A stretch of DNA of 64,000 nucleotides, taken from contig CANMXP010000005.1 in NCBI GenBank assembly GCA_947501845.1, positions 124,001-188,000 of the forward strand, written 5' to 3'. This DNA comes from an uncultured Flavobacteriaceae bacterium. Its GTDB lineage: Bacteria; Bacteroidota; Bacteroidia; Flavobacteriales; Flavobacteriaceae. The notes under the pieces were generated by a model. That model was not told the DNA's origin. It did not search any database and saw nothing but the letters and a program-made list of their open reading frames with translations. Every line of letters begins with the position of its first letter. The stretch's first letter is position 1. Made by a program: the position numbers and the translations under genes. Below, piece by piece: positions 1 through 64,000 of this stretch.

Positions 1-72
1 GACAATGAAATTGAACAGCCAGAGTGGTTTGAGGAGCATTATAAGCAAATGAGAAGGAATATGAAAAGATAA
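1..72 (+). CDS. C-terminal end of a truncated gene, function unknown
   Basis: The first base of the window lies inside an open frame that runs 23 codons to a TAA at 70-72. The visible tail is short and rich in charged residues, ending in QMRRNMKR. It is too short to assign a family. The strong hairpin terminator at 121-162 follows it directly, which supports this being the true end of a transcribed gene. Confidence 0.55.
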   Translation, partial: DNEIEQPEWFEEHYKQMRRNMKR

Positions 73-120
73 TTTAAAGTTAATCGCAGATAATTATTTC
101 TATATTCTATTACCTATTAC

Positions 121-162
121 AAAGGAACTTAGCACCAGTTTTTAGTGTTAAGTTCCTTTTTT
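121..162. terminator. Rho-independent terminator
   Basis: A 15-bp inverted repeat (AAAGGAACTTAGCAC pairing with GTGTTAAGTTCCTTT, with one G-U pair) closes around a short T-rich loop and runs into a T tract. It sits 49 bp after the stop of the truncated first gene and ahead of the cyclase gene, so it most likely insulates the two. Confidence 0.8.
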
Positions 163-284
163 ATGCGGATTAATTGGGGATTTATAAACTAAAACAACTA
201 ATTATTTTATATGAATTTGTTCATTTTGAATTTTTACACTTAACTTTATAAAATAGTTAATCCAACCAAACTCTCAATTTTAAA

Positions 285-3200
285 ATGAAATACAAGATTT
301 GTATATTATTTTTAACGACTTTCTATTGCTCAATTTCTTTTTGCCAAACAGCTAAATTAGACAGTTTACAGCTTGAGTTGAAAAAAGCTGTAACAGATTC
401 TTCAAAAGCTCAAGTAATAAAAAATATTTCGTGGGAATATCTTAATAATAGGTCTAATAATGCTATGGCCGAATTGTACATAGACAGTCTTTATAATATA
501 AGTGTTAAGTCTGGATTGAAAAGTTGGGAGATATTGGCAAAATATCAATACGGTGTTTTGGAACGTCAAAGAGGTAACTACGATAAGGCACTTGGCTATT
601 TTGAAGAATATATTGAATTTTCTGAAGGAACAAAAGATAAGAAGGAAATTGCCAATGGTTTATATCAAAAAGCAATCATTCTTGATGATAAAGGTTCATT
701 TGAGGAGAGCCTTAAAATTTACTATGATATTCTAAAAATTTACGAGGAAATTAAAGATGTTTTTGGAGAAGCAACAACCCTAAATGCTATTGGTGAGGTT
801 TTAAAGAGATCAGAAAAAAATAATCTTGCGTTAGAGCATTATAATAAGGCTTTATTAATTTTTGGGACATTGGGAGATAAAACCGAAATGGCCAATTGTT
901 ATTATAATATTGGGGACACATATATGCTTCTTAAAGATTATGATAAAGCATTGATTTATTTTAATAATGCTTTAAAATTGGATACTGAGTTGGATAGTAA
1001 ATGGGGGATGGCCTATGATTATGAGTCACTTGGTAAAGTATCGAGTTTACAGGAACATTATAAAATAGCTTTAAATTATCATCAAAAAGCACTTGACCTA
1101 AGGAGCCAACTTAATCAAAAAAGAGAGTTGTCAATGAGTTACTTTGAAATAGCAAAAAACTATTTCAAGCTTAAAGACTATAACCTTGCCGAGGAATTTG
1201 CAATTAAATCGTTGGCTATTTCAGAAAAAATTGGAGATAAAGAAAAGTCAAAAGATAATTACACCATACTTTCTGAATTATATAGAGAGAAAGGCGATTA
1301 TAAAAAAGCTTTTGAGTTTAATTCGAAACTTATTACTGTAAAGGATAGTTTATATAATAAAAATAAATCCAGACAGATTGAGGAGCTTCAAGCCAAGTTT
1401 GATGCCGAAAAAAAGCAAAATGTTATTAGTGCTTTAGAAAAAGATTCAGAGATTAAAGATTTAAAGCTAAAACGCCAGACAACCTTTAGAAATATTGTTA
1501 TAGGTTTGATGGTAGGCCTTGTTTTGATGTCTTTTATATTTTTCAAGAGATTTAAATATAAGCAACATTTAAAACAAGAAGAATTAGAAAAGAAACAATT
1601 AAAAGCAGAAGCAGAAGTAGAAAAAGAACGCGTTAAAGAACTTGAAAAAATAGATAGGCTTAAGGATGAATTTCTTGCTAATACATCACATGAGTTGCGA
1701 ACCCCATTAAATGGTATTATAGGTTTGTCTGAATCTCTTAAAGATGGTGTGGCGGGTTCATTATCGTCTAAAGCGATAGATAACCTAGATCTAATTGTTA
1801 ATAGTGGTAAACGCTTATCTAATTTGGTTAATGATATACTCGATTTTTCTAAATTAAAAAATAAAGACTTGGTGCTTTCTCTTCAGCCAATTGATGTACA
1901 TTCGGCGGTAGATTTGGTATTGAAAGTTTCAGAATTTTTAGCAAAAGGAAAAGATTTAAACTTAATTAACTCAATACCCAAAGACATTCCATTAGTTGAA
2001 GCAGACGAAAATAGATTAGAACAAATTTTATATAACCTTATTGGAAATGCTATTAAGTTTACTGAAGCAGGTAAAATTGAGATACATGCGGAAGAACATA
2101 AAGGTATGTTGTCAGTTTCGATTTCAGATACGGGCCTGGGTATTCCAGAAGAAAAGTTTGAAGCTATTTTTAAATCATTTGAACAGGTGGACGGTTCTAC
2201 GGTCAGAGAATATGGAGGTACTGGGTTAGGACTTTCGGTTACCAAACAATTGGTTGAATTGCATGGTGGTACTATAGCTGTGAAATCAAAAGTTAAAAAA
2301 GGATCGGCCTTTACATTTACTTTACCAATAAGTAAACAAGATAGAAAAGAATTTAATAAAACCACCGCAGGAGTAAGGTCTCAAAGAGTTCAAAAAATTA
2401 ATGACGCTAATGTGGTTACTCAAGAAATGGTGCCTCAAATAAATGCCGCTAATATTCGTATTCTGGTTGTTGATGATATGGTTGTTAATAGAAGGGTTTT
2501 GGAAAACCATTTAACCATGGCAGGCTATGATATAGTCGAAGCCAGTAATGGTAAAGAAGCCTTAGCGCTTATTGAAACAGAAAATTTTGATTTGGTTCTT
2601 TTAGATATAATGATGCCAAATATGTCTGGTTATGAAGTTTGTGAAAAGATTAGGGAGCAATATTTAACCAGCGAATTACCAGTGGTATTGTTAACTGCTA
2701 AAAATAGAGTAAACGATTTGGTTACTGGGTTTAATGTAGGGGCAAATGATTATTTAACCAAGCCATTTTCTAAAAATGAATTATTAAGTAGAATCAAAAC
2801 ACATTTAAATCTTAATGGTATTCATAAGGCTACAAGTCGATTTGTACCATTCGAATTCTTAAAGTCTGTTGGAAGAGATGCTATTACAGATGTGGTTTTA
2901 GGTGATCATACACAGAAGAAAGTAACTGTTTTGTTTACTGATATAAGAGATTATACAAACTTATCTGAATCAATGACACCAGAACAAAACTTTAAGTTTG
3001 TAAATGCTTATGTGGGAAGGATGGGGCCCATTATTCAAAACAATGAAGGGTTTGTAAATCAATATCTGGGAGATGGCATTATGGCTTTGTTTCCGCAGTA
3101 TGCTAACCAGGCATTAGAGGCCTCAATAGATATGCAGAAAGCCATACAAGATTATAATGTTAAACGTGTAGAAGAAGGCTACAAGCCAATTTCTGTAGGT

Positions 3201-3689
3201 ATGGGGCTGCATACGGGTGATTTGGTCATGGGGATTATTGGGGATGTTCATAGAAACGATACGGCTATTATTGCAGATACTGTCAATACAGCCTCAAGAA
3301 TGGAAGGGGTCACAAAATATTACGGAGCCAGTATTATTGTAAGTGAAGATAGTTTGACTACTATTGAAAATAAGCAAGATTATAATTTTAGATACTTGGG
3401 TAAGGTAAAAGTAAAAGGCAAAAATAATACGATAGCTATATATGAATGTTTTGATGGTGATACTGCCGAAAGTATTCATTTGAAAACAAAAACCTTGAAG
3501 CATTTCGAAAAAGGGCTAAATCATTTTTATAATAAGGAGTTTCCTAAAGCTTCGGCGGCTTTTGATACGGTATTAACCAAAAACCCAGAAGATCTTGTTG
3601 CTAAATATTTTATAACAAAATCTGCTGAATATACTATTTCTGGTACACCTAAAAATTGGGATATGGTGAATACGATGAAAGCGAAATAA
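285..3689 (+). CDS. TPR / histidine kinase / receiver / class III nucleotide cyclase fusion
   Basis: This 1134-residue protein appears to join two-component phosphotransfer to cyclic nucleotide synthesis. Order seen: signal peptide (1-20), tetratricopeptide repeats to about 350, one membrane helix (403-420), coiled coil, HisKA with SHELRTP (His469), HATPase with an N box near 575 and G boxes near 615 and 645, receiver domain from about 723 (phospho-acceptor Asp774, conserved Lys near 826), then a class III cyclase domain (about 875-1055). The cyclase keeps metal-binding aspartates in FTDIRDYT and YLGDGIMALF and the Asn/Arg of NTASRMEG. The substrate-specifying Lys is Gln (NQYLGDG), so the nucleotide specificity is uncertain. 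A short TPR-like tail follows. The TPR part is predicted periplasmic and the rest cytoplasmic. Cyanobacterial CyaC has a related layout. Confidence 0.92.
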   Translation: MKYKICILFLTTFYCSISFCQTAKLDSLQLELKKAVTDSSKAQVIKNISWEYLNNRSNNAMAELYIDSLYNISVKSGLKSWEILAKYQYGVLERQRGNYDKALGYFEEYIEFSEGTKDKKEIANGLYQKAIILDDKGSFEESLKIYYDILKIYEEIKDVFGEATTLNAIGEVLKRSEKNNLALEHYNKALLIFGTLGDKTEMANCYYNIGDTYMLLKDYDKALIYFNNALKLDTELDSKWGMAYDYESLGKVSSLQEHYKIALNYHQKALDLRSQLNQKRELSMSYFEIAKNYFKLKDYNLAEEFAIKSLAISEKIGDKEKSKDNYTILSELYREKGDYKKAFEFNSKLITVKDSLYNKNKSRQIEELQAKFDAEKKQNVISALEKDSEIKDLKLKRQTTFRNIVIGLMVGLVLMSFIFFKRFKYKQHLKQEELEKKQLKAEAEVEKERVKELEKIDRLKDEFLANTSHELRTPLNGIIGLSESLKDGVAGSLSSKAIDNLDLIVNSGKRLSNLVNDILDFSKLKNKDLVLSLQPIDVHSAVDLVLKVSEFLAKGKDLNLINSIPKDIPLVEADENRLEQILYNLIGNAIKFTEAGKIEIHAEEHKGMLSVSISDTGLGIPEEKFEAIFKSFEQVDGSTVREYGGTGLGLSVTKQLVELHGGTIAVKSKVKKGSAFTFTLPISKQDRKEFNKTTAGVRSQRVQKINDANVVTQEMVPQINAANIRILVVDDMVVNRRVLENHLTMAGYDIVEASNGKEALALIETENFDLVLLDIMMPNMSGYEVCEKIREQYLTSELPVVLLTAKNRVNDLVTGFNVGANDYLTKPFSKNELLSRIKTHLNLNGIHKATSRFVPFEFLKSVGRDAITDVVLGDHTQKKVTVLFTDIRDYTNLSESMTPEQNFKFVNAYVGRMGPIIQNNEGFVNQYLGDGIMALFPQYANQALEASIDMQKAIQDYNVKRVEEGYKPISVGMGLHTGDLVMGIIGDVHRNDTAIIADTVNTASRMEGVTKYYGASIIVSEDSLTTIENKQDYNFRYLGKVKVKGKNNTIAIYECFDGDTAESIHLKTKTLKHFEKGLNHFYNKEFPKASAAFDTVLTKNPEDLVAKYFITKSAEYTISGTPKNWDMVNTMKAK

Positions 3690-3728
3690 TTTTTTGCTTG
3701 TCGGGAATTTTATTCTTTTTTGATGTTT

Positions 3729-6700
3729 TCATCTTTTATAGGATAACTGCTGCTTTATTTTATTGCTTTGTAATAGCTTGGTTCTGTTAATGCTATAATT
3801 TGAAGACATTTCTAAATATTTATCAAATCTTTTATCCACGTGTTTTTGTATATGACGTATTAAGAGATTGTATTGCTCTTTGTTTCTTTTGAATAATTTT
3901 GAGAACCGTGTTTCAAGCTTTAAATAGTTTTGAATGGGTAGAGAAGGTGCTTCAGAATCAAGTTGTAAGGTATTTTGTTTCATGGCTTTGCGTCTTGGGT
4001 CGTTTCTATATAATAACCATTGACCAGATTGTACAGCTGCCTGATGATATTTACTTGGATGTTTCATATCAATACCATGCGAATCACTATGTGAGTAAGC
4101 GATAATTATGGAAGGTCCATCAAAACTCTCGGCCTCATTAAAAGCTTTTAATGTTTGTTCCTTATTCGCTCCAATAGCTACTGATGCTACATAAACATGA
4201 TCATAATTCATAGCTAAAAGTCCTAAATCTTTTTTCTGTTTTTGCATGCCCTTAAAAGCGAATTTAGCTTCAGCTCCAAAAGGTGTTGCTTTTGATGCTT
4301 GTCCACCAGTATTGTCATAAACTTCATTGTCTAAAACCAATATGTTTACATTTTTTCCAGAAGCCATCACATGGTCTAATCCGCCATAACCAATATCGTA
4401 TGCCCAACCATCACCACCTACAATCCAAACGCTTTTTTTAATTAAGCTATCGGCGATATTTAGAAGTTGTTTCGCTTCGGGTGATTTCATGGTTTTAAGT
4501 TGCTTTTTTAGTATTTCAACTCTAGATCGTTGCTGGTTAATTTCTTTTTCTGCCGATTGTTTCGCTTTAATAATATCATGAACCAGGCCTAAGTTTAGTG
4601 ATGCTAGTTTAACAAGTAATGTTTTAGCTTGTTTTTCTTGTTGATCTATTGATAAACGATACCCTAAACCAAATTCGGCATTATCTTCAAACAAAGAGTT
4701 AGACCACGCGGGACCTTGACCTTTTTTGTTTTTGCTCCAAGGCGTTGTTGGCAAAGCACCTCCAAAAATAGAACTAGCGCCAGTTGCATTTGCAACTAAA
4801 AGTCTATCCCCAAACAATTGAGACATCAGTTTTAAATAGGGTGCTTCACCACAACCTTCAACACCAATTGAATATTTAAATAAAGGTTCTTGTAGTTGTT
4901 GTTGACTCACTTTTGTAGTGTCAATTTTTTCTCTGTCAAATTCTGGGATACTTTTAAAATGTTCCCAGTTTTGCTTTTCAGATTCGAAAACAGGTGATTT
5001 ATTAATCATTGTTAAGGCTTTTACAGGACAAGCATCTACACAATTATTACATCCATTACATTGCTCTGGGTTTATTTGAATTGTGTAATTTAATAAGTCA
5101 ATTTCCCAATCGGTTTCAATAGATTTTACAGATTTAAAACTTGAAGTTGCAGTTTTTAAATAGTTGTCTTCATACGCCTTGATTCTAAGTGAACCTTGTG
5201 GACAAGCCATGCTGCAAGCACCACATTGTGTACATAAATCTTGGTGCCATTCTGGGAAGAGGCCGCTTTGTTGCACCGGGTTAAGCTTTGATGTATCACT
5301 AGGGTAGGTGCCATCTGCTGGCAGTAAGCTTACAGGAATACTATTTCCTTTATTAGCAAGTAATTTTCCTAAAAGTGAATTGTTGAAATTAGCATCAAAA
5401 CTAAAAGGCGGTGTTTCTTTTTGAGATATTACAGATGTGTTGACCTTATATATATAATCATTTAAATCTGCTAAGCTATCAGAATACACCACATTTTTTT
5501 TTAAAGCTAGAAAGCAAGCGTGTAATTCAAATAATGAGTCATTATTTAATTGTGATAGTTCGTGATGGTCCACGATAAGTAAATTAATATTTTTTTCTAT
5601 GATTTGCTGTTGTGTTTTAACCGATAGAGACTGCCAGAATGCTTTAGACTTTAGTGAAGTATTAACCAAAAGGGTGCCTGCTGGTTTTAATTGTTTTATG
5701 ATGTTGTCGTTTTGTGTGAAGTTTGCTTGCTGGCAGCCTATAAAATCAGCTTGTTCTATTAAATAAGGAGCTTTTATAGGAGTTTTGCCTATGCGTAAGT
5801 GTGCTATATTGTATGTGTTGGATTTTTTATAGTCACATTGTATATAGCCTTGTACATAGTTGTCTTTTTTCTTGCCAATGATATCCATGGTATTCGTAAA
5901 ACTTTGTGTTTTATCTTTTTCTTGGTAAAAAATAGCTTCATAGGTTTTGCTTTCAATTTGAATGGTTTCAGAAAAATCTAAGCTTAAATTTTTCACGTCA
6001 TCATTGATGCCTATTGTGAAATTGTTTTTTGGTTGATCTTGTTGTAGATTATTGAAAATGGCCTTAACCATGGATGGTGTAAATTCTTTGGAGGACAAAC
6101 CGTAACGACCTCCAATGATTTTAGGGAACAATGCAATTTTATTATTTTGAAATGCATCTGAGATAGACTGCACTACGTCTAAATATAAGGGCTCACCTGT
6201 TGAACCTGGCTCTTTGGTTCTGTCTAAAACAGCGATTGACTTTGTTGATTTTGGTAAGGCTTCAATTAAATATTTGGTGCTAAATGGTCTAAATAACCTA
6301 ACTTTTATTAGTCCGAGTTTTTTGCCTTTTTTATTTAAGTGTTTAATGGTTTCTTCTATGGTTTCTGTTGAAGACGCCATAGAAATAATGATATGTTCTG
6401 CGTTTAAATCGCCAACATAATCAAATAATTTATAAGCCCTGCCTGTTAATGAAGCGAAAGTATCCATGTGTTTTTGAACAATATTTGGACAAACATCGTA
6501 GAAAGTGTTTATGGCCTCTCGACTTTGAAAAAATACATCTGTATTTTGTGAAGTTCCTCTAATAAAAGAATTGTTTGGGTTTAAAGCACGGTTTTTATGC
6601 TTTTCTATGTCTTTTAAATCCATCATAAACTGAATGGTTTCATCACTAATAGTTTTTATTTTGTTTATTTCGTGAGAGGTTCTAAATCCATCAAAAAAAT

Positions 6701-7208
6701 GGACAAAAGGGATACGGGATTCTAGAGTGGCCGCTTGGGCTATTAATGCAAAATCTTGAGCTTCTTGTACGGAAGCACTACCTAGCATGGCGTAACCAGA
6801 TTGGCGTACAGCCATAATATCACTATGATCTCCAAAAACAGATAAAGCATGTGTTGCAATGCTTCTGGTAGCTACGTGGATAACATTAGGCGTCAGTTCA
6901 CCTGCAATTTTGTACATGTTTGGTAACATGAGAAGTAAACCTTGAGATGATGTAAAGGTTGTAGATAGAGCCCCTGTTTGTAAAGCACCGTGCATAGATC
7001 CAGCAACTCCAGCTTCACTTTGCATTTGAAAAACAGAAGGTATATTTCCGAAACTATTCTGTTTTTCTTCCGATACCCATTGTTCTATTAATTCGCTCAT
7101 TTCTGACGCAGGAGTAATAGGATAAATAGGGAAGACCTCATTGGTTTTATAGGTTATACGGGCTACTGCTTGGTTGGCGTTTAATATGTTATGCTTTGAA
7201 GTTTTCAT
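3729..7208 (-). CDS. nifJ: Pyruvate:ferredoxin (flavodoxin) oxidoreductase
   Basis: A single-chain 1159-residue enzyme that oxidises pyruvate and CoA to acetyl-CoA and CO2 and passes electrons to ferredoxin or flavodoxin. The N-terminal pyruvate-binding domain begins with YPITPASEMSE. A 2x[4Fe-4S] module has CTQCGACSMACPQ (about 657-670) and CNGCNNCVDACPVKA (about 713-727). The C-terminal thiamine diphosphate domain has GGDGWAYDIGYGGLDHV near 930. Length and domain order fit full-length NifJ. It lies 66 bp downstream of osmC on the same strand, separated by a strong hairpin, so it may be transcribed by partial read-through. It converges with the cyclase gene, with only 39 bp between the stops. 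Confidence 0.96.
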   Translation of the reverse strand: MKTSKHNILNANQAVARITYKTNEVFPIYPITPASEMSELIEQWVSEEKQNSFGNIPSVFQMQSEAGVAGSMHGALQTGALSTTFTSSQGLLLMLPNMYKIAGELTPNVIHVATRSIATHALSVFGDHSDIMAVRQSGYAMLGSASVQEAQDFALIAQAATLESRIPFVHFFDGFRTSHEINKIKTISDETIQFMMDLKDIEKHKNRALNPNNSFIRGTSQNTDVFFQSREAINTFYDVCPNIVQKHMDTFASLTGRAYKLFDYVGDLNAEHIIISMASSTETIEETIKHLNKKGKKLGLIKVRLFRPFSTKYLIEALPKSTKSIAVLDRTKEPGSTGEPLYLDVVQSISDAFQNNKIALFPKIIGGRYGLSSKEFTPSMVKAIFNNLQQDQPKNNFTIGINDDVKNLSLDFSETIQIESKTYEAIFYQEKDKTQSFTNTMDIIGKKKDNYVQGYIQCDYKKSNTYNIAHLRIGKTPIKAPYLIEQADFIGCQQANFTQNDNIIKQLKPAGTLLVNTSLKSKAFWQSLSVKTQQQIIEKNINLLIVDHHELSQLNNDSLFELHACFLALKKNVVYSDSLADLNDYIYKVNTSVISQKETPPFSFDANFNNSLLGKLLANKGNSIPVSLLPADGTYPSDTSKLNPVQQSGLFPEWHQDLCTQCGACSMACPQGSLRIKAYEDNYLKTATSSFKSVKSIETDWEIDLLNYTIQINPEQCNGCNNCVDACPVKALTMINKSPVFESEKQNWEHFKSIPEFDREKIDTTKVSQQQLQEPLFKYSIGVEGCGEAPYLKLMSQLFGDRLLVANATGASSIFGGALPTTPWSKNKKGQGPAWSNSLFEDNAEFGLGYRLSIDQQEKQAKTLLVKLASLNLGLVHDIIKAKQSAEKEINQQRSRVEILKKQLKTMKSPEAKQLLNIADSLIKKSVWIVGGDGWAYDIGYGGLDHVMASGKNVNILVLDNEVYDNTGGQASKATPFGAEAKFAFKGMQKQKKDLGLLAMNYDHVYVASVAIGANKEQTLKAFNEAESFDGPSIIIAYSHSDSHGIDMKHPSKYHQAAVQSGQWLLYRNDPRRKAMKQNTLQLDSEAPSLPIQNYLKLETRFSKLFKRNKEQYNLLIRHIQKHVDKRFDKYLEMSSNYSINRTKLLQSNKIKQQLSYKR

Positions 7209-7226
7209 TGATGGTGTTGGATTTAG

Positions 7227-7270
7227 AAAAAAATGACTGCTCTGTTATTTATCGAGCAGTCATTTTTTTT
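7227..7270 (-). terminator. Hairpin terminator between osmC and nifJ
   Basis: AAAAATGACTGCTC pairs exactly with GAGCAGTCATTTTT around a short loop, with T runs on both sides. On the minus strand it follows the osmC stop by 5 bp and ends 18 bp before the nifJ start. It should end most osmC transcripts or attenuate transcription into nifJ. Little room remains for a separate nifJ promoter downstream of it. Confidence 0.85.
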
Positions 7271-7274
7271 GTTA

Positions 7275-7826
7275 CTACTTTATTATTTCTATAGAAACAG
7301 GAGTAGGGTTTGTAATCATATCAAACACAGGAGAGAATTTTGCTAAATTTTCAAGTTGCTCGGTTGATGCATCAGATTTTACTTTAAGTACAACCTTGAT
7401 ACCGTCAAAACCTTTACGAATTTCTGGCTTTAGTCCTAAGAACCCGTGTAGATCTACACCGCCTTCTAAAGTTGATTCAGCGCTTTCAATATCGATTCCG
7501 TTTGCAGCGGCATGGTATGTCATTGCAGCTGTTAAACAAGAGCCTAAAGCGTGTAATACAACTTCTGGTGGGGTGGCAGCTTTATCTTTTCCTAATAATA
7601 CGTTTGGGTGGTCGCATTCCATTGAGAAAGTTTCTTGACGTGATGTGTCTTCTTGTCCTACACCATAAAAGCTTTTGATGTTTGAAACACAATGTCCGCC
7701 TTCAATCCAGTCATTTTTAGATCTGAATTCGAATTTAGCTAATTCAGGATTTTGTTGTACTGCTCCAATAGTTTCTACTAATTGGTCTACGTTTACGCCG
7801 TTTTTTACATTTGCTGTTGTAATCAT
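7275..7826 (-). CDS. OsmC-family (peroxiredoxin-like) protein
   Basis: A 183-residue OsmC/Ohr-fold protein; family members reduce organic peroxides or handle reactive sulfur and acyl groups through a Cys pair. Visible: the first Cys in FSMECDHP, the helix PPEVVLHALGSCLTAAMTYHAA holding the second Cys, and the conserved C-terminal half (KVKSDAS...). The N-terminal extension and the DHPxxLLGxDxA-type motif resemble the broad OsmC group rather than Ohr. The ATG at 7826 is preceded by a predicted sigma-54 promoter (7875-7890) and a tandem palindromic site (7947-7980), and the next gene upstream is a sigma-54 activator. That activator is therefore its probable regulator. Confidence 0.9.
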   Translation of the reverse strand: MITTANVKNGVNVDQLVETIGAVQQNPELAKFEFRSKNDWIEGGHCVSNIKSFYGVGQEDTSRQETFSMECDHPNVLLGKDKAATPPEVVLHALGSCLTAAMTYHAAANGIDIESAESTLEGGVDLHGFLGLKPEIRKGFDGIKVVLKVKSDASTEQLENLAKFSPVFDMITNPTPVSIEIIK

Positions 7827-7874
7827 TTTTTCTAATTTTTAAATTGTTAAACATTATTGTTTGATTAGTATAAA

Positions 7875-7890
7875 GCTAACGACGTGCCAA
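7875..7890 (-). promoter_or_regulatory. Sigma-54 (-24/-12) promoter of osmC
   Basis: Read on the minus strand the site is TTGGCACG-TCGT-TAGC. It matches the -24 half of the consensus (TTGGCACG) exactly and has the invariant GG and GC dinucleotides at exactly 10-base spacing. The -12 half differs by one base (TAGC for TTGC). The predicted transcription start is near 7863, giving a leader of about 37 nt to the osmC ATG. A gene for a GAFTGA-containing sigma-54 activator lies immediately upstream, which strengthens the call. Confidence 0.8.
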
Positions 7891-7946
7891 ATAGTTTAAT
7901 TATTTGAAAATCAGTAATTTAATATGTGTTTCTATTGGTTTTTAAT

Positions 7947-7980
7947 TAACGATATTTCGTTAATTAACGAAATATCGTTA
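7947..7980. promoter_or_regulatory. 34-bp perfect palindrome: tandem activator-binding site (putative UAS)
   Basis: The 34 bases form a perfect palindrome centred between 7963 and 7964. Inside it are two smaller inverted repeats of the form AACGA-N4-TCGTT, separated by AATT. The centre is about 100 bp upstream of the predicted sigma-54 start site, the usual place for an enhancer bound by a sigma-54 activator with a Fis-type HTH. There is no adjacent T tract, so a terminator for the gene at 8063-9895 is less likely. Binding by that activator is inferred. Confidence 0.65.
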
Positions 7981-8062
7981 TATTATTTATGAGATCTCGT
8001 GAATAGATAAGAATACTCTAGAGTTTGTTTCTTGCAATAATACATTTCAAAAAACAATTATT

Positions 8063-9895
8063 TTATAAAGGACGCTCGATTCCTAAGGCTTTAATCCTAG
8101 AAGTTAATGTAGTAGGAGGGAGTTGTAATAAAGTAGCTGCACCGTTAGCGCCAGATATTTTCCATTTGGTTTGTTTCAAGGCTTTTAGAATGTTCTCTTT
8201 TTCTAAGGCGATAAGCTCCTTGGAAGTTAAGATTTTTTCTTTAATAGTTTCTTTTGTTGGTTTTGCCGAATTTATATCACTTGGAATAATCGCTTGCCAA
8301 TTTATAATACCATATTGTGAAACAATCACGGCACGTTCTATTAAATTCTGTAGTTCCCTAACATTACCAGGCCAGTTGTAAGAAGTCAGTAATGCTTTAT
8401 CGTTTTCAGATAATTCAACAATGGGTTTATTTAATTTTGTAGAGAATTGAGTAATCATTTCATCAGCAATCAGACAAATATCATTGCCTCTATTTCTAAG
8501 CGCAGGAACTTCAATTGGGAACACATTCAGTCTGTAATAGAGGTCTTCTCTAAATTTACCTTCTTTGGAAAACTCAAAAAGGTTTCTATGTGTGGCTGCA
8601 ATAATTCTAACATCTACTTTAATTGTTTCAGAACTTCCAACAGGATCAAATTCGCCTTCTTGAATAATACGCAATAATTTAGGTTGTAATTCTAATGGCA
8701 TTTCGCCTATTTCATCTAGAAATATAGTGCCTTTATCAGCCAGTAAAAAGCGTCCTTTTCTACTAATAGTAGCACCTGTAAAAGCCCCTTTTTCATGCCC
8801 GAATAATTCACTTTCTATCAAGTTTGCTGGAATGGCCCCGCAATTAATACGAATTAATGGTTTATCATTCCTATTGCTTTCTTTATGTATGGCTCTAGCT
8901 ACTAATTCCTTTCCTGTTCCCGTTTCACCGTTTATTAAAACTGTGGCATCTGTTTTTGCTACTTGCTGAATAAGGTTTAGTGCAGCTTTCATGCTTTTGT
9001 CTTCAGCTATAATGCCATAACTGCTGGTAAGCTCTTGAATTTCTTCGGCTAAATATTGGGTTTGCTTTGTTAATAGACTTATTTTGTCTTCGGCAACCAA
9101 GCGCTCTTCAATATTTCTTAAAATAAGGGTGTAAAAGGTTTTGGTGTTGGTACCATATTTACTTATGGTCCCTTCGTTTAGGGTTTCGGTATCGTTAGAC
9201 CCTATAACTTTTACAATGTTTGGTAGGTAATTGTTTATTGACTTTTTGTCGTCTTCCGCTTTAACAATCGATTCTATTAAATAAGCACTGTCCTCATCAA
9301 AGAAAAACAAGACATTACGCTGTAGGGTGTCATCATTTTCTAATAGAGTATTTGCGGAGGGGTTAGTGAGTACAATTCTAAAATCGTCGCTAAACATAAT
9401 AATGGCATCCATAGCACCATCAATAAGCCCCTTCATTTTACTATTTGCTATCTCAATGTCTTGTTTAGACGAAGCTAAACGCTCTTGTATGGTGTCTAAT
9501 TCGCGATGACGTTTTATCATGACCGATAAGATACCTTGTGCAAAACCGCTGTCTTTTTTAATTAAATTTAGAAAGTGTTCCCGTTCAATTTTTAAAACTT
9601 TAGTACTTTCTATAGCCGTAACAGAAGCCGAGCGTGTTTCATTATCTATCAGGGCATATTCACCAAAGCAGTCTCCAATGCTTAAGGTATCGTAAATATG
9701 GCCTTTATCATGAACTTTTACAGAACCTTTTAAAACTGCATACATGGAATTTCCTACCGTGTCTTTTTTAAAAATGATTTCATTTTTTATATAGGCTTCT
9801 TCGGTAATATGCTCACATAAGTGTTTAAGCGATTCTTGAGAAACTTCAGAGAAAAAAGAAATTTCGGATAAAAAATTTATAAGGGTTTTAGCCAC
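8063..9895 (-). CDS. Sigma-54-dependent transcriptional activator with cyclic-nucleotide-binding and PAS domains
   Basis: A 610-residue enhancer-binding protein. Order seen: cNMP-binding domain (about 1-130) with a well-kept phosphate-binding cassette (FGEYALIDNETRSASV, Glu and Arg present), a PAS-like region (about 150-265), a coiled linker, AAA+ domain with Walker A GETGTGKE near 321-328, the sigma-54 contact loop GAFTGA near 370, FLDEIGEMP and the R finger region, and a Fis-type HTH at 575-610. The start codon is GTG; no in-frame ATG precedes the domain. Its probable target is osmC, through the site at 7947-7980 and the promoter at 7875-7890. A cyclase gene lies about 4 kb beyond nifJ, so a cAMP input is plausible but unproven. 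Confidence 0.93.
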   Translation of the reverse strand: MAKTLINFLSEISFFSEVSQESLKHLCEHITEEAYIKNEIIFKKDTVGNSMYAVLKGSVKVHDKGHIYDTLSIGDCFGEYALIDNETRSASVTAIESTKVLKIEREHFLNLIKKDSGFAQGILSVMIKRHRELDTIQERLASSKQDIEIANSKMKGLIDGAMDAIIMFSDDFRIVLTNPSANTLLENDDTLQRNVLFFFDEDSAYLIESIVKAEDDKKSINNYLPNIVKVIGSNDTETLNEGTISKYGTNTKTFYTLILRNIEERLVAEDKISLLTKQTQYLAEEIQELTSSYGIIAEDKSMKAALNLIQQVAKTDATVLINGETGTGKELVARAIHKESNRNDKPLIRINCGAIPANLIESELFGHEKGAFTGATISRKGRFLLADKGTIFLDEIGEMPLELQPKLLRIIQEGEFDPVGSSETIKVDVRIIAATHRNLFEFSKEGKFREDLYYRLNVFPIEVPALRNRGNDICLIADEMITQFSTKLNKPIVELSENDKALLTSYNWPGNVRELQNLIERAVIVSQYGIINWQAIIPSDINSAKPTKETIKEKILTSKELIALEKENILKALKQTKWKISGANGAATLLQLPPTTLTSRIKALGIERPL

Positions 9896-10083
9896 TTTTA
9901 CTAATGTATGGTTAGATAATGATTGTTAAAGATAAAGATATTAATAATTATAATAGTTTTATAACTCAGCGTTTTAAAACCTTATTTATTAAAGTAAACG
10001 TGTTTTAATAGAATAATTTTTTAAAAATGTAACATTTTGATAAATACTGCGTCAGATAAGTATCAATCAAAACAAAAATCATC

Positions 10084-10425
10084 ATGATGAGACAAGATAA
10101 TCAACTTTTAGTCATCACACATTTAAGCCAATTAATATTTTTGGTTACAGGGTTTGGCGGTTTGTTGCTGCCCTTAGTGTTATGGCTCACGCAAAAAGAA
10201 AAAGTGTATCAAATGGATGCACACGGTAAAAATATTATAAACTTCCAGTTAAGTTTAATCATTTATTGTCTACTATGCATCCCTTTAATATTGTTATTTG
10301 GCTTAGGTTTATTAGGTTTTATAATACTAGGAATTGCATCTATAATCTTTCCAGTTATTAATGCTGTTAAGGCAAGTCATGGGGAAGTACCCGTATACCC
10401 TTTCTCCTTTAATTTTGTGAATTAA
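10084..10425 (+). CDS. DUF4870 membrane protein
   Basis: A 113-residue protein of the DUF4870 (Tic20-like) family, role unknown. It has an N-terminal segment MRQDNQLLVITHLSQLI, a first membrane helix, the family's DAHGKNIINFQLS stretch between helices, and two closely spaced C-terminal helices. The size is normal for the family. It is divergent from the sigma-54 activator and followed by two hairpin terminators, so it is probably a single-gene transcript. Confidence 0.85.
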   Translation: MMRQDNQLLVITHLSQLIFLVTGFGGLLLPLVLWLTQKEKVYQMDAHGKNIINFQLSLIIYCLLCIPLILLFGLGLLGFIILGIASIIFPVINAVKASHGEVPVYPFSFNFVN

Positions 10426-10522
10426 TATTTAAAAAGTAAGCAAAAAAGAGTAATAATACGTAGTTAAAAATATTCTTTATCTCTAGATTTTATTAGTTAG
10501 TTAGGTTAAATTGAGATAAATA

Positions 10523-10552
10523 AAACGTTCACTATTTGGTGGGCGTTTTTTC
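10523..10552 (+). terminator. Terminator after the DUF4870 gene
   Basis: AACGTTCAC pairs with GTGGGCGTT (two G-U pairs) around a short loop and runs into six T bases. It lies about 100 bp after the DUF4870 stop and reads correctly for plus-strand transcription. Confidence 0.7.
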
Positions 10553-10639
10553 ATTCTAGGGTGGTAAGCATAAGCAGGGCCTGTTGATGTGAATGCGAAA
10601 ATTTTATTAATTGAAGGTTTAAAATTTAAAATAAACAAA

Positions 10640-10676
10640 AAAGACTCACATCGATTAAATTTTGATGTGAGTCTTT
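10640..10676. terminator. Bidirectional terminator downstream of dnaN
   Basis: A perfect 13-bp stem (AAAGACTCACATC with GATGTGAGTCTTT) has A/T runs on both sides. It lies 40 bp beyond the dnaN stop on the minus strand and probably ends the gldF-gldG-dnaN transcript. It may also serve the plus strand. Confidence 0.8.
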
Positions 10677-10715
10677 ATGTTTTTATCGCAAGATTCCTGT
10701 CTTTGCAGGAATGTA

Positions 10716-11834
10716 TTAACTATTCAGCATTACAGGCATTACAAGCATAGTAACTTGTTCGCCTTCATCAAGCCCATCAATAGGGGTTAAAATACCAGCT
10801 CTGTTGGGCATGCTCATTTCTAATTGGACTTCGTTAGATCCTAGATTATTAAGCATCTCTGTTAAGAAACGAGAATTAAAACCTATTTGCATATCGTCAC
10901 CTTGATAGTCGCAAGTTAAGCGCTCTTCGGCTTTGTTGCTATAATCTATATCTTCTGCCGAAATGTTAAGCTCTGCACCGGCAATTTTTAAACGTATTTG
11001 GTGCGTTGTCTTATTCGAAAAGATACTCACACGTCTCACAGAGTTTAAAAACTGTGTTCTGTCAATAACTAATTTATTAGGGTTTTCTTTAGGGATAACC
11101 GCTTCATAATTAGGGTATTTTCCATCGATTAAGCGACAGATTAATACAGAATTTTCAAATGTGAATTTTGCATTCGATTCGTTATACTCGATAGTCACAT
11201 CATCTTCACTGGCAGCCAAAATACCTTTTAAAAGATTTAAAGGTTTTTTAGGCATAATGAATTCTGCGACTTGGTTGGCTTTAATATCTTCTCGCGTATA
11301 TTTTACTAATTTATGAGCATCAGTAGCCACAAAAGTCAGCCCTTCCGTTGAGAATTGAAAAAATACACCACTCATAACAGGGCGCAAATCATCATTTCCA
11401 GCAGCAAAAATAGTTTTACTAATGGCTGTAGCTAATACATCACCAGTAACCACTGTTTTGCTAGGGTCTTCAAGTTCTACTGCTTTTGGGAATTCGTTGC
11501 CATCAGCATAAGCCAAAGCATATTTACCATGGTTGGAGCTGATTTCAACAGTGTTATTATCTTCAACAACAAAAGTGAGCGGTTGCTCAGGAAATGTTTT
11601 TAAAGTATCTAATAATAAACGAGCAGGAATAGCAACACTGCCTTTACTATCACTTTCAACATCTAGAGACGATGCCATAGTAGTTTCTAAATCACTTGCA
11701 GAAACAGTCAATTTAGTATGATCTAATTCAAATAAAAAATTATCTAAGATAGGTAGGGTGTTAGAGCTATTAATGACGCCTCCTAAAACTTGCAATTGTT
11801 TTAACAGATATGTACTGGATACTATAAATTTCAT
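10716..11834 (-). CDS. dnaN: DNA polymerase III beta subunit (sliding clamp)
   Basis: A 372-residue ring-forming processivity factor that tethers the replicative polymerase to DNA. The sequence begins MKFIVSSTYLLKQL, carries FVATDAHKLVKY in the middle domain and ends with the conserved MPVMLNS tail (related to MPMR/MPVR ends). Length is standard for the three-domain clamp. The ATG at 11834 follows a Bacteroidota -7 box, so it can be expressed apart from gldG, whose stop is 85 bp upstream. Confidence 0.97.
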   Translation of the reverse strand: MKFIVSSTYLLKQLQVLGGVINSSNTLPILDNFLFELDHTKLTVSASDLETTMASSLDVESDSKGSVAIPARLLLDTLKTFPEQPLTFVVEDNNTVEISSNHGKYALAYADGNEFPKAVELEDPSKTVVTGDVLATAISKTIFAAGNDDLRPVMSGVFFQFSTEGLTFVATDAHKLVKYTREDIKANQVAEFIMPKKPLNLLKGILAASEDDVTIEYNESNAKFTFENSVLICRLIDGKYPNYEAVIPKENPNKLVIDRTQFLNSVRRVSIFSNKTTHQIRLKIAGAELNISAEDIDYSNKAEERLTCDYQGDDMQIGFNSRFLTEMLNNLGSNEVQLEMSMPNRAGILTPIDGLDEGEQVTMLVMPVMLNS

Positions 11835-11872
11835 GTATTTATACTAGGGTTTATATTTTAATAAGCTACCTA

Positions 11873-11880
11873 CAAATATA
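11873..11880 (-). promoter_or_regulatory. Bacteroidota -7 promoter box of dnaN
   Basis: On the minus strand the sequence is TATATTTG, an exact match to TAnnTTTG, about 39 bp ahead of the dnaN ATG. I do not see a clear -33 TTG at the usual distance, so the match is partial. Confidence 0.45.
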
Positions 11881-11919
11881 TTCGATATGTACAAGAATTC
11901 GAAAGAAACTTATTAACAT

Positions 11920-13587
11920 TTATGAAGTATATTTTTTCTTTCTTATGTAATTAAAACCTAAACCAAAAAGCACCAACAATACCATTGGTAATGCGATGTT
12001 TATAAGCTGCCACTTCGTTTTTTGTGCTGCTATTTTTTGTTGATCAAGAAAAGCCATGGCAATTTCTTTAGATCGAATGTTTATAAGTCCATCGTCATCT
12101 AATAAATAATTAACGGCATTCAGCAAAAATTCTTTATTCCCATAAGTTTTTCCTGTCCAACGATCAAAACCTAATTCTTGCGGACTATTTTTTAGGACAT
12201 CATTTTTAATAACATCACCGTCGGCAATAACGATCATTTTGGTTGGAATACTTTTATTTTTTTCTTCGGAAAGTAGAAAAGGCTTTATACGATTGTTAAA
12301 TACCGAGGTAAATTCACCCTCTAATAAAACTGCTAGTGTTTGATTGCCTTTATTAAAGAGTGCTGGTTCTGGTTCTTGGGTTACCAAATCCAAGCTTACT
12401 TCTCTTGGGGTTCCTTCTAGTTTTGTTAAAGGAGCTGTTTCCAAAAGAATTGTTTTATTGATACTATTTTTAAGTGTATCGATTTGGTTTGCAAAATCGA
12501 ATTTTACCAGGTTTAAGTTGTTGACAATGGGGTGCTTATTGTTAGAAGATGCCAATGGCGAATATGGCCATCTTAGTGGCTGAAATTGCGACTCACTACC
12601 TTCTCCGATAGCCAGAGTAATAGGAGCGGAGTAGAGTGTGCTTATCATAACTGGATTGACACGTACTCCGTATTTAAAAAAGAAGTCGGTCAAATTTAAA
12701 TCTCTGGTTACAGCAAAGTTTTTGCCTGTGTCATTGTACAAGCTATCTTTTTCGATGGCTACAGCATCAATAAGCCATAAACTTTTGCCACCATTCATAG
12801 TAAATTGGTCCAAGACCAGTTTCTCTTCTTCAGTAAATGTCTCTGTAGGTTTTGCAGAAATTATTAAATCGTATGTCTTAATGTCCTTAAGAGTCTTTTG
12901 AGGGTTATTGGCAACGCTATCTAAGGTAAAAGGCGCAATGAAATAGTATTCTCCAAGCTTCTTTGCAAAGTCTGCAATGTATTTATCTTCTAATTGATTG
13001 TTGCCCTTTAAAACAGCAATTTTTCTACGTTTAGGTTTGATTAATTTGCTAAATCCATCTGAAAACGCATATTCCAAATGCTGTACCGAGTTGGTAACCA
13101 GTTCCTGTTGCGTAGCTCCTATTTTGTTTTTAATTAAAGGAATAATAACGGTTTGATCATTATAACTGGCTAAAGCCCACGGAAAGATAATAGCTTGTGT
13201 TGCCTTTCCGTTTTCTTGTACGCTCAATTGCATGGGGGTTAACCCGCGTTGTGTGAGTTGTTTTATGTTTCGTTCTCGCGTAGATTCGTCTTCAAGCGGA
13301 TTAATAAAGTTGAAAATAATGTTACTGTTTTTTGCCGAAAACTCTTCAAGTAATTGCTTGGTTTCTTTTTGAAGGCGCCTGAATTCCGAAGGAAAGTCAT
13401 CACCGCTTAAAAAGATATCTACTATAATAGGAGAAGGTACATCTTTTATTATGTTTACTGCAGATTCACTTAGTGTATAGCGTTTATCTGTGGTTAAATC
13501 GATGCGTTTAAAAACTTTGCTGCCCAAAAAATTAATTGCAAAAATGGCAACTAAAAGTATGGTTATATGTTTAATGTTTTTATTCAA
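11920..13587 (-). CDS. gldG: GldG, gliding motility ABC transporter accessory/substrate-binding subunit
   Basis: A 555-residue membrane-anchored protein of the GldG family. It works with permease GldF and ATPase GldA in an ABC system needed for flavobacterial gliding and linked to T9SS function. It has an N-terminal membrane helix (about 8-24), a long extracytoplasmic part of the ABC-transport-auxiliary (IftA-like) type, and a C-terminal helix (about 527-548) followed by KKKY. The start is TTG at 13587, overlapping the stop of the upstream small gene by 8 bp; no ATG is available before the first helix. gldA is not in the window. Confidence 0.93.
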   Translation of the reverse strand: MNKNIKHITILLVAIFAINFLGSKVFKRIDLTTDKRYTLSESAVNIIKDVPSPIIVDIFLSGDDFPSEFRRLQKETKQLLEEFSAKNSNIIFNFINPLEDESTRERNIKQLTQRGLTPMQLSVQENGKATQAIIFPWALASYNDQTVIIPLIKNKIGATQQELVTNSVQHLEYAFSDGFSKLIKPKRRKIAVLKGNNQLEDKYIADFAKKLGEYYFIAPFTLDSVANNPQKTLKDIKTYDLIISAKPTETFTEEEKLVLDQFTMNGGKSLWLIDAVAIEKDSLYNDTGKNFAVTRDLNLTDFFFKYGVRVNPVMISTLYSAPITLAIGEGSESQFQPLRWPYSPLASSNNKHPIVNNLNLVKFDFANQIDTLKNSINKTILLETAPLTKLEGTPREVSLDLVTQEPEPALFNKGNQTLAVLLEGEFTSVFNNRIKPFLLSEEKNKSIPTKMIVIADGDVIKNDVLKNSPQELGFDRWTGKTYGNKEFLLNAVNYLLDDDGLINIRSKEIAMAFLDQQKIAAQKTKWQLINIALPMVLLVLFGLGFNYIRKKKYTS

Positions 13588-14065
13588 AGGCTTTCTCTAA
13601 TTGATATTGTTTTACACTTTCAACCGTGTTGTTATTGAATGTAAATTCAATACACTCTTGCATATTGTTAAAAGCACCAGGTTTAAATCCTAGGTTGTAA
13701 TTCCATTTTTCAGGAGAATTAGCTTTAATACTATCGTCCCAACCGTACCACTCACTTTTGCCCAAGGCCGTTTCTATATCTTTTTTACTTTTGCTAAGAA
13801 ACAAATTTTTATCAAGTATCTCTTTGCTCATTTCATAACGTAGTGCTGGTTTGTCTTTCCAAGCTTCAGCATCAAAATGCTTTTGGTGGTGGTAACTGCT
13901 AAAAATGTTTAGTACAGGGTAGAACACATAAAAATAAACCACAGGGGTTAAGACCAAACTTATTAATATACTCACCCATTTACGTTTGTCTATCGTGTTT
14001 GCAAATAACCAAACCAATACAAAAACAAGTATTAAAAAGACAACGGATAAAGGTGTTAAAATCAT
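13580..14065 (-). CDS. Uncharacterised two-helix membrane protein between gldF and gldG
   Basis: A 161-residue protein with two adjacent hydrophobic segments (about 5-22 and 31-54) followed by a soluble domain containing AWKDKPALRYEMS and GKSEWYGWDDS. I do not recognise a named family. It overlaps gldF by 4 bp (ATGA) and gldG by 8 bp, so it is almost certainly co-translated with them. The placement suggests a link to the GldFG transporter, but that rests on context only. Confidence 0.85.
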   Translation of the reverse strand: MILTPLSVVFLILVFVLVWLFANTIDKRKWVSILISLVLTPVVYFYVFYPVLNIFSSYHHQKHFDAEAWKDKPALRYEMSKEILDKNLFLSKSKKDIETALGKSEWYGWDDSIKANSPEKWNYNLGFKPGAFNNMQECIEFTFNNNTVESVKQYQLEKAFE

Positions 14066-14781
14066 TTCTTCTCCCTATTGATATTTACTTTGGTTAACAT
14101 TAAAAATAAAATAGTAACACTTAAAAAGTATATTATATCGCGTGTGTCAAGTACACCGCGACTCATACTTTTATAATGCACGCTCATGCCTAATTGTTCT
14201 ATAAAATTACTAGAAGCGAAATCGGCAATACCTTCAAATCCTATATAAAATAGAAAGCAGATAAAAACGGCTGTGATAAACGATACAATTTGATTATCTG
14301 TGATGGAAGATGCATAAACTCCAATAGCTGTATAGGCTGCGATTAAAAATAATAGTCCGAAATAAGAACCGAGTGTACTGCCCATATCTAAGTTGCCAGT
14401 AGGACTCCCTAATTGGTAAATGGTATAAACATAAAGTAAGGTTGGTAAAAGCGCGATTAAAATTAAACTAAAAGCGCCGAAATATTTTCCTAAAATAATG
14501 TTTATGTACGATATGGGTTTTGTAAGCAAAAGCTCGAGAGTTCCCTGTTTTTTCTCATCAGAAAAGCTACGCATGGTAACAGCTGGAATTAAGAAGATTA
14601 AAATCCAGGGTGCTAATAAAAAGAAAGCCGATAAATCTGCAAAGCCATAATCTAAAACATTAAATTCACCTTTAAATAGCCATAAGAACAAACCATTTAG
14701 GACTAAAAAAATAGCGATGACCAAATAGCCAATAGGTGATGCGAAAAAGGTGTTTATTTCTTTCTTAAGTATTGCTAGCAT
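14062..14781 (-). CDS. gldF: GldF, gliding motility ABC transporter permease
   Basis: A 239-residue ABC-2 type permease with six predicted membrane helices. It has the family's opening (KKEINTFFASPIGYLVIAIF) and the conserved cytoplasmic loop FSDEKKQGTLELLLTKPIS. It is the membrane subunit of the Gld ABC system. It heads the minus-strand run gldF, small membrane protein, gldG, dnaN. Confidence 0.94.
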   Translation of the reverse strand: MLAILKKEINTFFASPIGYLVIAIFLVLNGLFLWLFKGEFNVLDYGFADLSAFFLLAPWILIFLIPAVTMRSFSDEKKQGTLELLLTKPISYINIILGKYFGAFSLILIALLPTLLYVYTIYQLGSPTGNLDMGSTLGSYFGLLFLIAAYTAIGVYASSITDNQIVSFITAVFICFLFYIGFEGIADFASSNFIEQLGMSVHYKSMSRGVLDTRDIIYFLSVTILFLMLTKVNINREKK

Positions 14782-14880
14782 TTATTTTATTTTGAACGTC
14801 AGGTCTCGTAATCTTTTTGACTGCCATTTAAGATAGTACAAAGTGACGCGCTAATCTAAATAATTTTATTTTCTATTTGA

Positions 14881-14923
14881 AGGATCGCCAAAACAAATTT
14901 ATCAATTTGTCTCACAATGACGG
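14881..14923. repeat. Possible degenerate dispersed palindromic repeat
   Basis: This intergenic stretch, read on the minus strand, begins CCGTCATTGTGAG and ends GGCGATCC, with an internal hairpin (ACAAATT / AATTTGT). The ends resemble a dispersed repeat common in bacterial genomes (CGTCATTGCGAG...GGCAATCC). Only one copy is visible here, so the call depends on recalled similarity. Confidence 0.35.
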
Positions 14924-14942
14924 TTTATCTATCATTAAAATT

Positions 14943-15488
14943 TTAGAATGCGTTTAATATAGTTTCAAAACTTTCAACTTTAATTGCCCCTTTTGTTGGG
15001 ATCATATTTTGCCAAACCCAGTTATAGTGCTCGATAACTTTTACTGCGCTTAGGTGTGGTCTGCTTCCCGTTGTGTGGCCATCTTTAACAACTGTAATGT
15101 TATAATCTTTCGCTAACGCAGATTGTATGGTAGCTTCTACGCAGAAATCGGTTGCACAACCCGTAATATACAATTCGGTAATGTTATGAACGTCTAATTC
15201 AAGTTTAAGGTTTGAATTGTAAAATACGTCGTTTGCGTATTTACTAATTAATACATCATCTTTATAAACGTTTAATTCTGACAATATTTCCCATGCCTCA
15301 GTGTTGGGAACAAAATCATTATCTCTAGTGCCGTCATGCTGAATATGAAAAACGTGATTTCCAGAAGTCCTGAATCTGTCGGCTAACAAATTAATCCTAT
15401 TCACAACCCCTTGTGTATCATATCGGGGAGTTTTTTGAGAAAAAGATCCCTTTTGCATATCGATGACCAGAAGTACTTTTTGCTTCAT
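14943..15488 (-). CDS. Isochorismatase-family cysteine hydrolase
   Basis: A 181-residue member of the isochorismatase/nicotinamidase fold. Catalytic residues visible are the Asp in VIDMQKGSF, a Lys in the middle, and the nucleophile Cys in GCATDFCVEAT. The substrate cannot be read from sequence. I use the ATG at 15488, two codons inside an upstream TTG. It begins 2 bp after the stop of the monooxygenase gene, so the two are probably co-transcribed with the SAM hydrolase gene. Confidence 0.87.
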   Translation of the reverse strand: MKQKVLLVIDMQKGSFSQKTPRYDTQGVVNRINLLADRFRTSGNHVFHIQHDGTRDNDFVPNTEAWEILSELNVYKDDVLISKYANDVFYNSNLKLELDVHNITELYITGCATDFCVEATIQSALAKDYNITVVKDGHTTGSRPHLSAVKVIEHYNWVWQNMIPTKGAIKVESFETILNAF

Positions 15489-15490
15489 AA

Positions 15491-15787
15491 TCAATTTAAG
15501 GTCTCTAATTTATCAACACTCCAAGCCATTGGAGGGATATTAAATAATGGTTTGGTTTTTGCCCAAACGTTTTTAAAGATATCAGATTGTCTATAATTTT
15601 CTAAGTCATTTTCGGTTTCCCAATAACTATAGGTGAAAAATATAGTTGGGTCGTTTTTATCTCTGTAAAGTTCTAAAAACTGACAACCTTCAAAACCTCT
15701 AATTTTTTCTTTATTAGCTTCAAAGTTAGCAAGGAAAACTTCAATGTTCTGTTCGAAAAACCCCATTTTTACAATTCTAACAAACAT
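15491..15787 (-). CDS. Antibiotic biosynthesis monooxygenase (ABM)-fold protein
   Basis: A 98-residue ferredoxin-like-fold protein. It has the typical opening (FVRIVKMGF), the central FEGCQFLELYRDKNDPTIFFTYSYWE and the motif YRQSDIFKNVW. Relatives include small quinol monooxygenases and heme-degrading enzymes, and many have no known substrate. The SAM hydrolase stop is 2 bp upstream and the isochorismatase start is 2 bp downstream, so the three genes form a tight operon. Confidence 0.82.
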   Translation of the reverse strand: MFVRIVKMGFFEQNIEVFLANFEANKEKIRGFEGCQFLELYRDKNDPTIFFTYSYWETENDLENYRQSDIFKNVWAKTKPLFNIPPMAWSVDKLETLN

Positions 15788-15789
15788 AA

Positions 15790-16626
15790 TTATGTTTTTA
15801 TAAAGTTAACACTAATAGCATCCATTAAGCCAAGTCCCATAAGTGTCGATGCACTGCCAACAGTGCCACTGTTGCTTTTGTAAACAGCAATTTCTAAAAA
15901 ATCTCCAGAATTAAAAACCACCAAGCCTCTGCCTTCATCATTGCGTTTGCTTTCTTCTATTTCAAAATTTACAAAATCACTGTATTTCTTGTAAATGGTC
16001 TTAAATTTGTTATTTCTTGCCGAGATTTCAAAAGCACGTCCTTTTTGTATGGTTTCAAAAAAGCTTCTTTTAATATTAGTAATTACATTACCGTAGTTGT
16101 CAATGTAAATAACACTACCTATAATTTGTGTTTTATCGTCATTCACATAAGGCACAATATTCTTAATAGGTTTTATTTCATGAATCGTTTTTCCTATAAC
16201 TTCTAAAGTACCGCCACGGGCAATATGGCATGCTGCTTTTACAAATACATCTAAAACAGGAAAACTGGTTTGTATTTTATCGTGAATATTAATTTCTACA
16301 ATTTTTTCGGGTGCAATTTCGGTGCAAATCATACTCATAATACCGTTATTGGCGCAGATGAAAAAGTGATCATCAAGTTTAACGGCTATATGTTTGTTTT
16401 CTGGGTTTATCTCAGAATCAATTCCAATAATATGTATCGTGCCTTTAGGAAAACTACTGTAGGCATTTTTAATGATGTAGGCCGCTTCAGGAATACTAAA
16501 AGGCGAGATTGAATGAGAGATATCAACAATTTTAACATCATGAAGTTCGCTATAAATGGCCCCTTTTGTCGCGCCAGCAAAGTGATCTTTTTCACCAAAA
16601 TCGGTAGTTAATGTAATTATCGCCAT
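15790..16626 (-). CDS. S-adenosyl-L-methionine hydrolase (SAM hydroxide adenosyltransferase, DUF62)
   Basis: A 278-residue member of the DUF62 family, which splits SAM to adenosine and methionine using water; halogenating relatives make halo-deoxyadenosine. Evidence is the N-terminal ITLTTDFGEKDHFAGATKG, HIIGIDSEINPENKHIAV, FICANNGIMSM and the C-terminal beta-barrel domain (YIDNYGNVITNI). I chose the ATG at 16626 rather than the TTG at 16632. Expression is likely driven by the promoter at 16665-16693, and the gene diverges from phoH. Confidence 0.9.
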   Translation of the reverse strand: MAIITLTTDFGEKDHFAGATKGAIYSELHDVKIVDISHSISPFSIPEAAYIIKNAYSSFPKGTIHIIGIDSEINPENKHIAVKLDDHFFICANNGIMSMICTEIAPEKIVEINIHDKIQTSFPVLDVFVKAACHIARGGTLEVIGKTIHEIKPIKNIVPYVNDDKTQIIGSVIYIDNYGNVITNIKRSFFETIQKGRAFEISARNNKFKTIYKKYSDFVNFEIEESKRNDEGRGLVVFNSGDFLEIAVYKSNSGTVGSASTLMGLGLMDAISVNFIKT

Positions 16627-16664
16627 TGGCAAAATTGTTGATATGTTTTTAGGGTTTGGTCACT

Positions 16665-16693
16665 CAAATTTATGTATTTTTGAGTTTTAACAA
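16665..16693 (-). promoter_or_regulatory. Flavobacterial promoter of the SAM hydrolase operon
   Basis: On the minus strand: TTG, then 18 bases, then TAAATTTG. This fits the flavobacterial pattern TTG-N17-23-TAnnTTTG exactly and lies 39 bp ahead of the ATG at 16626. A second, plus-strand match (TTG 16656-16658, TATTTTTG 16675-16682, spacing 16) overlaps it and could serve phoH. Confidence 0.7.
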
Positions 16694-16786
16694 AACTAAT
16701 GAAATCATTTCATCGATTAAATATTATATCGATTAAATATTATTTTGATTTAAATCGGATGAAATACAAAAATTAAATTCACGCCT

Positions 16787-17740
16787 TTGAACGAAATTGT
16801 AATCGAACTTGAAGAAATTACTCCAAAAGAGTTTTTTGGAGCCCAAAATGCCAATATTGCACTCCTAAAAAAGTACTTTCCTAAACTCAAAATAGTCGCA
16901 AGAGGTAATAAAATTAAAGCCTTTGGTGATGAAGAATTATTAGAAGAATTCGATCGTAGGATTACTATGTTATTAAAGCATTTTGCAAAATATAACAAAC
17001 TAGATGAAAATGTTATTGAGCGTGTTTTAACGAGTCAAAGTAGTGATGATTATACAACCTCAAAACAGAGCGGTGAAGTTATAGTACATGGCGTTGGAGG
17101 TAAACTTATAAAGGCGCAAACAGCAAACCAACGTAAAATGGTTGAGCTTATGCGTAAAAACGATATGGTTTTTGCTATTGGCCCTGCTGGAACGGGAAAA
17201 ACCTATACGGGTGTTGCATTAGCGGTTCAGGCTTTAAAAAACAAAGAGGTTAAGCGTATTATTTTAACACGCCCTGCCGTAGAAGCAGGAGAGAATTTAG
17301 GGTTCTTGCCAGGGGATTTAAAAGAAAAACTAGATCCGTACATGCAACCGTTATATGATGCATTGCGTGATATGATAGCTCCCGAAAAATTAGCACATTA
17401 TATAGAAAACGGCACCATACAAATAGCACCTTTGGCGTTTATGCGTGGTCGTACGCTAGATAATGCCTTTGTAATTTTGGATGAAGGTCAAAATACGACA
17501 CATGCGCAAATGAAAATGTTTTTAACGCGTATGGGGAAAAATGCCAAGTTTTTATTAACAGGAGATCCAGGACAGATCGATTTGCCACGTCGTACCATTT
17601 CGGGCTTGAAAGAGGCGCTTTTGATTTTAAAGAATGTAGATGGAGTGGGGATGATATTTTTAGATGATAAAGATGTTATTCGACATAAGTTGGTTAAAAA
17701 GGTTATTGAGGCATACGAAGGGATAGAAAATAGGTCTTAG
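16787..17740 (+). CDS. phoH: PhoH-family P-loop ATPase
   Basis: A 317-residue PhoH-like NTPase. The N-terminal domain resembles a KH-like RNA-binding fold (about 1-85). The helicase-like core has Walker A IGPAGTGKTYTG (about 131-142) and Walker B FVILDEGQN near 230, then LLTGDPGQIDLP. It is probably involved in RNA metabolism under stress; the precise role is unsettled. The start is TTG at 16787: an in-frame stop lies at 16760 and no ATG lies between it and the conserved N-terminus. Confidence 0.93.
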   Translation: MNEIVIELEEITPKEFFGAQNANIALLKKYFPKLKIVARGNKIKAFGDEELLEEFDRRITMLLKHFAKYNKLDENVIERVLTSQSSDDYTTSKQSGEVIVHGVGGKLIKAQTANQRKMVELMRKNDMVFAIGPAGTGKTYTGVALAVQALKNKEVKRIILTRPAVEAGENLGFLPGDLKEKLDPYMQPLYDALRDMIAPEKLAHYIENGTIQIAPLAFMRGRTLDNAFVILDEGQNTTHAQMKMFLTRMGKNAKFLLTGDPGQIDLPRRTISGLKEALLILKNVDGVGMIFLDDKDVIRHKLVKKVIEAYEGIENRS

Positions 17741-17887
17741 GTTAGTAAACAGTTGCTGCAGTGTTCAGTGAAGATGACAATAAGAACTAAGCTAGGTTAT
17801 ACAGAGTTTGTCGAAAATGATAAAATAAAGACTAACGGCTACGAGCAAATATTTAATAAATTAAAACATTAAGTAAAAACTATAGTT

Positions 17888-17906
17888 TCTCTTCCTTTGG
17901 AAGAGA
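17888..17906 (+). promoter_or_regulatory. Leader hairpin ahead of purC
   Basis: An 8-bp stem (TCTCTTCC with GGAAGAGA) around a TTT loop lies 24 bp upstream of the purC ATG, followed by a purine-rich AGAGAGGG. It has no T tract, so it is not a normal terminator. It may influence translation or mRNA stability. Confidence 0.4.
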
Positions 17907-17929
17907 TGTATGAAAGATAGAGAGGGAAT

Positions 17930-18877
17930 ATGAGTAATACAATAATAGATACCAATTTCAACTTTCCAAACCAAAAAAATGTATATAAAGGAAAGGTAAG
18001 AGAAGTATATAATATCAATGATGATGAACTGGTTATGATTGCAACCGATAGACTTTCTGCGTTTGATGTTGTAATGCCAAAGGGGATTCCATATAAGGGG
18101 CAAATTTTAAACCAGATTGCCACTAAAATGATGGCAGCGACCGAAGATTTGGTGCCTAATTGGTTAACTGCCACGCCAGATCCTAATGTAGCTGTTGGAC
18201 ATTTATGCGAGCCTTATAAAGTTGAAATGGTAATACGTGGCTATATGTCTGGTCATGCTGCACGCGAGTATAAAGCTGGGAAGCACATGCTTTGTGGTGT
18301 GCCTATGCCTGAAGGCATGAAGGAAAATGATAAGTTTCCTGAACCGATTATTACACCAGCTACTAAAGCAGAGCAGGGAGACCATGATGAGGATATTTCG
18401 CGTGAAGATATTTTGAAACGAGGTATTGTTTCTGAAGCAGATTATATAGTGTTAGAAGATTACACGCGTAAATTGTTTCAACGCGGAAGCGAAATTGCAG
18501 CATCGCGCGGACTTATTTTAGTAGATACCAAATATGAATTTGGAAAAACGAAGGATGGACAAATTGTGCTTATTGACGAAATACACACACCAGATTCTTC
18601 TCGTTATTTTTATGCTAATGGCTATCAGGAACGTCAAGACAGTGGAGAAGCTCAAAAACAGCTATCTAAAGAGTTTGTACGTCAGTGGCTCATAGAAAAT
18701 AACTTTCAAGGATTAGAAGGCCAAACCGTGCCTTTTATGAGTGATGACTATATTGAATCTGTTAGTGAACGTTATATAGAGCTTTACGAAAATATTACGG
18801 GTGAAACTTTTGTGAAAGCGGATGTTTCTAATATACAAGAACGTATTAGTAATAATGTATTGGCTTATTTAAAATAA
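17930..18877 (+). CDS. purC: Phosphoribosylaminoimidazole-succinocarboxamide synthase (SAICAR synthetase)
   Basis: This 315-residue enzyme joins CAIR and aspartate with ATP in purine synthesis. Evidence: [23 protein letters not shown] near the N-terminus, [14 protein letters not shown]-like CAIR-site sequence ([14 protein letters not shown]), and the conserved [14 protein letters not shown]. It is the longer form found in Bacteroidota and eukaryote-like enzymes. No other pur gene is nearby. Confidence 0.97.
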
Positions 18878-18956
18878 AAATAGGATATTAAAACATTGTA
18901 CTTAGGCATACGATGCTTTTGTTCGTTTTGGGAATTATAAATATGCAGTGGTTAAC

Positions 18957-19544
18957 TTAATGATCTATGCATTGATAATAATCTGTCCTATTTGTTTTTT
19001 CAAATTTAAAACTACAGTCACGTATAGTTATAAAATCACTTTTATCATTTTTATTATACAAAACTCCAGAAAAGATGCCTTTCACACCACCTAAGAATGA
19101 GTTTTTAGTGGGAGGTATAATTTCTTCTATTATTACTTTGGATGAATTCTTAGAGTTGTTTTCGTAAATTTTAATTTCGCCATTTTCATTGATAATAAAA
19201 CGAGCAAAGGAATTAAAATCACCATATTCATCATTCAAATAATAAGTGCCTGTATCTTTTGAATTCATTATTTGTAACCATAATTTTTCGCTGTTTTTTT
19301 GATCTGTCCCGACTTCATTTTCTTTAATTGCAGTAATTGTATAAAACGGAATTGCATCTATTTCTGAATAAAAACAATTGAATTTAGAATAGCATTTATC
19401 GTTGTTTATTAAAGAAGGTTGCCATTGTGAATCATTTATATTAATTGAGAAAGTGTTTATCACTTGTGGAGATTGAATTGGTTCATCACTGGAATTACAT
19501 CCAAAAATTATTGCAAAAACTAATACGAGTAAGATTTTTTTCAT
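18957..19544 (-). CDS. Uncharacterised lipoprotein
   Basis: A 195-residue protein with a lipoprotein signal ending in the lipobox FGCNSSDEP (Cys16). The mature part has no motif I can name. It contains FSININDSQWQPS and KLWLQIMNSKDTGTYYLND, the pattern of small flavobacterial DUF6252-like lipoproteins, but the match is weak. It is convergent with purC and stands alone. Confidence 0.75.
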   Translation of the reverse strand: MKKILLVLVFAIIFGCNSSDEPIQSPQVINTFSININDSQWQPSLINNDKCYSKFNCFYSEIDAIPFYTITAIKENEVGTDQKNSEKLWLQIMNSKDTGTYYLNDEYGDFNSFARFIINENGEIKIYENNSKNSSKVIIEEIIPPTKNSFLGGVKGIFSGVLYNKNDKSDFITIRDCSFKFEKTNRTDYYQCIDH

Positions 19545-19844
19545 TCTATTTAGGACTTATAATTTGAATTGATTATTTATTGTAATTATTGAAAGAAAAG
19601 TAAACAAACATTATACCAAACTCAATAAAATACAAGTAGTATTTATTAAGACAACTGTAACGTATTAAAAATAGAACTATCGGTTTTGTGTCAACTTATT
19701 TCAGAATGTGGCAGCATAGTTAATCCTAAATCAAGGATAAATGGTATTTCATTTGGGTTTAAATTATCATAACGATAAGCAAAATTGATTTTTTCCTACA
19801 TAAAAGAGCGTATTTTCTCTAAAATTTAAAAAGTTTTTAACAGC
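19545..19844. other. Gene-free interval, no feature seen
   Basis: 300 bp of AT-rich sequence between the lipoprotein start and the chromate-transporter stop. I see no coding frame, strong hairpin or repeat in it; it must hold the lipoprotein promoter. Confidence 0.5.
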
Positions 19845-20966
19845 TTAAACGAGAGTCAATAAAAACCCAAACACAGCACCACCTAAAACGATGAAAGCAC
19901 TATTTAGCTTTTTAAATACAAAAACGATGATTAAACTTATTGCGGCAATTAAAATAGTTCGCCAGTCTGTAACCGTATCTTTTATCATATCGATACATAC
20001 GGCTATTATTAAAGCAACTGCGGCTACATTTACGGCATCTAAAAACGCTCTGATGATTTTTGATTTCCGCATTTTAGGAATCAGAGGGTTTAAAATTAAA
20101 ACGAATAGAAATGACGGAAGAAAGATTCCTAAGGTTGCGGCTATAGCCCCCAAAATACCATTCATTTGCCATCCAATAAATGTAGCAGTAGATAAAACGG
20201 GACCTGGTGTAATTTGTCCGATAGCAACAGCATCTATTAGGGTTTGTCTTGTTAACCATCCATTAGCAACCAATTCTGTATCTAGAAAAGCAAATAATAC
20301 ATAGCCGCTACCGTATAAAATAGCACCTACTTTTAAAAAGGTAAGAAATATTTTTAGAGTTCCTATTTTTAACGGATCTGTAACCTGAAACATTAAAAGC
20401 GGAATAAAACTATTTATATTGCTGCTGTTTTTTTTTATAAAATAGACTATTAAGCCTAATATACCAGCACCAAAGAGTGCTATTATTTCATTGACTCCAA
20501 GTAAACAAGCAACGATGATTACACTACCTAAAATGGCTAGTTGCATATTTTTAATAGCCTTTTTTCCAAGACGGTATGCAGCCATTAATATAATAGCAAT
20601 AACTGCTGGTTTTATGCCATAAATAAAAGGTTCTACTTCTGGCAATTGTCCATATTCTTGATAGAAATAAGCTAATACCGCTGTAATAACAACGGCAGGA
20701 AAAATAAAGCAAATACCAGCAACAAAGAGTCCTTTCCATCCTGCACGTTCATACCCACAATGCATGGTCATTTCAGTAGAATTCGGTCCAGGAATTAGGT
20801 TTGTAGCACCAACAAGATCGAGAAAGTGGTCTTGCGTCATCCATTTTCTTTTCTTGACAACTTCATCTTCCATCATGGCAATATGTGAAGCAGGACCACC
20901 AAATGCAATACTTCCTAGTTTGAAAAATAGTTTGGCAATTTCTACTAACTTCGCTTTTTGAGACAT
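19845..20966 (-). CDS. chrA: ChrA-family chromate/anion transporter
   Basis: A 373-residue two-domain ChrA-type membrane protein; characterised members export chromate. Each half carries the family signature: FFKLGSIAFGGPASHIAMME and DLVGATNLIPGPNSTEM in the first, FLKVGAILYGSGYVLFAFLD and AIGQITPGPV in the second. I use the ATG at 20966. An upstream in-frame extension to 21098 would overlap the next gene and encodes no conserved sequence. The substrate in this organism is not known. Confidence 0.9.
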   Translation of the reverse strand: MSQKAKLVEIAKLFFKLGSIAFGGPASHIAMMEDEVVKKRKWMTQDHFLDLVGATNLIPGPNSTEMTMHCGYERAGWKGLFVAGICFIFPAVVITAVLAYFYQEYGQLPEVEPFIYGIKPAVIAIILMAAYRLGKKAIKNMQLAILGSVIIVACLLGVNEIIALFGAGILGLIVYFIKKNSSNINSFIPLLMFQVTDPLKIGTLKIFLTFLKVGAILYGSGYVLFAFLDTELVANGWLTRQTLIDAVAIGQITPGPVLSTATFIGWQMNGILGAIAATLGIFLPSFLFVLILNPLIPKMRKSKIIRAFLDAVNVAAVALIIAVCIDMIKDTVTDWRTILIAAISLIIVFVFKKLNSAFIVLGGAVFGFLLTLV

Positions 20967-20994
20967 ATTGTAATGATAAGAAGGAAATAGTGAG

Positions 20995-21369
20995 TTATTT
21001 AGCTTTCTTCTTTTTTGGTTTACTCGCTTTAGCCAATGGGTTGAAAGCAATACATAGGTCCAACCAATAGGATAGATCATCATCGGTATCAAAGCCATCG
21101 GGTGTTACAAAAATGTACCCTTTCATTGGGCGACCTGTAAAATCCATAGGTAAACATTCAGGTTTGTTTAATTCTGTTTCATAAACAGATTCACCAATGC
21201 GGGCCATTAATAAATTATCACCATATTTTTTATCTAAATGAATCCCGCAAAGCATTTTATTATCAACCTTGAAGCATAGACCGCCCATCATTTTAAGTTC
21301 TGTAAAAGCAGTTCGTTTTTCTTTTAGTTGTTGTCGTATTCTATCAGCTAAATACTCGTCGTAAGCCAT
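20995..21369 (-). CDS. TfoX N-terminal-domain protein
   Basis: A 124-residue protein with only the TfoX/Sxy N-terminal domain: TELKMMGGLCFKVDNKMLCGI, LLMARIGESVYE and the conserved MDFTGRPMKGYIFV. It lacks the C-terminal domain of competence regulator Sxy. The role of stand-alone proteins of this type is unclear. The tail is lysine-rich (KPKKKKAK). It ends 28 bp before the chrA start on the same strand. Confidence 0.85.
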   Translation of the reverse strand: MAYDEYLADRIRQQLKEKRTAFTELKMMGGLCFKVDNKMLCGIHLDKKYGDNLLMARIGESVYETELNKPECLPMDFTGRPMKGYIFVTPDGFDTDDDLSYWLDLCIAFNPLAKASKPKKKKAK

Positions 21370-21402
21370 AGGTTTTAATATTAAATAGTGCTTATTGAAT
21401 TA

Positions 21403-21427
21403 AACTTAGAGTAAATTTAATACATTT
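21403..21427 (+). repeat. 25-bp direct repeat, copy 1
   Basis: The 25 bases beginning AACTTAGAGTAAATT and ending AATACATTT recur exactly at 22526-22550 in the same orientation. Copy 1 lies 33 bp upstream of the TfoX-N start and downstream of the carbonic anhydrase stop. The two copies enclose the carbonic anhydrase gene. Confidence 0.85.
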
Positions 21428-21473
21428 TTGAGTTTATCTAATAAAGCTTTGCAAACTAATTGGAACAAGTTTT

Positions 21474-22247
21474 TTAGAAATGATACGTTACAATTCTATT
21501 ATTCAAGGCTTGTTCATTACGATAATTATTAATTGGCATATTGTTTCTAAGTTTCAATACTTCCTCAACAGATAAAATAATAGGCTCTTTAAATACAATC
21601 CAATTTACATTTTCTGTACAGGGCGGTGTCGTTAATGAACCGTTATAAGAGTAATAGTGTTTGTCTTCTAAGAATAGACTCGATAAATCAATTTTTTGAT
21701 GAATGCTTTTGGCTGTACCTTCCTCAATGGGCAAAAAACTCTCAAAGAATTCAAATAATTGACTTTCGTCTCCTTCTTCACCTAGCAACCCTAAAACAGC
21801 AATTTGTCCAGTTTTATTAACATGTACCAAATGCATTTCAATGGGGTAGATGATACCGTTTATTTTATGTTCCGAAGGTTCGTGGAAATGGATTTGTTTT
21901 AAATAATAAGTTTCGTTATTGTAGTTTATAGAATCACCTGCTTCAAAATCAAACTGTATAGAATGGCCATTATTTTCAACCTTACTAATAAGTGTTGTAG
22001 GCGTATATTGTATTTTTAAGTCTTCTTTAATTTTTACAGAATCTACATTTTTATGGATGATATTAATTGGTGATTGATGTTTACCGTTACAATCGGAATT
22101 CTTTTCAATTTCTATCCAGTGTTCTGGAGATGTTTCCCCAGAATAACTCCAGTGATGTTGATTTTCTTGTAAATGTTTTTTTGAATTTGTGCAAGATATT
22201 GTAGCTATTAAAACAATACTTAAAAGTAAAGTGATTTTCGCATTCAT
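21474..22247 (-). CDS. Alpha-class carbonic anhydrase, lipoprotein
   Basis: A 257-residue zinc enzyme that interconverts CO2 and bicarbonate. The N-terminal lipobox (IATISCTNS) predicts an envelope-anchored protein. Alpha-class landmarks are all visible: HQSPINI, the His pair in IHFHEPSEH, the third zinc His in EMHLVH, and the substrate-pocket signature GSLTTPPCTE. Length is typical. An exact 25-bp direct repeat flanks it. It sits next to an amino-acid symporter gene of opposite orientation. Confidence 0.95.
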   Translation of the reverse strand: MNAKITLLLSIVLIATISCTNSKKHLQENQHHWSYSGETSPEHWIEIEKNSDCNGKHQSPINIIHKNVDSVKIKEDLKIQYTPTTLISKVENNGHSIQFDFEAGDSINYNNETYYLKQIHFHEPSEHKINGIIYPIEMHLVHVNKTGQIAVLGLLGEEGDESQLFEFFESFLPIEEGTAKSIHQKIDLSSLFLEDKHYYSYNGSLTTPPCTENVNWIVFKEPIILSVEEVLKLRNNMPINNYRNEQALNNRIVTYHF

Positions 22248-22525
22248 GATATGGGTATTTAATCATTTGTATACTACAAAATTACATATGAAATGGTCTT
22301 AAAACCTTACTTTTGTCAGCTTTTGGTAGTTTTAAGTTTAAAGTTATTAACTATTTCGTTTTCGAAATTTAAAATTTAAAAGTTATGAAGTTTTAGTTTG
22401 AGGGTATGTAATTGGTAAGTTAAAACAGGGAACAATTTTATTTTTAGTTATTCTGTTGGTAGACAATATAAATTATCAGATTACAATAATTATTAGGTTT
22501 TGTTTTAATACGACTTCTTCGGTTG

Positions 22526-22550
22526 AACTTAGAGTAAATTTAATACATTT
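22526..22550 (+). repeat. 25-bp direct repeat, copy 2
   Basis: Exact match to 21403-21427. This copy ends 23 bp before the ATG of the AGCS symporter, so it sits in that gene's leader or promoter. Similarity may extend weakly upstream in both copies (AGGTTTT followed by A/T-rich sequence). Confidence 0.85.
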
Positions 22551-22573
22551 ATAAATTGAACCAAGAAAGTAAC

Positions 22574-23962
22574 ATGAAGCAATTGGAACAAATTGTTAAA
22601 TCCTTTTCAGATAATGCCTGGGGATTGCCTTTAATCATTCTACTTATAGGAGGAGGAATATACCTTTTGGTATTATCAAAATTTTTACCATTTAGATTTA
22701 TAGGACATGCTATTCAGGTATTAAGAGGTAAGTATGATGATCCCAATGATCCAGGACAGATAAGTCACTTTAAGGCTTTAACTACTGCACTTTCTTCAAC
22801 TATAGGGATGGGGAATATTGCAGGCGTTGCTGTAGCAATCTCTGTTGGTGGTCCAGGTGCCATGTTTTGGATGTGGATAAGTGCCATTGTAGGAATGTCT
22901 ACCAAATTTTTTACGTCCACATTAGCTGTTATGTATCGGGGAAAAGATAGCAAAGGGGATTTGCAGGGAGGGCCTATGTATTTTATTATTGAAGGTCTTG
23001 GGAAACATTGGAAGCCTTTAGCTGTTATGTTTAGTTTTTTTGGGATGATAGGCGCATTGCCTGTGGTTAATGTGAACCAGCTCACACAAGCTATAAACGA
23101 TATTATATTAGTGCCAAATGGTGTTGAGGTTGGTTTAAAATCTAATCTAGTCATAGCCCTTGTATTGGTCTCATTAACATCTGTTATTATCTTGGGTGGG
23201 TTAAAACGGATTAGTGATGCAGCTTCAAAGCTCGTACCTTCTATGGTATTGCTTTATTTTACTTTAGTCTTATTTATCTTAATATCTAATTATAATGTAG
23301 TACCGAAATATTTTATAATGATTTTTACGGATGCTTTTGCAGCTAATCATTTTACGGATGAACCTTTCTTAGGAGGTGTATTGGGAGCTCTTATTTTATT
23401 AGGTATTCGGCGTGGTGCATTTTCAAACGAAGCAGGTATAGGTACGGCTCCTATGGCACATGGTGCCGCAAAAACGGATGAACCAGTGCGAGAGGGCTTG
23501 GTGGCCATGCTTGGACCCGCTATAGATACGTTGATTGTTTGTACGCTTACAGCTTTGGCTATTCTGGTAACAGGTGTTTGGGAAACAACTTCAGATAATG
23601 GGGTTAGTCTAACAGCTTCTGCATTTTCCCATGCTATGCCTTCCTATGGGAAATATTTGTTAATGCTTTGTGTTTTAATCTTTAGCGTGTCTTCATTGTT
23701 TTCATATGCATACTATGGTACAAAATGCATGTCGTTTTTAATAGGGGCAGACAAAAAACATTACTACAATTATGTCTATATTTTAAGTATTATATTGGCA
23801 GCTACGACACCTTTTAGCGTCATGCTTAATTTAATTGATGGTACGTTTGCCCTCATGGCCATTCCAACTATGGTAGCGACTTTGGTTTTAGCGCCTAAGG
23901 TTGTTAAAGAATTTAAAAAATATTGTAACCAACTAAACCATAATGAACATGACAAAAAATAA
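22574..23962 (+). CDS. Alanine/glycine:cation symporter (AGCS family)
   Basis: A 462-residue Na+- or H+-coupled amino-acid symporter. Family signatures: FKALTTALSSTIGMGNIAGVA near the N-terminus, GGPGAMFWMWI, LQGGPMYFI and RRGAFSNEAGIGTAPMAHGAA. The ATG at 22574 is preferred over the TTG at 22556, as the protein then begins MKQLEQIVKSF. The stop overlaps the DUF4212 gene by 20 bp, so the symporter may be co-transcribed with the acetate module. Confidence 0.93.
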   Translation: MKQLEQIVKSFSDNAWGLPLIILLIGGGIYLLVLSKFLPFRFIGHAIQVLRGKYDDPNDPGQISHFKALTTALSSTIGMGNIAGVAVAISVGGPGAMFWMWISAIVGMSTKFFTSTLAVMYRGKDSKGDLQGGPMYFIIEGLGKHWKPLAVMFSFFGMIGALPVVNVNQLTQAINDIILVPNGVEVGLKSNLVIALVLVSLTSVIILGGLKRISDAASKLVPSMVLLYFTLVLFILISNYNVVPKYFIMIFTDAFAANHFTDEPFLGGVLGALILLGIRRGAFSNEAGIGTAPMAHGAAKTDEPVREGLVAMLGPAIDTLIVCTLTALAILVTGVWETTSDNGVSLTASAFSHAMPSYGKYLLMLCVLIFSVSSLFSYAYYGTKCMSFLIGADKKHYYNYVYILSIILAATTPFSVMLNLIDGTFALMAIPTMVATLVLAPKVVKEFKKYCNQLNHNEHDKK

Positions 23963-24203
23963 TGCAAAAGCTTATTGGAAAGAGAATATAAAATACGTGA
24001 TTATATTGTTATTAATATGGTTCTTAGTGTCCTATGGAGCAGGAATTATATTTAAAGATGCTCTTAATAGTATAAAATTAGGAGGTTTTAAACTAGGCTT
24101 TTGGTTTGCGCAACAAGGATCCATGTATGTATTTGTTATACTCATATTTGTATATGTTCGTCTTATGAACAAACTTGATAAAAAATATGGTTATGACGAA
24201 TAG
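23943..24203 (+). CDS. DUF4212 small subunit of an acetate-type symporter
   Basis: An 86-residue two-helix membrane protein of the DUF4212 family, the small partner encoded before SSS-family solute:sodium symporters. Visible are KAYWKENIKYVIILLLIWFL, the loop KLGGFKLGFWFAQQGSMYVF and the tail LMNKLDKKYG, all typical. It overlaps the upstream AGCS gene by 20 bp and the downstream symporter by 11 bp. Confidence 0.92.
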   Translation: MNMTKNNAKAYWKENIKYVIILLLIWFLVSYGAGIIFKDALNSIKLGGFKLGFWFAQQGSMYVFVILIFVYVRLMNKLDKKYGYDE

Positions 24204-25920
24204 TATTATGCTGGTTGAATCGTTAGACGTTCAAAACTGGACCTATATTTTAGTGGGTGTTACTTTCGCCATTTATATAGGTATTGCCATTTGGTCTAGG
24301 GCAAATTCTACAAAAGAGTTTTATGTTGCTGGCGCTGGTGTGTCACCACTAGCAAATGGGATGGCGACTGCGGCCGATTGGATGAGTGCGGCATCTTTTA
24401 TATCTATGGCAGGTATTATTTCCTTCGCGGGTTACGATGGCGCTGTTTATTTAATGGGATGGACTGGAGGTTATGTGTTGCTAGCTTTGTTATTAGCTCC
24501 TTATTTACGGAAATTTGGAAAGTTTACGGTGCCTGATTTTATTGGTGATCGGTATTATTCAAAAACAGCACGAATAGTAGCTGTGTTTTGTGCTTTATTA
24601 GTGTCTTTCACTTATGTTGCTGGTCAAATGCGAGGTGTTGGTATTGTATTTTCTCGATTTTTAGAAGTTGATATTAATACAGGGGTTATTATTGGGATGC
24701 TAATCGTGCTATTTTATGCGGTGCTTGGAGGCATGAAAGGGATCACATACACACAAGTAGCACAGTATTGCGTCCTTATTTTTGCTTTTATGGTTCCTGC
24801 TATTTTCATATCCATTCAAATGACAGGAAACCCTATTCCACAATTAGGGTTTGGTGGTGAATTGGCAGATGGATCTGGAACTTATTTACTGGATAAATTA
24901 GATGGTTTAAGTACTGAATTGGGGTTTGCAGAGTATACCGAGGGTTCTAAATCGTTAATAGATGTCTTTGCTATAACGCTAGCTTTAATGGTAGGAACAG
25001 CAGGGTTACCTCATGTTATTGTACGCTTTTTTACAGTAAAACGTGTTAAAGACGCCCGAAAGTCGGCAGGGATCGCATTATTGTTAATTGTACTTTTATA
25101 TACAACGGCACCAGCAGTGGCTGTTTTTGCTAGAACGAATATGATTGAAACCGTATCAAATCAACCTTATGCAGGTGTTCCAGAATGGTTTAAAAAATGG
25201 GAAACTACAGAACTGATTGTATTTACAGATAAAAATAATGATGGCATTATGCAATATGTGGCGGATGAATCTAAAAATGAACTAGTAGTCGATAGAGATA
25301 TCATGGTATTGGCTAATCCCGAAATTGCGAATTTACCAAACTGGGTTATTGCATTGGTTGCAGCTGGTGGGTTGGCAGCAGCTTTATCTACTGCAGCGGG
25401 CTTGCTATTGGTTATTTCTGCATCTGTATCTCATGATTTGATTAAAAAGATTGTAAGACCCTCTATTTCAGAAAAGGGAGAGTTGGTAGCGGCACGTTTA
25501 TCGGCGGTTGGTGCGGTTTGTGTTGCGGGGTATTTTGGGATTAACCCGCCTGGTTTTGTAGCAGCAGTCGTAGCCTTGGCTTTTGGTTTAGCAGCAGCAT
25601 CCTTTTTTCCTGCTATTATTTTAGGCATTTTTTATAAACGTATGAATAAAGAAGGTGCTATTGCTGGTATGGTAGTTGGTATTGTTGCCATGTTGTTCTA
25701 TATGATTAAATACAAATTGGGTTGGTTTGATGATGTACTTCCTAATAAAAGCGAATGGTGGTTTGGTATTTCCCCAGAAGGATTTGGTGCGGTTGCTATG
25801 GTTTTAAACTTTTTAGTATCTATAGTTATCATGAAGTTTACACCAGAGCCTCCAAAAGATGTTCAGGAAATAGTAGAGCATATTAGGATTCCAAGTGGTG
25901 CAGGAGAAGCTACGCATTAG
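24193..25920 (+). CDS. Sodium:solute symporter (cation/acetate-symporter-like)
   Basis: A 575-residue SSS-family transporter, probably for acetate or another short carboxylate given its DUF4212 partner and acs downstream. Evidence: the core FYVAGAGVSPLANGMATAAD, DWMSAASFISMAG, TYVAGQMRGVGIVFSRF and VGTAGLPHVIVRFFTV. A soluble insertion (about 315-385) resembles that in ActP-like proteins. Possible starts are ATG at 24187, 24193 or 24208; I chose 24193, which overlaps the DUF4212 stop. The exact substrate is inferred from context. Confidence 0.92.
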   Translation: MTNSIMLVESLDVQNWTYILVGVTFAIYIGIAIWSRANSTKEFYVAGAGVSPLANGMATAADWMSAASFISMAGIISFAGYDGAVYLMGWTGGYVLLALLLAPYLRKFGKFTVPDFIGDRYYSKTARIVAVFCALLVSFTYVAGQMRGVGIVFSRFLEVDINTGVIIGMLIVLFYAVLGGMKGITYTQVAQYCVLIFAFMVPAIFISIQMTGNPIPQLGFGGELADGSGTYLLDKLDGLSTELGFAEYTEGSKSLIDVFAITLALMVGTAGLPHVIVRFFTVKRVKDARKSAGIALLLIVLLYTTAPAVAVFARTNMIETVSNQPYAGVPEWFKKWETTELIVFTDKNNDGIMQYVADESKNELVVDRDIMVLANPEIANLPNWVIALVAAGGLAAALSTAAGLLLVISASVSHDLIKKIVRPSISEKGELVAARLSAVGAVCVAGYFGINPPGFVAAVVALAFGLAAASFFPAIILGIFYKRMNKEGAIAGMVVGIVAMLFYMIKYKLGWFDDVLPNKSEWWFGISPEGFGAVAMVLNFLVSIVIMKFTPEPPKDVQEIVEHIRIPSGAGEATH

Positions 25921-26040
25921 ACGATACATATTGTCTACATTTAATTTATGTTACTGGTATAAATTATTATACTAATTAGCTATTATTTTTATTATTTTAG
26001 GCATCTGAATCAATTTTTATAATAGCAGGTATAAGTTAAG

Positions 26041-27948
26041 ATGAGTAACTATCACATAAAACATTTAGAAGAGTATTATCAAGTTTATAGAAAATCAATA
26101 AGAGAACCAGAAAATTTTTGGGAAGAAGTTGCAGAAGAACATTTTATGTGGCAACGAAAATGGAATGAGGTTTTAAGCTGGGATTTTTCTAAACCAGAAG
26201 TAAAATGGTTTGAAGGAGCACAATTAAATATCACCGAAAACTGTATTGATAGACACTTGGCGACTCGCGGTGACAAAACGGCTATTTTATTTGAACCTAA
26301 TGATCCGAAAGAAGAAGCCGAACATATTACTTATAATCAATTATACCAACGTGTTAACCAATTTGCAAATGTATTAAAAGAACAGGGCATTAAAAAAGGG
26401 GATCGCGTCTGTATTTATTTGCCTATGATTCCTGAATTGGCCATTGCTGTTTTAGCTTGTGCTAGAATTGGTGCCATCCATTCGGTGGTATTTGCAGGTT
26501 TCTCGGCCACAGCCTTATCAACTAGGATTAATGATAGTGATTGTAAAATGGTTATTACCAGTGATGGTTCCTATAGGGGGGCAAAAACAATCGATTTAAA
26601 AGGGATTGTTGATGAAGCTTTAAATGATTGTACATGTGTTGATACAGTTTTGGTTGCAAAACGTATTCGCTCAGACATACAAATGATAGCTGGTCGTGAT
26701 AAATGGCTACAGCCATTATTAGATAATGCTTCAACAGATTGCAAAGCGGAGGTTATGGATGCTGAAGATCCACTATTTATATTGTATACATCAGGTTCCA
26801 CAGGTCAGCCAAAAGGCATGGTACATACAACGGGTGGGTATATGGTGTATACAGCCTATTCGTTTAAAAATGCATTTCAATATAAAGAAAATGATGTGTA
26901 TTGGTGTACTGCTGATATTGGATGGATTACTGGACATAGTTATATTGTTTATGGGCCGTTAGCAAATGGAGCGACTACTGTTATGTTTGAAGGTGTTCCC
27001 AGCTATCCTGATTTTGGACGTTTTTGGGAGATTGTTGAAAAGCATAAAATAAATCAGTTTTATACAGCACCAACAGCTATTCGCGCATTGGCTAAGCAAG
27101 GTTTGGAATTGGTTGAAAAATACGATTTATCTACACTTAAAGTTTTAGGCTCTGTGGGTGAGCCTATAAACGAAGAAGCATGGCACTGGTATAACGATAA
27201 TATTGGGAAAAAGAAAAGTCCGATAGTCGATACCTGGTGGCAAACCGAAACAGGCGGAATCATGATTACGCCCATACCATTTGTAACACCAACAAAACCA
27301 ACGTATGCTACTTTACCCTTTATTGGTATTCAGCCTGCTTTAATGGATGAAAATGGCAAGGAATTAAAAGGGAACCAAGTAGATGGTCGTTTGTGTATAA
27401 AATTCCCATGGCCAAGTATGGCACGTACTATTTGGGGAAATCATCAACGTTATAAAGACACGTATTTTTCGGCTTTTGAAAACAAATATTTTACAGGCGA
27501 TGGAGCTCTAAGAGATGAGGTGGGGTATTACAGAATTACAGGACGTGTGGATGATGTTATTATTGTATCTGGCCATAACCTAGGAACAGCTCCAATTGAA
27601 GATGCAATTAATGAGCACCCAGCAGTTGCAGAATCAGCTATTGTAGGTTTTCCGCATGATGTAAAAGGAAATGCGTTATACGGTTATGTGATTTTAAAGG
27701 ATGTTGGTGAAACGAGAGATCAAGACAATTTACGGAAAGAGATTAATCAAATTATTACCGAACATATTGGACCTATCGCAAAACTGGATAAAATCCAATT
27801 TACCCAAGGATTGCCAAAAACACGTTCTGGTAAAATAATGAGGCGTATTTTGAGAAAAATAGCCCATAAGGATACCAGTAATTTAGGAGATACCAGTACG
27901 CTCTTAAACCCAGAAGTTGTTCAGGATATTATAGATAATGCTTTTTAA
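26041..27948 (+). CDS. acs: Acetyl-CoA synthetase (acetate-CoA ligase)
   Basis: A 635-residue AMP-forming ligase making acetyl-CoA from acetate, ATP and CoA. Visible are the P-loop YTSGSTGQPKGMVHT, CTADIGWITGHSYIVYGPL, DTWWQTETGG and the C-terminal catalytic lysine in TRSGKIMRR (Lys598), the site often controlled by acetylation. It lies 120 bp after the symporter and completes an acetate uptake and activation module. Confidence 0.97.
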   Translation: MSNYHIKHLEEYYQVYRKSIREPENFWEEVAEEHFMWQRKWNEVLSWDFSKPEVKWFEGAQLNITENCIDRHLATRGDKTAILFEPNDPKEEAEHITYNQLYQRVNQFANVLKEQGIKKGDRVCIYLPMIPELAIAVLACARIGAIHSVVFAGFSATALSTRINDSDCKMVITSDGSYRGAKTIDLKGIVDEALNDCTCVDTVLVAKRIRSDIQMIAGRDKWLQPLLDNASTDCKAEVMDAEDPLFILYTSGSTGQPKGMVHTTGGYMVYTAYSFKNAFQYKENDVYWCTADIGWITGHSYIVYGPLANGATTVMFEGVPSYPDFGRFWEIVEKHKINQFYTAPTAIRALAKQGLELVEKYDLSTLKVLGSVGEPINEEAWHWYNDNIGKKKSPIVDTWWQTETGGIMITPIPFVTPTKPTYATLPFIGIQPALMDENGKELKGNQVDGRLCIKFPWPSMARTIWGNHQRYKDTYFSAFENKYFTGDGALRDEVGYYRITGRVDDVIIVSGHNLGTAPIEDAINEHPAVAESAIVGFPHDVKGNALYGYVILKDVGETRDQDNLRKEINQIITEHIGPIAKLDKIQFTQGLPKTRSGKIMRRILRKIAHKDTSNLGDTSTLLNPEVVQDIIDNAF

Positions 27949-28054
27949 CAAATATTCGATGAAATAACCCGATTAGGACATGAGTTGCCTATTATAAAAC
28001 ATACGGTGTAGCTACTAAGGTTTACACTTTATAGTTTTGTAAAAAAAAGCTACA

Positions 28055-29236
28055 ATGTTAAAAAAAGTCCTTTATTTCAAGTTAATAACGCTTCTGTTTA
28101 TTTTAACTAATGCTTTAATAGCCAGTTGTAGCAGTGGCTCAGATAGTGTTGAAAAAGAAGAACCTACAGATAATATAAACCCTACTATAACATGTGTTTC
28201 AGATATTAACGAAACTGTAGATGCGCTATCAAATGGTAAAGAGGTAACATATACAACCCCTGTTGGTTCAGATAACTTGCCAGGAGCGATTACTTCTCAA
28301 ACTGAAGGTTTAGCATCTGGAGAAATATTTCCTGTAGGTACTACAAAAAATACATTTCAAGTAAAGGATGTTGCCGGGAATAAAGTTTCCTGTAGCTTTA
28401 ATGTTACTGTTACAAGAAACGAACCTTCATCTAATTTACCTTATTTTATTGAGGTTAACCCTGCACCTTTTGGAAAAACATGGAATCCAGTTGAAAATTT
28501 GTCGGATGAGTTTAACGATGGCAATTTTGATGAAAATAAATGGTTAAATACAGATCCAAATAGATGGATAGGAAGAGCCCCAGGGATTTTTAAGGAAAAT
28601 ACAGTGACTGAAGCTGATGATAACCTTATGCTCACAGCTTATCAATTAGATACTCCAGAAGTAGTAAACGGTAATACATTCACCCATGCTGGGTCCAATA
28701 TTTACTCTAAGGAAGCCGCTCAAGTTGGATATTATTTTGAATGTAGAATGAAAGCCAATAAAACGTTTATGTCTTCTACATTTTGGTTAATTAATAATAG
28801 AAACGACGGAACAGGCTGCGATAAAAGAGTTACAGAATTAGATATTCAAGAGTGTGTAGGACAAGTTACAGGGACTGCAAATTTTGCTCAAAACTTTGAT
28901 GAAACCATTCATTCTAATACGCACAGTAGACAAACCGACTGTCCAGATACGCCAACAGGATCTGCGGGAGATAATAGTGAAATAGGATCAAAAGTTTGGG
29001 CAGATTATCATGTTTATGGGGTTTGGTGGAAAAGTGCTACCGAAATAGAGTTTTATTTAGATGGTAAAAAAGTGTATACCGTCGTTCCTAAGGCTAATTT
29101 TGATTTACCTATGTATTTGAGAATGGTTGTTGAAACTTACGATTGGAACCCAGTACCTTCAGATGGCGGTATGACAGGAACTGAAGAAGAAAGAACAACC
29201 TTTTACGACTGGGTAAGGACTTGGGAGTTAAAATAA
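28055..29236 (+). CDS. Secreted GH16 glycoside hydrolase (agarase/porphyranase type) with HYR domain
   Basis: A 393-residue lipoprotein (lipobox IASCSSG). A HYR domain (about 40-120) precedes a GH16 domain that begins LSDEFNDGNFDENKW. The catalytic motif is ELDIQE (Glu261 nucleophile, Asp263, Glu266 acid/base). The end TTFYDWVRTWEL is typical of beta-agarases and porphyranases. The substrate is probably a red-algal galactan; agarose and porphyran cannot be told apart by eye. No SusC/SusD pair lies nearby. The gene sits between acs and the convergent exonuclease gene. Confidence 0.87.
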   Translation: MLKKVLYFKLITLLFILTNALIASCSSGSDSVEKEEPTDNINPTITCVSDINETVDALSNGKEVTYTTPVGSDNLPGAITSQTEGLASGEIFPVGTTKNTFQVKDVAGNKVSCSFNVTVTRNEPSSNLPYFIEVNPAPFGKTWNPVENLSDEFNDGNFDENKWLNTDPNRWIGRAPGIFKENTVTEADDNLMLTAYQLDTPEVVNGNTFTHAGSNIYSKEAAQVGYYFECRMKANKTFMSSTFWLINNRNDGTGCDKRVTELDIQECVGQVTGTANFAQNFDETIHSNTHSRQTDCPDTPTGSAGDNSEIGSKVWADYHVYGVWWKSATEIEFYLDGKKVYTVVPKANFDLPMYLRMVVETYDWNPVPSDGGMTGTEEERTTFYDWVRTWELK

Positions 29237-29250
29237 AGAACCTGAAATAA

Positions 29251-29916
29251 TTAAGGCTTCAATAAATAATCCCACTCTAAATTTTTTCGCTTGTCTAATC
29301 GTGATAGAATTTTTAGAAATACAATAGCGGTTATAAGTGCATCACCATTGGCAGTGTGTCTATCTACTTTAGGTACATTAAGTTCTTTGCACAAATCGTC
29401 TAATGTATAATGCTCTTTTAAATTTTCTCGATAAATAATATGTTTCGATTTATTGAACAAATACCCCGTATCAATAAACCTGTTTTTTAGTTTGCCAAGT
29501 CCATGTCTTGATAGCATTTCATTCATCATGTTTTTATCAAAATTAGCATGATGTGCTATGAGATCAGCATTTTTCACATAGGCTAGAAAAGCCTTGATGG
29601 CTTCTAGCTCGGTTACTTTTTCTAGACCGCCCTTTTTCATCAATCCGTGAATTTTGACGGTTTCTGGGTTAAAGATTTCTTGCTCTAAATAAAGCTCTAA
29701 ACTATTGTTTACTTGAATAGATTTACCAACAAAACAAACAGCGCCAATAGATAGGATTCTATCATTTTTTCTATCAAAACCAGTCGTTTCGGTATCAAAT
29801 GCAACAAACCGGGTTTCGCTAATAGTTTTTTTAGTGACATTTTTAAAGCTATCAACATAATCAATCCAAAAATCAGGATATTCTTTTTTGTTTTTATGAA
29901 ACCATTTAAAAATCAT
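29251..29916 (-). CDS. DEDDh 3'-5' exonuclease (DnaQ-like)
   Basis: A 221-residue exonuclease of the polymerase III epsilon type. All acidic motifs are present: FDTETTGFD (ExoI), HHANFDKNM (ExoII), and HTANGDALIT (ExoIII with His). It starts one base before the DUF294 stop, so the pair is co-transcribed. In other bacteria such an exonuclease/DUF294 pair often accompanies the acetate symporter/acs genes; its role there is unclear. Confidence 0.92.
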   Translation of the reverse strand: MIFKWFHKNKKEYPDFWIDYVDSFKNVTKKTISETRFVAFDTETTGFDRKNDRILSIGAVCFVGKSIQVNNSLELYLEQEIFNPETVKIHGLMKKGGLEKVTELEAIKAFLAYVKNADLIAHHANFDKNMMNEMLSRHGLGKLKNRFIDTGYLFNKSKHIIYRENLKEHYTLDDLCKELNVPKVDRHTANGDALITAIVFLKILSRLDKRKNLEWDYLLKP

Positions 29917-31833
29917 TTAGATAAAGTTTTTTAAGTCAAATCTGATTTTTAAAATTTCCTGAATTTTTTGAATGGGTTTAAAGCAACGTCTAAGTTTTAG
30001 CTTTTCTTCCTTTGTCAAGGTTTCTAAATCAATAAATTTACCTGAATTGTCGCGTAAGAGTCCTTGCTTGGTTTTAAATTTTGATAGAGCCTTGAAAGCA
30101 TAAGAACAAGATTCGTATAATTCCTTATTGTTAGGCTCTAGTTCTGCTAATTTTTCAAAACGCTGGTAAGTATTATTGACGCCTTTCATTTGCTTGCTTA
30201 AAATGAGTAATCTAGCAGCATCAATAAGTGGCATTAAAGCTCTGTTTTTAATATTGAAAAGCTCTTTTTGATCGCCATTTTGTTCTACTAAAAACTGTTT
30301 AAAGAAACCAAGGGGTGAGGGGCTTTTAATAGCATCACGTCCTAAAAATTTATAAAACAGATCTGTTTTTTCTAGAGTCGAATAAATAGTATCTGTAAGC
30401 TCATCAACTAATATTTCACTTCCATAAACACGATTGTAGTCAAAAAATATAGAGGATAACAAAACTGCTTTTTCATCTGGTTTTAAAATCCAATCTTTAA
30501 ATTGAGTTTTCCATGCTGTTAGGGATTTACACCATTCTGGGTTGCTCGCCATCATATCGGCTTCACAATATTCAAATCCAATTTTATTTAAAGACTTGGT
30601 AATTAGTTTCGCAAGTTCTAAAAAATACGCCTGCGTTTCGTCATATTGTTCTTTTGGAACATCTTCAAATACTAAAGCATTATCCTGATCTGTGAAAAGT
30701 AATTGTTCTTTACGTCCCTGACTACCTAAAGCCAGCCAGGAAAAAGCTACTGGAGGAGCTGTAGGCATTTTTTTTAAAGCCAATTCTACAACGCGTATCG
30801 TAACAGCATCATTAATTTGAGAGATAACATTTATAATGTGAGATATGGGGATATTTTGCTCAATATAATTTTTTAATAAAGCATTGGCCTTAAGTCTAGC
30901 TGCACGGAGTTTTTTAGTCCGTTTGGCTCGTTTTATTTCTTTAAGTATAACGGTTGGATTATTACCAAGAGTCACTAAAACATCATGATGTGTTAAAACA
31001 CCAACAAGTTTAGAATTAACGGTACCATCTTTAGTAATACACAAATGTCCAATGCTATGTTTAATCATTTGCAATTGTCCATCAGCTATAGTTAAATCCT
31101 TTTTGCCTGTCATTACAGGTGAACTCATGATATTGGTTACAGGGGTCTCAATAGGGAAAAGGCCAGTTGCTATTTTGTTTTTAATGTCACTATTTGTAAT
31201 AATACCAACTGGCTTTTTTTCATCATCAACTACTATAATACAACCAATTTTATGGTCGCTCATTTTTTTTGCAGCCTCTTTTAAGGAAGCTTTAATAGAA
31301 CAGGTTATAGGTGATTTTGTATAATTGGCTGTTTGAAAATTCACCATATCTTGAGATGTACTGGGCAAATAATCAACAAAAATTTTACCTGCTACTTCTG
31401 CCGAATAGGGGTCATAGGCATTAGATGCAAATGCGGTAATTAAATACTTCTGAATTTGAGTGTTATAATCTGTTACCGATTGAAAAACAGCAATAGGTAT
31501 GGCATAAACTATAGATTCTTCATTGGCAGTAGCTGTTAGTTTATAAGGCTCTTTAGTTATTAATGGACGTAATCCAAACACATCACCAGTATCATGAATA
31601 TTCATAATATCCTTAACATCGCCATTACTGTAATACAAATTTATGGCACCATCTCGTACAATATAAAAATTGTCATGCCAAGCGTCATCCTTTTCAAATA
31701 TAGTATCTCCTTTTTCTAAATAAGTTATTGTAACCTCGGTAGCAATTTGTAATAAGGTTTTATTAGAAAGCATGTTAAAAGGCGGATAGCCATTTAAAAA
31801 ATCAGCAATACGTTCAGCTATGGAATTCTTCAT
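29917..31833 (-). CDS. cNMP-binding / CBS pair / DUF294 nucleotidyltransferase-like protein
   Basis: A 638-residue multidomain regulator: cyclic-nucleotide-binding domain (about 10-135), two CBS domains (about 165-290), a DUF294 nucleotidyltransferase-like domain with SQGRKEQLLFTDQDNA (GSxGRxEQ...TDxD motif, about 370-390), and the DUF294 C-terminal domain. The phosphate-binding cassette is weak (VFGLRPLI in place of FGExAL), so cAMP binding is doubtful. It resembles GlnD-type enzymes that modify proteins. The gene abuts the exonuclease downstream and follows FAH by 33 bp. Confidence 0.92.
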   Translation of the reverse strand: MKNSIAERIADFLNGYPPFNMLSNKTLLQIATEVTITYLEKGDTIFEKDDAWHDNFYIVRDGAINLYYSNGDVKDIMNIHDTGDVFGLRPLITKEPYKLTATANEESIVYAIPIAVFQSVTDYNTQIQKYLITAFASNAYDPYSAEVAGKIFVDYLPSTSQDMVNFQTANYTKSPITCSIKASLKEAAKKMSDHKIGCIIVVDDEKKPVGIITNSDIKNKIATGLFPIETPVTNIMSSPVMTGKKDLTIADGQLQMIKHSIGHLCITKDGTVNSKLVGVLTHHDVLVTLGNNPTVILKEIKRAKRTKKLRAARLKANALLKNYIEQNIPISHIINVISQINDAVTIRVVELALKKMPTAPPVAFSWLALGSQGRKEQLLFTDQDNALVFEDVPKEQYDETQAYFLELAKLITKSLNKIGFEYCEADMMASNPEWCKSLTAWKTQFKDWILKPDEKAVLLSSIFFDYNRVYGSEILVDELTDTIYSTLEKTDLFYKFLGRDAIKSPSPLGFFKQFLVEQNGDQKELFNIKNRALMPLIDAARLLILSKQMKGVNNTYQRFEKLAELEPNNKELYESCSYAFKALSKFKTKQGLLRDNSGKFIDLETLTKEEKLKLRRCFKPIQKIQEILKIRFDLKNFI

Positions 31834-31866
31834 AAATCACCCTTGTTTAAGCAGGTTTGCGATTTA

Positions 31867-32481
31867 TTAAATCATTTTAAAATCTAACAATAATTCACCT
31901 TCAATAGAAGCTTGTAAATGGTCTCCCTTAAAAATTTGCCCAGCTCCTAGGGCAGGTGTACCAGTAAAAATTAAATCTCCAGGAACTAAAGTCATAAAAC
32001 TTGAAACAAAACTAATGATCTCACTAAAATTATAAATCATAAAATCGGTATTACCTAACTGTTTTTGCTCACCATTAATGACTAGATCAAAATTAATATT
32101 ATTAAGCTCGGGAAAGTTAGAAACAGGTTTAAAACTAGATATTGGAGAGGCACCATCAAAACCTTTAGCTAATGCCCACGGGCCTTTATTTGCTCGACTG
32201 GCTGTAAGCACATCTTTAGCTGTGTAGTCTATGCCAATAGCAATTTCAGAGATATAAGAAGCTGCATTTTCTACGCTGATATCTTTACCCGTTTTACCAA
32301 TTTTAACAACCAATTCCACTTCATAAACCAACTCATTAGTAATGGCTGGAAATTCAATATCTTTATTATTTGTTACTAATGTACTTTCTGGTTTTGTAAA
32401 TATTAATTGATGACCGTTTTTTATCGCTTCAATTTCTGCTTTATCACTCACATAGTTTTTACCAATACCTATAATTTTCAT
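31867..32481 (-). CDS. Fumarylacetoacetate hydrolase (FAH)-family protein
   Basis: A 204-residue short FAH-fold protein; relatives hydrolyse acylpyruvates, decarboxylate oxaloacetate or isomerise hydroxymuconate products. Seen are KIIGIGKNY at the start, the metal-ligand region VYEVELVVKIGK, GIDYTAKDV, KGFDGASPI and LVPGDLIFTGTPALGAG. The specific substrate is not readable. It may be the first gene of a minus-strand unit with DUF294 and the exonuclease. Confidence 0.9.
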   Translation of the reverse strand: MKIIGIGKNYVSDKAEIEAIKNGHQLIFTKPESTLVTNNKDIEFPAITNELVYEVELVVKIGKTGKDISVENAASYISEIAIGIDYTAKDVLTASRANKGPWALAKGFDGASPISSFKPVSNFPELNNINFDLVINGEQKQLGNTDFMIYNFSEIISFVSSFMTLVPGDLIFTGTPALGAGQIFKGDHLQASIEGELLLDFKMI

Positions 32482-32613
32482 CTTTTTTTATTATTGTTTA
32501 TAAGGTTAATTTAAGCCAATAAAAGTAATAAATTAAGTGACTACTATACAGATTTGAAAGTACTTTTTAAGTATTTAAGAGGTTAAGGGATTTAATATCA
32601 TTGTTACCTTTTA

Positions 32614-33708
32614 TTATTTTTCGGTTTTAAATGTTGGAAGAAAAATATCTTTCATCATCGCAAAAGGTAATTTGTCATCTTGAGAATTGTATGCACCGCC
32701 AGTAAATACAGCAACTAGGTTCATATTTGGAAAAACCATGATATATTGTCCGCCGTTTCCAGTAGCAGTTTTAGAGATAACAATTTCTCCGTCTAATTTA
32801 AACGGAATATGCCACCATAAATAGCTATAATCAATTCCTGTAATTTTAGTTTTTGGAGTAGTTGACTTTTCAATCCATTTTTTAGACACAATTTGTTTTT
32901 CACCCCATGCCCCTTTGTTGAGGATCAATTGACCAATTTTAGCCATATCACGAGAGGTCATATACAATCTTTTTCCAGATGGAATAACTTCTTTGTTAGA
33001 GGTATGTCCCCAACTTACGTTTTTTATTCCTAAAGGATTAAATAAATAATGTTCGGCAAACTTGTCGATGGTCATACCAGACGCTTGACTTATTATTTCT
33101 GCTATTAAAACGACACCCATTGAGCAATAATTTGAGGTTTTCCCAGGTTCGTTCACTATAGGCAAGTTGAGCATGTATTGAAGCCAATCCTTTTTTTTAT
33201 AAATTTTGTCTTCTTGCCCTTTTGATTTCTTATCCCAATCATTACAATCGAGTCCACTAGACATGGTTAAAAGGTGTTTAATAGTAATCTTTGCTTTTCT
33301 CTCATCAAGATTTTGGGTAGGTACTGGGGTTTTTAAATATTTTGATATTGGATCATCAACACTATTTATAAACCCTTTATTTATTGCAATTCCCATTAAA
33401 ATTGATTTGATGCTTTTTGTCGTAGAACGTAGGTCGTGTTGTTTATTTGAAGTGTGATTTTTGAAATATTCCTCTATAATAAGTTGATTGTCTTTAACCA
33501 ATAAAACGCTATGAATCTTATTTTCCTTATTTTTTATTTGTTCAAATAACTTATATATACTTGTGGTGTCTGTTTTTAGAGATTTTAGATTGTTTGTTTG
33601 CCAACCGTCCTCAAGCTCTTTAGGTTGGGAATACGTGTATGAGTTTTGTCCGTAACTAAGAATATTAACTACTAAGGCTAAAATTATGATGGCAGGTATA
33701 TTTTTCAT
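32614..33708 (-). CDS. Serine hydrolase, class C beta-lactamase fold
   Basis: A 364-residue exported enzyme with a signal peptide (about 1-20). The catalytic SxxK is Ser95-Thr-Thr-Lys98 and the second motif is Tyr194-Cys-Ser196. The family (PF00144) includes esterases, D-aminopeptidases, carboxypeptidases and class C beta-lactamases, so the substrate is open. There is no neighbouring regulator of the AmpR type. It is preceded on the same strand by GH43 at 134 bp distance, so joint transcription is uncertain. Confidence 0.9.
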   Translation of the reverse strand: MKNIPAIIILALVVNILSYGQNSYTYSQPKELEDGWQTNNLKSLKTDTTSIYKLFEQIKNKENKIHSVLLVKDNQLIIEEYFKNHTSNKQHDLRSTTKSIKSILMGIAINKGFINSVDDPISKYLKTPVPTQNLDERKAKITIKHLLTMSSGLDCNDWDKKSKGQEDKIYKKKDWLQYMLNLPIVNEPGKTSNYCSMGVVLIAEIISQASGMTIDKFAEHYLFNPLGIKNVSWGHTSNKEVIPSGKRLYMTSRDMAKIGQLILNKGAWGEKQIVSKKWIEKSTTPKTKITGIDYSYLWWHIPFKLDGEIVISKTATGNGGQYIMVFPNMNLVAVFTGGAYNSQDDKLPFAMMKDIFLPTFKTEK

Positions 33709-33842
33709 GGTTAAAACAACAAATAAATGTAAAGTAAAATAACAAATCTTTTATCTAACATAAATGCATTTTAACTTTTTTAGGAATTAAAATATGTATG
33801 CTTACTTGTACCGTCTGTTCCTATTAAAAGAGTTGCTCAATA

Positions 33843-35594
33843 TCATTTAATGTCGAAGGTAATCTGATCAAAATTTATGAAACCTATTGGTTTGTCCGTG
33901 TCTTTTTGAACGCAGTATAAGCCAATGCGGGCACCAATCCAAGCTCCAGCACGTACCTCAAATTCAGGACCTAATTTGGTGAAATCTTTTCCATTAGTAC
34001 TAAATGAAAATTGACCGTGTATGATACCATTACTATAGCGATCTAAACTTTTTAACTGATAGTCTTGCAAAGTTGCCTTGCGGATCTCTTTTTCCTCTTT
34101 AGATAATCGGGCTCGATATTTTAAAGGAGCAGGAAGTTTTCCTTTGGTATCTAATCGTAGCCAAAAATCGGTACCTGAAACAGTGGTAGAGCTTAACTTT
34201 TGAAGCCCAAAACGGACAGATACTGTCTTGATACCTTTTATTTCTTCAATACCAATGTCAAATGATTTTCTCCCTAATGAAGTTAGTCCAGCTCTTATGC
34301 CGCTATAGTCTGAAGTGCTCATTTTTGTTGTAGCCGAAAAATTAAAATCGGGAAACATTTGAGTTAATACTTGTGGTACGCTTTCCAATTCTTGGTTGGC
34401 AGAAAAAAGAGCAGGCAACACTAAATTTCCATTTTCAAGCTTATACCAATTTTTTTGTGGATTTGCTGGCCACTGCCATTGTAGGCCTAGAATTTCAGAA
34501 CTAAAGTCATCAGAGGTTTGTAGTTCAAATGGAACCGCTGGATGCGGGTAAGTGTGTGTTTTTACAGGATTTCCAATACCATCATTATCGGTATCATTAC
34601 CAATCACGGGCCAACCGCTGTTTGTCCAATGCGCAGGTTCTAATCGTACAATACGTCCTAAAGTGCCAACCGATTGAAAATGAACAAACCACCATTTGCC
34701 TGTGTGTGATTCTACTAAGCCTCCCTGATGCGGTCCATTGATTCCAGTGTCACCAGGTTCGCATATGGTTCTAATTTCATATGGTCCTTTTGGGGCTTTA
34801 GAACGTAAAGCCGTTTGCCAGCCAAATTCTACACCGCCAGCAGGACATAAGATATAAAACCATTCACCACGTTTCATGAATTTGGTGCCTTCTATAATAC
34901 TTTGGTGTTTTCGGGTTGGAAATTTTTTTGAATCTTTAGCATCAAACACAGTAACAGGTTCTCCTATAAGCTTAGTACCTTCCCTGTTCATTTCCCAAAC
35001 ATCAATACGCTCATTAATACCACGACGCGAGGCTGCGTGAGCATGTGCAAGATAGGCTTTGCCAGTTTGTTCATCCCAAATAGGAGAGGGGTCTATCCAG
35101 CCAGACGCTTCTTTAACTAACACTGGTTTGCTCCATTCGCCAGCTGGATTTTTTGTTTTTACCTGATAAACACCAGCATCGGGGTCTCCCCAAAATATCC
35201 AGAAATAGCCATCATGATAACGAATAGCAGGTGCATATACGCCTTTGCCCAAACGGGGCAGATTATAATCAAGCTGGTCTTTACTTCTATTTTTATACTC
35301 AAAAAGCGCATCTGGTAATTTTTGAATGCCATGGCCAATAAGTTTCCAGTTTACCAGATCTTTGGAGTGCAAGATTGGTAACCCAGGAACCATATTGAAA
35401 CTTGAAGCTGTCATGTAATAATCCTTTCCGACTCTTATCACATCAGGATCAGAAAAATCGGCAGTGACAATAGGGTTTTCATAAACTTGATTAGCAGTTA
35501 TAATATCTTGTTTTTTTGATGCTTTTCCACATGAGGAAAACAGAATCATTATTAACAAGATAAAATGAGGGGATAACAGTTGATGATATTTCAT
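33843..35594 (-). CDS. GH43-family glycoside hydrolase lipoprotein (beta-xylosidase-like)
   Basis: A 583-residue lipoprotein (lipobox FSSCGKA). The GH43 five-bladed propeller begins YENPIVTADFSDPDVIRVGKDYYM, holding the general-base Asp, with GWIDPSPIWDEQ and a Glu in SIIEGTKFMKR as the likely pKa-modulating and acid residues. A C-terminal beta-sandwich (about 370-583) resembles the GH43_12 accessory domain. The probable substrate is xylan or arabinoxylan side chains. There are no other polysaccharide-utilisation genes beside it. Confidence 0.9.
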   Translation of the reverse strand: MKYHQLLSPHFILLIMILFSSCGKASKKQDIITANQVYENPIVTADFSDPDVIRVGKDYYMTASSFNMVPGLPILHSKDLVNWKLIGHGIQKLPDALFEYKNRSKDQLDYNLPRLGKGVYAPAIRYHDGYFWIFWGDPDAGVYQVKTKNPAGEWSKPVLVKEASGWIDPSPIWDEQTGKAYLAHAHAASRRGINERIDVWEMNREGTKLIGEPVTVFDAKDSKKFPTRKHQSIIEGTKFMKRGEWFYILCPAGGVEFGWQTALRSKAPKGPYEIRTICEPGDTGINGPHQGGLVESHTGKWWFVHFQSVGTLGRIVRLEPAHWTNSGWPVIGNDTDNDGIGNPVKTHTYPHPAVPFELQTSDDFSSEILGLQWQWPANPQKNWYKLENGNLVLPALFSANQELESVPQVLTQMFPDFNFSATTKMSTSDYSGIRAGLTSLGRKSFDIGIEEIKGIKTVSVRFGLQKLSSTTVSGTDFWLRLDTKGKLPAPLKYRARLSKEEKEIRKATLQDYQLKSLDRYSNGIIHGQFSFSTNGKDFTKLGPEFEVRAGAWIGARIGLYCVQKDTDKPIGFINFDQITFDIK

Positions 35595-35747
35595 GTGATA
35601 TGTTTACTTTTTTATGTCTACTTATGTGCCTGCTAATGTAATTAAACTATATAGGGCATAAGTGTACTTAAGTTCTAATAAGGTGTAGATATTATTCATA
35701 TAGATTGGTTAATTTAGCGAACTGTCTTATTTGTAAAAATCATTTTG

Positions 35748-37508
35748 ATGCAACAGATTGAAAACACCCCAAAAATCAAAAATAAAGTAACCATGCTACA
35801 GGCTTTTAAAACCATTATATGGCCACGACGTAATTTGGTGTTTATTGGCTTGATTTTAATAGTTATAAGGAGCTTAGCAGGTTTAGTTTTGCCGTGGCAA
35901 AGTAAGGTGCTGTTAGATGAAGTGGTGCCAAATAAAGATATGGATCTATTGTACAATTTAGTAGCCATAGTTTTGGGCGCTATTTTATTACAATCACTTA
36001 CATCATTTTTACTTACACGCATTTTAAGTGTACAAGCGCAATACTTAATTAGTGAATTGCGGGCACAAGTACAGAAAAAAGTACTTTCGTTACCTATTAG
36101 TTTTTTTGATAACACCAAATCTGGAGCATTGGTATCTCGTATAATGAGCGATGTAGAAGGCGTTCGAAACCTTATTGGTACAGGTTTGGTACAGTTGGTA
36201 GGAGGTACTTTTACAGCTATTGTTTCTTTGGTTATTTTAATAAAACTGAATGCGTGGATGACACTTTTTGTGTTTGTGCCACTATCTATTTTTGGTTACA
36301 TAGCGCTTAGAGCTTTTAAATACATACGCCCCATTTTTAGAAAACGAGGCAAGATAAATGCAGAAGTTAAAGGGCGTTTGACAGAAACCCTTGCAGGTGT
36401 TCGAGTCATTAAGGCCTTTAATGCTGAAGCACAGGAAAATAAAATTTTTGAAAAAGGTGTAGATAGGTTATTTCAAAACGTAAAAAAGAGTTTAACGGCT
36501 ACTGCCTTAATGACAAGTTCTTCCACCTTTTTAATTGGTGTTGCTACTACAGGAATTATGGCAATAGGAGGATATTACATGATACAGAGCGACATGACTA
36601 CAGGGGAATTTTTATTCTTCACTCTCATATTAGGGTTTATGATAGCACCTATAGTACAAATGAGTAATATTGGAAGTCAGTTAACTGAAGCATTAGCAGG
36701 TTTAGATAGAACCGAAGAGCTTATGAATATGACTGCCGAGGCAGATAATAAAGCAAGAAACATTCAGTTAGAAACCATTAATGGTGAGATTGTTTTTGAA
36801 GATGTATCATTTTCCTATGAAGCTGGTAAAGAAGTGTTACACCATATTAATTTTACGGTACCTGCGGGTTCAACAACAGCTTTGGTAGGTAGTTCGGGTT
36901 CGGGGAAATCGACTATAGCGGGTTTATCTGCTACTTTTTTAAATCCGAAATCGGGTAAGGTGATTATTGATGGCCAAGATTTATCTAAAGTAAAATTAAA
37001 TACGTATCGTCAATATTTAGGTGTGGTTTTACAGGACGAGTTTTTGTTTGAAGGTACTATAAGGGAGAATATCATGTTTCCAAGGCCAGACGCCACTGAA
37101 GCTGAATTACAAAATGCGGTTAAAGCTGCTTATGTAAATGAATTTACAGATCGCTTTGATGATGGTTTAGAAACATTAATTGGGGAGAGAGGGGTGAAGC
37201 TATCTGGTGGACAACGCCAACGACTAGCGATTGCACGAGCTATTTTAGCAGATCCGAAAATTATTATTTTAGATGAAGCGACCTCCAGTTTAGATACCGA
37301 GAGTGAAGCTTTAATACAAAAGAGTTTGGCCAAGTTGGTTAAAGATAGAACGACTATTGTTATAGCTCACCGATTAAGTACGATTAGAAAAGCAGATCAA
37401 ATTCTAGTTGTTGAAGCTGGTCATATTGTAGAACGCGGTACACATGATGAGCTGATTGCTTTAAATGGTAGATATTACGATTTATATACGTATCAGGCTA
37501 AGATTTAA
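35748..37508 (+). CDS. ABC exporter, fused permease/ATPase (MsbA-like)
   Basis: A 586-residue half-transporter that should function as a dimer. It has six membrane helices (about 25-310), then an ATPase with Walker A GSSGSGKSTIAG, Q-loop VLQDEFLFEGTI, signature LSGGQRQRLAIARAI, Walker B IIILDEATSSLD and the switch His in IAHRLSTI. Relatives export lipids, peptides or drugs; no substrate can be given. The start is ATG at 35748, one codon inside a TTG. The gene is followed by a clear terminator and stands alone. Confidence 0.93.
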   Translation: MQQIENTPKIKNKVTMLQAFKTIIWPRRNLVFIGLILIVIRSLAGLVLPWQSKVLLDEVVPNKDMDLLYNLVAIVLGAILLQSLTSFLLTRILSVQAQYLISELRAQVQKKVLSLPISFFDNTKSGALVSRIMSDVEGVRNLIGTGLVQLVGGTFTAIVSLVILIKLNAWMTLFVFVPLSIFGYIALRAFKYIRPIFRKRGKINAEVKGRLTETLAGVRVIKAFNAEAQENKIFEKGVDRLFQNVKKSLTATALMTSSSTFLIGVATTGIMAIGGYYMIQSDMTTGEFLFFTLILGFMIAPIVQMSNIGSQLTEALAGLDRTEELMNMTAEADNKARNIQLETINGEIVFEDVSFSYEAGKEVLHHINFTVPAGSTTALVGSSGSGKSTIAGLSATFLNPKSGKVIIDGQDLSKVKLNTYRQYLGVVLQDEFLFEGTIRENIMFPRPDATEAELQNAVKAAYVNEFTDRFDDGLETLIGERGVKLSGGQRQRLAIARAILADPKIIILDEATSSLDTESEALIQKSLAKLVKDRTTIVIAHRLSTIRKADQILVVEAGHIVERGTHDELIALNGRYYDLYTYQAKI

Positions 37509-37580
37509 GAAAGTAAGAATATGTTTTGTGAAAGAGAAACAGATCTATTAGGTTTTTTTGGAAAATTTCTCTGTATACAA

Positions 37581-37615
37581 AAAACAGTAGAAAATCGCGT
37601 TTCTACTGCTTTTTA
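37581..37615 (+). terminator. Terminator after the ABC exporter
   Basis: CAGTAGAAA pairs perfectly with TTTCTACTG around ATCGCG, followed by GCTTTTTATTTT. It lies 76 bp after the exporter stop. It is flanked by A/T runs and could also act on the minus-strand transcript from the T9SS gene. Confidence 0.8.
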
Positions 37616-37646
37616 TTTTACTAATACAAAGAGATACTTGTGTACT

Positions 37647-38720
37647 TTATTCTTTTATAAATTTAAAAGTATTCCCATTCCCAAGGTTTAATAAATATAG
37701 TCCGTTGGATAAATCTTCAATGCTAATCTTTTTATTGGTAGCGACTGTACCGCTATTCATTTTAGTCCCTAAAATGTTATAGATGGTGTAGTTTTCTGTT
37801 TGTGGCAATCCTGAAATTTGAATAAAATCAGGAGAAGGGCTTGGGTATAATTTTATGCTTGACAATTTTTTATTATCATCATTAGAAAGCGTACTTAAAT
37901 TGAGTTTAGAAATTTTGTCTCTACCAAATTCAGCGATATACAAATCGGTTCCATCAAGAGCCATTTGAGTAGGTTCGTATACTCTAGTCACAAGAGTTGC
38001 TACAGGTACGGCTAAGCTAATGTCTATTTTGGAAACTTTATATCCAACATATTCTGTAATATATAAATCATTACCATTAAGTAGCATTCCAGCAGGGTGA
38101 TCTAATCCTAATATTACATTTGTAGCTGTAGGTATTGGTAAAGTTACGGTAATGTCTATTTTAGAAACTCTATTTCCGCCAAATTCACAAATATACAAGT
38201 CATTTCCATTAAGTAGCATTCCATTAGGGAGGTTCAACCCAGTTATCACATCTATAGCAGTTGGTGTAGTTTCAGTAATATCTATTTTAGAAATTTTATT
38301 TCCAGAATATTCGGCAATATATAAGTCATTACCATGGAGTATGATTCCACTAGGAGCATCCAACCCTGTTATTACATCTGTAGTTGTAGGTATAGCTTCA
38401 GTAATATCTATTTTAGAGATTTTGTTTCCAGTAGCTTCAGCAATATATAAATCATTCCCATTAAGCACCATTCCAGTAGGACGATTCAATCCAGTTATCA
38501 CATCTGTAGCAGTTGGTGTAGCTTCAGTAATATCTATTTTAGAAATTTTGTTTCCATCTGCTTCAGCTATGTATAAGTCATTACCATTACGTAGTATTCC
38601 AATTGGCCCATCCAATCCAGTTACTACATCTGTTTGTGCAACAAGTTTAACACCGCTTAAAAATAAAAATATAGAAAGCAACATGGTTCCTATATTCTGT
38701 GCTTTAGTAATTTTTTCCAT
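37647..38720 (-). CDS. T9SS-secreted six-repeat beta-propeller-like protein
   Basis: A 357-residue secreted protein: N-terminal signal, six tandem repeats of about 42 residues (core GNDLYIAEATGNKISKIDIT; positions about 34-283), then a T9SS type A sorting domain (LYPSPSPDFIQISGL ... GLYLLNLGNGNTFKFIKE). The repeats resemble NHL/Vgb-type blades, and six would close one propeller. The underlying DNA repeats of about 126 bp are very similar to one another, which suggests recent duplication. The ligand is unknown. A 21-bp tandem repeat lies upstream of the gene. Confidence 0.88.
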   Translation of the reverse strand: MEKITKAQNIGTMLLSIFLFLSGVKLVAQTDVVTGLDGPIGILRNGNDLYIAEADGNKISKIDITEATPTATDVITGLNRPTGMVLNGNDLYIAEATGNKISKIDITEAIPTTTDVITGLDAPSGIILHGNDLYIAEYSGNKISKIDITETTPTAIDVITGLNLPNGMLLNGNDLYICEFGGNRVSKIDITVTLPIPTATNVILGLDHPAGMLLNGNDLYITEYVGYKVSKIDISLAVPVATLVTRVYEPTQMALDGTDLYIAEFGRDKISKLNLSTLSNDDNKKLSSIKLYPSPSPDFIQISGLPQTENYTIYNILGTKMNSGTVATNKKISIEDLSNGLYLLNLGNGNTFKFIKE

Positions 38721-38776
38721 TGTTTATTTATTTTTAGTAACGAACTTATACTATCATTATATTATTTCTAAATTAA

Positions 38777-38818
38777 TATGGTGAACTTGTTTATTTATAT
38801 GGTGAACTTGTTTGTTTA
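38777..38818. repeat. 21-bp tandem repeat upstream of the T9SS propeller gene
   Basis: Two 21-base units (TATGGTGAACTTGTTTATTTA, the second differing at one base) stand side by side, and a third partial unit begins CATGGTAAGTG. They lie 57-98 bp upstream of the minus-strand start at 38720, in the region expected to hold its promoter. Confidence 0.75.
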
Positions 38819-38950
38819 CATGGTAAGTGATGGTGATTTATTTAGGAAATAAATAAAACAAATCATAAATACCTAAAGGGAAACGTTTGATTTAAGTGTA
38901 TGCCGAATGGCATAGTAATTTTTGTAAAATGCTGTTTGTAAGGTGTAAAC

Positions 38951-40159
38951 CTAGGCAGGCGATAGTCTCTTTTTTCTTTTTAGAACTATAAAAGTTAAAA
39001 GCGACAAAACACCGAAAATTGAAAAACCAATAAATAGGGGCAACACAGAATTGGTAACAAAACTACCTATGTAATTAGCTATAGGTACTGCCATAACTGT
39101 AGATACAAAGCCATTAATAGCGGCGCCTATTCCTGCAATATGCCCTAAGGGTTGCATGGCTAAAGCTCTTATATTTCCAAAAACAAAACCAACAGAAAAG
39201 AATTGCAAAGCAAAAAAGCCAAGTAAAACACTAATACTTGGATTGTCTCCAGACCAGAATAATAAAACATATAAAATAGAAATAATAGCGTATGCTATAG
39301 TTGCTAAATATGAAATACGCCACATACCATATTTTACTACCAAAACACTATTTAAATAGGTTGCTAATCCAATAGATATAGCCAAACTTGCAAAAATATA
39401 TGGAAACATATCTGCCAAGTTATATTGCTCTTGAAAAATTTGCTGAGAGGTACTTAGGTAAACCATAAACGACCCTGTAATAAATCCAGAAATAAGTGTA
39501 AAAGCGACGGCATCTTTATATTTAACAAACTCTTTTGCCCCATCAATGAATTGATGTGATGTAAATTTTATGCGTTTTTCTTTGTCTAGGGTTTCAGGCT
39601 GCCTTTTCCAAAACCAAAGCATGATTAAAAGACCATATAGTAAATTAACATAAAAAATAGATTCCCAGTTATAGAAATTAAGTAAAAAGACCCCTAATGT
39701 TGGTGCTATTACAGGAACTAAAATAAAAACCATAACTACGATAGATAAAATTTTAGCCATATAATTTCCACTATATGAATCCCTTACAATGGCAATACTC
39801 AAGGTTCTAGGGGAGGATAGTCCGATACCTTGAAGTACGCGGGCCATAATCATCATTTCAAAATTTTTGGTAGTTACACAAATAATACTGGCAATTATAA
39901 ATACTATAAACCCTACATATACAATTGGTTTTCTACCAAAACTATCGGACAAGGGGCCAAAAATGAGCTGACCAAATCCCAATCCCAAAAAAATCATAGT
40001 AATTAAAAGTTGATTGTCATTTACATTAGTAACCCCTAAAGAACTACCAATCTCTGGAAGCGCTGGTAATAAAGCGTCTATTGATAAAGCAACAATAGAC
40101 ATAAGGGATGCCATTAATGCTACAAATTCAAATTGGAATTTATTATTTGTTTTTTGCAT
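38951..40159 (-). CDS. Bcr/CflA-type MFS drug efflux transporter
   Basis: A 402-residue major facilitator with 12 predicted helices and the motif-A loop GPLSDSFGRKPIVYVG. Bcr/CflA features are ALLPALPEIGSSLGV near the start, RVLQGIGLSSPRTLSIAIVRD and FILVPVIAPTLGVFLL. It is likely a proton-driven exporter of drugs or small metabolites. No regulator gene adjoins it, and it diverges from the FKBP gene. Confidence 0.92.
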   Translation of the reverse strand: MQKTNNKFQFEFVALMASLMSIVALSIDALLPALPEIGSSLGVTNVNDNQLLITMIFLGLGFGQLIFGPLSDSFGRKPIVYVGFIVFIIASIICVTTKNFEMMIMARVLQGIGLSSPRTLSIAIVRDSYSGNYMAKILSIVVMVFILVPVIAPTLGVFLLNFYNWESIFYVNLLYGLLIMLWFWKRQPETLDKEKRIKFTSHQFIDGAKEFVKYKDAVAFTLISGFITGSFMVYLSTSQQIFQEQYNLADMFPYIFASLAISIGLATYLNSVLVVKYGMWRISYLATIAYAIISILYVLLFWSGDNPSISVLLGFFALQFFSVGFVFGNIRALAMQPLGHIAGIGAAINGFVSTVMAVPIANYIGSFVTNSVLPLFIGFSIFGVLSLLTFIVLKRKKRLSPA

Positions 40160-40283
40160 TAAGCAAAAGTACTTTATATAAATTTGTCAAGCTCAAACTT
40201 AAGGTAACAATATTCATGAATTTTATCATTTTTTATCATTTATAAAGTAGATGTGTTTGCTATATTTACACAAAAAATAAACT

Positions 40284-40733
40284 ATGAAATATATTATGTT
40301 AACCTTAGTACTATCTCTTTTTGTTTCATGTAGTAGTGATGACGAAAAGGATTATGTTACTTTAAATGATCAAGAAATCACCGATTATATTGCCCAAAAT
40401 AATTTGGATGCAAAAAAAAGTACAACAGGTCTTTATTATGTGATTGATAATGAAGGGGCAGGAGCGCAACCCAATTCAACCTCAACAGTTACAGTGGCGT
40501 ACAAAGGTTATTTTACTAATGGGAGTGTTTTTGAAGAAAGCCCAGCAGAGGGCGTGTCGTTTAACTTACAGCAAGTTATACCAGGCTGGACAGAAGGCAT
40601 TACTTATTTTAAAGAAGGAGGTAGTGGCACGCTTTTAATACCATCTCATTTAGCTTATGGAAATTCAGGAAAAGGAAGTATTCCTGGAGGAACCGTTCTC
40701 ATTTTTGATATTAATCTTATTTCTGTAAATTAG
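40284..40733 (+). CDS. FKBP-type peptidyl-prolyl isomerase lipoprotein
   Basis: A 149-residue lipoprotein (lipobox FVSCSSD) with one FKBP domain (about 60-149): VTVAYKGYFTNGSVFEESP, IPGWTEGITYFKEGGSGTLLIP and LAYGNSGKGSIPGGTVLIFDI. It should assist folding at the outer membrane or in the periplasm. Size and order are typical for flavobacterial FKBP lipoproteins. Confidence 0.93.
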   Translation: MKYIMLTLVLSLFVSCSSDDEKDYVTLNDQEITDYIAQNNLDAKKSTTGLYYVIDNEGAGAQPNSTSTVTVAYKGYFTNGSVFEESPAEGVSFNLQQVIPGWTEGITYFKEGGSGTLLIPSHLAYGNSGKGSIPGGTVLIFDINLISVN

Positions 40734-40806
40734 AGAAGAAATATTTAAAGAAGTTAGCCGTTTTTTCCATTAAATACAAGTTTGCTTCATTATCTCTTTT
40801 TATGTT

Positions 40807-41220
40807 ATGCAAGACCATTTTGAATTAAATGATGACGAATTTACAAGTCAATTTAGAAATGCTACATTAGATGCTAAACTATTTGATCATGAGGCACATT
40901 TGCGTTTAGCTTGGATTTACATTAATAAAGATGGTTTGGATAGGGCTATAGATAAAACAACACATCAACTTAAAAAATTTGTAGAAACATTAGGGGCATC
41001 AAATAAATATAATGAAACGATTACCGTTGCTGCCATAAAGGCTGTATATCATTTTTGGTTAAAATCTAACACTAAAACTTTTCAAGCCTTTATTTTAGAA
41101 AATCCAAGGTTGAAAAACAATTTTAAAGAACTGTTAGTTGCTCACTATGATATTGATATATTTAGTTCAGAAATAGCCAAATCAAGTTTTTTAGAACCTA
41201 CGTTGTTACCATTTGATTAG
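40807..41220 (+). CDS. Conserved small protein of unknown function
   Basis: A 137-residue soluble, helix-rich protein with no signal peptide. Notable segments are FDHEAHLRLAWIYINK, TTHQLKKFVETLGASNKYNET and the aromatic patch AVYHFWLKS. I do not recognise a named family. It lies 31 bp upstream of a DinB-like gene and a Crp/Fnr gene on the same strand, so the three may form an operon. The His and Asp residues near the N-terminus could bind metal, but that is a guess. Confidence 0.8.
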   Translation: MQDHFELNDDEFTSQFRNATLDAKLFDHEAHLRLAWIYINKDGLDRAIDKTTHQLKKFVETLGASNKYNETITVAAIKAVYHFWLKSNTKTFQAFILENPRLKNNFKELLVAHYDIDIFSSEIAKSSFLEPTLLPFD

Positions 41221-41251
41221 TTTTGTTGGTTGATTAAAATATAAACAAAAT

Positions 41252-41698
41252 ATGTTTACTGCTACCTTAATTAAAATTTTTACCAGAGATCTTAATAAGC
41301 TGAAAATCGAAATAGAGGCATATAAGAATGAAGAAAATTTATGGCTCCTTGATAAAGAAATCACCAATTCGGCAGGTAATTTATGCTTGCATATTGTTGG
41401 AAATCTTAATCATTTTATAGGCGCGATACTTGGTGATACTGGATATATAAGGCAAAGAGACCTTGAATTTTCTCTTAAGGATGTGTTAAGAACAGAATTG
41501 TTAAAACAAGTTGATAATACCATTGAATTAGTTGATCATGTCTTAACAAAATTACCTAATGAAGATTTAGAGAAGAAATATCCTTTGGAGGTTTTTAAAA
41601 AGCCAATGACTACAGAATATTTTCTGGTGCATTTAACAACACATTTGTCTTATCACTTAGGACAAATAAATTATCATAGACGTTTACAGGACTCATAG
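41252..41698 (+). CDS. DinB-like (DUF1572-type) four-helix protein
   Basis: A 148-residue protein of the DinB/YfiT superfamily. The metal-binding His pattern is spread over the bundle: HIVGNLNHFIGAILG, and HLTTHLSYHLGQINYHRR at the C-terminus. Some relatives are thiol-dependent transferases, but this subgroup is uncharacterised. It ends 1 bp before the Crp/Fnr start. Confidence 0.85.
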   Translation: MFTATLIKIFTRDLNKLKIEIEAYKNEENLWLLDKEITNSAGNLCLHIVGNLNHFIGAILGDTGYIRQRDLEFSLKDVLRTELLKQVDNTIELVDHVLTKLPNEDLEKKYPLEVFKKPMTTEYFLVHLTTHLSYHLGQINYHRRLQDS

Positions 41699-41699
41699 A

Positions 41700-42293
41700 A
41701 TGATTAAAGAAAAAGGACAATTACTATTAGACTATATTAACAGGTATGTTTCCTTAACTAAAGAAGAGGAAGAGCTGCTCCTTTCTAAAGTCACTTACAG
41801 GGCCTATTTAAAAGGGCAGTTTATTGTTCAGCAAGGAGATATTTGCAAATATGAATGCTTTGTACTTTCTGGTTGTACAAAAACATCTTATATCGATGGC
41901 GAAGGCCAGGAGCATATCGTTATGTTTTCTATTGAAGATTGGTGGACTGCAGATATGGGGAGCTTTATAACACAAACGCCAGCCGATTATAATGTTCAGT
42001 GCATAGAAAAAACAGAGTTGATCATGTTTTCTTATGATATCATTGAAGATTTATACACAGCCATTCCAAAATTGGAGCGTTTTTTTAGACAAATTATCCA
42101 AAAAGCATTTGTAGCTTCGCAAAAGCGTATTGTTAGAAGTTTTAGCCTTTCTGCAAAAGAACGGTATGTTTATTTTAGAAATCAGTATCCAAAAATAGAA
42201 CAGCGGATTCCCCAATACATGATTGCTTCATATTTAGGTATTACTAAAGAGTTTCTGAGCAAAATTAAGAGTGAACTTATATCAGAACAATAA
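41700..42293 (+). CDS. Crp/Fnr-family transcriptional regulator
   Basis: A 197-residue regulator with an N-terminal cyclic-nucleotide-binding-type barrel (about 10-125) and a C-terminal winged HTH (YMIASYLGITKEFLSKIKSEL). The phosphate-binding cassette is not conserved (EDWWTADMGSFIT instead of FGExAL...RxA), and no Cys cluster is present. The ligand is therefore unlikely to be cAMP or an FeS cluster by the usual sites. It probably controls its own operon and possibly the SnoaL/YceI genes downstream. Confidence 0.92.
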   Translation: MIKEKGQLLLDYINRYVSLTKEEEELLLSKVTYRAYLKGQFIVQQGDICKYECFVLSGCTKTSYIDGEGQEHIVMFSIEDWWTADMGSFITQTPADYNVQCIEKTELIMFSYDIIEDLYTAIPKLERFFRQIIQKAFVASQKRIVRSFSLSAKERYVYFRNQYPKIEQRIPQYMIASYLGITKEFLSKIKSELISEQ

Positions 42294-42390
42294 AAAGTTA
42301 AACTAGATTAACATGATTTTATAATCTACATTATTTTCTATTAAGGAGGTGTTTAAGACATTTGTATCATAATAATTGAAACAATACATT

Positions 42391-42744
42391 ATGAATACAT
42401 TAATTGAAAACATTAGTACAATAAACGATATGATTCTTCAAGGAAAAGCTTTGGAGGCTTTCGAACAATTTTATCACGATGAGGTTGTTATGCAAGAAAA
42501 TGATGCTCCAGAGATTGTTGGTAAAGAAGCAAACCGTAAAAGAGAAGAAGAGTTTTTTGCTTCTATTACAGAATTTAGAGGCGCAAAACCTTTAAAAGTG
42601 ACAGTTGGAGAAAACACGACCATGGTAGAATGGCATTTTGATTATACGCATAAAGATTGGGGCGTAAAAAACTATACGCAAGTGGCAGTACAGGACTGGA
42701 AGAATGGAAAAATAGTTAGAGAAAAATTTTATTACGGATCATAA
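42391..42744 (+). CDS. SnoaL-like (NTF2-fold) protein
   Basis: A 117-residue protein of the NTF2/SnoaL fold, with EAFEQFYHDEVVMQENDAPEIVG, GKEANRKREEEFFASI and the final strands TTMVEWHFDYTHKDWG and VQDWKNGKIVREKFYY. Members are enzymes or ligand binders with no shared activity. I chose the ATG at 42391 over the TTG at 42376. It lies 24 bp ahead of YceI. Confidence 0.85.
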   Translation: MNTLIENISTINDMILQGKALEAFEQFYHDEVVMQENDAPEIVGKEANRKREEEFFASITEFRGAKPLKVTVGENTTMVEWHFDYTHKDWGVKNYTQVAVQDWKNGKIVREKFYYGS

Positions 42745-42768
42745 ATTAGAATAATTAAAAAAAGTAAA

Positions 42769-43347
42769 ATGAAAAACACAATTAAAAATTTAGTAGTATT
42801 AGCTGTCGTAACAGTATTTACATTATCCTTTACCACTATTGATAAGGATAAAAAAGAGATAAAAACAGACAAAAGTAAAGTTGTTTGGAAAGGTTATAAA
42901 GTAACAGGATCTCACGAAGGAACTATTTCTATAAAATCAGGATTTTTAAACTTTGAAGCAGATAAATTAACAGGAGGCGAGTTTGTTATAGATATGACAA
43001 CTATAAATACTACCGATTTGCAAGGGGAATATAAAGGGAAGTTAGATGGACATTTAAAATCTGATGATTTCTTTGGTATCGCTAAATACCCAACAGCAAA
43101 ATTAGTATTTGTTAAAGTTAAAGCCACTGGAAAAAATGCGTACAACGTCACAGGAGATTTAACTATAAAAGGTAAAACAAACCCTATCACATTTGCCATA
43201 TCCATTTATGGAAACAAAGCAACGGCTTCTTTAAAAATTGACAGAACAAAGTATGATATTAAGTATGGTTCAGCTAATTTTTTCGATAATTTAAAAGATA
43301 AAGCTATTTATGATGAATTTGATTTAGTATCAGATTTAGAGTTTTAA
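42769..43347 (+). CDS. YceI-family periplasmic protein
   Basis: A 192-residue exported protein with signal peptide (about 1-24) and the YceI lipocalin-like barrel. Seen are SKVVWKGYKVTGSHEGTISI, GGEFVIDMTTINTTDL, HLKSDDFFGIAKYPTAKLVF and GDLTIKGKTNPITF. YceI proteins bind isoprenoid or fatty-acyl ligands, and several are base- or stress-induced. It follows the SnoaL gene closely, and a terminator follows it. Confidence 0.95.
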   Translation: MKNTIKNLVVLAVVTVFTLSFTTIDKDKKEIKTDKSKVVWKGYKVTGSHEGTISIKSGFLNFEADKLTGGEFVIDMTTINTTDLQGEYKGKLDGHLKSDDFFGIAKYPTAKLVFVKVKATGKNAYNVTGDLTIKGKTNPITFAISIYGNKATASLKIDRTKYDIKYGSANFFDNLKDKAIYDEFDLVSDLEF

Positions 43348-43371
43348 CATAGATTGATTAATAGTGGTAAG

Positions 43372-43400
43372 AGGCATTCAGAAATGGGTGCCTTTTTTAT
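43372..43400 (+). terminator. Terminator after yceI
   Basis: AGGCATTC pairs with GGGTGCCT (two G-U pairs) around a short loop and runs into six T bases. It lies 24 bp after the YceI stop. Confidence 0.75.
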
Positions 43401-43431
43401 TTTATATCGTTTTCTTAGTATCTTTTAATAG

Positions 43432-43439
43432 TATCTTTG
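43432..43439 (+). promoter_or_regulatory. Bacteroidota -7 promoter box ahead of the DEAD-like gene
   Basis: TATCTTTG matches TAnnTTTG exactly, 24 bp before the ATG at 43463 and just after the YceI terminator. The -33 element is less clear (T-rich TTTTCTTAG upstream). Confidence 0.5.
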
Positions 43440-43462
43440 CTTTTGTATAAAGAAAAATAACG

Positions 43463-44074
43463 ATGCCTTTTAAAAAACTCATTCCTCCTTTAAAAGAAAC
43501 TATTGCAAATAAAGGTTTTGAAGAACCATTAGCATTTCAAAAGCAAATCTTATCTAAAATTAAATCAGGTACAAGCTTATTTGCCATAGCTCCTAAAAAT
43601 TCAGGCAAAACAACCAGTATAGTGATAAGTGTCATCCAGAGGCTAAAATCTGCATTTGAAGACGCACCACGCGCTTTAATTTTTGTAAAGGATAAACAAG
43701 CCGCGCTAGAGCTGGAAAGGGAATTCATTTCCTTAAAAAGGGATACCGATTTAAGAGTTTATTGTGCCTATGAAGAGCATGATATTGATATACAACGAGA
43801 AGAAATATATATAGGTACAGATATTGTTATTGCAACACCTAAACGCTTGAATAAAATATTTTTTTTAAACGGTATTAATTTAAATAAGCTACAAATGTGC
43901 ATTGTGGAAGATGCAGAGTTTTTAGTTAAAGGGAGTCATTTTGCAGAGGTAACAAGAACACCAGAAAGTATAGGTAAATGTCAGTACTTAATTTTTTCAA
44001 CAGCTTTTGATAAACGTTTTGAGCGCTGGCAAGAATCCTTTATGTATAATGCCCAAACTATTAAGGCTGTGTAA
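43463..44074 (+). CDS. Single-domain DEAD-box-like helicase protein with EDAE motif
   Basis: A 203-residue protein with only the first RecA-like domain of a DEAD-box helicase: a Q-motif-like EPLAFQKQIL, Walker A APKNSGKTT (43-51), IVIATPKRL (motif Ib) and LIFSTAF resembling motif III. In place of DEAD it has EDAE (139-142), and there is no second helicase domain. ATP binding is plausible, but unwinding alone is unlikely. The gene ends cleanly before the next one, so this is probably a natural short form and not a recent break. Confidence 0.85.
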   Translation: MPFKKLIPPLKETIANKGFEEPLAFQKQILSKIKSGTSLFAIAPKNSGKTTSIVISVIQRLKSAFEDAPRALIFVKDKQAALELEREFISLKRDTDLRVYCAYEEHDIDIQREEIYIGTDIVIATPKRLNKIFFLNGINLNKLQMCIVEDAEFLVKGSHFAEVTRTPESIGKCQYLIFSTAFDKRFERWQESFMYNAQTIKAV

Positions 44075-44095
44075 TAGTAAATAATCTTGTTTAAA

Positions 44096-44629
44096 ATGGA
44101 TATTACATTTAACAATTTTAGAATAGCACTTATAGATACGAATGAAGGTGAAATTTTTTTTAAGTTAATAGACACAAATAGAGAACGATTAGAAGATTTT
44201 TTCGCAGGGACATTGTCTAAAACAAAAACACTTCACGATACGCTTGCTTATTGTCAGGATATTAGGCAGCTTATGTTAGATAAGCATTATTTCCCATTTA
44301 TAATTAGAGACTTGAATACAGATGCGTACATTGGTTTAATCGATATTAAAAATATTGATTGGGGCATTCCAAAAGCAGAAATAGGTTATTTTATTGATGC
44401 TAATTATGAAGGACAAGGTATTATTTCTAAGTCTTTAGGATTTGTTATAGAATATCTTTCAGAAACCTATCATTTCAAAAAACTTTTATATCGATCTAAT
44501 AACCGTAACGTTGGTAGTATAGCCGTAGCAAAGAAAAACGGCTTTATATTAGAAGGCACTATAAGACAAGATTATAAAACCACGAAAGGAGAGATTGTCG
44601 ATTTAGATTATTATGGACGTGTTTTTTAA
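44096..44629 (+). CDS. GNAT acetyltransferase (RimJ/RimL-like)
   Basis: A 177-residue GNAT-fold enzyme that transfers acetyl from acetyl-CoA. It has the RimJ/RimL pattern: IGLIDIKNIDWGIPKAEIGYFID, the CoA loop YEGQGIISKSLGFVI and NRNVGSIAVAKKNGFILEGTIRQ. It may acetylate an N-terminal residue or a small amine; the substrate is unknown. I chose the ATG at 44096 over the TTG at 44087. It starts 21 bp after the DEAD-like gene. Confidence 0.9.
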   Translation: MDITFNNFRIALIDTNEGEIFFKLIDTNRERLEDFFAGTLSKTKTLHDTLAYCQDIRQLMLDKHYFPFIIRDLNTDAYIGLIDIKNIDWGIPKAEIGYFIDANYEGQGIISKSLGFVIEYLSETYHFKKLLYRSNNRNVGSIAVAKKNGFILEGTIRQDYKTTKGEIVDLDYYGRVF

Positions 44630-44771
44630 TTGAATCGCATGTAAAATACTGATTATTAAAGGTTAGTGATTTGTTTTGAGGTCTTTGTTCCATGATACAA
44701 ATTTTATAGAATTCTGCTAATCGTTGTAAATAATTGTATATTTTTACGAGGGGATTGTATAGTTTAAAATT

Positions 44772-46379
44772 TTGATAAACCGAAAACTTAGTTTAAATCA
44801 TAAAATATTTTGTATTAACATAGTGCTATTATTTTTAAGCACGCTTTGTTATGGTCAGAGCTCAGAAGATTATGAACGATTTGTCGATTCTGCTGATGTC
44901 TACATTGATAATGATACTAATAAAGCGACCGCTTTTTTAGATTCTATCCCAGAGCCCGTTAATAATTATATTAGAGATGGTCTTCCCAGTTATTATAATA
45001 TAAAATCTTTAATATATGATGAGGAAAACGATAATATAAAATCATATCAAAGCAGCACTTTGGCATTAAAATATGCAGTAGAATTAGAGAATTATAAAGT
45101 TGCTGGAGAATCTAGTTTAGTATTGTTTTCTTGTGTTTATCATGTTAAAAAGGATACTACTGCCTACAAATATTTAAAAAAGGCAAGAGCGTATTATAAG
45201 CTATCTGATTATGCTTATGGTGATTTTGAAGTTGACATAACATATGCTTATTCTAAATTTATTGATACGGACTATGAAGTGTGTAACACGTTTTTACTAG
45301 ACAATTTAGAAAAATATAAAGCTGCTAAAGATGACGCCTATTTTTATATGTTTGCTCTGGGGATAATCACTTTAAACTATTTAGGCCTTGAAGATTTAGG
45401 AACGGCTTATAAGTATTTTAATGATTTTAAGAAATTAAAAAATGATGCTACCATTGTCAATTATAATTATGGGTCTTTTGAATCTTCAATAAATGTGGCT
45501 TTTGCCAAAACTTATTTTGAAAAAAATAAAATAGATTCTACATTTCATTATCTAATAAAATCCTCTGAAAATAGGCACTTTATGACAAAAGATGTCGAGG
45601 AGAACTATTTAAAGTTATATGTTGATGCCTTTAGAGCTTCTAACAACCAAGAAATGGCAAAAGCCTACACCGACTCTTTAATGACTTTTGAAAATAAAAT
45701 ATACGACAACCTTATGAGCAATAGTTTTCAAGTAAACAATGCTCTAGCAAAAACAGAATTAGAATTAGAAAATGTAAATAATAAAAAATATTTCAATGGT
45801 TTTTTAGTGATCGTTTTGCTTCTTCTTTTAACGGCTTCAAGCTTTATATATATGTTTTTTTATAGAAAGCAAAAGTCTAAAACGGCGAATTTAAGTAATG
45901 AGACAAGTAATTTATCCTATATAAAGGCCAACAATGAAAAATTAGCAGTTAAGGTTCAAGGGTTGGAAGATTATATATATAATTTAAAAATAGAAATTAA
46001 AAAGATAGCGACTATTGGGGAAGTATCTATTCAACGTGAAAGAATTAAAGAATTATACAAAGCCTTACATCATAATTCCTCAACGATTTTAGATAAAAGT
46101 GAAAATCATTTAGAGTTAGTTAATGAACTTAATGTGAATTTTTTTCAGAGCATAAGTGAAATATATCCGCAATTAAATAATTCCGAGGTTATTATTTGTT
46201 ATTACTTATATGTTGGTTTCAAGAATAAAGAAATTGCGGTATTTTTAAATACATCTGTTAGGGCTATTGAAAGCAAACGTTATCGCATTTCTAAAAAAAT
46301 CAACCTCAATAAAGAAAAAGGCACCTTACTGGAACACCTTAAAAATACTTTTAAAGATTCAGAAAAGATACTGAATTAA
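44772..46379 (+). CDS. TPR / membrane helix / HTH transcriptional regulator
   Basis: A 535-residue one-component regulator. A signal-like N-terminal segment (about 12-28) leads to a TPR-like helical region (30-340), one membrane helix (about 345-365), a coiled coil, and a C-terminal LuxR-type HTH (about 475-520, with NSEVIICYYLYVGFKNKEIAVFLNTSVRAIE split over the helices). The TPR part is predicted to be outside the membrane and the HTH in the cytoplasm. The start is TTG at 44772, because no ATG lies before the N-terminal helix. No kinase partner gene adjoins it. Confidence 0.86.
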   Translation: MINRKLSLNHKIFCINIVLLFLSTLCYGQSSEDYERFVDSADVYIDNDTNKATAFLDSIPEPVNNYIRDGLPSYYNIKSLIYDEENDNIKSYQSSTLALKYAVELENYKVAGESSLVLFSCVYHVKKDTTAYKYLKKARAYYKLSDYAYGDFEVDITYAYSKFIDTDYEVCNTFLLDNLEKYKAAKDDAYFYMFALGIITLNYLGLEDLGTAYKYFNDFKKLKNDATIVNYNYGSFESSINVAFAKTYFEKNKIDSTFHYLIKSSENRHFMTKDVEENYLKLYVDAFRASNNQEMAKAYTDSLMTFENKIYDNLMSNSFQVNNALAKTELELENVNNKKYFNGFLVIVLLLLLTASSFIYMFFYRKQKSKTANLSNETSNLSYIKANNEKLAVKVQGLEDYIYNLKIEIKKIATIGEVSIQRERIKELYKALHHNSSTILDKSENHLELVNELNVNFFQSISEIYPQLNNSEVIICYYLYVGFKNKEIAVFLNTSVRAIESKRYRISKKINLNKEKGTLLEHLKNTFKDSEKILN

Positions 46380-46681
46380 GTTTTGCTATTTCTTATAATC
46401 TAAATCCAAGGAGAAACTAAAAAAATACGACTCAATTGCTTTTTGAGTAGCAAGTGAGTAGTCATTTATTCTTTATTATTAAGGGAGTTTGTGATATTTG
46501 CGTAGCTATTAATTAATTTTTTAATCTGCCACATTTTACCTACTTAATGTCTGTTTTTTTGGGTAAGCCGAATTTACTTTTGGTAAAAAAACATGAATAA
46601 AATGTTGTGGTTTTAGTTTCAGATAAACTAATCTATATCTATAAAGGATATATATTTAAAAGTTTATTTGGTTAGATAGGG
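46380..46681. other. Gene-free interval between convergent genes
   Basis: About 300 bp of AT-rich DNA between the TPR regulator stop and the terminator of the carboxylase operon. I see no open frame of note and no repeat. Confidence 0.5.
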
Positions 46682-46713
46682 AAAAAAAGGAGTCTGTTAC
46701 AGACTCCTTTTTT
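46682..46713. terminator. Bidirectional terminator of the acyl-CoA carboxylase operon
   Basis: AAAAAAGGAGTCTG pairs perfectly with CAGACTCCTTTTTT around TTA. It lies 3 bp beyond the carboxyltransferase stop on the minus strand, and its A/T flanks let it work both ways. Confidence 0.9.
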
Positions 46714-46715
46714 AA

Positions 46716-48257
46716 TTATAAAGGAATATTTCCATGCTTTCTTTTAGGCGTATCGACATGCTTATCTTCTAACATAGAAAAAGCTTTAATAAGCTTCCTT
46801 CGTGTATTTTTGGGTAAAATAACTTCATCAATAAAACCACGTCTAGCAGCTCTGTACGGATTAGCAAATTTATCTGAATACTCAGTTTCTTTTTCTGCTA
46901 ATTTTTCAGTAGGGTTATCGGCATTGGCAATTTCCCGCTTGAATATAATTTCACTGGCACCTTTTGCACCCATAACGGCAATTTCGGCACCTGGCCATGC
47001 GTAATTTAAATCAGCTCCAATATGCTTAGAGTTCATCACGTCATAGGCTCCACCATAAGCCTTTCTGGTAATAACGGTTACTCTAGGTACGGTAGCTTCA
47101 CTTAAGGCATATAACAATTTTGCACCATGAACAATAATCCCATTCCATTCTTGGTCAGTTCCTGGTAAAAAACCGGGCACATCAACAAGTACTAGTAGTG
47201 GTATATTAAAACAATCACAGAATCGTGTAAAACGCGCTGCTTTTTTTGAGCTTTTTACGCCAAGTACACCTGCCAAAAACATGGGTTGATTGGCAATAAT
47301 TCCTATACTTCGCCCTCCAAGTCTCGCAAAACCAACAATAATATTTTCGGCATAATCTTTATGGATTTCATAAAAAGAGTCTTCATCTATAATACCAGCA
47401 ATAACGTCGTGCATATCATAAGGCTTATTAGGGTTGTCTGGTATTATATCCGATAAAATATCCCTAACCTCATCTTTCAGCTCAAAATCCAATTTTTGAG
47501 GTGTTTCCGTATTGTTTTGAGGCAAATAACTTAGCAGGAGCTTTATGTCTTCTAAACATGCTATATCATTAGCAGAAATTTTATGTGCAACACCAGATTT
47601 TGAAGCATGGGTATAAGCGCCACCTAGTTCCTCGCTGGTTACTTCTTCATTGGTAACTGTTTTAACAACATTAGGACCTGTTACAAACATATAACTCGTG
47701 TTTTCTACCATAATGGTAAAATCGGTCATGGCAGGGGAGTAGACAGCCCCACCAGCACAAGGACCCATGATGGCAGAAATTTGGGGGATTACTCCAGAAG
47801 TTTGTACATTTCTATAAAATATGTCTGCATAACCACCAAGAGATCGAACACCTTCTTGAATACGGGCACCTCCCGAATCGTTTAACCCAATAATAGGAGC
47901 GCCAACTTTTACCGCTAAGTCCATGATTTTACATATTTTTTCGGCATGTGTTTCAGATAAAGCCCCGCCAAATACTGTGAAATCTTGTGCGTATACATAA
48001 ACAAGTCTACCATTTACAGTACCATATCCAGTAATAACGCCGTCTCCAAAGTAAACTTCGTCTTCCATCCCAAAATCTGTAGTTCTGTGCGTAACCAGAA
48101 TACCAATTTCCTCAAAAGAACCCTCATCCATAAAATAGTTGACACGTTCTCTTGCGGTGAGCTTCTTTTTTGCATGTTGTTTATCAATACGTTTTTGTCC
48201 GCCACCTAAATGGGCCAAGGCTATACGTTCATTTAGTTTTTTTATTTTTGAATCCAT
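46716..48257 (-). CDS. pccB: Acyl-CoA (propionyl-CoA type) carboxylase carboxyltransferase subunit
   Basis: A 513-residue carboxyltransferase that moves CO2 from carboxybiotin to an acyl-CoA. Key features: [32 protein letters not shown], the oxyanion glycines in [12 protein letters not shown] and [16 protein letters not shown], and [18 protein letters not shown] with the second acyl-binding loop [15 protein letters not shown]. It is closest to propionyl-CoA carboxylase beta. I use the ATG at 48257; the upstream frame to 48293 adds no conserved sequence. It is the last gene of the BCCP-accC-pccB operon. Confidence 0.93.
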
Positions 48258-48312
48258 ATTATTTCGTCTCGAAATGTTACAAAGGCGCAACATTACATGG
48301 TTATTTTATTTT

Positions 48313-49827
<1,515 letters not shown>

Positions 49828-49933
49828 AATAAATTAAAATAAACTATGAATACACATATGTTTAATACAGGTATGTGTACAAAATTTTATATGCTTTATA
49901 ATGTTGAATGTACTTCTATAAATAAAATATGCA

Positions 49934-50422
49934 CTAGGCGTCAAACTCTATTAGTAATTGATTTTTCTCTACGGCGTCTCCTTTATTAACAGAAATAGAC
50001 TTAATAATTCCATGGGTTGGAGCCGTAATGATATTCTCCATTTTCATAGCTTCAAGAATTAAAAGCGGGTCGTCTTCCTTTACTTCTTGATTTTCTTTGA
50101 CGTTTATCTCTAAAATAAGTCCAGGCATGGGGGCTTTAACAGAATCGATATGTTTAGCAGATCCCATGGCAAACCCCATTTCTTTTATTAAATCGTCTAA
50201 TTTGTTCGAGATATTTATTGTATATGTGTTGTTATTAATTTTTACGTCATACGATTTTTTATAAAAATCTGCTTTGGTAATTTCAGCATCATACGATTTG
50301 TTTTGCTTAAGAATATGAAATTTTGATTCTGAAATTTGTAAAGCGTCAAGATTTGAAATATCACCATCTTTAATTTCAAAATCAAAAGCATTATTTACAG
50401 AGGCTTTGAAGGTTTTACTCAT
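49934..50422 (-). CDS. Biotin carboxyl carrier protein (biotinyl domain)
   Basis: A 162-residue carrier for the carboxylase operon. The C-terminal biotinyl domain has VKAPMPGLILEI and the biotin site EAMKMEN (Lys127), followed by the matching GDAVEKNQLL. The N-terminal half (about 1-85) is a variable docking region of the kind seen in acyl-CoA carboxylase alpha-chain carriers. As first gene of the operon it probably follows the main promoter. The gap to accC is 106 bp. Confidence 0.92.
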   Translation of the reverse strand: MSKTFKASVNNAFDFEIKDGDISNLDALQISESKFHILKQNKSYDAEITKADFYKKSYDVKINNNTYTINISNKLDDLIKEMGFAMGSAKHIDSVKAPMPGLILEINVKENQEVKEDDPLLILEAMKMENIITAPTHGIIKSISVNKGDAVEKNQLLIEFDA

Positions 50423-50569
50423 CTGTGTTTTGAATTAATTTGTAGTAAATATATGAATTTTATATACCAAATACTTTATTACAAAGTACGGAAAAGGAGC
50501 AGAAACCGTTAAAATTATCAAAAAAAGAGCATCTAATTTATGAGATAAATCATGTTTGAAGACAATTTA

Positions 50570-51244
50570 TCAATCATTAAAATTAGAGTTTTCTTGATGA
50601 CGTTTAATCGCTTTTCTAGAGAGTATAATTCCGATAAAAAGCGATATAAATGCACCTACCCATATACCTGGCACAAAATCTATGAACAAGAAAAAGTCGT
50701 AAGCACCATGAAATATGATAGCAGCCAACAAACCAACAAGGTTTAAGCCTGCCTTGTTCTTCGAAAATTTAGCTTTACCCATATAAAATCCCATTAAGAT
50801 TCCAAATGTTGCATGTGCAGGAACTGCAGTAAAAGCTCTTAATAGTGCTGTTTGGTAACCACCTTCTAATACATAGAAAACATTTTCGGTGGCAGCAAAG
50901 CCCATGGATACCATAACAGCGTATACAATCCCATCAAATGGCTCGTTGAATTCTTTATTTGTTTGTGCATAATAGCGAATAATAATGTATTTACTAAATT
51001 CTTCTATTAAAGCTACAACAAAGAAGGCTTTTATAAATTGATGAAAAATACTTGTATTACTAAGAATAGGTAAAACGATATCAAAGACATAATATAAAAC
51101 AGTTGCAATTATGATACTAACTACCGCGCCTAGAAGAAAATTGTAAAAAAGAAAACGTTTGGGTTCTTTTTCATATTTATCTTTAAAATAGATATATAGA
51201 ATAATTATAAATACGGGAGCAATAGCAAAAAGGAGTAAATTCAT
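50570..51244 (-). CDS. PrsW-family intramembrane metalloprotease
   Basis: A 224-residue membrane protein with about seven helices and the PrsW/CPBP-type motifs EEFSKY (EExxK), FAATENVFY (FAxxEN), HATFG and FHGAYD. Bacillus PrsW cleaves an anti-sigma factor; no anti-sigma gene is visible here. It starts 25 bp after the Nudix gene on the same strand, so the two may share a transcript. Confidence 0.9.
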   Translation of the reverse strand: MNLLLFAIAPVFIIILYIYFKDKYEKEPKRFLFYNFLLGAVVSIIIATVLYYVFDIVLPILSNTSIFHQFIKAFFVVALIEEFSKYIIIRYYAQTNKEFNEPFDGIVYAVMVSMGFAATENVFYVLEGGYQTALLRAFTAVPAHATFGILMGFYMGKAKFSKNKAGLNLVGLLAAIIFHGAYDFFLFIDFVPGIWVGAFISLFIGIILSRKAIKRHQENSNFND

Positions 51245-51269
51245 TCTGAAAAATATCTAAAATAAGTGT

Positions 51270-51824
51270 TTAACCAATGGTCTCTATAATGTTTTGTAAT
51301 ACGAATTCGTAATATGATTTGTTGGAAGGTACAAAGTGATTGTTATTGTTGCCAATATTTTCAATAAGCGTGTTGAAATTGGTAAAAGAAACTAATTTAA
51401 GTGCTTCAACTTCTTCCTCTTGAGGTGTTAATTTTGAAAGATCAACTTTTAATTCACATATAAATGTATTATGGAATTCGTTATCAATAATACCATTTTC
51501 GTACGTTTGAAAGCATTCAAAAATGCCTATTTTTTTTAAATCATTTTCAGAAATAGATAACCCTATTTCTTCTTTGGTTTCTCTAATAGCTGCCTGTTTT
51601 ATAGTTTCTCCTGCATCAATATGTCCTGCAACCGACACATCCCACATTAACGGACAAATTGTTTTTTTTGCCGACCGCTGTGATAATAAAACCTCTCCGT
51701 TTTTGGTATAAAACCAAACATGCGCTGTATGGTGATAATAACCTTTTTGGTGGATAATGTCTTTTAATTTAGAATCCCCCGTTGGATTTCCATGAGCATC
51801 TACAATATCGATATGTTCATCCAT
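51270..51824 (-). CDS. Nudix hydrolase (IPP-isomerase-like subgroup)
   Basis: A 184-residue Nudix-fold enzyme with a complete Nudix box (GHIDAGE ... RETKEEIGL). Upstream, DEHIDIVDAHGNPTG and HHTAHVWFYTKNGEVLLSQRS match the subgroup often annotated as IPP-isomerase-like or YfcD-like. It hydrolyses a nucleoside-diphosphate-linked substrate that cannot be named. It follows the M42 peptidase gene after a terminator, so it probably has its own promoter. Confidence 0.9.
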   Translation of the reverse strand: MDEHIDIVDAHGNPTGDSKLKDIIHQKGYYHHTAHVWFYTKNGEVLLSQRSAKKTICPLMWDVSVAGHIDAGETIKQAAIRETKEEIGLSISENDLKKIGIFECFQTYENGIIDNEFHNTFICELKVDLSKLTPQEEEVEALKLVSFTNFNTLIENIGNNNNHFVPSNKSYYEFVLQNIIETIG

Positions 51825-51837
51825 AATTGTTTTATTA

Positions 51838-51866
51838 TTAAAAAAAGCCTCATAATTGAGGCTTTA
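51838..51866 (-). terminator. Terminator after the M42 peptidase gene
   Basis: AAAGCCTCA pairs with TGAGGCTTT around a 4-base loop, with a long T run on the minus-strand side. It lies 20 bp beyond the M42 stop and ahead of the Nudix start. Confidence 0.85.
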
Positions 51867-51885
51867 GTTTTATTAAGGTTTTAGG

Positions 51886-52974
51886 TTAATCAAAATAACT
51901 AAACGTTTCCCCATCTTTTATATTAAGCAATGTTTCATAAATTAACTTAATAACATTTTCTACATCATCTTTATGTACCATTTCTACAGTAGTATGCATA
52001 TAGCGAAGTGGTAATGAAATTAAAGCAGAAGCCACACCGCCATTACTGTAAGCAAAAGCATCTGTATCGGTTCCTGTAGCACGAGATAGGGCAGAGCGCT
52101 GAAAAGGGATTTTCTTATCCTCTGCAGTATCTGTAATTAAATCACGTAATTTTTGCTGTACTGCAGGTGCATAAGCTACAACAGGTCCTTTTCCAATTTC
52201 AAGATGCCCTTCTTTTTTCTTTTCTATCATAGGGGTTGTTGTGTCATGAGTAACATCGGTAACAATGGCCACATCTGGTTTAATGGTATGTGTAATCATT
52301 TCTGCTCCACGTAAACCAATTTCTTCTTGAACCGAATTTGTAATGTAAAGTCCAAAAGGAAGCTCCTTTTTATTTTCTTTTAATAATCTGGCTACTTCGG
52401 CAATCATAAAACCGCCCACGCGATTATCTAAAGCGCGACAAACAAATTTATCGTCGTTTAAAACATGAAACTCGTCTGGGTAAGTGATAACACAGCCCAC
52501 GTGAATTCCCATTTTTTCAACCTCTTCTTTATCTTTAGCTCCAACATCAATTGTAATATTATCTGGTTTTGGAGGTTCTTCTTTTACTCTGCTACGTGTA
52601 TGTATTGCTGGCCATCCAAAAACACCTTTTACGATACCCTTTTTTGTATGGACGTTAACTATTTTGCTTGGCGCAATTTGATGATCGCTACCACCATTTC
52701 TAATCACATAAATTAATCCGTTGTCTGAAATATAATTGACATACCATGAAATTTCATCGGCATGCCCTTCAATAACAACTTTGTATTTTGCTTTAGGGTT
52801 TATAACGCCAACTGCTGTGCCATAAGTATCTGTAATAAACTCATCTACATACGGTTTTAGGTAATCCATCCATAGTTTTTGCCCAGTCCACTCATAACCC
52901 GTAGGTGCAGCGTTATTTAAATATTTTTCTAAAAAGGCCATAGACCCTTTATTTAGTATGCTTTTCTTCGCCAT
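51886..52974 (-). CDS. M42-family metallo-aminopeptidase
   Basis: A 362-residue cytosolic di-metal peptidase of the M42 (FrvX/tetrahedral aminopeptidase) family. Metal and catalytic residues: EGHADEISW (His, Asp), RALDNRVGG (bridging Asp), VQEEIGLRGA (catalytic Glu pair) and VTDVTHDTT, plus a C-terminal His in RYMHTTVEMV. It is divergent from the DUF4294 gene, and a terminator follows it. Confidence 0.94.
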   Translation of the reverse strand: MAKKSILNKGSMAFLEKYLNNAAPTGYEWTGQKLWMDYLKPYVDEFITDTYGTAVGVINPKAKYKVVIEGHADEISWYVNYISDNGLIYVIRNGGSDHQIAPSKIVNVHTKKGIVKGVFGWPAIHTRSRVKEEPPKPDNITIDVGAKDKEEVEKMGIHVGCVITYPDEFHVLNDDKFVCRALDNRVGGFMIAEVARLLKENKKELPFGLYITNSVQEEIGLRGAEMITHTIKPDVAIVTDVTHDTTTPMIEKKKEGHLEIGKGPVVAYAPAVQQKLRDLITDTAEDKKIPFQRSALSRATGTDTDAFAYSNGGVASALISLPLRYMHTTVEMVHKDDVENVIKLIYETLLNIKDGETFSYFD

Positions 52975-53078
52975 TTATTAAAAAATTTGCACTAAAATAA
53001 TAATATAAATAGAAAAAAAATGTTTTAAACCATGTAAATTATTAAATTTGAAGTATTGAAGCTCCTGTACTTTTACTG

Positions 53079-53756
53079 ATGAACTGTTTAAAATATATAT
53101 TCTTGATATTTCCTGTTTTGCTTTTTGCACAGGAGAGCGATGATATTATAGAGGATTCTACAGCTGTCGAGTATCTTATTATTAAAGGAGACTCCATTCC
53201 ACGACTTTCCATAGATTTAGAGCAAGTAAGACTCTTGCACAAACTTAGGTTTGATAATAAAAAAGAGCGTATTAGATATTTAATTCTTAGACGAAAAACC
53301 ATGAAAGTATACCCGTATGCTAAAATGGCTGCGGAACGTTTGGATTCTATGAGAAAGCGATTAACGACACTTAAAAGGAACCGTGAGAAAAAACGATATA
53401 CTAAGCGTATTCAAAAATACATAGAAGGAGAGTTTTCTGATGAATTAAAGAAACTCACCCGTACGGAAGGCCAAATATTAATTAAATTAATTCACAGACA
53501 AACGGGTACTACTGCTTTTAATTTAATAAAGGAACTGCGTAGTGGCTGGCGTGCATTTTGGTACAATACCACTGCGAGCATGTTCGATATTTCATTAAAA
53601 CGAGAATTTGATCCCATAAATGTAAAAGAGGATTATTTAATTGAAGATATTTTACTGCGTAATTTTCAAAATGGTCGTTTAGAGCGTCAAAAATCTGCTA
53701 TTGAATTTGATTTTTATGATTTGACCGATAAATGGTTGCCTAATAAGAGTCCCTAA
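53079..53756 (+). CDS. DUF4294 exported protein
   Basis: A 225-residue protein with a signal peptide (about 1-17, LLFAQ) and the DUF4294 domain: RRKTMKVYPYAKMAAERLDSM, KYIEGEFSDELKKLTRTEGQIL and LIHRQTGTTAFNLIKELRSGW. The family is near-restricted to Bacteroidota and has no known role. A TAAATTTG box (53043-53050) lies 29 bp upstream. The hemolysin III gene follows 5 bp later. Confidence 0.9.
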   Translation: MNCLKYIFLIFPVLLFAQESDDIIEDSTAVEYLIIKGDSIPRLSIDLEQVRLLHKLRFDNKKERIRYLILRRKTMKVYPYAKMAAERLDSMRKRLTTLKRNREKKRYTKRIQKYIEGEFSDELKKLTRTEGQILIKLIHRQTGTTAFNLIKELRSGWRAFWYNTTASMFDISLKREFDPINVKEDYLIEDILLRNFQNGRLERQKSAIEFDFYDLTDKWLPNKSP

Positions 53757-53761
53757 ATTTA

Positions 53762-54388
53762 ATGCGTGATCAAACTCTTTTTGAAGAAAAACTAAATGCT
53801 GTCGCGCACGCCATAGGAGTATTATTTGGAATTGCGGCATTAATACTGCTTATTTCCTTTGATAGTAAAAAAACGAATTGGAGCCTTTTTAGCATTATCG
53901 TTTATGGCATTTCAATTATTATATTGTTTACTTCGTCCACATTGTATCATGCCGTAAAAGGAAAGGAACGCAAGCATTATTTCAGGATTGTAGATCATAT
54001 TAGTATTTACCTGCTTATAGCGGGTACATATACACCAGTTTTATTAATAGCGTTACATGCAAGTTTGGGATGGACGCTTTTTTGGATTGTATGGAGTATC
54101 GCAGGGTTTGGTATTATTCTAAAATTGTTTTTTACAGGGCGCTTTGAGGTTTTTTCTACCTTACTTTATTTGGCAATGGGATGGCTAATTGTATTTGATT
54201 TTTCAAACTTGTCAAATACCATAGGTGATGAGGGGGTATTGCTCCTATTTGGAGGTGGCTTATTTTATACCGTTGGAATTGTTTTTTATGCCATAGAAAA
54301 AATACCTCTCAATCATGTTATTTGGCACTTATTTGTTTTAGCTGGTGCCATTTCTCATTTTTTTATGATCTTCTTTTATGTCATTTAG
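53762..54388 (+). CDS. Hemolysin III family (PAQR/YqfA-like) membrane protein
   Basis: A 208-residue seven-helix protein of the PAQR superfamily. It has EEKLNAVAHAIGVLFG at the start, the family signature STLYHAVKG, HYFRIVDHISIYLLIAGTYTP, and His residues near the C-terminus (HVIWHLFVLAGAISHFF) that form the metal site in relatives. Toxin activity is not expected for most members. It begins 5 bp after DUF4294 and is probably co-transcribed with it. Confidence 0.93.
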   Translation: MRDQTLFEEKLNAVAHAIGVLFGIAALILLISFDSKKTNWSLFSIIVYGISIIILFTSSTLYHAVKGKERKHYFRIVDHISIYLLIAGTYTPVLLIALHASLGWTLFWIVWSIAGFGIILKLFFTGRFEVFSTLLYLAMGWLIVFDFSNLSNTIGDEGVLLLFGGGLFYTVGIVFYAIEKIPLNHVIWHLFVLAGAISHFFMIFFYVI

Positions 54389-54532
54389 AAGAAAGGTTTA
54401 AGGCATTTCATCATGATGAGATTCCTCTTCGTTTCTCGTCGGAAAAGGTTATTGAAGTGTTTAAAATTAATTGACATTAAAATACATTTCTTAAATAGTT
54501 ATATATAAGACCAATTAAACACGATATAAGGC

Positions 54533-55288
54533 CTATTTCCTTTTTATAATTTTAAAAGAACGTGTTTTGTCGCCTTGTTTAATATTTATAATATAAATAC
54601 CAGAAGAAAGCGTACTGCCGTTTAGAGGAAGTTCATAAAGTTCTGTGCCTTCTACAAAATCAACACTATTAGACGTTATGGGTCTTCCCAGCATATCATA
54701 TATGGTATAGTTTATGGGACTGCTTTCATCAACAGATGAAATTCTAAGATTAATATTGTTTACAAATGGGTTGGGGTAGATCAGGGCATTAAATCCGTTT
54801 TCTTCAGCAATAATATCAAAAGGATCTGTGATGTTGATTTTCATTTCACTTAACCCGTAACAAACGCCTCCAAAATTTGATGTGGGCGTGATTAGCACAT
54901 ATCTCGCTTTTGTGGCGTTGAAATCTGGCCCCTCACTACCTTCATAAGTAGTTGAACCCGTGCCTTGTTCCATTTTATATGCGCCTAAAGTTGTCCAATT
55001 AATACCATCTAACGAATAATCTAAAGTATAATCGTTGATCCCATAATTAAGGTTTTTGGGTTCGTTGGCATTCCAGAATTTAGATTCTTTTAATTCATAT
55101 TCGTAACCAAGATCATACATGATCCAATGGGTTTCACCGTATGCAGAATTAGGATTTGGGGATATCTCACAAGAAATCCAACTGTCAAACCAACTGGTAC
55201 TATGCCTATCGGGATAACATTGTGCATTTATTACGGGAGAAATAAATATAAAAAAGAGGAGTATGTGTATGTGTCGTTTTTTCATCAT
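54533..55288 (-). CDS. T9SS-sorted discoidin-like protein
   Basis: A 251-residue secreted protein: signal peptide (about 1-22), an F5/8-type (discoidin-like) carbohydrate-binding region (SWFDSWISCEISPNPNS, HWIMYDLGYEYELKESKFWN, KARYVLITPTSNFGG), and a T9SS type A sorting domain (IYPNPFVNNINLRI ... SGIYIINIKQGDKTRSFKI). The ATG overlaps the DUF1501 stop by 4 bp, so it ends a three-gene secreted operon. Confidence 0.88.
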   Translation of the reverse strand: MMKKRHIHILLFFIFISPVINAQCYPDRHSTSWFDSWISCEISPNPNSAYGETHWIMYDLGYEYELKESKFWNANEPKNLNYGINDYTLDYSLDGINWTTLGAYKMEQGTGSTTYEGSEGPDFNATKARYVLITPTSNFGGVCYGLSEMKINITDPFDIIAEENGFNALIYPNPFVNNINLRISSVDESSPINYTIYDMLGRPITSNSVDFVEGTELYELPLNGSTLSSGIYIINIKQGDKTRSFKIIKRK

Positions 55289-56700
55289 GTCATGTTCATA
55301 AAACCTATTGGCGGTGTGCCAGAGTTAGTATCGTAAAAATTAGATATATTTGGGAAAATAGTCGAAAGTTCTGAAGCGGGAACTCCAAACCACAGCGCTA
55401 ATTCTGCCATATAAAGATCTGCTGGAGTGGTAGGTATCATAACACCATTTCGAAGGTCTACATCACTATCTAAAGCTAAAACGGGGTAGTTGCCATATAT
55501 GTCTTTACCTTGAACGGCACCACCCATCATAAAGGCATTGCCTCCCCAGGCATGATCGGTACCATTTCCGTTCGATGTCAAAGTTCTTGCGAAGTCTGAT
55601 ACACTAAATAGGGTCACACAATCATTGGTGTTTAATTCGTTCATTAGCCCATTAAAATATTTTAAAGCAGCATTTACTTCAGCTAATTTTTCTGCTTGAT
55701 TTATAATAAGTTCATCATGATGATCCCATCCTCCAATTTGAACAAAAAATGTTTGCCTAGAAAAGCCTAAAGTATCTCTGCTTGCAATGGTTTTGGCAAC
55801 CATTCTTAACTGTTCGGCTAAATCATTTTCCTCTGGTATAATGGTGCTAAATTCTGAAATACCGTCAATAGCTGCCTGAAATTCTAAACCTGCATCGTTA
55901 GAGGATTTTATAGTATTTTTATAAGTGTTTTTAAATATATCTTGATAATCGTGCTCTAGCATCGAGTTTAAAGCTTCGGTTCTAAGTTGATTAAAGGAGT
56001 TTTGTCCATTATAACCACTAATACCTATACTACCACTGTTTTTAATGGCATATGGTATTATTTGATTTCCTCTCTGAAATATATTGCTACCTTTTAATGA
56101 TACATTCATTGAGATGTTTTGATTGGAGTTCATAGATTGAACTAAATCAGCAATGCGACCACCCCAGCCTATATTGGTTCTTTCATGAGGTTTTCCTGTT
56201 TGCCATTGTTGAGACTGATCTGAATGCGAAAACAAACCTAAAGGTGTTTTAACAATTTCATTTTTTATATCAGATTTCGTTGAAGGCTCTACTAATGTTC
56301 CCACATTAGAAAGAAATGCCAGATTGTTATTTTCAAATAATTGCTGCATGTCTGGTATGGAAGGATGCAGTCCAAAAGTCCTACCGTCTGTCGTATTAGG
56401 ATTGATTGGCAGGATTTGATTTTGTGGTATTGCCAGATTAGATCTTGTGGTGGCATACTCGTTATACTCACTATTTCCTCTTGGGATAAGCATATTAAAA
56501 GAGTCATTACCGCCTCCTAGCATCAAACAAACTAAAGCTTTATAATCACCACCCAATGTAATAACCGATGAGTTGTTCATAGCTGTAGCAGCCATGGCTT
56601 TTAAATTTATTAATGATGAAAATATAGTGGTATAACCAAGTGCAGCACACGATTGCTCTAAAAATTTTCGTCTTGATATGTTATTTTTATGCTTCGTCAT
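55285..56700 (-). CDS. DUF1501 protein with Tat-type signal
   Basis: A 471-residue protein of the DUF1501 (sulfatase-like fold) family. The N-terminus has a twin-arginine pattern (NISRRKFLEQS), suggesting export in folded form. Typical segments are GGDYKALVCLMLGGGNDSFNMLIP, LFSHSDQSQQWQTG, GWGGRIADLV, and VSDFARTLTSNGNGTDHAWGG. DUF1501 is almost always paired with DUF1800, as here (5-bp gap). The activity is unknown. Confidence 0.92.
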   Translation of the reverse strand: MTKHKNNISRRKFLEQSCAALGYTTIFSSLINLKAMAATAMNNSSVITLGGDYKALVCLMLGGGNDSFNMLIPRGNSEYNEYATTRSNLAIPQNQILPINPNTTDGRTFGLHPSIPDMQQLFENNNLAFLSNVGTLVEPSTKSDIKNEIVKTPLGLFSHSDQSQQWQTGKPHERTNIGWGGRIADLVQSMNSNQNISMNVSLKGSNIFQRGNQIIPYAIKNSGSIGISGYNGQNSFNQLRTEALNSMLEHDYQDIFKNTYKNTIKSSNDAGLEFQAAIDGISEFSTIIPEENDLAEQLRMVAKTIASRDTLGFSRQTFFVQIGGWDHHDELIINQAEKLAEVNAALKYFNGLMNELNTNDCVTLFSVSDFARTLTSNGNGTDHAWGGNAFMMGGAVQGKDIYGNYPVLALDSDVDLRNGVMIPTTPADLYMAELALWFGVPASELSTIFPNISNFYDTNSGTPPIGFMNMT

Positions 56701-56705
56701 TTGTG

Positions 56706-58511
56706 TTATTTTAGGATCGCATAATCTGGACTTATTAATAGTAAATAAAGTCCCATTTTTACACGGTTATGCATATAATCAACATTTGTATTGGTGCCTT
56801 GAATGGGCTCAACAGCTTCAACTATGATTCGTTTTGTTTCATCTGAAAGTTGTCCGCGCGTAAATAGTTTGTCTAACATATTTACAAGTACTTCGGGCTC
56901 TTTGGCGTAATATTTTAATTTTTCAAAATTCAAAGGGATGGGATCTTGCTCTAAACCCCATGTATTTAAAATAGAAGAGTAGTTGGTATTGGTCCAATAA
57001 TCTACTCGATTTATATAAGCGAGACTTGTGGCAGATGTATGTATTCCAAATTCTGGAGCTTTTAAATTTGCATCTTCAAAATCGGAACTAGGAATATAAT
57101 CTGGCAAATAAAAATTGAATACTGTTGGAGATCCTAAAGGCGATTGCCCGGTAGCTTTATAAAAATTGTGACCAATGTTCCAGTTTAAACCACTTCTATT
57201 GTCTAAATCTAATTGACGAGCTACATTAAAATACCTGATCATCGGTTCAATTAATTTACCGCTGGTTGGATTTTCAACCCCACTACAACTTCTGGCTTCT
57301 TCATCTAATAAAATGGCTTTAATAACAGCCTTCATATCTCCTCGAACACCTCTAGTATTATTAAAAGCATTACTAACTCTTGATATATAGGCAGGGGAAG
57401 GGTTCGATTTTACCAATTGCTGTATTAAACGTAAAGCAATAAATGGCCCTGTATTTTTATGATTGAATAAATGGTCTACAGTATCTTCAATATCTTTCAT
57501 ACCAGACTGTCCGCTAGGAACAACATAACCATTGAGCAACTTTTTTTCTCCTGGTTCATGCCACTCATCATACATGATCAATGGAATATCCTTTTTGGTC
57601 AAATTAATTCCGACTCCAAAATCTGGAGTAACACCATACTCGTTTGCTTGAACTTCTGCAGCTCCGAGTCCTGTAAATATTTTAGCAAATTCTTTTATGT
57701 CATCATTATTATAGGTAGGAATTCTATCGCCATTGCCGTCTAATTCATAACTACCATCTTGATTAAGTTCGTACAGGCCAATGGAGAATAGCTGCATGAT
57801 TTCTCTTGCAAAGTTTTCATCTGGATGGATGTTTCTTTCGGGGTCACTTTTTGGGTTGTTTAAATGACTTAGGTAAGCCCCCATCATAGGATGTAACGTT
57901 ATCTCTAACAATAAATCTCTATAGTTTCCAAAAGCATTATCTTTTAAAACATTGTAATAATCTCCCAGGCCAACCCCATAATTACGAAGATTAGAATCCC
58001 ATGAGATAACTAATATTTCACTTAGTGCCAATGCAATTCGTTGCCTTAATAAATCTTCATTCCCGATATTGGATTCCCACCATGCGTATTGAAAATGATT
58101 CCAACTAGGACCGTTGAAATCGTCAACGTTTCCTCCGTTTGAAATAAAAATGAGTAATGCTCGATCGCTAATATCTTGAACGCGCTGTCCCATTTCTGGT
58201 GAGTTTATATCAAACTGGCTGTCAATCCAATCTTCAAATGGACTTTCGGCAACTGTTTTAATATAATCTAAATTAGTTCCAAAGGTGGCTTGAGCCAAGA
58301 AACGGGATGTTTCTAGTAAATGTGCATCTAGACCATTTCCGTTAATAGTATTTGCAGCACTCGCAGTTTCTCTCCAATCTGTCCGACTTTGCTCATCACT
58401 AGAAGTTACAGTAATGCCGTTACTATGCCCAGCTCCTAAATAATCTGAATACTGTTGCGAAAAATAGTAACTAGGAAAGCATATAATAATGAAGAGTAAA
58501 TATTTTTTCAT
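56706..58511 (-). CDS. DUF1800 protein
   Basis: A 601-residue exported protein (signal peptide about 1-18) of the DUF1800 family. Features: HLLETSRFLAQATFGTN, WWESNIGNEDLLRQRIALALSEILV, HPMMGAYLSHLNNPKSDPERNIHPDENFAREIMQLFSIGL split over its central part, and SPLGSPTVFNFYLPDY. The family is paired with DUF1501 across many bacteria, with no known reaction. It is the first gene of the operon; the third adds a T9SS-exported binding protein. Confidence 0.92.
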   Translation of the reverse strand: MKKYLLFIIICFPSYYFSQQYSDYLGAGHSNGITVTSSDEQSRTDWRETASAANTINGNGLDAHLLETSRFLAQATFGTNLDYIKTVAESPFEDWIDSQFDINSPEMGQRVQDISDRALLIFISNGGNVDDFNGPSWNHFQYAWWESNIGNEDLLRQRIALALSEILVISWDSNLRNYGVGLGDYYNVLKDNAFGNYRDLLLEITLHPMMGAYLSHLNNPKSDPERNIHPDENFAREIMQLFSIGLYELNQDGSYELDGNGDRIPTYNNDDIKEFAKIFTGLGAAEVQANEYGVTPDFGVGINLTKKDIPLIMYDEWHEPGEKKLLNGYVVPSGQSGMKDIEDTVDHLFNHKNTGPFIALRLIQQLVKSNPSPAYISRVSNAFNNTRGVRGDMKAVIKAILLDEEARSCSGVENPTSGKLIEPMIRYFNVARQLDLDNRSGLNWNIGHNFYKATGQSPLGSPTVFNFYLPDYIPSSDFEDANLKAPEFGIHTSATSLAYINRVDYWTNTNYSSILNTWGLEQDPIPLNFEKLKYYAKEPEVLVNMLDKLFTRGQLSDETKRIIVEAVEPIQGTNTNVDYMHNRVKMGLYLLLISPDYAILK

Positions 58512-58692
58512 AGGTTAGTATTTGGCTTTTATTCTCTTTAGTTACGAGAGTTTTTCAAGATTGGTTTTCAAAGGTATATAAAAAAACGGATGAAAAGCAT
58601 GATTTTTCGATAAACGGTATTTTCGTGATGAGATTCTATTGGGGTAATCTGGTTTTTATTGTTTAATTTGAATAAGTAATTTAGAATTTTAT

Positions 58693-59184
58693 ATGACAGA
58701 TATTATTGTTGCTAATACGATGCATCACTATTCTCAAATAGCAAGGCTGGCAGCTGTTATTTGGCACGAGCATTACATTCCTATAATTGGGAAGTTACAA
58801 GTCGACTATATGCTTGATAAGTACCAATCTGCAACAGCCATAGAAAAACAGGTAGCAATGGGGTATGAATATTATATAATGACTTTTGAGAAAACACCTG
58901 TTGGCTATATTTCGATAAAGAAAGAAGCTGAATCATTATTTTTAAGTAAAATATATGTTTTAAGCAGTTATAGAGGCAAGAAGATAGGTAAAACTGCTAT
59001 GAACTTTATTGAGAAAAAAGCAAAAGATTATCAATTAAAAAATATCAGACTTACCGTTAACATACATAATACGAACTCTATTAAAGCTTACGAAACATTG
59101 GGATTTGTAAATATAGGTGCTTTGGTTACCGATATTGGTAATGGATTTGTGATGGATGACTACCAAATGCTTAAACCTATTTAA
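58693..59184 (+). CDS. GNAT acetyltransferase
   Basis: A 163-residue GNAT enzyme. It has the acceptor-side start (HHYSQIARLAAVIWHEHYIPI), core strand VGYISIKKEAESLFLSKIYVLSSYRGKKIGKTAM (CoA loop RGKKIG) and VNIHNTNSIKAYETLGFVNIG. The substrate is unknown. It overlaps the convergent DUF4268 gene by 4 bp at its stop. Confidence 0.9.
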   Translation: MTDIIVANTMHHYSQIARLAAVIWHEHYIPIIGKLQVDYMLDKYQSATAIEKQVAMGYEYYIMTFEKTPVGYISIKKEAESLFLSKIYVLSSYRGKKIGKTAMNFIEKKAKDYQLKNIRLTVNIHNTNSIKAYETLGFVNIGALVTDIGNGFVMDDYQMLKPI

Positions 59185-59609
59185 CCTTCAATAATATCTT
59201 TGTATTCTTCAAAAAAGGCTTCAAATAAACTCATGTTTTTATTAAAAAATTCCATAACATCACGCCATGTATTTTTATTATGAATCGATACTTTTTGTTC
59301 TAAGGGCACATAAATTCTAGAAATTTCTTTTTCGTTATCTAAAAAGTATACTTCATTAAAAATAGCATCAGGTAAGAAATCATCTAAAAGAATAGATTTT
59401 AGGGCCTGAAGTTTTTCCCAGTATTTAATTCGGTTTTCAAGATCATCTTCTAGATCTAAAGCCACCAAGGCTGTTTTATTATCAAAATGAAATTTAAAAC
59501 TAAAACCTTTTAGCTTCGTATTGTACAGAATCCATTTTCTAGGAAACGATTTTCCAAAACTAGTCCAAAACTCTTGTCGTAATTGTCGTGATTCTTCTTT
59601 TGAAAACAT
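59181..59609 (-). CDS. DUF4268 protein
   Basis: A 142-residue protein matching the DUF4268 pattern: RQLRQEFWTSFGKSFPRKWILYNT, a beta stretch FSFKFHFDNKTALVALDLE, and NKNTWRDVMEFFNKNMSLFEAFF. The fold resembles nuclease-like domains, but no catalytic set is evident and the role is unknown. Its ATG overlaps the ZIP stop by 1 base, so the two are translated together. Confidence 0.88.
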   Translation of the reverse strand: MFSKEESRQLRQEFWTSFGKSFPRKWILYNTKLKGFSFKFHFDNKTALVALDLEDDLENRIKYWEKLQALKSILLDDFLPDAIFNEVYFLDNEKEISRIYVPLEQKVSIHNKNTWRDVMEFFNKNMSLFEAFFEEYKDIIEG

Positions 59610-60283
59610 TATATAAAATAAGCAATACCAACACCTAGAATGATGGCAATGAATTTAGATAAATTGAATTTATGTCCATCGCCACTTTCAAATAAAATAG
59701 TTGTGGCAATATGAAAAAAGATCCCAATAACAACAGCATTGATAATATGGGCAAAACTAGCTACTGTTTCGGAGGTATGTGAAACAATAGTTCCCAATGG
59801 TGTCATACAGGCAAAAACAGTAAGAAAGATGCCAATTTGTATTTTACTGTAATTGGACTGGAACAAAAACATACTAATCAAGATAGCAATGGGTATTTTA
59901 TGGATTAGCACACCGTAAACCATATCGTTATGCTCATGTATGGAAAACCCTTCTAAAAAACTATGAATGCATAAACTAATAAATAGCAACCAAGGAAAAG
60001 CTGTTTCGTTTTTATGTATATGTACATGACCATGTTCGGCGCCTTTAGAGAACAATTCTAAAATAATTTGCAGTAAAATGCCGCACATAATATATAGCCC
60101 CGTAAGTTTGGTATCTAAATGGTTATAGACCTCGGGTAGCAATTCAAAAAGTGTTAAGGCTAGTAAAAAAGCCCCGCTAAAAGAGAGTAGGAGTTTGGTA
60201 TTCCAAGATTTTTTTGTTTTTGTAAGACGAGCTATAATCACTCCCAGAATGACAGCGTAAAAAGGAAAAAGATAATCGTTCAT
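59609..60283 (-). CDS. ZIP-family metal transporter
   Basis: A 224-residue importer of zinc or related divalent metal. It shows eight predicted helices, a His-rich cytoplasmic loop (GAEHGHVHIHKNE), the metal-binding helix HSFLEGFSIHEHN, and HKIPIAILISMFL. The gene overlaps DUF4268 and follows the methyltransferase by 43 bp. I see no clear Fur/Zur box in the short upstream gap. Confidence 0.92.
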   Translation of the reverse strand: MNDYLFPFYAVILGVIIARLTKTKKSWNTKLLLSFSGAFLLALTLFELLPEVYNHLDTKLTGLYIMCGILLQIILELFSKGAEHGHVHIHKNETAFPWLLFISLCIHSFLEGFSIHEHNDMVYGVLIHKIPIAILISMFLFQSNYSKIQIGIFLTVFACMTPLGTIVSHTSETVASFAHIINAVVIGIFFHIATTILFESGDGHKFNLSKFIAIILGVGIAYFI

Positions 60284-60326
60284 GTATATTAAATACTCAA
60301 ATAATTGATTTTATGAAAGTTATGGG

Positions 60327-61058
60327 TTATTTGAAAATCATGACTAAACGTTCTGATGTTTTCGCATTAAACTTACGCAATTTATAATCACCAAAAACAT
60401 CTAACAAATGTACGTTAGCTTTTTCGAATAATTTTTTAAAATCATCTAGCGTAAATGCTTTTACACGCTCCTGAAATTTGTAAGCTTCACCATCTACAGA
60501 AAACAAAATATCTTTTATAATATACCCGTCTTCTACATAGCGTTTTAAATTAAAATCAATACCATCTACTGTTTTTATTTCTTCGGGGACTAAATTATCA
60601 ATGATAAATTCACTATTCATAAAATCGATTACCCCAAAACCGTAGTCGTTTAAATTCGCTTTTATCGCTTTAATGGTGTTTAGATTGTCTTCATCTTTAT
60701 CAAAGTATCCAAAACTGGTAAATAAATTAAAAACAGCATCAAATTGTTTGTGGTAAGGCTTGCACATGTCGTGCACCTCAAAATGTAACGTATCATTTTC
60801 AAACTGTTTGGCATGTTTAATGCTATTTTCGCTTAAATCGACACCTGTTACATCGTAACCCAAAGTATTTAAGTATACGGCATGTCGCCCTTTTCCACAA
60901 GCTAAATCTAAAATAGTTCCAAGCTCGGGAATATTTAAATAACTGGTAAGGGTATCCATAAACGCATGGGCTTCGGTATGCCCCCTGTCTTTATATAAAA
61001 TATGGTAAAATGGTGTGTCGAACCATGAGGTAAACCATTTTGTTGTATCTGTTATCAT
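60327..61058 (-). CDS. Class I SAM-dependent methyltransferase
   Basis: A 243-residue methyltransferase with motif I TILDLACGKGRHAVYL, VTGVDLSENSIKHAKQF, and DAVFNLFTSFGYFDKDEDN (motif IV region). The layout matches small-molecule methyltransferases of the Methyltransf_25 type; the substrate is unknown. I moved the start from a TTG at 61097 to the ATG at 61058, which has an A/G-rich leader. A short hairpin (GTGTTG/CAACAC, 61081-61097) lies in that leader. Confidence 0.9.
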   Translation of the reverse strand: MITDTTKWFTSWFDTPFYHILYKDRGHTEAHAFMDTLTSYLNIPELGTILDLACGKGRHAVYLNTLGYDVTGVDLSENSIKHAKQFENDTLHFEVHDMCKPYHKQFDAVFNLFTSFGYFDKDEDNLNTIKAIKANLNDYGFGVIDFMNSEFIIDNLVPEEIKTVDGIDFNLKRYVEDGYIIKDILFSVDGEAYKFQERVKAFTLDDFKKLFEKANVHLLDVFGDYKLRKFNAKTSERLVMIFK

Positions 61059-61266
61059 ATTCTTTTTTGGTGGTTTTCTTGTGTTGCTAGACAACACAAA
61101 GTCGGGATGTCATGATTGGTTTTGCATTTAAATATTCTGCTATACCTGCTTTCTTTAAAAAGATGTCATTGAAACCCTTAACCTAATTCATATTAACATT
61201 AATTTAACACAAAATTACGCTATTTTTGCAAGCTAATAAAGTGTATATAGTAAGTAGTAGGAAAAA

Positions 61267-62424
61267 ATGGAAGAAAATTTCAAAATGGTGGCCAAAACTT
61301 TGTTTGGTTTCGAGGAATTATTAGCAAATGAACTTACACAATTGGGGGCTCAAGATGTAAAAAAAGGGGTTCGGAATGTTAGTTTTTCTGGTGATAAGGG
61401 ATTTATGTACAAAGCTAACTTAGGTTTGCGTACGGCTGTTAAAATTTTAAAGCCCATCCATTCATTTACTGTAAACAACGAAAAAGATTTATACGATAAA
61501 ATTTATGCCATGCAGTGGGAGGATTATTTAAAGCCCACTGGTACTTTGGCTGTCGATGCGACAATTCATTCCGATTTATTTTCCCATTCCCTCTATATAG
61601 CACAAAAAACAAAGGATGCTATTGTAGATAAGTTTCGAGAAACGACTGGGCAACGACCTAATGTTGATTTAAAATTTCCTGATTTAAAAATTAATGTGCA
61701 TATAGATAGACGTCAATGTACCATCTCTTTAGATTCTTCGGGAGATTCTTTGCATAAACGTGGTTATAAAACAGCTACGAATATAGCACCTATAAACGAA
61801 GTGTTGGCTGCGGGATTGATTATGTTATCGGGTTGGGACGGACAATCCGATTTTATGGATCCCATGTGTGGAAGTGGTACGCTATTAATTGAAGCTGCCA
61901 TGATTGCTTGTAATATTCCGCCTAATTTAATGCGTAAAGAATTTGCTTTTGAACGCTGGCAGGATTGGGATGTTGATCTATTTGAAAAAATAGAGGAATC
62001 GCTTCTTAAAAAAACACGAGACTTTCATTATAAAATAATTGGTTATGATAAAGCGCCGAGTGCGGTTGCTAAAACCCGAGATAATGCGAAAAATGCCCAA
62101 TTGGAAGATTTTATTGAGGTTAAGCATGAGGATTTCTTTAAAACTCAAAAAGGAGGAGAGGGGAAGTTACATATGGTATTTAACCCACCGTACGGTGAAC
62201 GTTTAAATATTGATATGGAGGAGTTTTATAAGGATATTGGTAATACCCTAAAACGAAATTATCCTGGGACTGATGCTTGGTTTATTACGTCTAATTTAGA
62301 TGCTTTAAAGCATGTTGGGTTAAGGCCTTCGCGAAAAATACAGTTATTTAATGCCAAGCTAGAATCACGTTTGGTTAAATATGTGATGTATGAGGGTAGC
62401 AAGAAAGGGAAGTATATGAAGTAG
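61267..62424 (+). CDS. THUMP-domain RNA methyltransferase (RlmL N-terminal-like)
   Basis: A 385-residue RNA guanine-N2 methyltransferase. An N-terminal ferredoxin-like segment and THUMP domain (about 45-155) bind RNA. The Rossmann methyltransferase has FMDPMCGSGTLLIEAAMIA (motif I, about 195-213) and the catalytic motif FNPPYGERL near 305. It corresponds to the RlmL half of E. coli YcbY; the RlmK half is absent, as is usual outside gamma-proteobacteria. The 23S rRNA target is inferred. Confidence 0.94.
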   Translation: MEENFKMVAKTLFGFEELLANELTQLGAQDVKKGVRNVSFSGDKGFMYKANLGLRTAVKILKPIHSFTVNNEKDLYDKIYAMQWEDYLKPTGTLAVDATIHSDLFSHSLYIAQKTKDAIVDKFRETTGQRPNVDLKFPDLKINVHIDRRQCTISLDSSGDSLHKRGYKTATNIAPINEVLAAGLIMLSGWDGQSDFMDPMCGSGTLLIEAAMIACNIPPNLMRKEFAFERWQDWDVDLFEKIEESLLKKTRDFHYKIIGYDKAPSAVAKTRDNAKNAQLEDFIEVKHEDFFKTQKGGEGKLHMVFNPPYGERLNIDMEEFYKDIGNTLKRNYPGTDAWFITSNLDALKHVGLRPSRKIQLFNAKLESRLVKYVMYEGSKKGKYMK

Positions 62425-62647
62425 TTGATTTCTTTGACTTGAACTGAGCTTGTTTTAGTAAGACAGAAATGTGTTTATTATGACTTGAAATTAGATAAAA
62501 ATGCGTTCTGTTTTATTATCAAACGGACTGAAATCTTTTGACGTTTTAGAACTAAAAATCCATAAAAAACTACACTCTATTAATTTAAAATATGGCTTCG
62601 TTTGTTTTATGACTTACTCGATATGGTACTCGTCATAGACGAAGCGC

Positions 62648-62669
62648 TAGCTCATATGAGGACTAGCTG
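62648..62669. repeat. REP-like imperfect palindrome
   Basis: GCTAG and CTAGC pair around a self-complementary CTCATATGAG core with a 2-base bulge. It is followed by CTGGGG, and the stretch before it (ACTCGTCATAGACGAAGC) is itself partly palindromic (CGTCATAGACG). This layout recalls REP elements mobilised by RAYT transposases in flavobacteria, but that is recalled similarity, and no RAYT gene is present. Confidence 0.35.
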
Positions 62670-62785
62670 GGGACTATAAATCAATCAATTAACTTTTTAC
62701 TAAGCATCAAAATATTAGTTTACTGATTTTTAATGAGTTACAAAATTGTGTTTTTATGCCGTTCTTGCAGCCAAAAAGGCATAAA

Positions 62786-62813
62786 AAAACCACAACTTTT
62801 ACATTGTGGTTCT
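62786..62813. terminator. Terminator-like hairpin, copy 1
   Basis: AACCACAA pairs with TTGTGGTT around an 8-base spacer, with a run of A before it. On the minus strand this becomes a strong T run. It differs from the hairpin at 63032-63066 by only a few bases. Confidence 0.6.
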
Positions 62814-62841
62814 TAATTTCTATTCGCTTACTCATACTCGC

Positions 62842-62864
62842 CACTAGTTTTAAAAACTAGCGGT
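62842..62864. repeat. Palindrome in the gene-free interval
   Basis: CTAGTTTT pairs with AAAACTAG around one central base, with flanking CC/GG able to extend the stem past a mismatch. The nearby ACTCGCC echoes ACTCGTC beside the palindrome at 62648-62669. Confidence 0.4.
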
Positions 62865-63031
62865 AGCCATACTAGGGAAGAGTGGGGGAAGGGCAACTTT
62901 CCAGTTATGACAGGGAAGTTTGCCACTTAAGTTAATTTATATTTTATTTGTTTTTACCATAGAATACGGGGGTTATTGTGAATATAGTTTCTTTTTTGTC
63001 TTATAAGCTTATTCGTCGAACATAAAAACTA

Positions 63032-63066
63032 GAAAAAACCACAGCCTTTACATTGTGGTTTTTATT
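63032..63066. terminator. Terminator-like hairpin, copy 2
   Basis: AACCACAG/TTGTGGTT stem (one mismatch) around CCTTTACA, with an A run before and a T run after, so it can act on both strands. It lies 28 bp beyond the stop of the minus-strand gene at 63094 and probably terminates it. Confidence 0.7.
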
Positions 63067-63093
63067 TGTCTTTTCACGGATTGTAAGTCCTCG

Positions 63094-63834
63094 CTATCGG
63101 GTGTGATCCTTCCATTCCATTGACGATAACACAAAATCAATTTCGTCTTGTGTGAAGCTTTTGAATACAAAAATCCATTCTTCTTCTTCTTTAAAAATAG
63201 TTATCGTAACGGTTTTACAGCTATTATCAGGAGAACAGAATTGAAAACCTTTATAATTGGCATTATAAATCCTAAAAATATTCTTATCTCCCCCATTCGG
63301 AAGAGTTATTGCTTTTAATTTTGTTAATCTCAAATTATATTTAATGTCGTCATAATTATCCAACAACAAATTCATTTTAGGAACATGTGAATATATCTTA
63401 TTATATAATTCGTAATTATTTTCAATTCTAATTCCTTTATTAATCTTTGCGACTTCATCTTTCAAATTTTCTATTACCATATCAGACTTGCTAGTTAAAT
63501 GAAATAATATTCCTTTATTTTGTTTGTTGCCTTCAATAGTTCCTCCTACCAAAGCATTATCTTTGGAAATCAAATGAATGCTATCTTTAGCAGAGTTAAA
63601 AGGTAATTTGAACTTTATATGCAATAATGAAGTATCTATATGAGTAAACATACAGTCTCTATTTAATTTTCTATTAACAGGATAAAGCATTACATAATCT
63701 TTCTCGGAATCATATCCAGTGAAGGATGATGAATAATAAGCATCTTCTTGTACATAATAATAAACATATTTGGATCCCATGTAAACTAAAAAAACTATAA
63801 AGAATGATACTACTATAATTATTTTCTTTTTCAT
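63094..63834 (-). CDS. Membrane-anchored protein of unknown function
   Basis: A 246-residue protein with one N-terminal membrane helix (about 4-22) and a soluble, probably extracytoplasmic domain. The domain contains KDYVMLYPVNRKLNRDCMFT, FKLPFNSAKDSIHLISK and a final helix FTQDEIDFVLSSMEW. I do not recognise a family. The start lies 5 bp after the stop of a truncated upstream gene, so the two are likely co-transcribed. This partner layout is compatible with an effector/immunity pair, but nothing in the sequence proves it. Confidence 0.8.
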   Translation of the reverse strand: MKKKIIIVVSFFIVFLVYMGSKYVYYYVQEDAYYSSSFTGYDSEKDYVMLYPVNRKLNRDCMFTHIDTSLLHIKFKLPFNSAKDSIHLISKDNALVGGTIEGNKQNKGILFHLTSKSDMVIENLKDEVAKINKGIRIENNYELYNKIYSHVPKMNLLLDNYDDIKYNLRLTKLKAITLPNGGDKNIFRIYNANYKGFQFCSPDNSCKTVTITIFKEEEEWIFVFKSFTQDEIDFVLSSMEWKDHTR

Positions 63835-63839
63835 AAATA

Positions 63840-64000
63840 TTAGTTTTGAACTTTTTGACCTCCATAAAGCATTTTCTCTAAGGCTTCAAAATTTGACATA
63901 AAATACTCAGCCGTCTGATAATCTAAAGCAGAACCATCGCCTCTTAGGGCAGAATATACTTTAAAAGGACCTTTAGCTGCTTGATACATTGATGGAATAG
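63840..64000 (-). CDS. C-terminal end of a truncated gene, function unknown
   Basis: On the minus strand an open frame enters from beyond the window end and runs 52 codons to a TAA at 63840-63842. The visible tail includes KGPFKVYSALRGDGSALDYQ and EALEKMLYGGQKVQN. It is too short to place in a family. It ends 5 bp before the membrane-anchored protein gene, suggesting an operon. Confidence 0.7.
   Translation of the reverse strand, partial: IPSMYQAAKGPFKVYSALRGDGSALDYQTAEYFMSNFEALEKMLYGGQKVQN

Follow-up and report, generated by a model that had tools for sequence, protein, structure and literature searches.

The block of four genes at positions 285 to 9895 of the stretch analyzed here (the window, 64,000 nucleotides of DNA from an uncultured Flavobacteriaceae bacterium) probably encodes a dedicated second-messenger switch (probability about 0.7), in which a cyclase signal would pass through a cNMP-binding (CNB) activator to a set of dyads and a sigma-54 promoter that control osmC and nifJ, most likely with sulfur as the signal. 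In the mechanism that we propose, a membrane sensor (TPR-histidine kinase-receiver-cyclase) would make a cyclic nucleotide once its TPR region and kinase sense the relevant condition, the nucleotide would bind the sigma-54 activator at its N-terminal CNB domain, and the activator, sitting on three dyads centered 66 to 106 bases upstream of the promoter GG, would contact polymerase by looping of the DNA, with the bend at an IHF-like site, and open it, so that osmC and nifJ would be transcribed. The evidence that carries this reading, taken directly from the sequences, consists of the gene order, the enhancer and promoter architecture, the co-occurrence of activator, enhancer and cyclase, the intact CNB cassette and the cyclase catalytic residues.

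The four genes lie where the earlier note on this DNA had placed them. The sensor cyclase gene (285 to 3689, plus strand) encodes 1134 aa, in which Pfam recognizes TPR repeats, HisKA, HATPase, a receiver and a class III cyclase domain. The other three are on the minus strand: the NifJ-like TPP enzyme gene (3729 to 7208; above the cut-off of TIGR02176), the OsmC-family gene (7275 to 7826; PF02566) and the gene for the cNMP-PAS-AAA+ sigma-54 activator, an enhancer-binding protein by its Pfam domains (8063 to 9895).

The activator carries a cNMP_binding domain at residues 35 to 115 (69.4 bits) and a Sigma54_activat domain at residues 295 to 462 (249 bits), both from Pfam, together with a weak PAS match at residues 163 to 263 (PAS_9, 18 bits against a cut-off of 27); the test for a C-terminal Fis-type helix-turn-helix gave HTH_8 at 19.6 bits, below the cut-off of 22. 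The GAFTGA and Walker A (GETGTGKE) motifs of the AAA+ domain are invariant in all 16 orthologues. The Glu and Arg of the cNMP binding cassette, which the earlier note had reported as kept, are indeed present as Glu79 and Arg88 and do not vary among the 16 orthologues, nor does the cassette as a whole (GxCFGEYA..D...RSAS). The activator combines the CNB fold with the Glu/Arg phosphate-binding cassette, and its CNB domain is a predicted receptor for a cyclic nucleotide. From the AlphaFold model (mean pLDDT 63.5), which is of poor quality in the AAA+ domain, we took the CNB domain only, and the fold search barely probed the PAS-like region. The suggestion that cNMP domains are seldom fused to sigma-54 activators held as far as it was tested: a CNB profile, derived from the present activator subfamily only, had no match at an E value of 0.01 among the 58 ORFs with GAFTGA at 80 other sigma-54 activator loci. 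The activator was found, with a single match per genome, in 16 of 149 genomes of the family and in 40 of 397 in a larger sample, and in a sample of the phylum (395 genomes) it occurred only in its own genome and in G262, a member of the same family. One genome of the same genus, G628, has neither the activator nor the enhancer.

The genome has a single copy of rpoN (sigma-54, PF04552), and a -24/-12 promoter is present at the target. This promoter, TTTGGCACGTCGTTAGCTTT (7872 to 7891, minus strand), has its GG at 7888-7887 and its GC at 7876-7875, and its first G lies 62 bases ahead of the osmC start. The pattern TGGCA-N7-[TA]G occurs in all 15 activator-osmC gaps compared, versus a mean of 0.17 of 15 and a maximum of 2 after shuffling, and the full GG-N10-GC is found in 13 gaps, the other 2 having GT instead of GC. 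Three putative enhancer dyads of 12 bp (ACGA-N4-TCGT) stand between the activator gene and osmC, all on the minus strand: dyad 1, ACGAGATCTCAT (7989 to 8000), dyad 2, ACGATATTTCGT (7967 to 7978), and dyad 3, ACGAAATATCGT (7949 to 7960), centered at -106, -84 and -66 from the GG, respectively. Across the 15 loci, we counted 43 dyads versus 1.6 expected, and their spacing is fixed. Between enhancer and promoter lies an IHF-like element, TTTCAAATAATTA (7897 to 7909, minus strand), with one mismatch to WATCAANNNNTTR, which we take to be the IHF consensus; an element with at most one mismatch recurs at a fixed offset of -21 from the GG at 12 of 15 loci, and in 300 shuffles no single offset reached more than 2.

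At E values up to 1e-5, a model of the dyads found a match in 38 of the 40 genomes with the activator and in none of the 357 without it, and 23 of the 38 lay outside the set from which the model was built. On inspection, the two activator genomes that were missed had dyads at -104/-65 and -105/-66 from the sigma-54 promoter. Weak matches (E values of 4e-4 to 5e-3) occurred in six activator-less genomes of the first sample. In the window's own genome, the model matched the osmC-nifJ site only, and a two-dyad pattern allowing up to three mismatches found this site with none and two other places with three (the reversed control gave seven matches). Binding of the activator to the dyads is a prediction, and an array of palindromes could be the target of a different factor. 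However, that the dyads belong to another regulator, or that the activator is constitutive or repressing, seems to us very improbable, given that the enhancer is confined to activator genomes at this threshold and that in G011 and G602 (the latter with a single clean dyad only) it stays with osmC-nifJ although the activator gene is elsewhere.

The sensor cyclase runs in the order TPR, membrane segment, histidine kinase, receiver, class III nucleotide cyclase. It has a single hydrophobic segment, close to residue 403, and its first residues look by eye like a signal peptide. Motifs place its phospho-sites at H469 and D774 and its catalytic residues, all present, at D886 and D930, which we take to be the metal Asp residues, and at N1001 and R1005, presumably the transition-state Asn and Arg of class III cyclases. 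The base-specifying pair of this class is Lys/Asp(Thr) in adenylyl and Glu/Cys in guanylyl cyclases. Here, Gln926 occupies a base-specifying position and the canonical pair is absent, with Gln/Ala in all eight TPR-HK-REC-cyclases read of the nine found (G018 was left out). Because these residues are noncanonical, the predicted identity of the nucleotide is broad, and the enzyme could make cAMP, cGMP or not much of either one. We also considered Gln at this position as a mark of locus-linked cyclases and dropped it, since unlinked homologues (45 to 49% identity) share it.

An orthologue of the TPR-HK-REC-cyclase (69 to 92% in the cyclase domain) was found in 9 of 16 activator genomes versus 0 of 133 others, and weaker homologues (43 to 55%) occurred in 5 of those 133. 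This count, like those for the activator and the dyad model, is of matches within a preset E value, and in the larger samples fewer candidates were scored for each genome. A class III cyclase of any kind lies at the locus, that is, within ~10 kb of the activator (or of the osmC-nifJ target in G011 and G602), in 38 of 40 activator genomes versus 1 of 80 other sigma-54 activator loci; these control loci are unmatched (many phyla, mean of ~17 kb, 1.35 Mb in total) and came from a scan of genome contigs with the full-length activator, which drifted to generic sigma-54 activators with no named orthologue. The two exceptions are G145, with its TPR-HK-REC-cyclase on another contig, and G148, whose contig stops inside nifJ. 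At least three cyclase domain architectures fill the role: some genomes have the TPR-HK-REC-cyclase, others a cyclase-TPR protein and a few have both, and ferredoxin-cyclase-globin-like proteins adjoin two loci (G006 and G750). Eight further stretches of the studied genomes had a cyclase in three, of which L213 and L214 either had been chosen for their cyclase or overlap the activator locus, and L243 is where G620 has its second enhancer.

Conservation of the gene order across Flavobacteriaceae, the check that the earlier note had proposed, thus applies to the activator-osmC-nifJ core but not to the cyclase, the type of which varies between genomes. In 38 of 40 activator genomes, osmC lies downstream of the activator on the same strand (exceptions, G011 and G602), with other genes separating the two in G059, G620, G768 and G754, and nifJ comes next after osmC in the same proportion (exceptions, G600 and G754). 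The association of activator, enhancer and cyclase is well beyond chance, and we set aside the proximity statistics for it, which treat genomes as independent and overstate the case. The local cyclic-nucleotide circuit envisaged earlier is therefore supported by the gene order, by a near-universal cyclase at the locus and by a conserved enhancer and sigma-54 promoter before osmC-nifJ. The linked cyclase would feed the activator, and nucleotide binding would activate rather than inhibit it.

It is conceivable, if rather unlikely, that osmC-nifJ is controlled via the dyads while the signal arrives through the PAS-like region or another CNB ligand, the cyclases serving other receptors and being co-located by shared locus ancestry. 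The genome has 26 cNMP-domain matches, mostly in Crp-sized frames, and other receptors could therefore draw on the same nucleotide; the PAS-like region, through which the main signal may enter, is well conserved, with 55 of 160 positions identical across 16 sequences; and dnaN falls within the retrieved stretch in 15 of 40 activator genomes, which suggests descent of the cassette with loss and means that the locus neighbors are partly inherited together. Shared ancestry, however, sits poorly with the way in which cyclases of differing architecture take each other's place, flanking the cassette on one side or the other, and both the restriction of the sensor cyclase orthologue to activator genomes and the invariant CNB cassette argue for a cyclic-nucleotide input.

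The earlier note saw osmC as an oxidative or sulfur defense gene and nifJ as that of an oxygen-sensitive oxidoreductase, in a cyclic-nucleotide switch for redox metabolism; on a redox or peroxide defense reading, OsmC would act as a peroxidase. The OsmC and PFOR annotations favor this view, the ferredoxin-cyclase-globin-like proteins would suit oxygen or redox sensing, and the ResA-like targets described below are thiol-redox proteins. The OsmC domain itself is clear (49.3 bits against a cut-off of 27.5 for PF02566), but the only Cys residues invariant in 40 of 40 aligned sequences are C46 and C97, and throughout this alignment the locus OsmC lacks the second catalytic Cys that OsmC/Ohr peroxidases have in a CPYS-type motif: the equally invariant Ser165-Pro166 presumably stands where it would be.

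NifJ scores 1389 bits against the PFOR equivalog model TIGR02176 (cut-off, 911) and shares with PFOR (6cin; 1b0p/2c42) whole-length homology, the TPP motif and the eight medial and distal cluster cysteines. It differs in that three of the four proximal-cluster Cys residues are missing from 37 of 37 linked sequences, V783, A811 and S1041 having replaced Cys and C786 being retained (residue numbers follow from the motif positions; the alignments were to 6cin and to 37 linked and 10 unlinked sequences), whereas unlinked NifJ proteins of the family keep all four (10 of 10). The role of the CXGC motif among the proximal [4Fe-4S] ligands is taken from PMC5020499. By its proximal ligands, then, the linked NifJ is no ordinary pyruvate:ferredoxin oxidoreductase, and the earlier reading of it calls for revision. 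The linked NifJ poses a question of enzymology, namely, what becomes of PFOR activity after loss of the cluster next to thiamine.

Extra copies of the enhancer also point away from redox defense. Seven are known, of which six precede genes for TauE/SafE (three), ResA-like proteins (two) and one operon (ArsM-like methyltransferase, ResA, homocysteine-MT, DsrE and NifS-like desulfurase), so the theme of the regulon looks like sulfur handling; the seventh, in G011, has only a short ORF behind it. The extra members are mostly sulfur genes (TauE/SafE, DsrE, NifS-like, homocysteine S-methyltransferase and a SoxA/TsdA-like cytochrome), a theme drawn from six extra sites in five genomes and a cytochrome-u225-DsrE trio, the window's own genome contributing the osmC-nifJ site only. 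Degenerate dyads and promoters stand ahead of TauE and ResA in G754 and TauE in G600. Given the altered OsmC and NifJ and these sulfur genes, we regard a redox or peroxide defense switch as unlikely. Because some relatives carry the enhancer before sulfite-export, thiol-redox and DsrE/desulfurase genes, the second-messenger switch would most likely respond to inorganic sulfur or persulfide load.

A broader reading, which we put forward tentatively and at somewhat less than even odds, is that these proteins form a class of cyclic-nucleotide-gated sigma-54 activators with their own local cyclases of interchangeable architecture and a sulfur-stress regulon, the main enzyme of which would be a PFOR that has lost the proximal [4Fe-4S] cluster and, as a consequence, catalyzes some other thiamine-dependent reaction, perhaps with sulfur compounds as substrates. 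In bacteria, cyclic nucleotides are known to control transcription chiefly by way of Crp-type factors. In the present block, a cyclic-nucleotide signal domain is joined to a sigma-54 engine, and sensor, receptor and target promoter, with a three-dyad enhancer, all lie inside 10 kb; with one promoter, one receptor and one linked cyclase, the role of a class III cyclase in Flavobacteriaceae becomes directly testable. A search of titles and abstract openings in the open-licence literature, where absence means little, found no account of such a circuit.

With enhancer-binding proteins of the NifA/NorR/FhlA type, the activator shares an AAA+ domain with GAFTGA, distant upstream dyads, a sigma-54 promoter and an intervening IHF-like site, and its best NCBIfam scores are to NifA and NorR, both below cut-off; those proteins have a GAF or receiver signal region, whereas the activator has a CNB domain and a PAS-like region. 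It differs from Crp/CAP-type cAMP receptors and from the CNB domains of eukaryotic PKG/PKA in its output, a sigma-54 AAA+ engine instead of the Crp winged helix. The solved relative Bd1971 (CNB-EAL) likewise joins a bacterial CNB domain to an effector, which, according to the structure title, is an EAL enzyme, unlike the sigma-54 AAA+ domain of the activator. The nearest solved relative of OsmC, the OsmC-like 2opl (residues 5 to 179, E value of 8e-42), is an unnamed hypothetical protein; the locus osmC, by contrast, is tied to a sigma-54 circuit. CyaC is a hybrid kinase-receiver-cyclase, and in the sensor cyclase, as in CyaC-type hybrids and Cya2-like class III cyclases, a histidine kinase and a receiver precede the class III cyclase domain; the sensor cyclase differs in its TPR sensor region and its Gln/Ala base-specifying pair. 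The solved structure nearest to its catalytic domain is 2w01, deposited as an adenylate cyclase, which we take to be the guanylyl cyclase Cya2.

All four genes of the locus, as the earlier note had identified them, were confirmed by Pfam and NCBIfam. Three are transcribed from the minus strand in the order activator (9895-8063), osmC (7826-7275), and nifJ (7208-3729), and the cyclase gene (285-3689) lies on the plus strand, convergent with nifJ. The activator begins with a cyclic-nucleotide-binding (CNB) domain, followed by a weak match to PAS, a strong one to the sigma-54 AAA+ domain, and a weak one to a Fis-type HTH; the cyclase protein runs from TPR repeats through one hydrophobic segment, a histidine kinase, and a receiver to a class III cyclase. 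The source genome (5.37 Mb, with the window on contig 5) holds one rpoN, 4 strong sigma-54 activators, 26 CNB matches, and 2 class III cyclase matches, of which the one outside the locus (contig 5, 265945-266487, in a 358-aa frame) is ~139 kb away. The window has two further CNB matches: a strong one (63.5 bits) in a 638-aa ORF on the minus strand (29917-31833), which could be a second local CNB receptor, its nucleotide possibly common with the activator, and one of 45.4 bits in a Crp-size protein on the plus strand (41700-42293).

When the activator's N-terminal half was used as the query, 16 of 149 family genomes gave a single match each, with 63 to 93% identity outside the source genome. 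A same-strand osmC followed the activator in 15 of these 16 genomes and nifJ followed osmC in all of them; in G011, osmC and nifJ are on a contig other than the activator's, and in G148 the locus has one intervening gene and a nifJ truncated where the contig stops. A larger, overlapping sample of 397 genomes raised the number with the activator to 40 (the first 16, 23 new ones, and G262, first found in a phylum sample). Of the gene order whose conservation the earlier note had proposed checking, activator-osmC and osmC-nifJ were each found in 38 of the 40 activator genomes: osmC lies downstream of the activator in all but G011 and G602 (with other genes in between in G059, G620, G768, and G754), and only G600 and G754 lack a nifJ after osmC. 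In the set of 149, all 16 activator genomes and no others had a NifJ with an identity of 61% or more (Fisher's test, 8e-22; identity in G148 was measured over 885 residues because of the contig end); the other 23 genomes with a NifJ match reached at most 48% across the entire protein, or as much as 54% across half of it. In two genomes, two genes are inserted between activator and osmC (L220:7286-8863, one AraC-type regulator and one gene without a Pfam match; L221:7178-8726, genes of similar size). G628, of the same genus as the source genome, has no match to activator or enhancer, implying that the cassette was gained or lost within the genus.

An orthologue of the window cyclase (at least 69% identity) was present in 9 of the 16 activator genomes versus none of the 133 others (Fisher's test, 1.5e-10), 5 of which carry homologues at 43 to 55%. 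In other genomes, a ~680-residue protein adjoins the activator, or in some nifJ, and all eight scanned have a class III cyclase domain at the start, followed by TPR. A cyclase profile that recovered 30 of 30 loci already known to carry a cyclase detected a class III cyclase at 38 of the 40 activator loci, compared with 1 of 80 loci around other sigma-54 activators. The exceptions were G145, which has a window-type cyclase on another contig, and G148, where the contig ends; in G602 and G011 the cyclase remains with osmC-nifJ, not with the activator gene. The interchange of cyclase kinds at a single position is the strongest reason to think that the cyclase serves the cassette. The kinds include a cyclase with a hydrophobic N terminus (G018 and G620, judged by eye) and a ferredoxin-cyclase-globin-like protein (G006 and G750), apparently an oxygen- or redox-sensing cyclase, encoded near nifJ in two genomes at L134:199-1536 (445 aa) and L222:2914-4248 (444 aa).

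Activator and osmC are separated by 236 bp that contain TTTGGCACGTCGTTAGCTTT, by sequence a good sigma-54 promoter, and three ACGA-N4-TCGT dyads centered 106, 84, and 66 bases upstream of the promoter GG. Every one of the 15 gaps in the first set contained the pattern TGGCA-N7-[TA]G (shuffled mean, 0.17), and all 15 had dyads at the same distances (L144 off by one base; third dyad degenerate in L135 and L145), with 43 dyads observed versus 1.6 in shuffles. An IHF-like element, no more than one mismatch from the IHF consensus, lay 21 bases before the GG in 12 of 15 gaps (at most 2 in shuffles at any single offset). As read from the sequence, this layout of putative enhancer, IHF site, and promoter is the classical sigma-54 arrangement.

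Built from sequence alone, a model of the dyad region matched 38 of the 397 genomes at an E value of 1e-5 or better, every one among the 40 activator genomes and 23 of them outside its building set; at this threshold there was no match in the 357 genomes without the activator. At a laxer E value of 0.01, weak matches (4e-4 to 5e-3) appeared in six first-sample genomes without the activator. The two activator genomes missed are the most divergent, and each has a sigma-54 promoter with two correctly spaced dyads. G011 and G602, whose activator gene lies away from the cassette, have the enhancer upstream of osmC-nifJ (with only one clean dyad in G602), and G011 has a second, weaker copy after the activator gene. 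The model's sole match in the source genome is the osmC-nifJ enhancer. The comparison supports well the local cyclic-nucleotide circuit proposed in the earlier note and gives it an explicit candidate target promoter; among the open-licence papers searched, none described this circuit in its title or the start of its abstract.

In OsmC, C46 and C97 are invariant (40 of 40), and Ser-Pro stands at the position of the second catalytic Cys of the peroxidase members. The nifJ product is a variant enzyme, with VEGC for CXGC, ATGA for ATGC, and Ser for the late Cys in the window. Three of the four proximal [4Fe-4S] cluster ligands are replaced in the linked NifJ proteins, none of the 37 aligned (all 38 linked genes minus the truncated one of G148) having Cys at any of these positions; Val predominates at the first, whereas the second has Ala in 31 and Ser in 6, and the third Ser in 36 and a gap in one. 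None of the eight medial and distal cysteines varies, and the thiamine motif is almost invariant. All four proximal ligands are kept in 10 of 10 unlinked NifJ proteins, drawn from the 23 other genomes with a NifJ match, and the solved structure 6cin keeps those that fall within the aligned stretch inspected. According to PMC5020499, the two-subunit Sulfolobus enzymes have the proximal cluster as their only one, and CXGC is its conserved ligand motif across the family. Electron transfer by the linked NifJ is therefore probably not of the usual kind. Loss of the cluster itself is inferred rather than observed, since a Cys lies one residue ahead of the first replaced position in G756 and two residues ahead of the last in 29 of 37 linked proteins (the window's not among them).

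Seven extra enhancer copies were found. Downstream lie TauE/SafE sulfite-exporter genes in three cases (G553, G754, and G600), a ResA-like gene pair in two (G620 and G754), a short ORF alone in G011, and in G148 an operon for an ArsM-like methyltransferase, a ResA-like protein, an unknown protein, a homocysteine S-methyltransferase, DsrE, and a NifS-like protein. Of the promoters at these sites, those of G148, G620, and G553 are clear and those of G754 and G600 degenerate. The locus of G115 continues, by Pfam, with a SoxA/TsdA-like cytochrome, an unknown protein, and a DsrE protein; this trio recurs in 6 of 23 new loci searched and takes the place of nifJ in G600 and G754. The common thread looks like inorganic sulfur, and sulfur handling is probably a better reading of the circuit than the redox role that the earlier note gave it. 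At G620's second enhancer locus, a 657-aa class III cyclase (L243:6494-8467) is encoded ~3 kb away from the additional enhancer copy. A conserved ~225-aa protein without a Pfam match (L145:16889-17566 and relatives) separates the SoxA/TsdA-like cytochrome from DsrE in each of seven loci.
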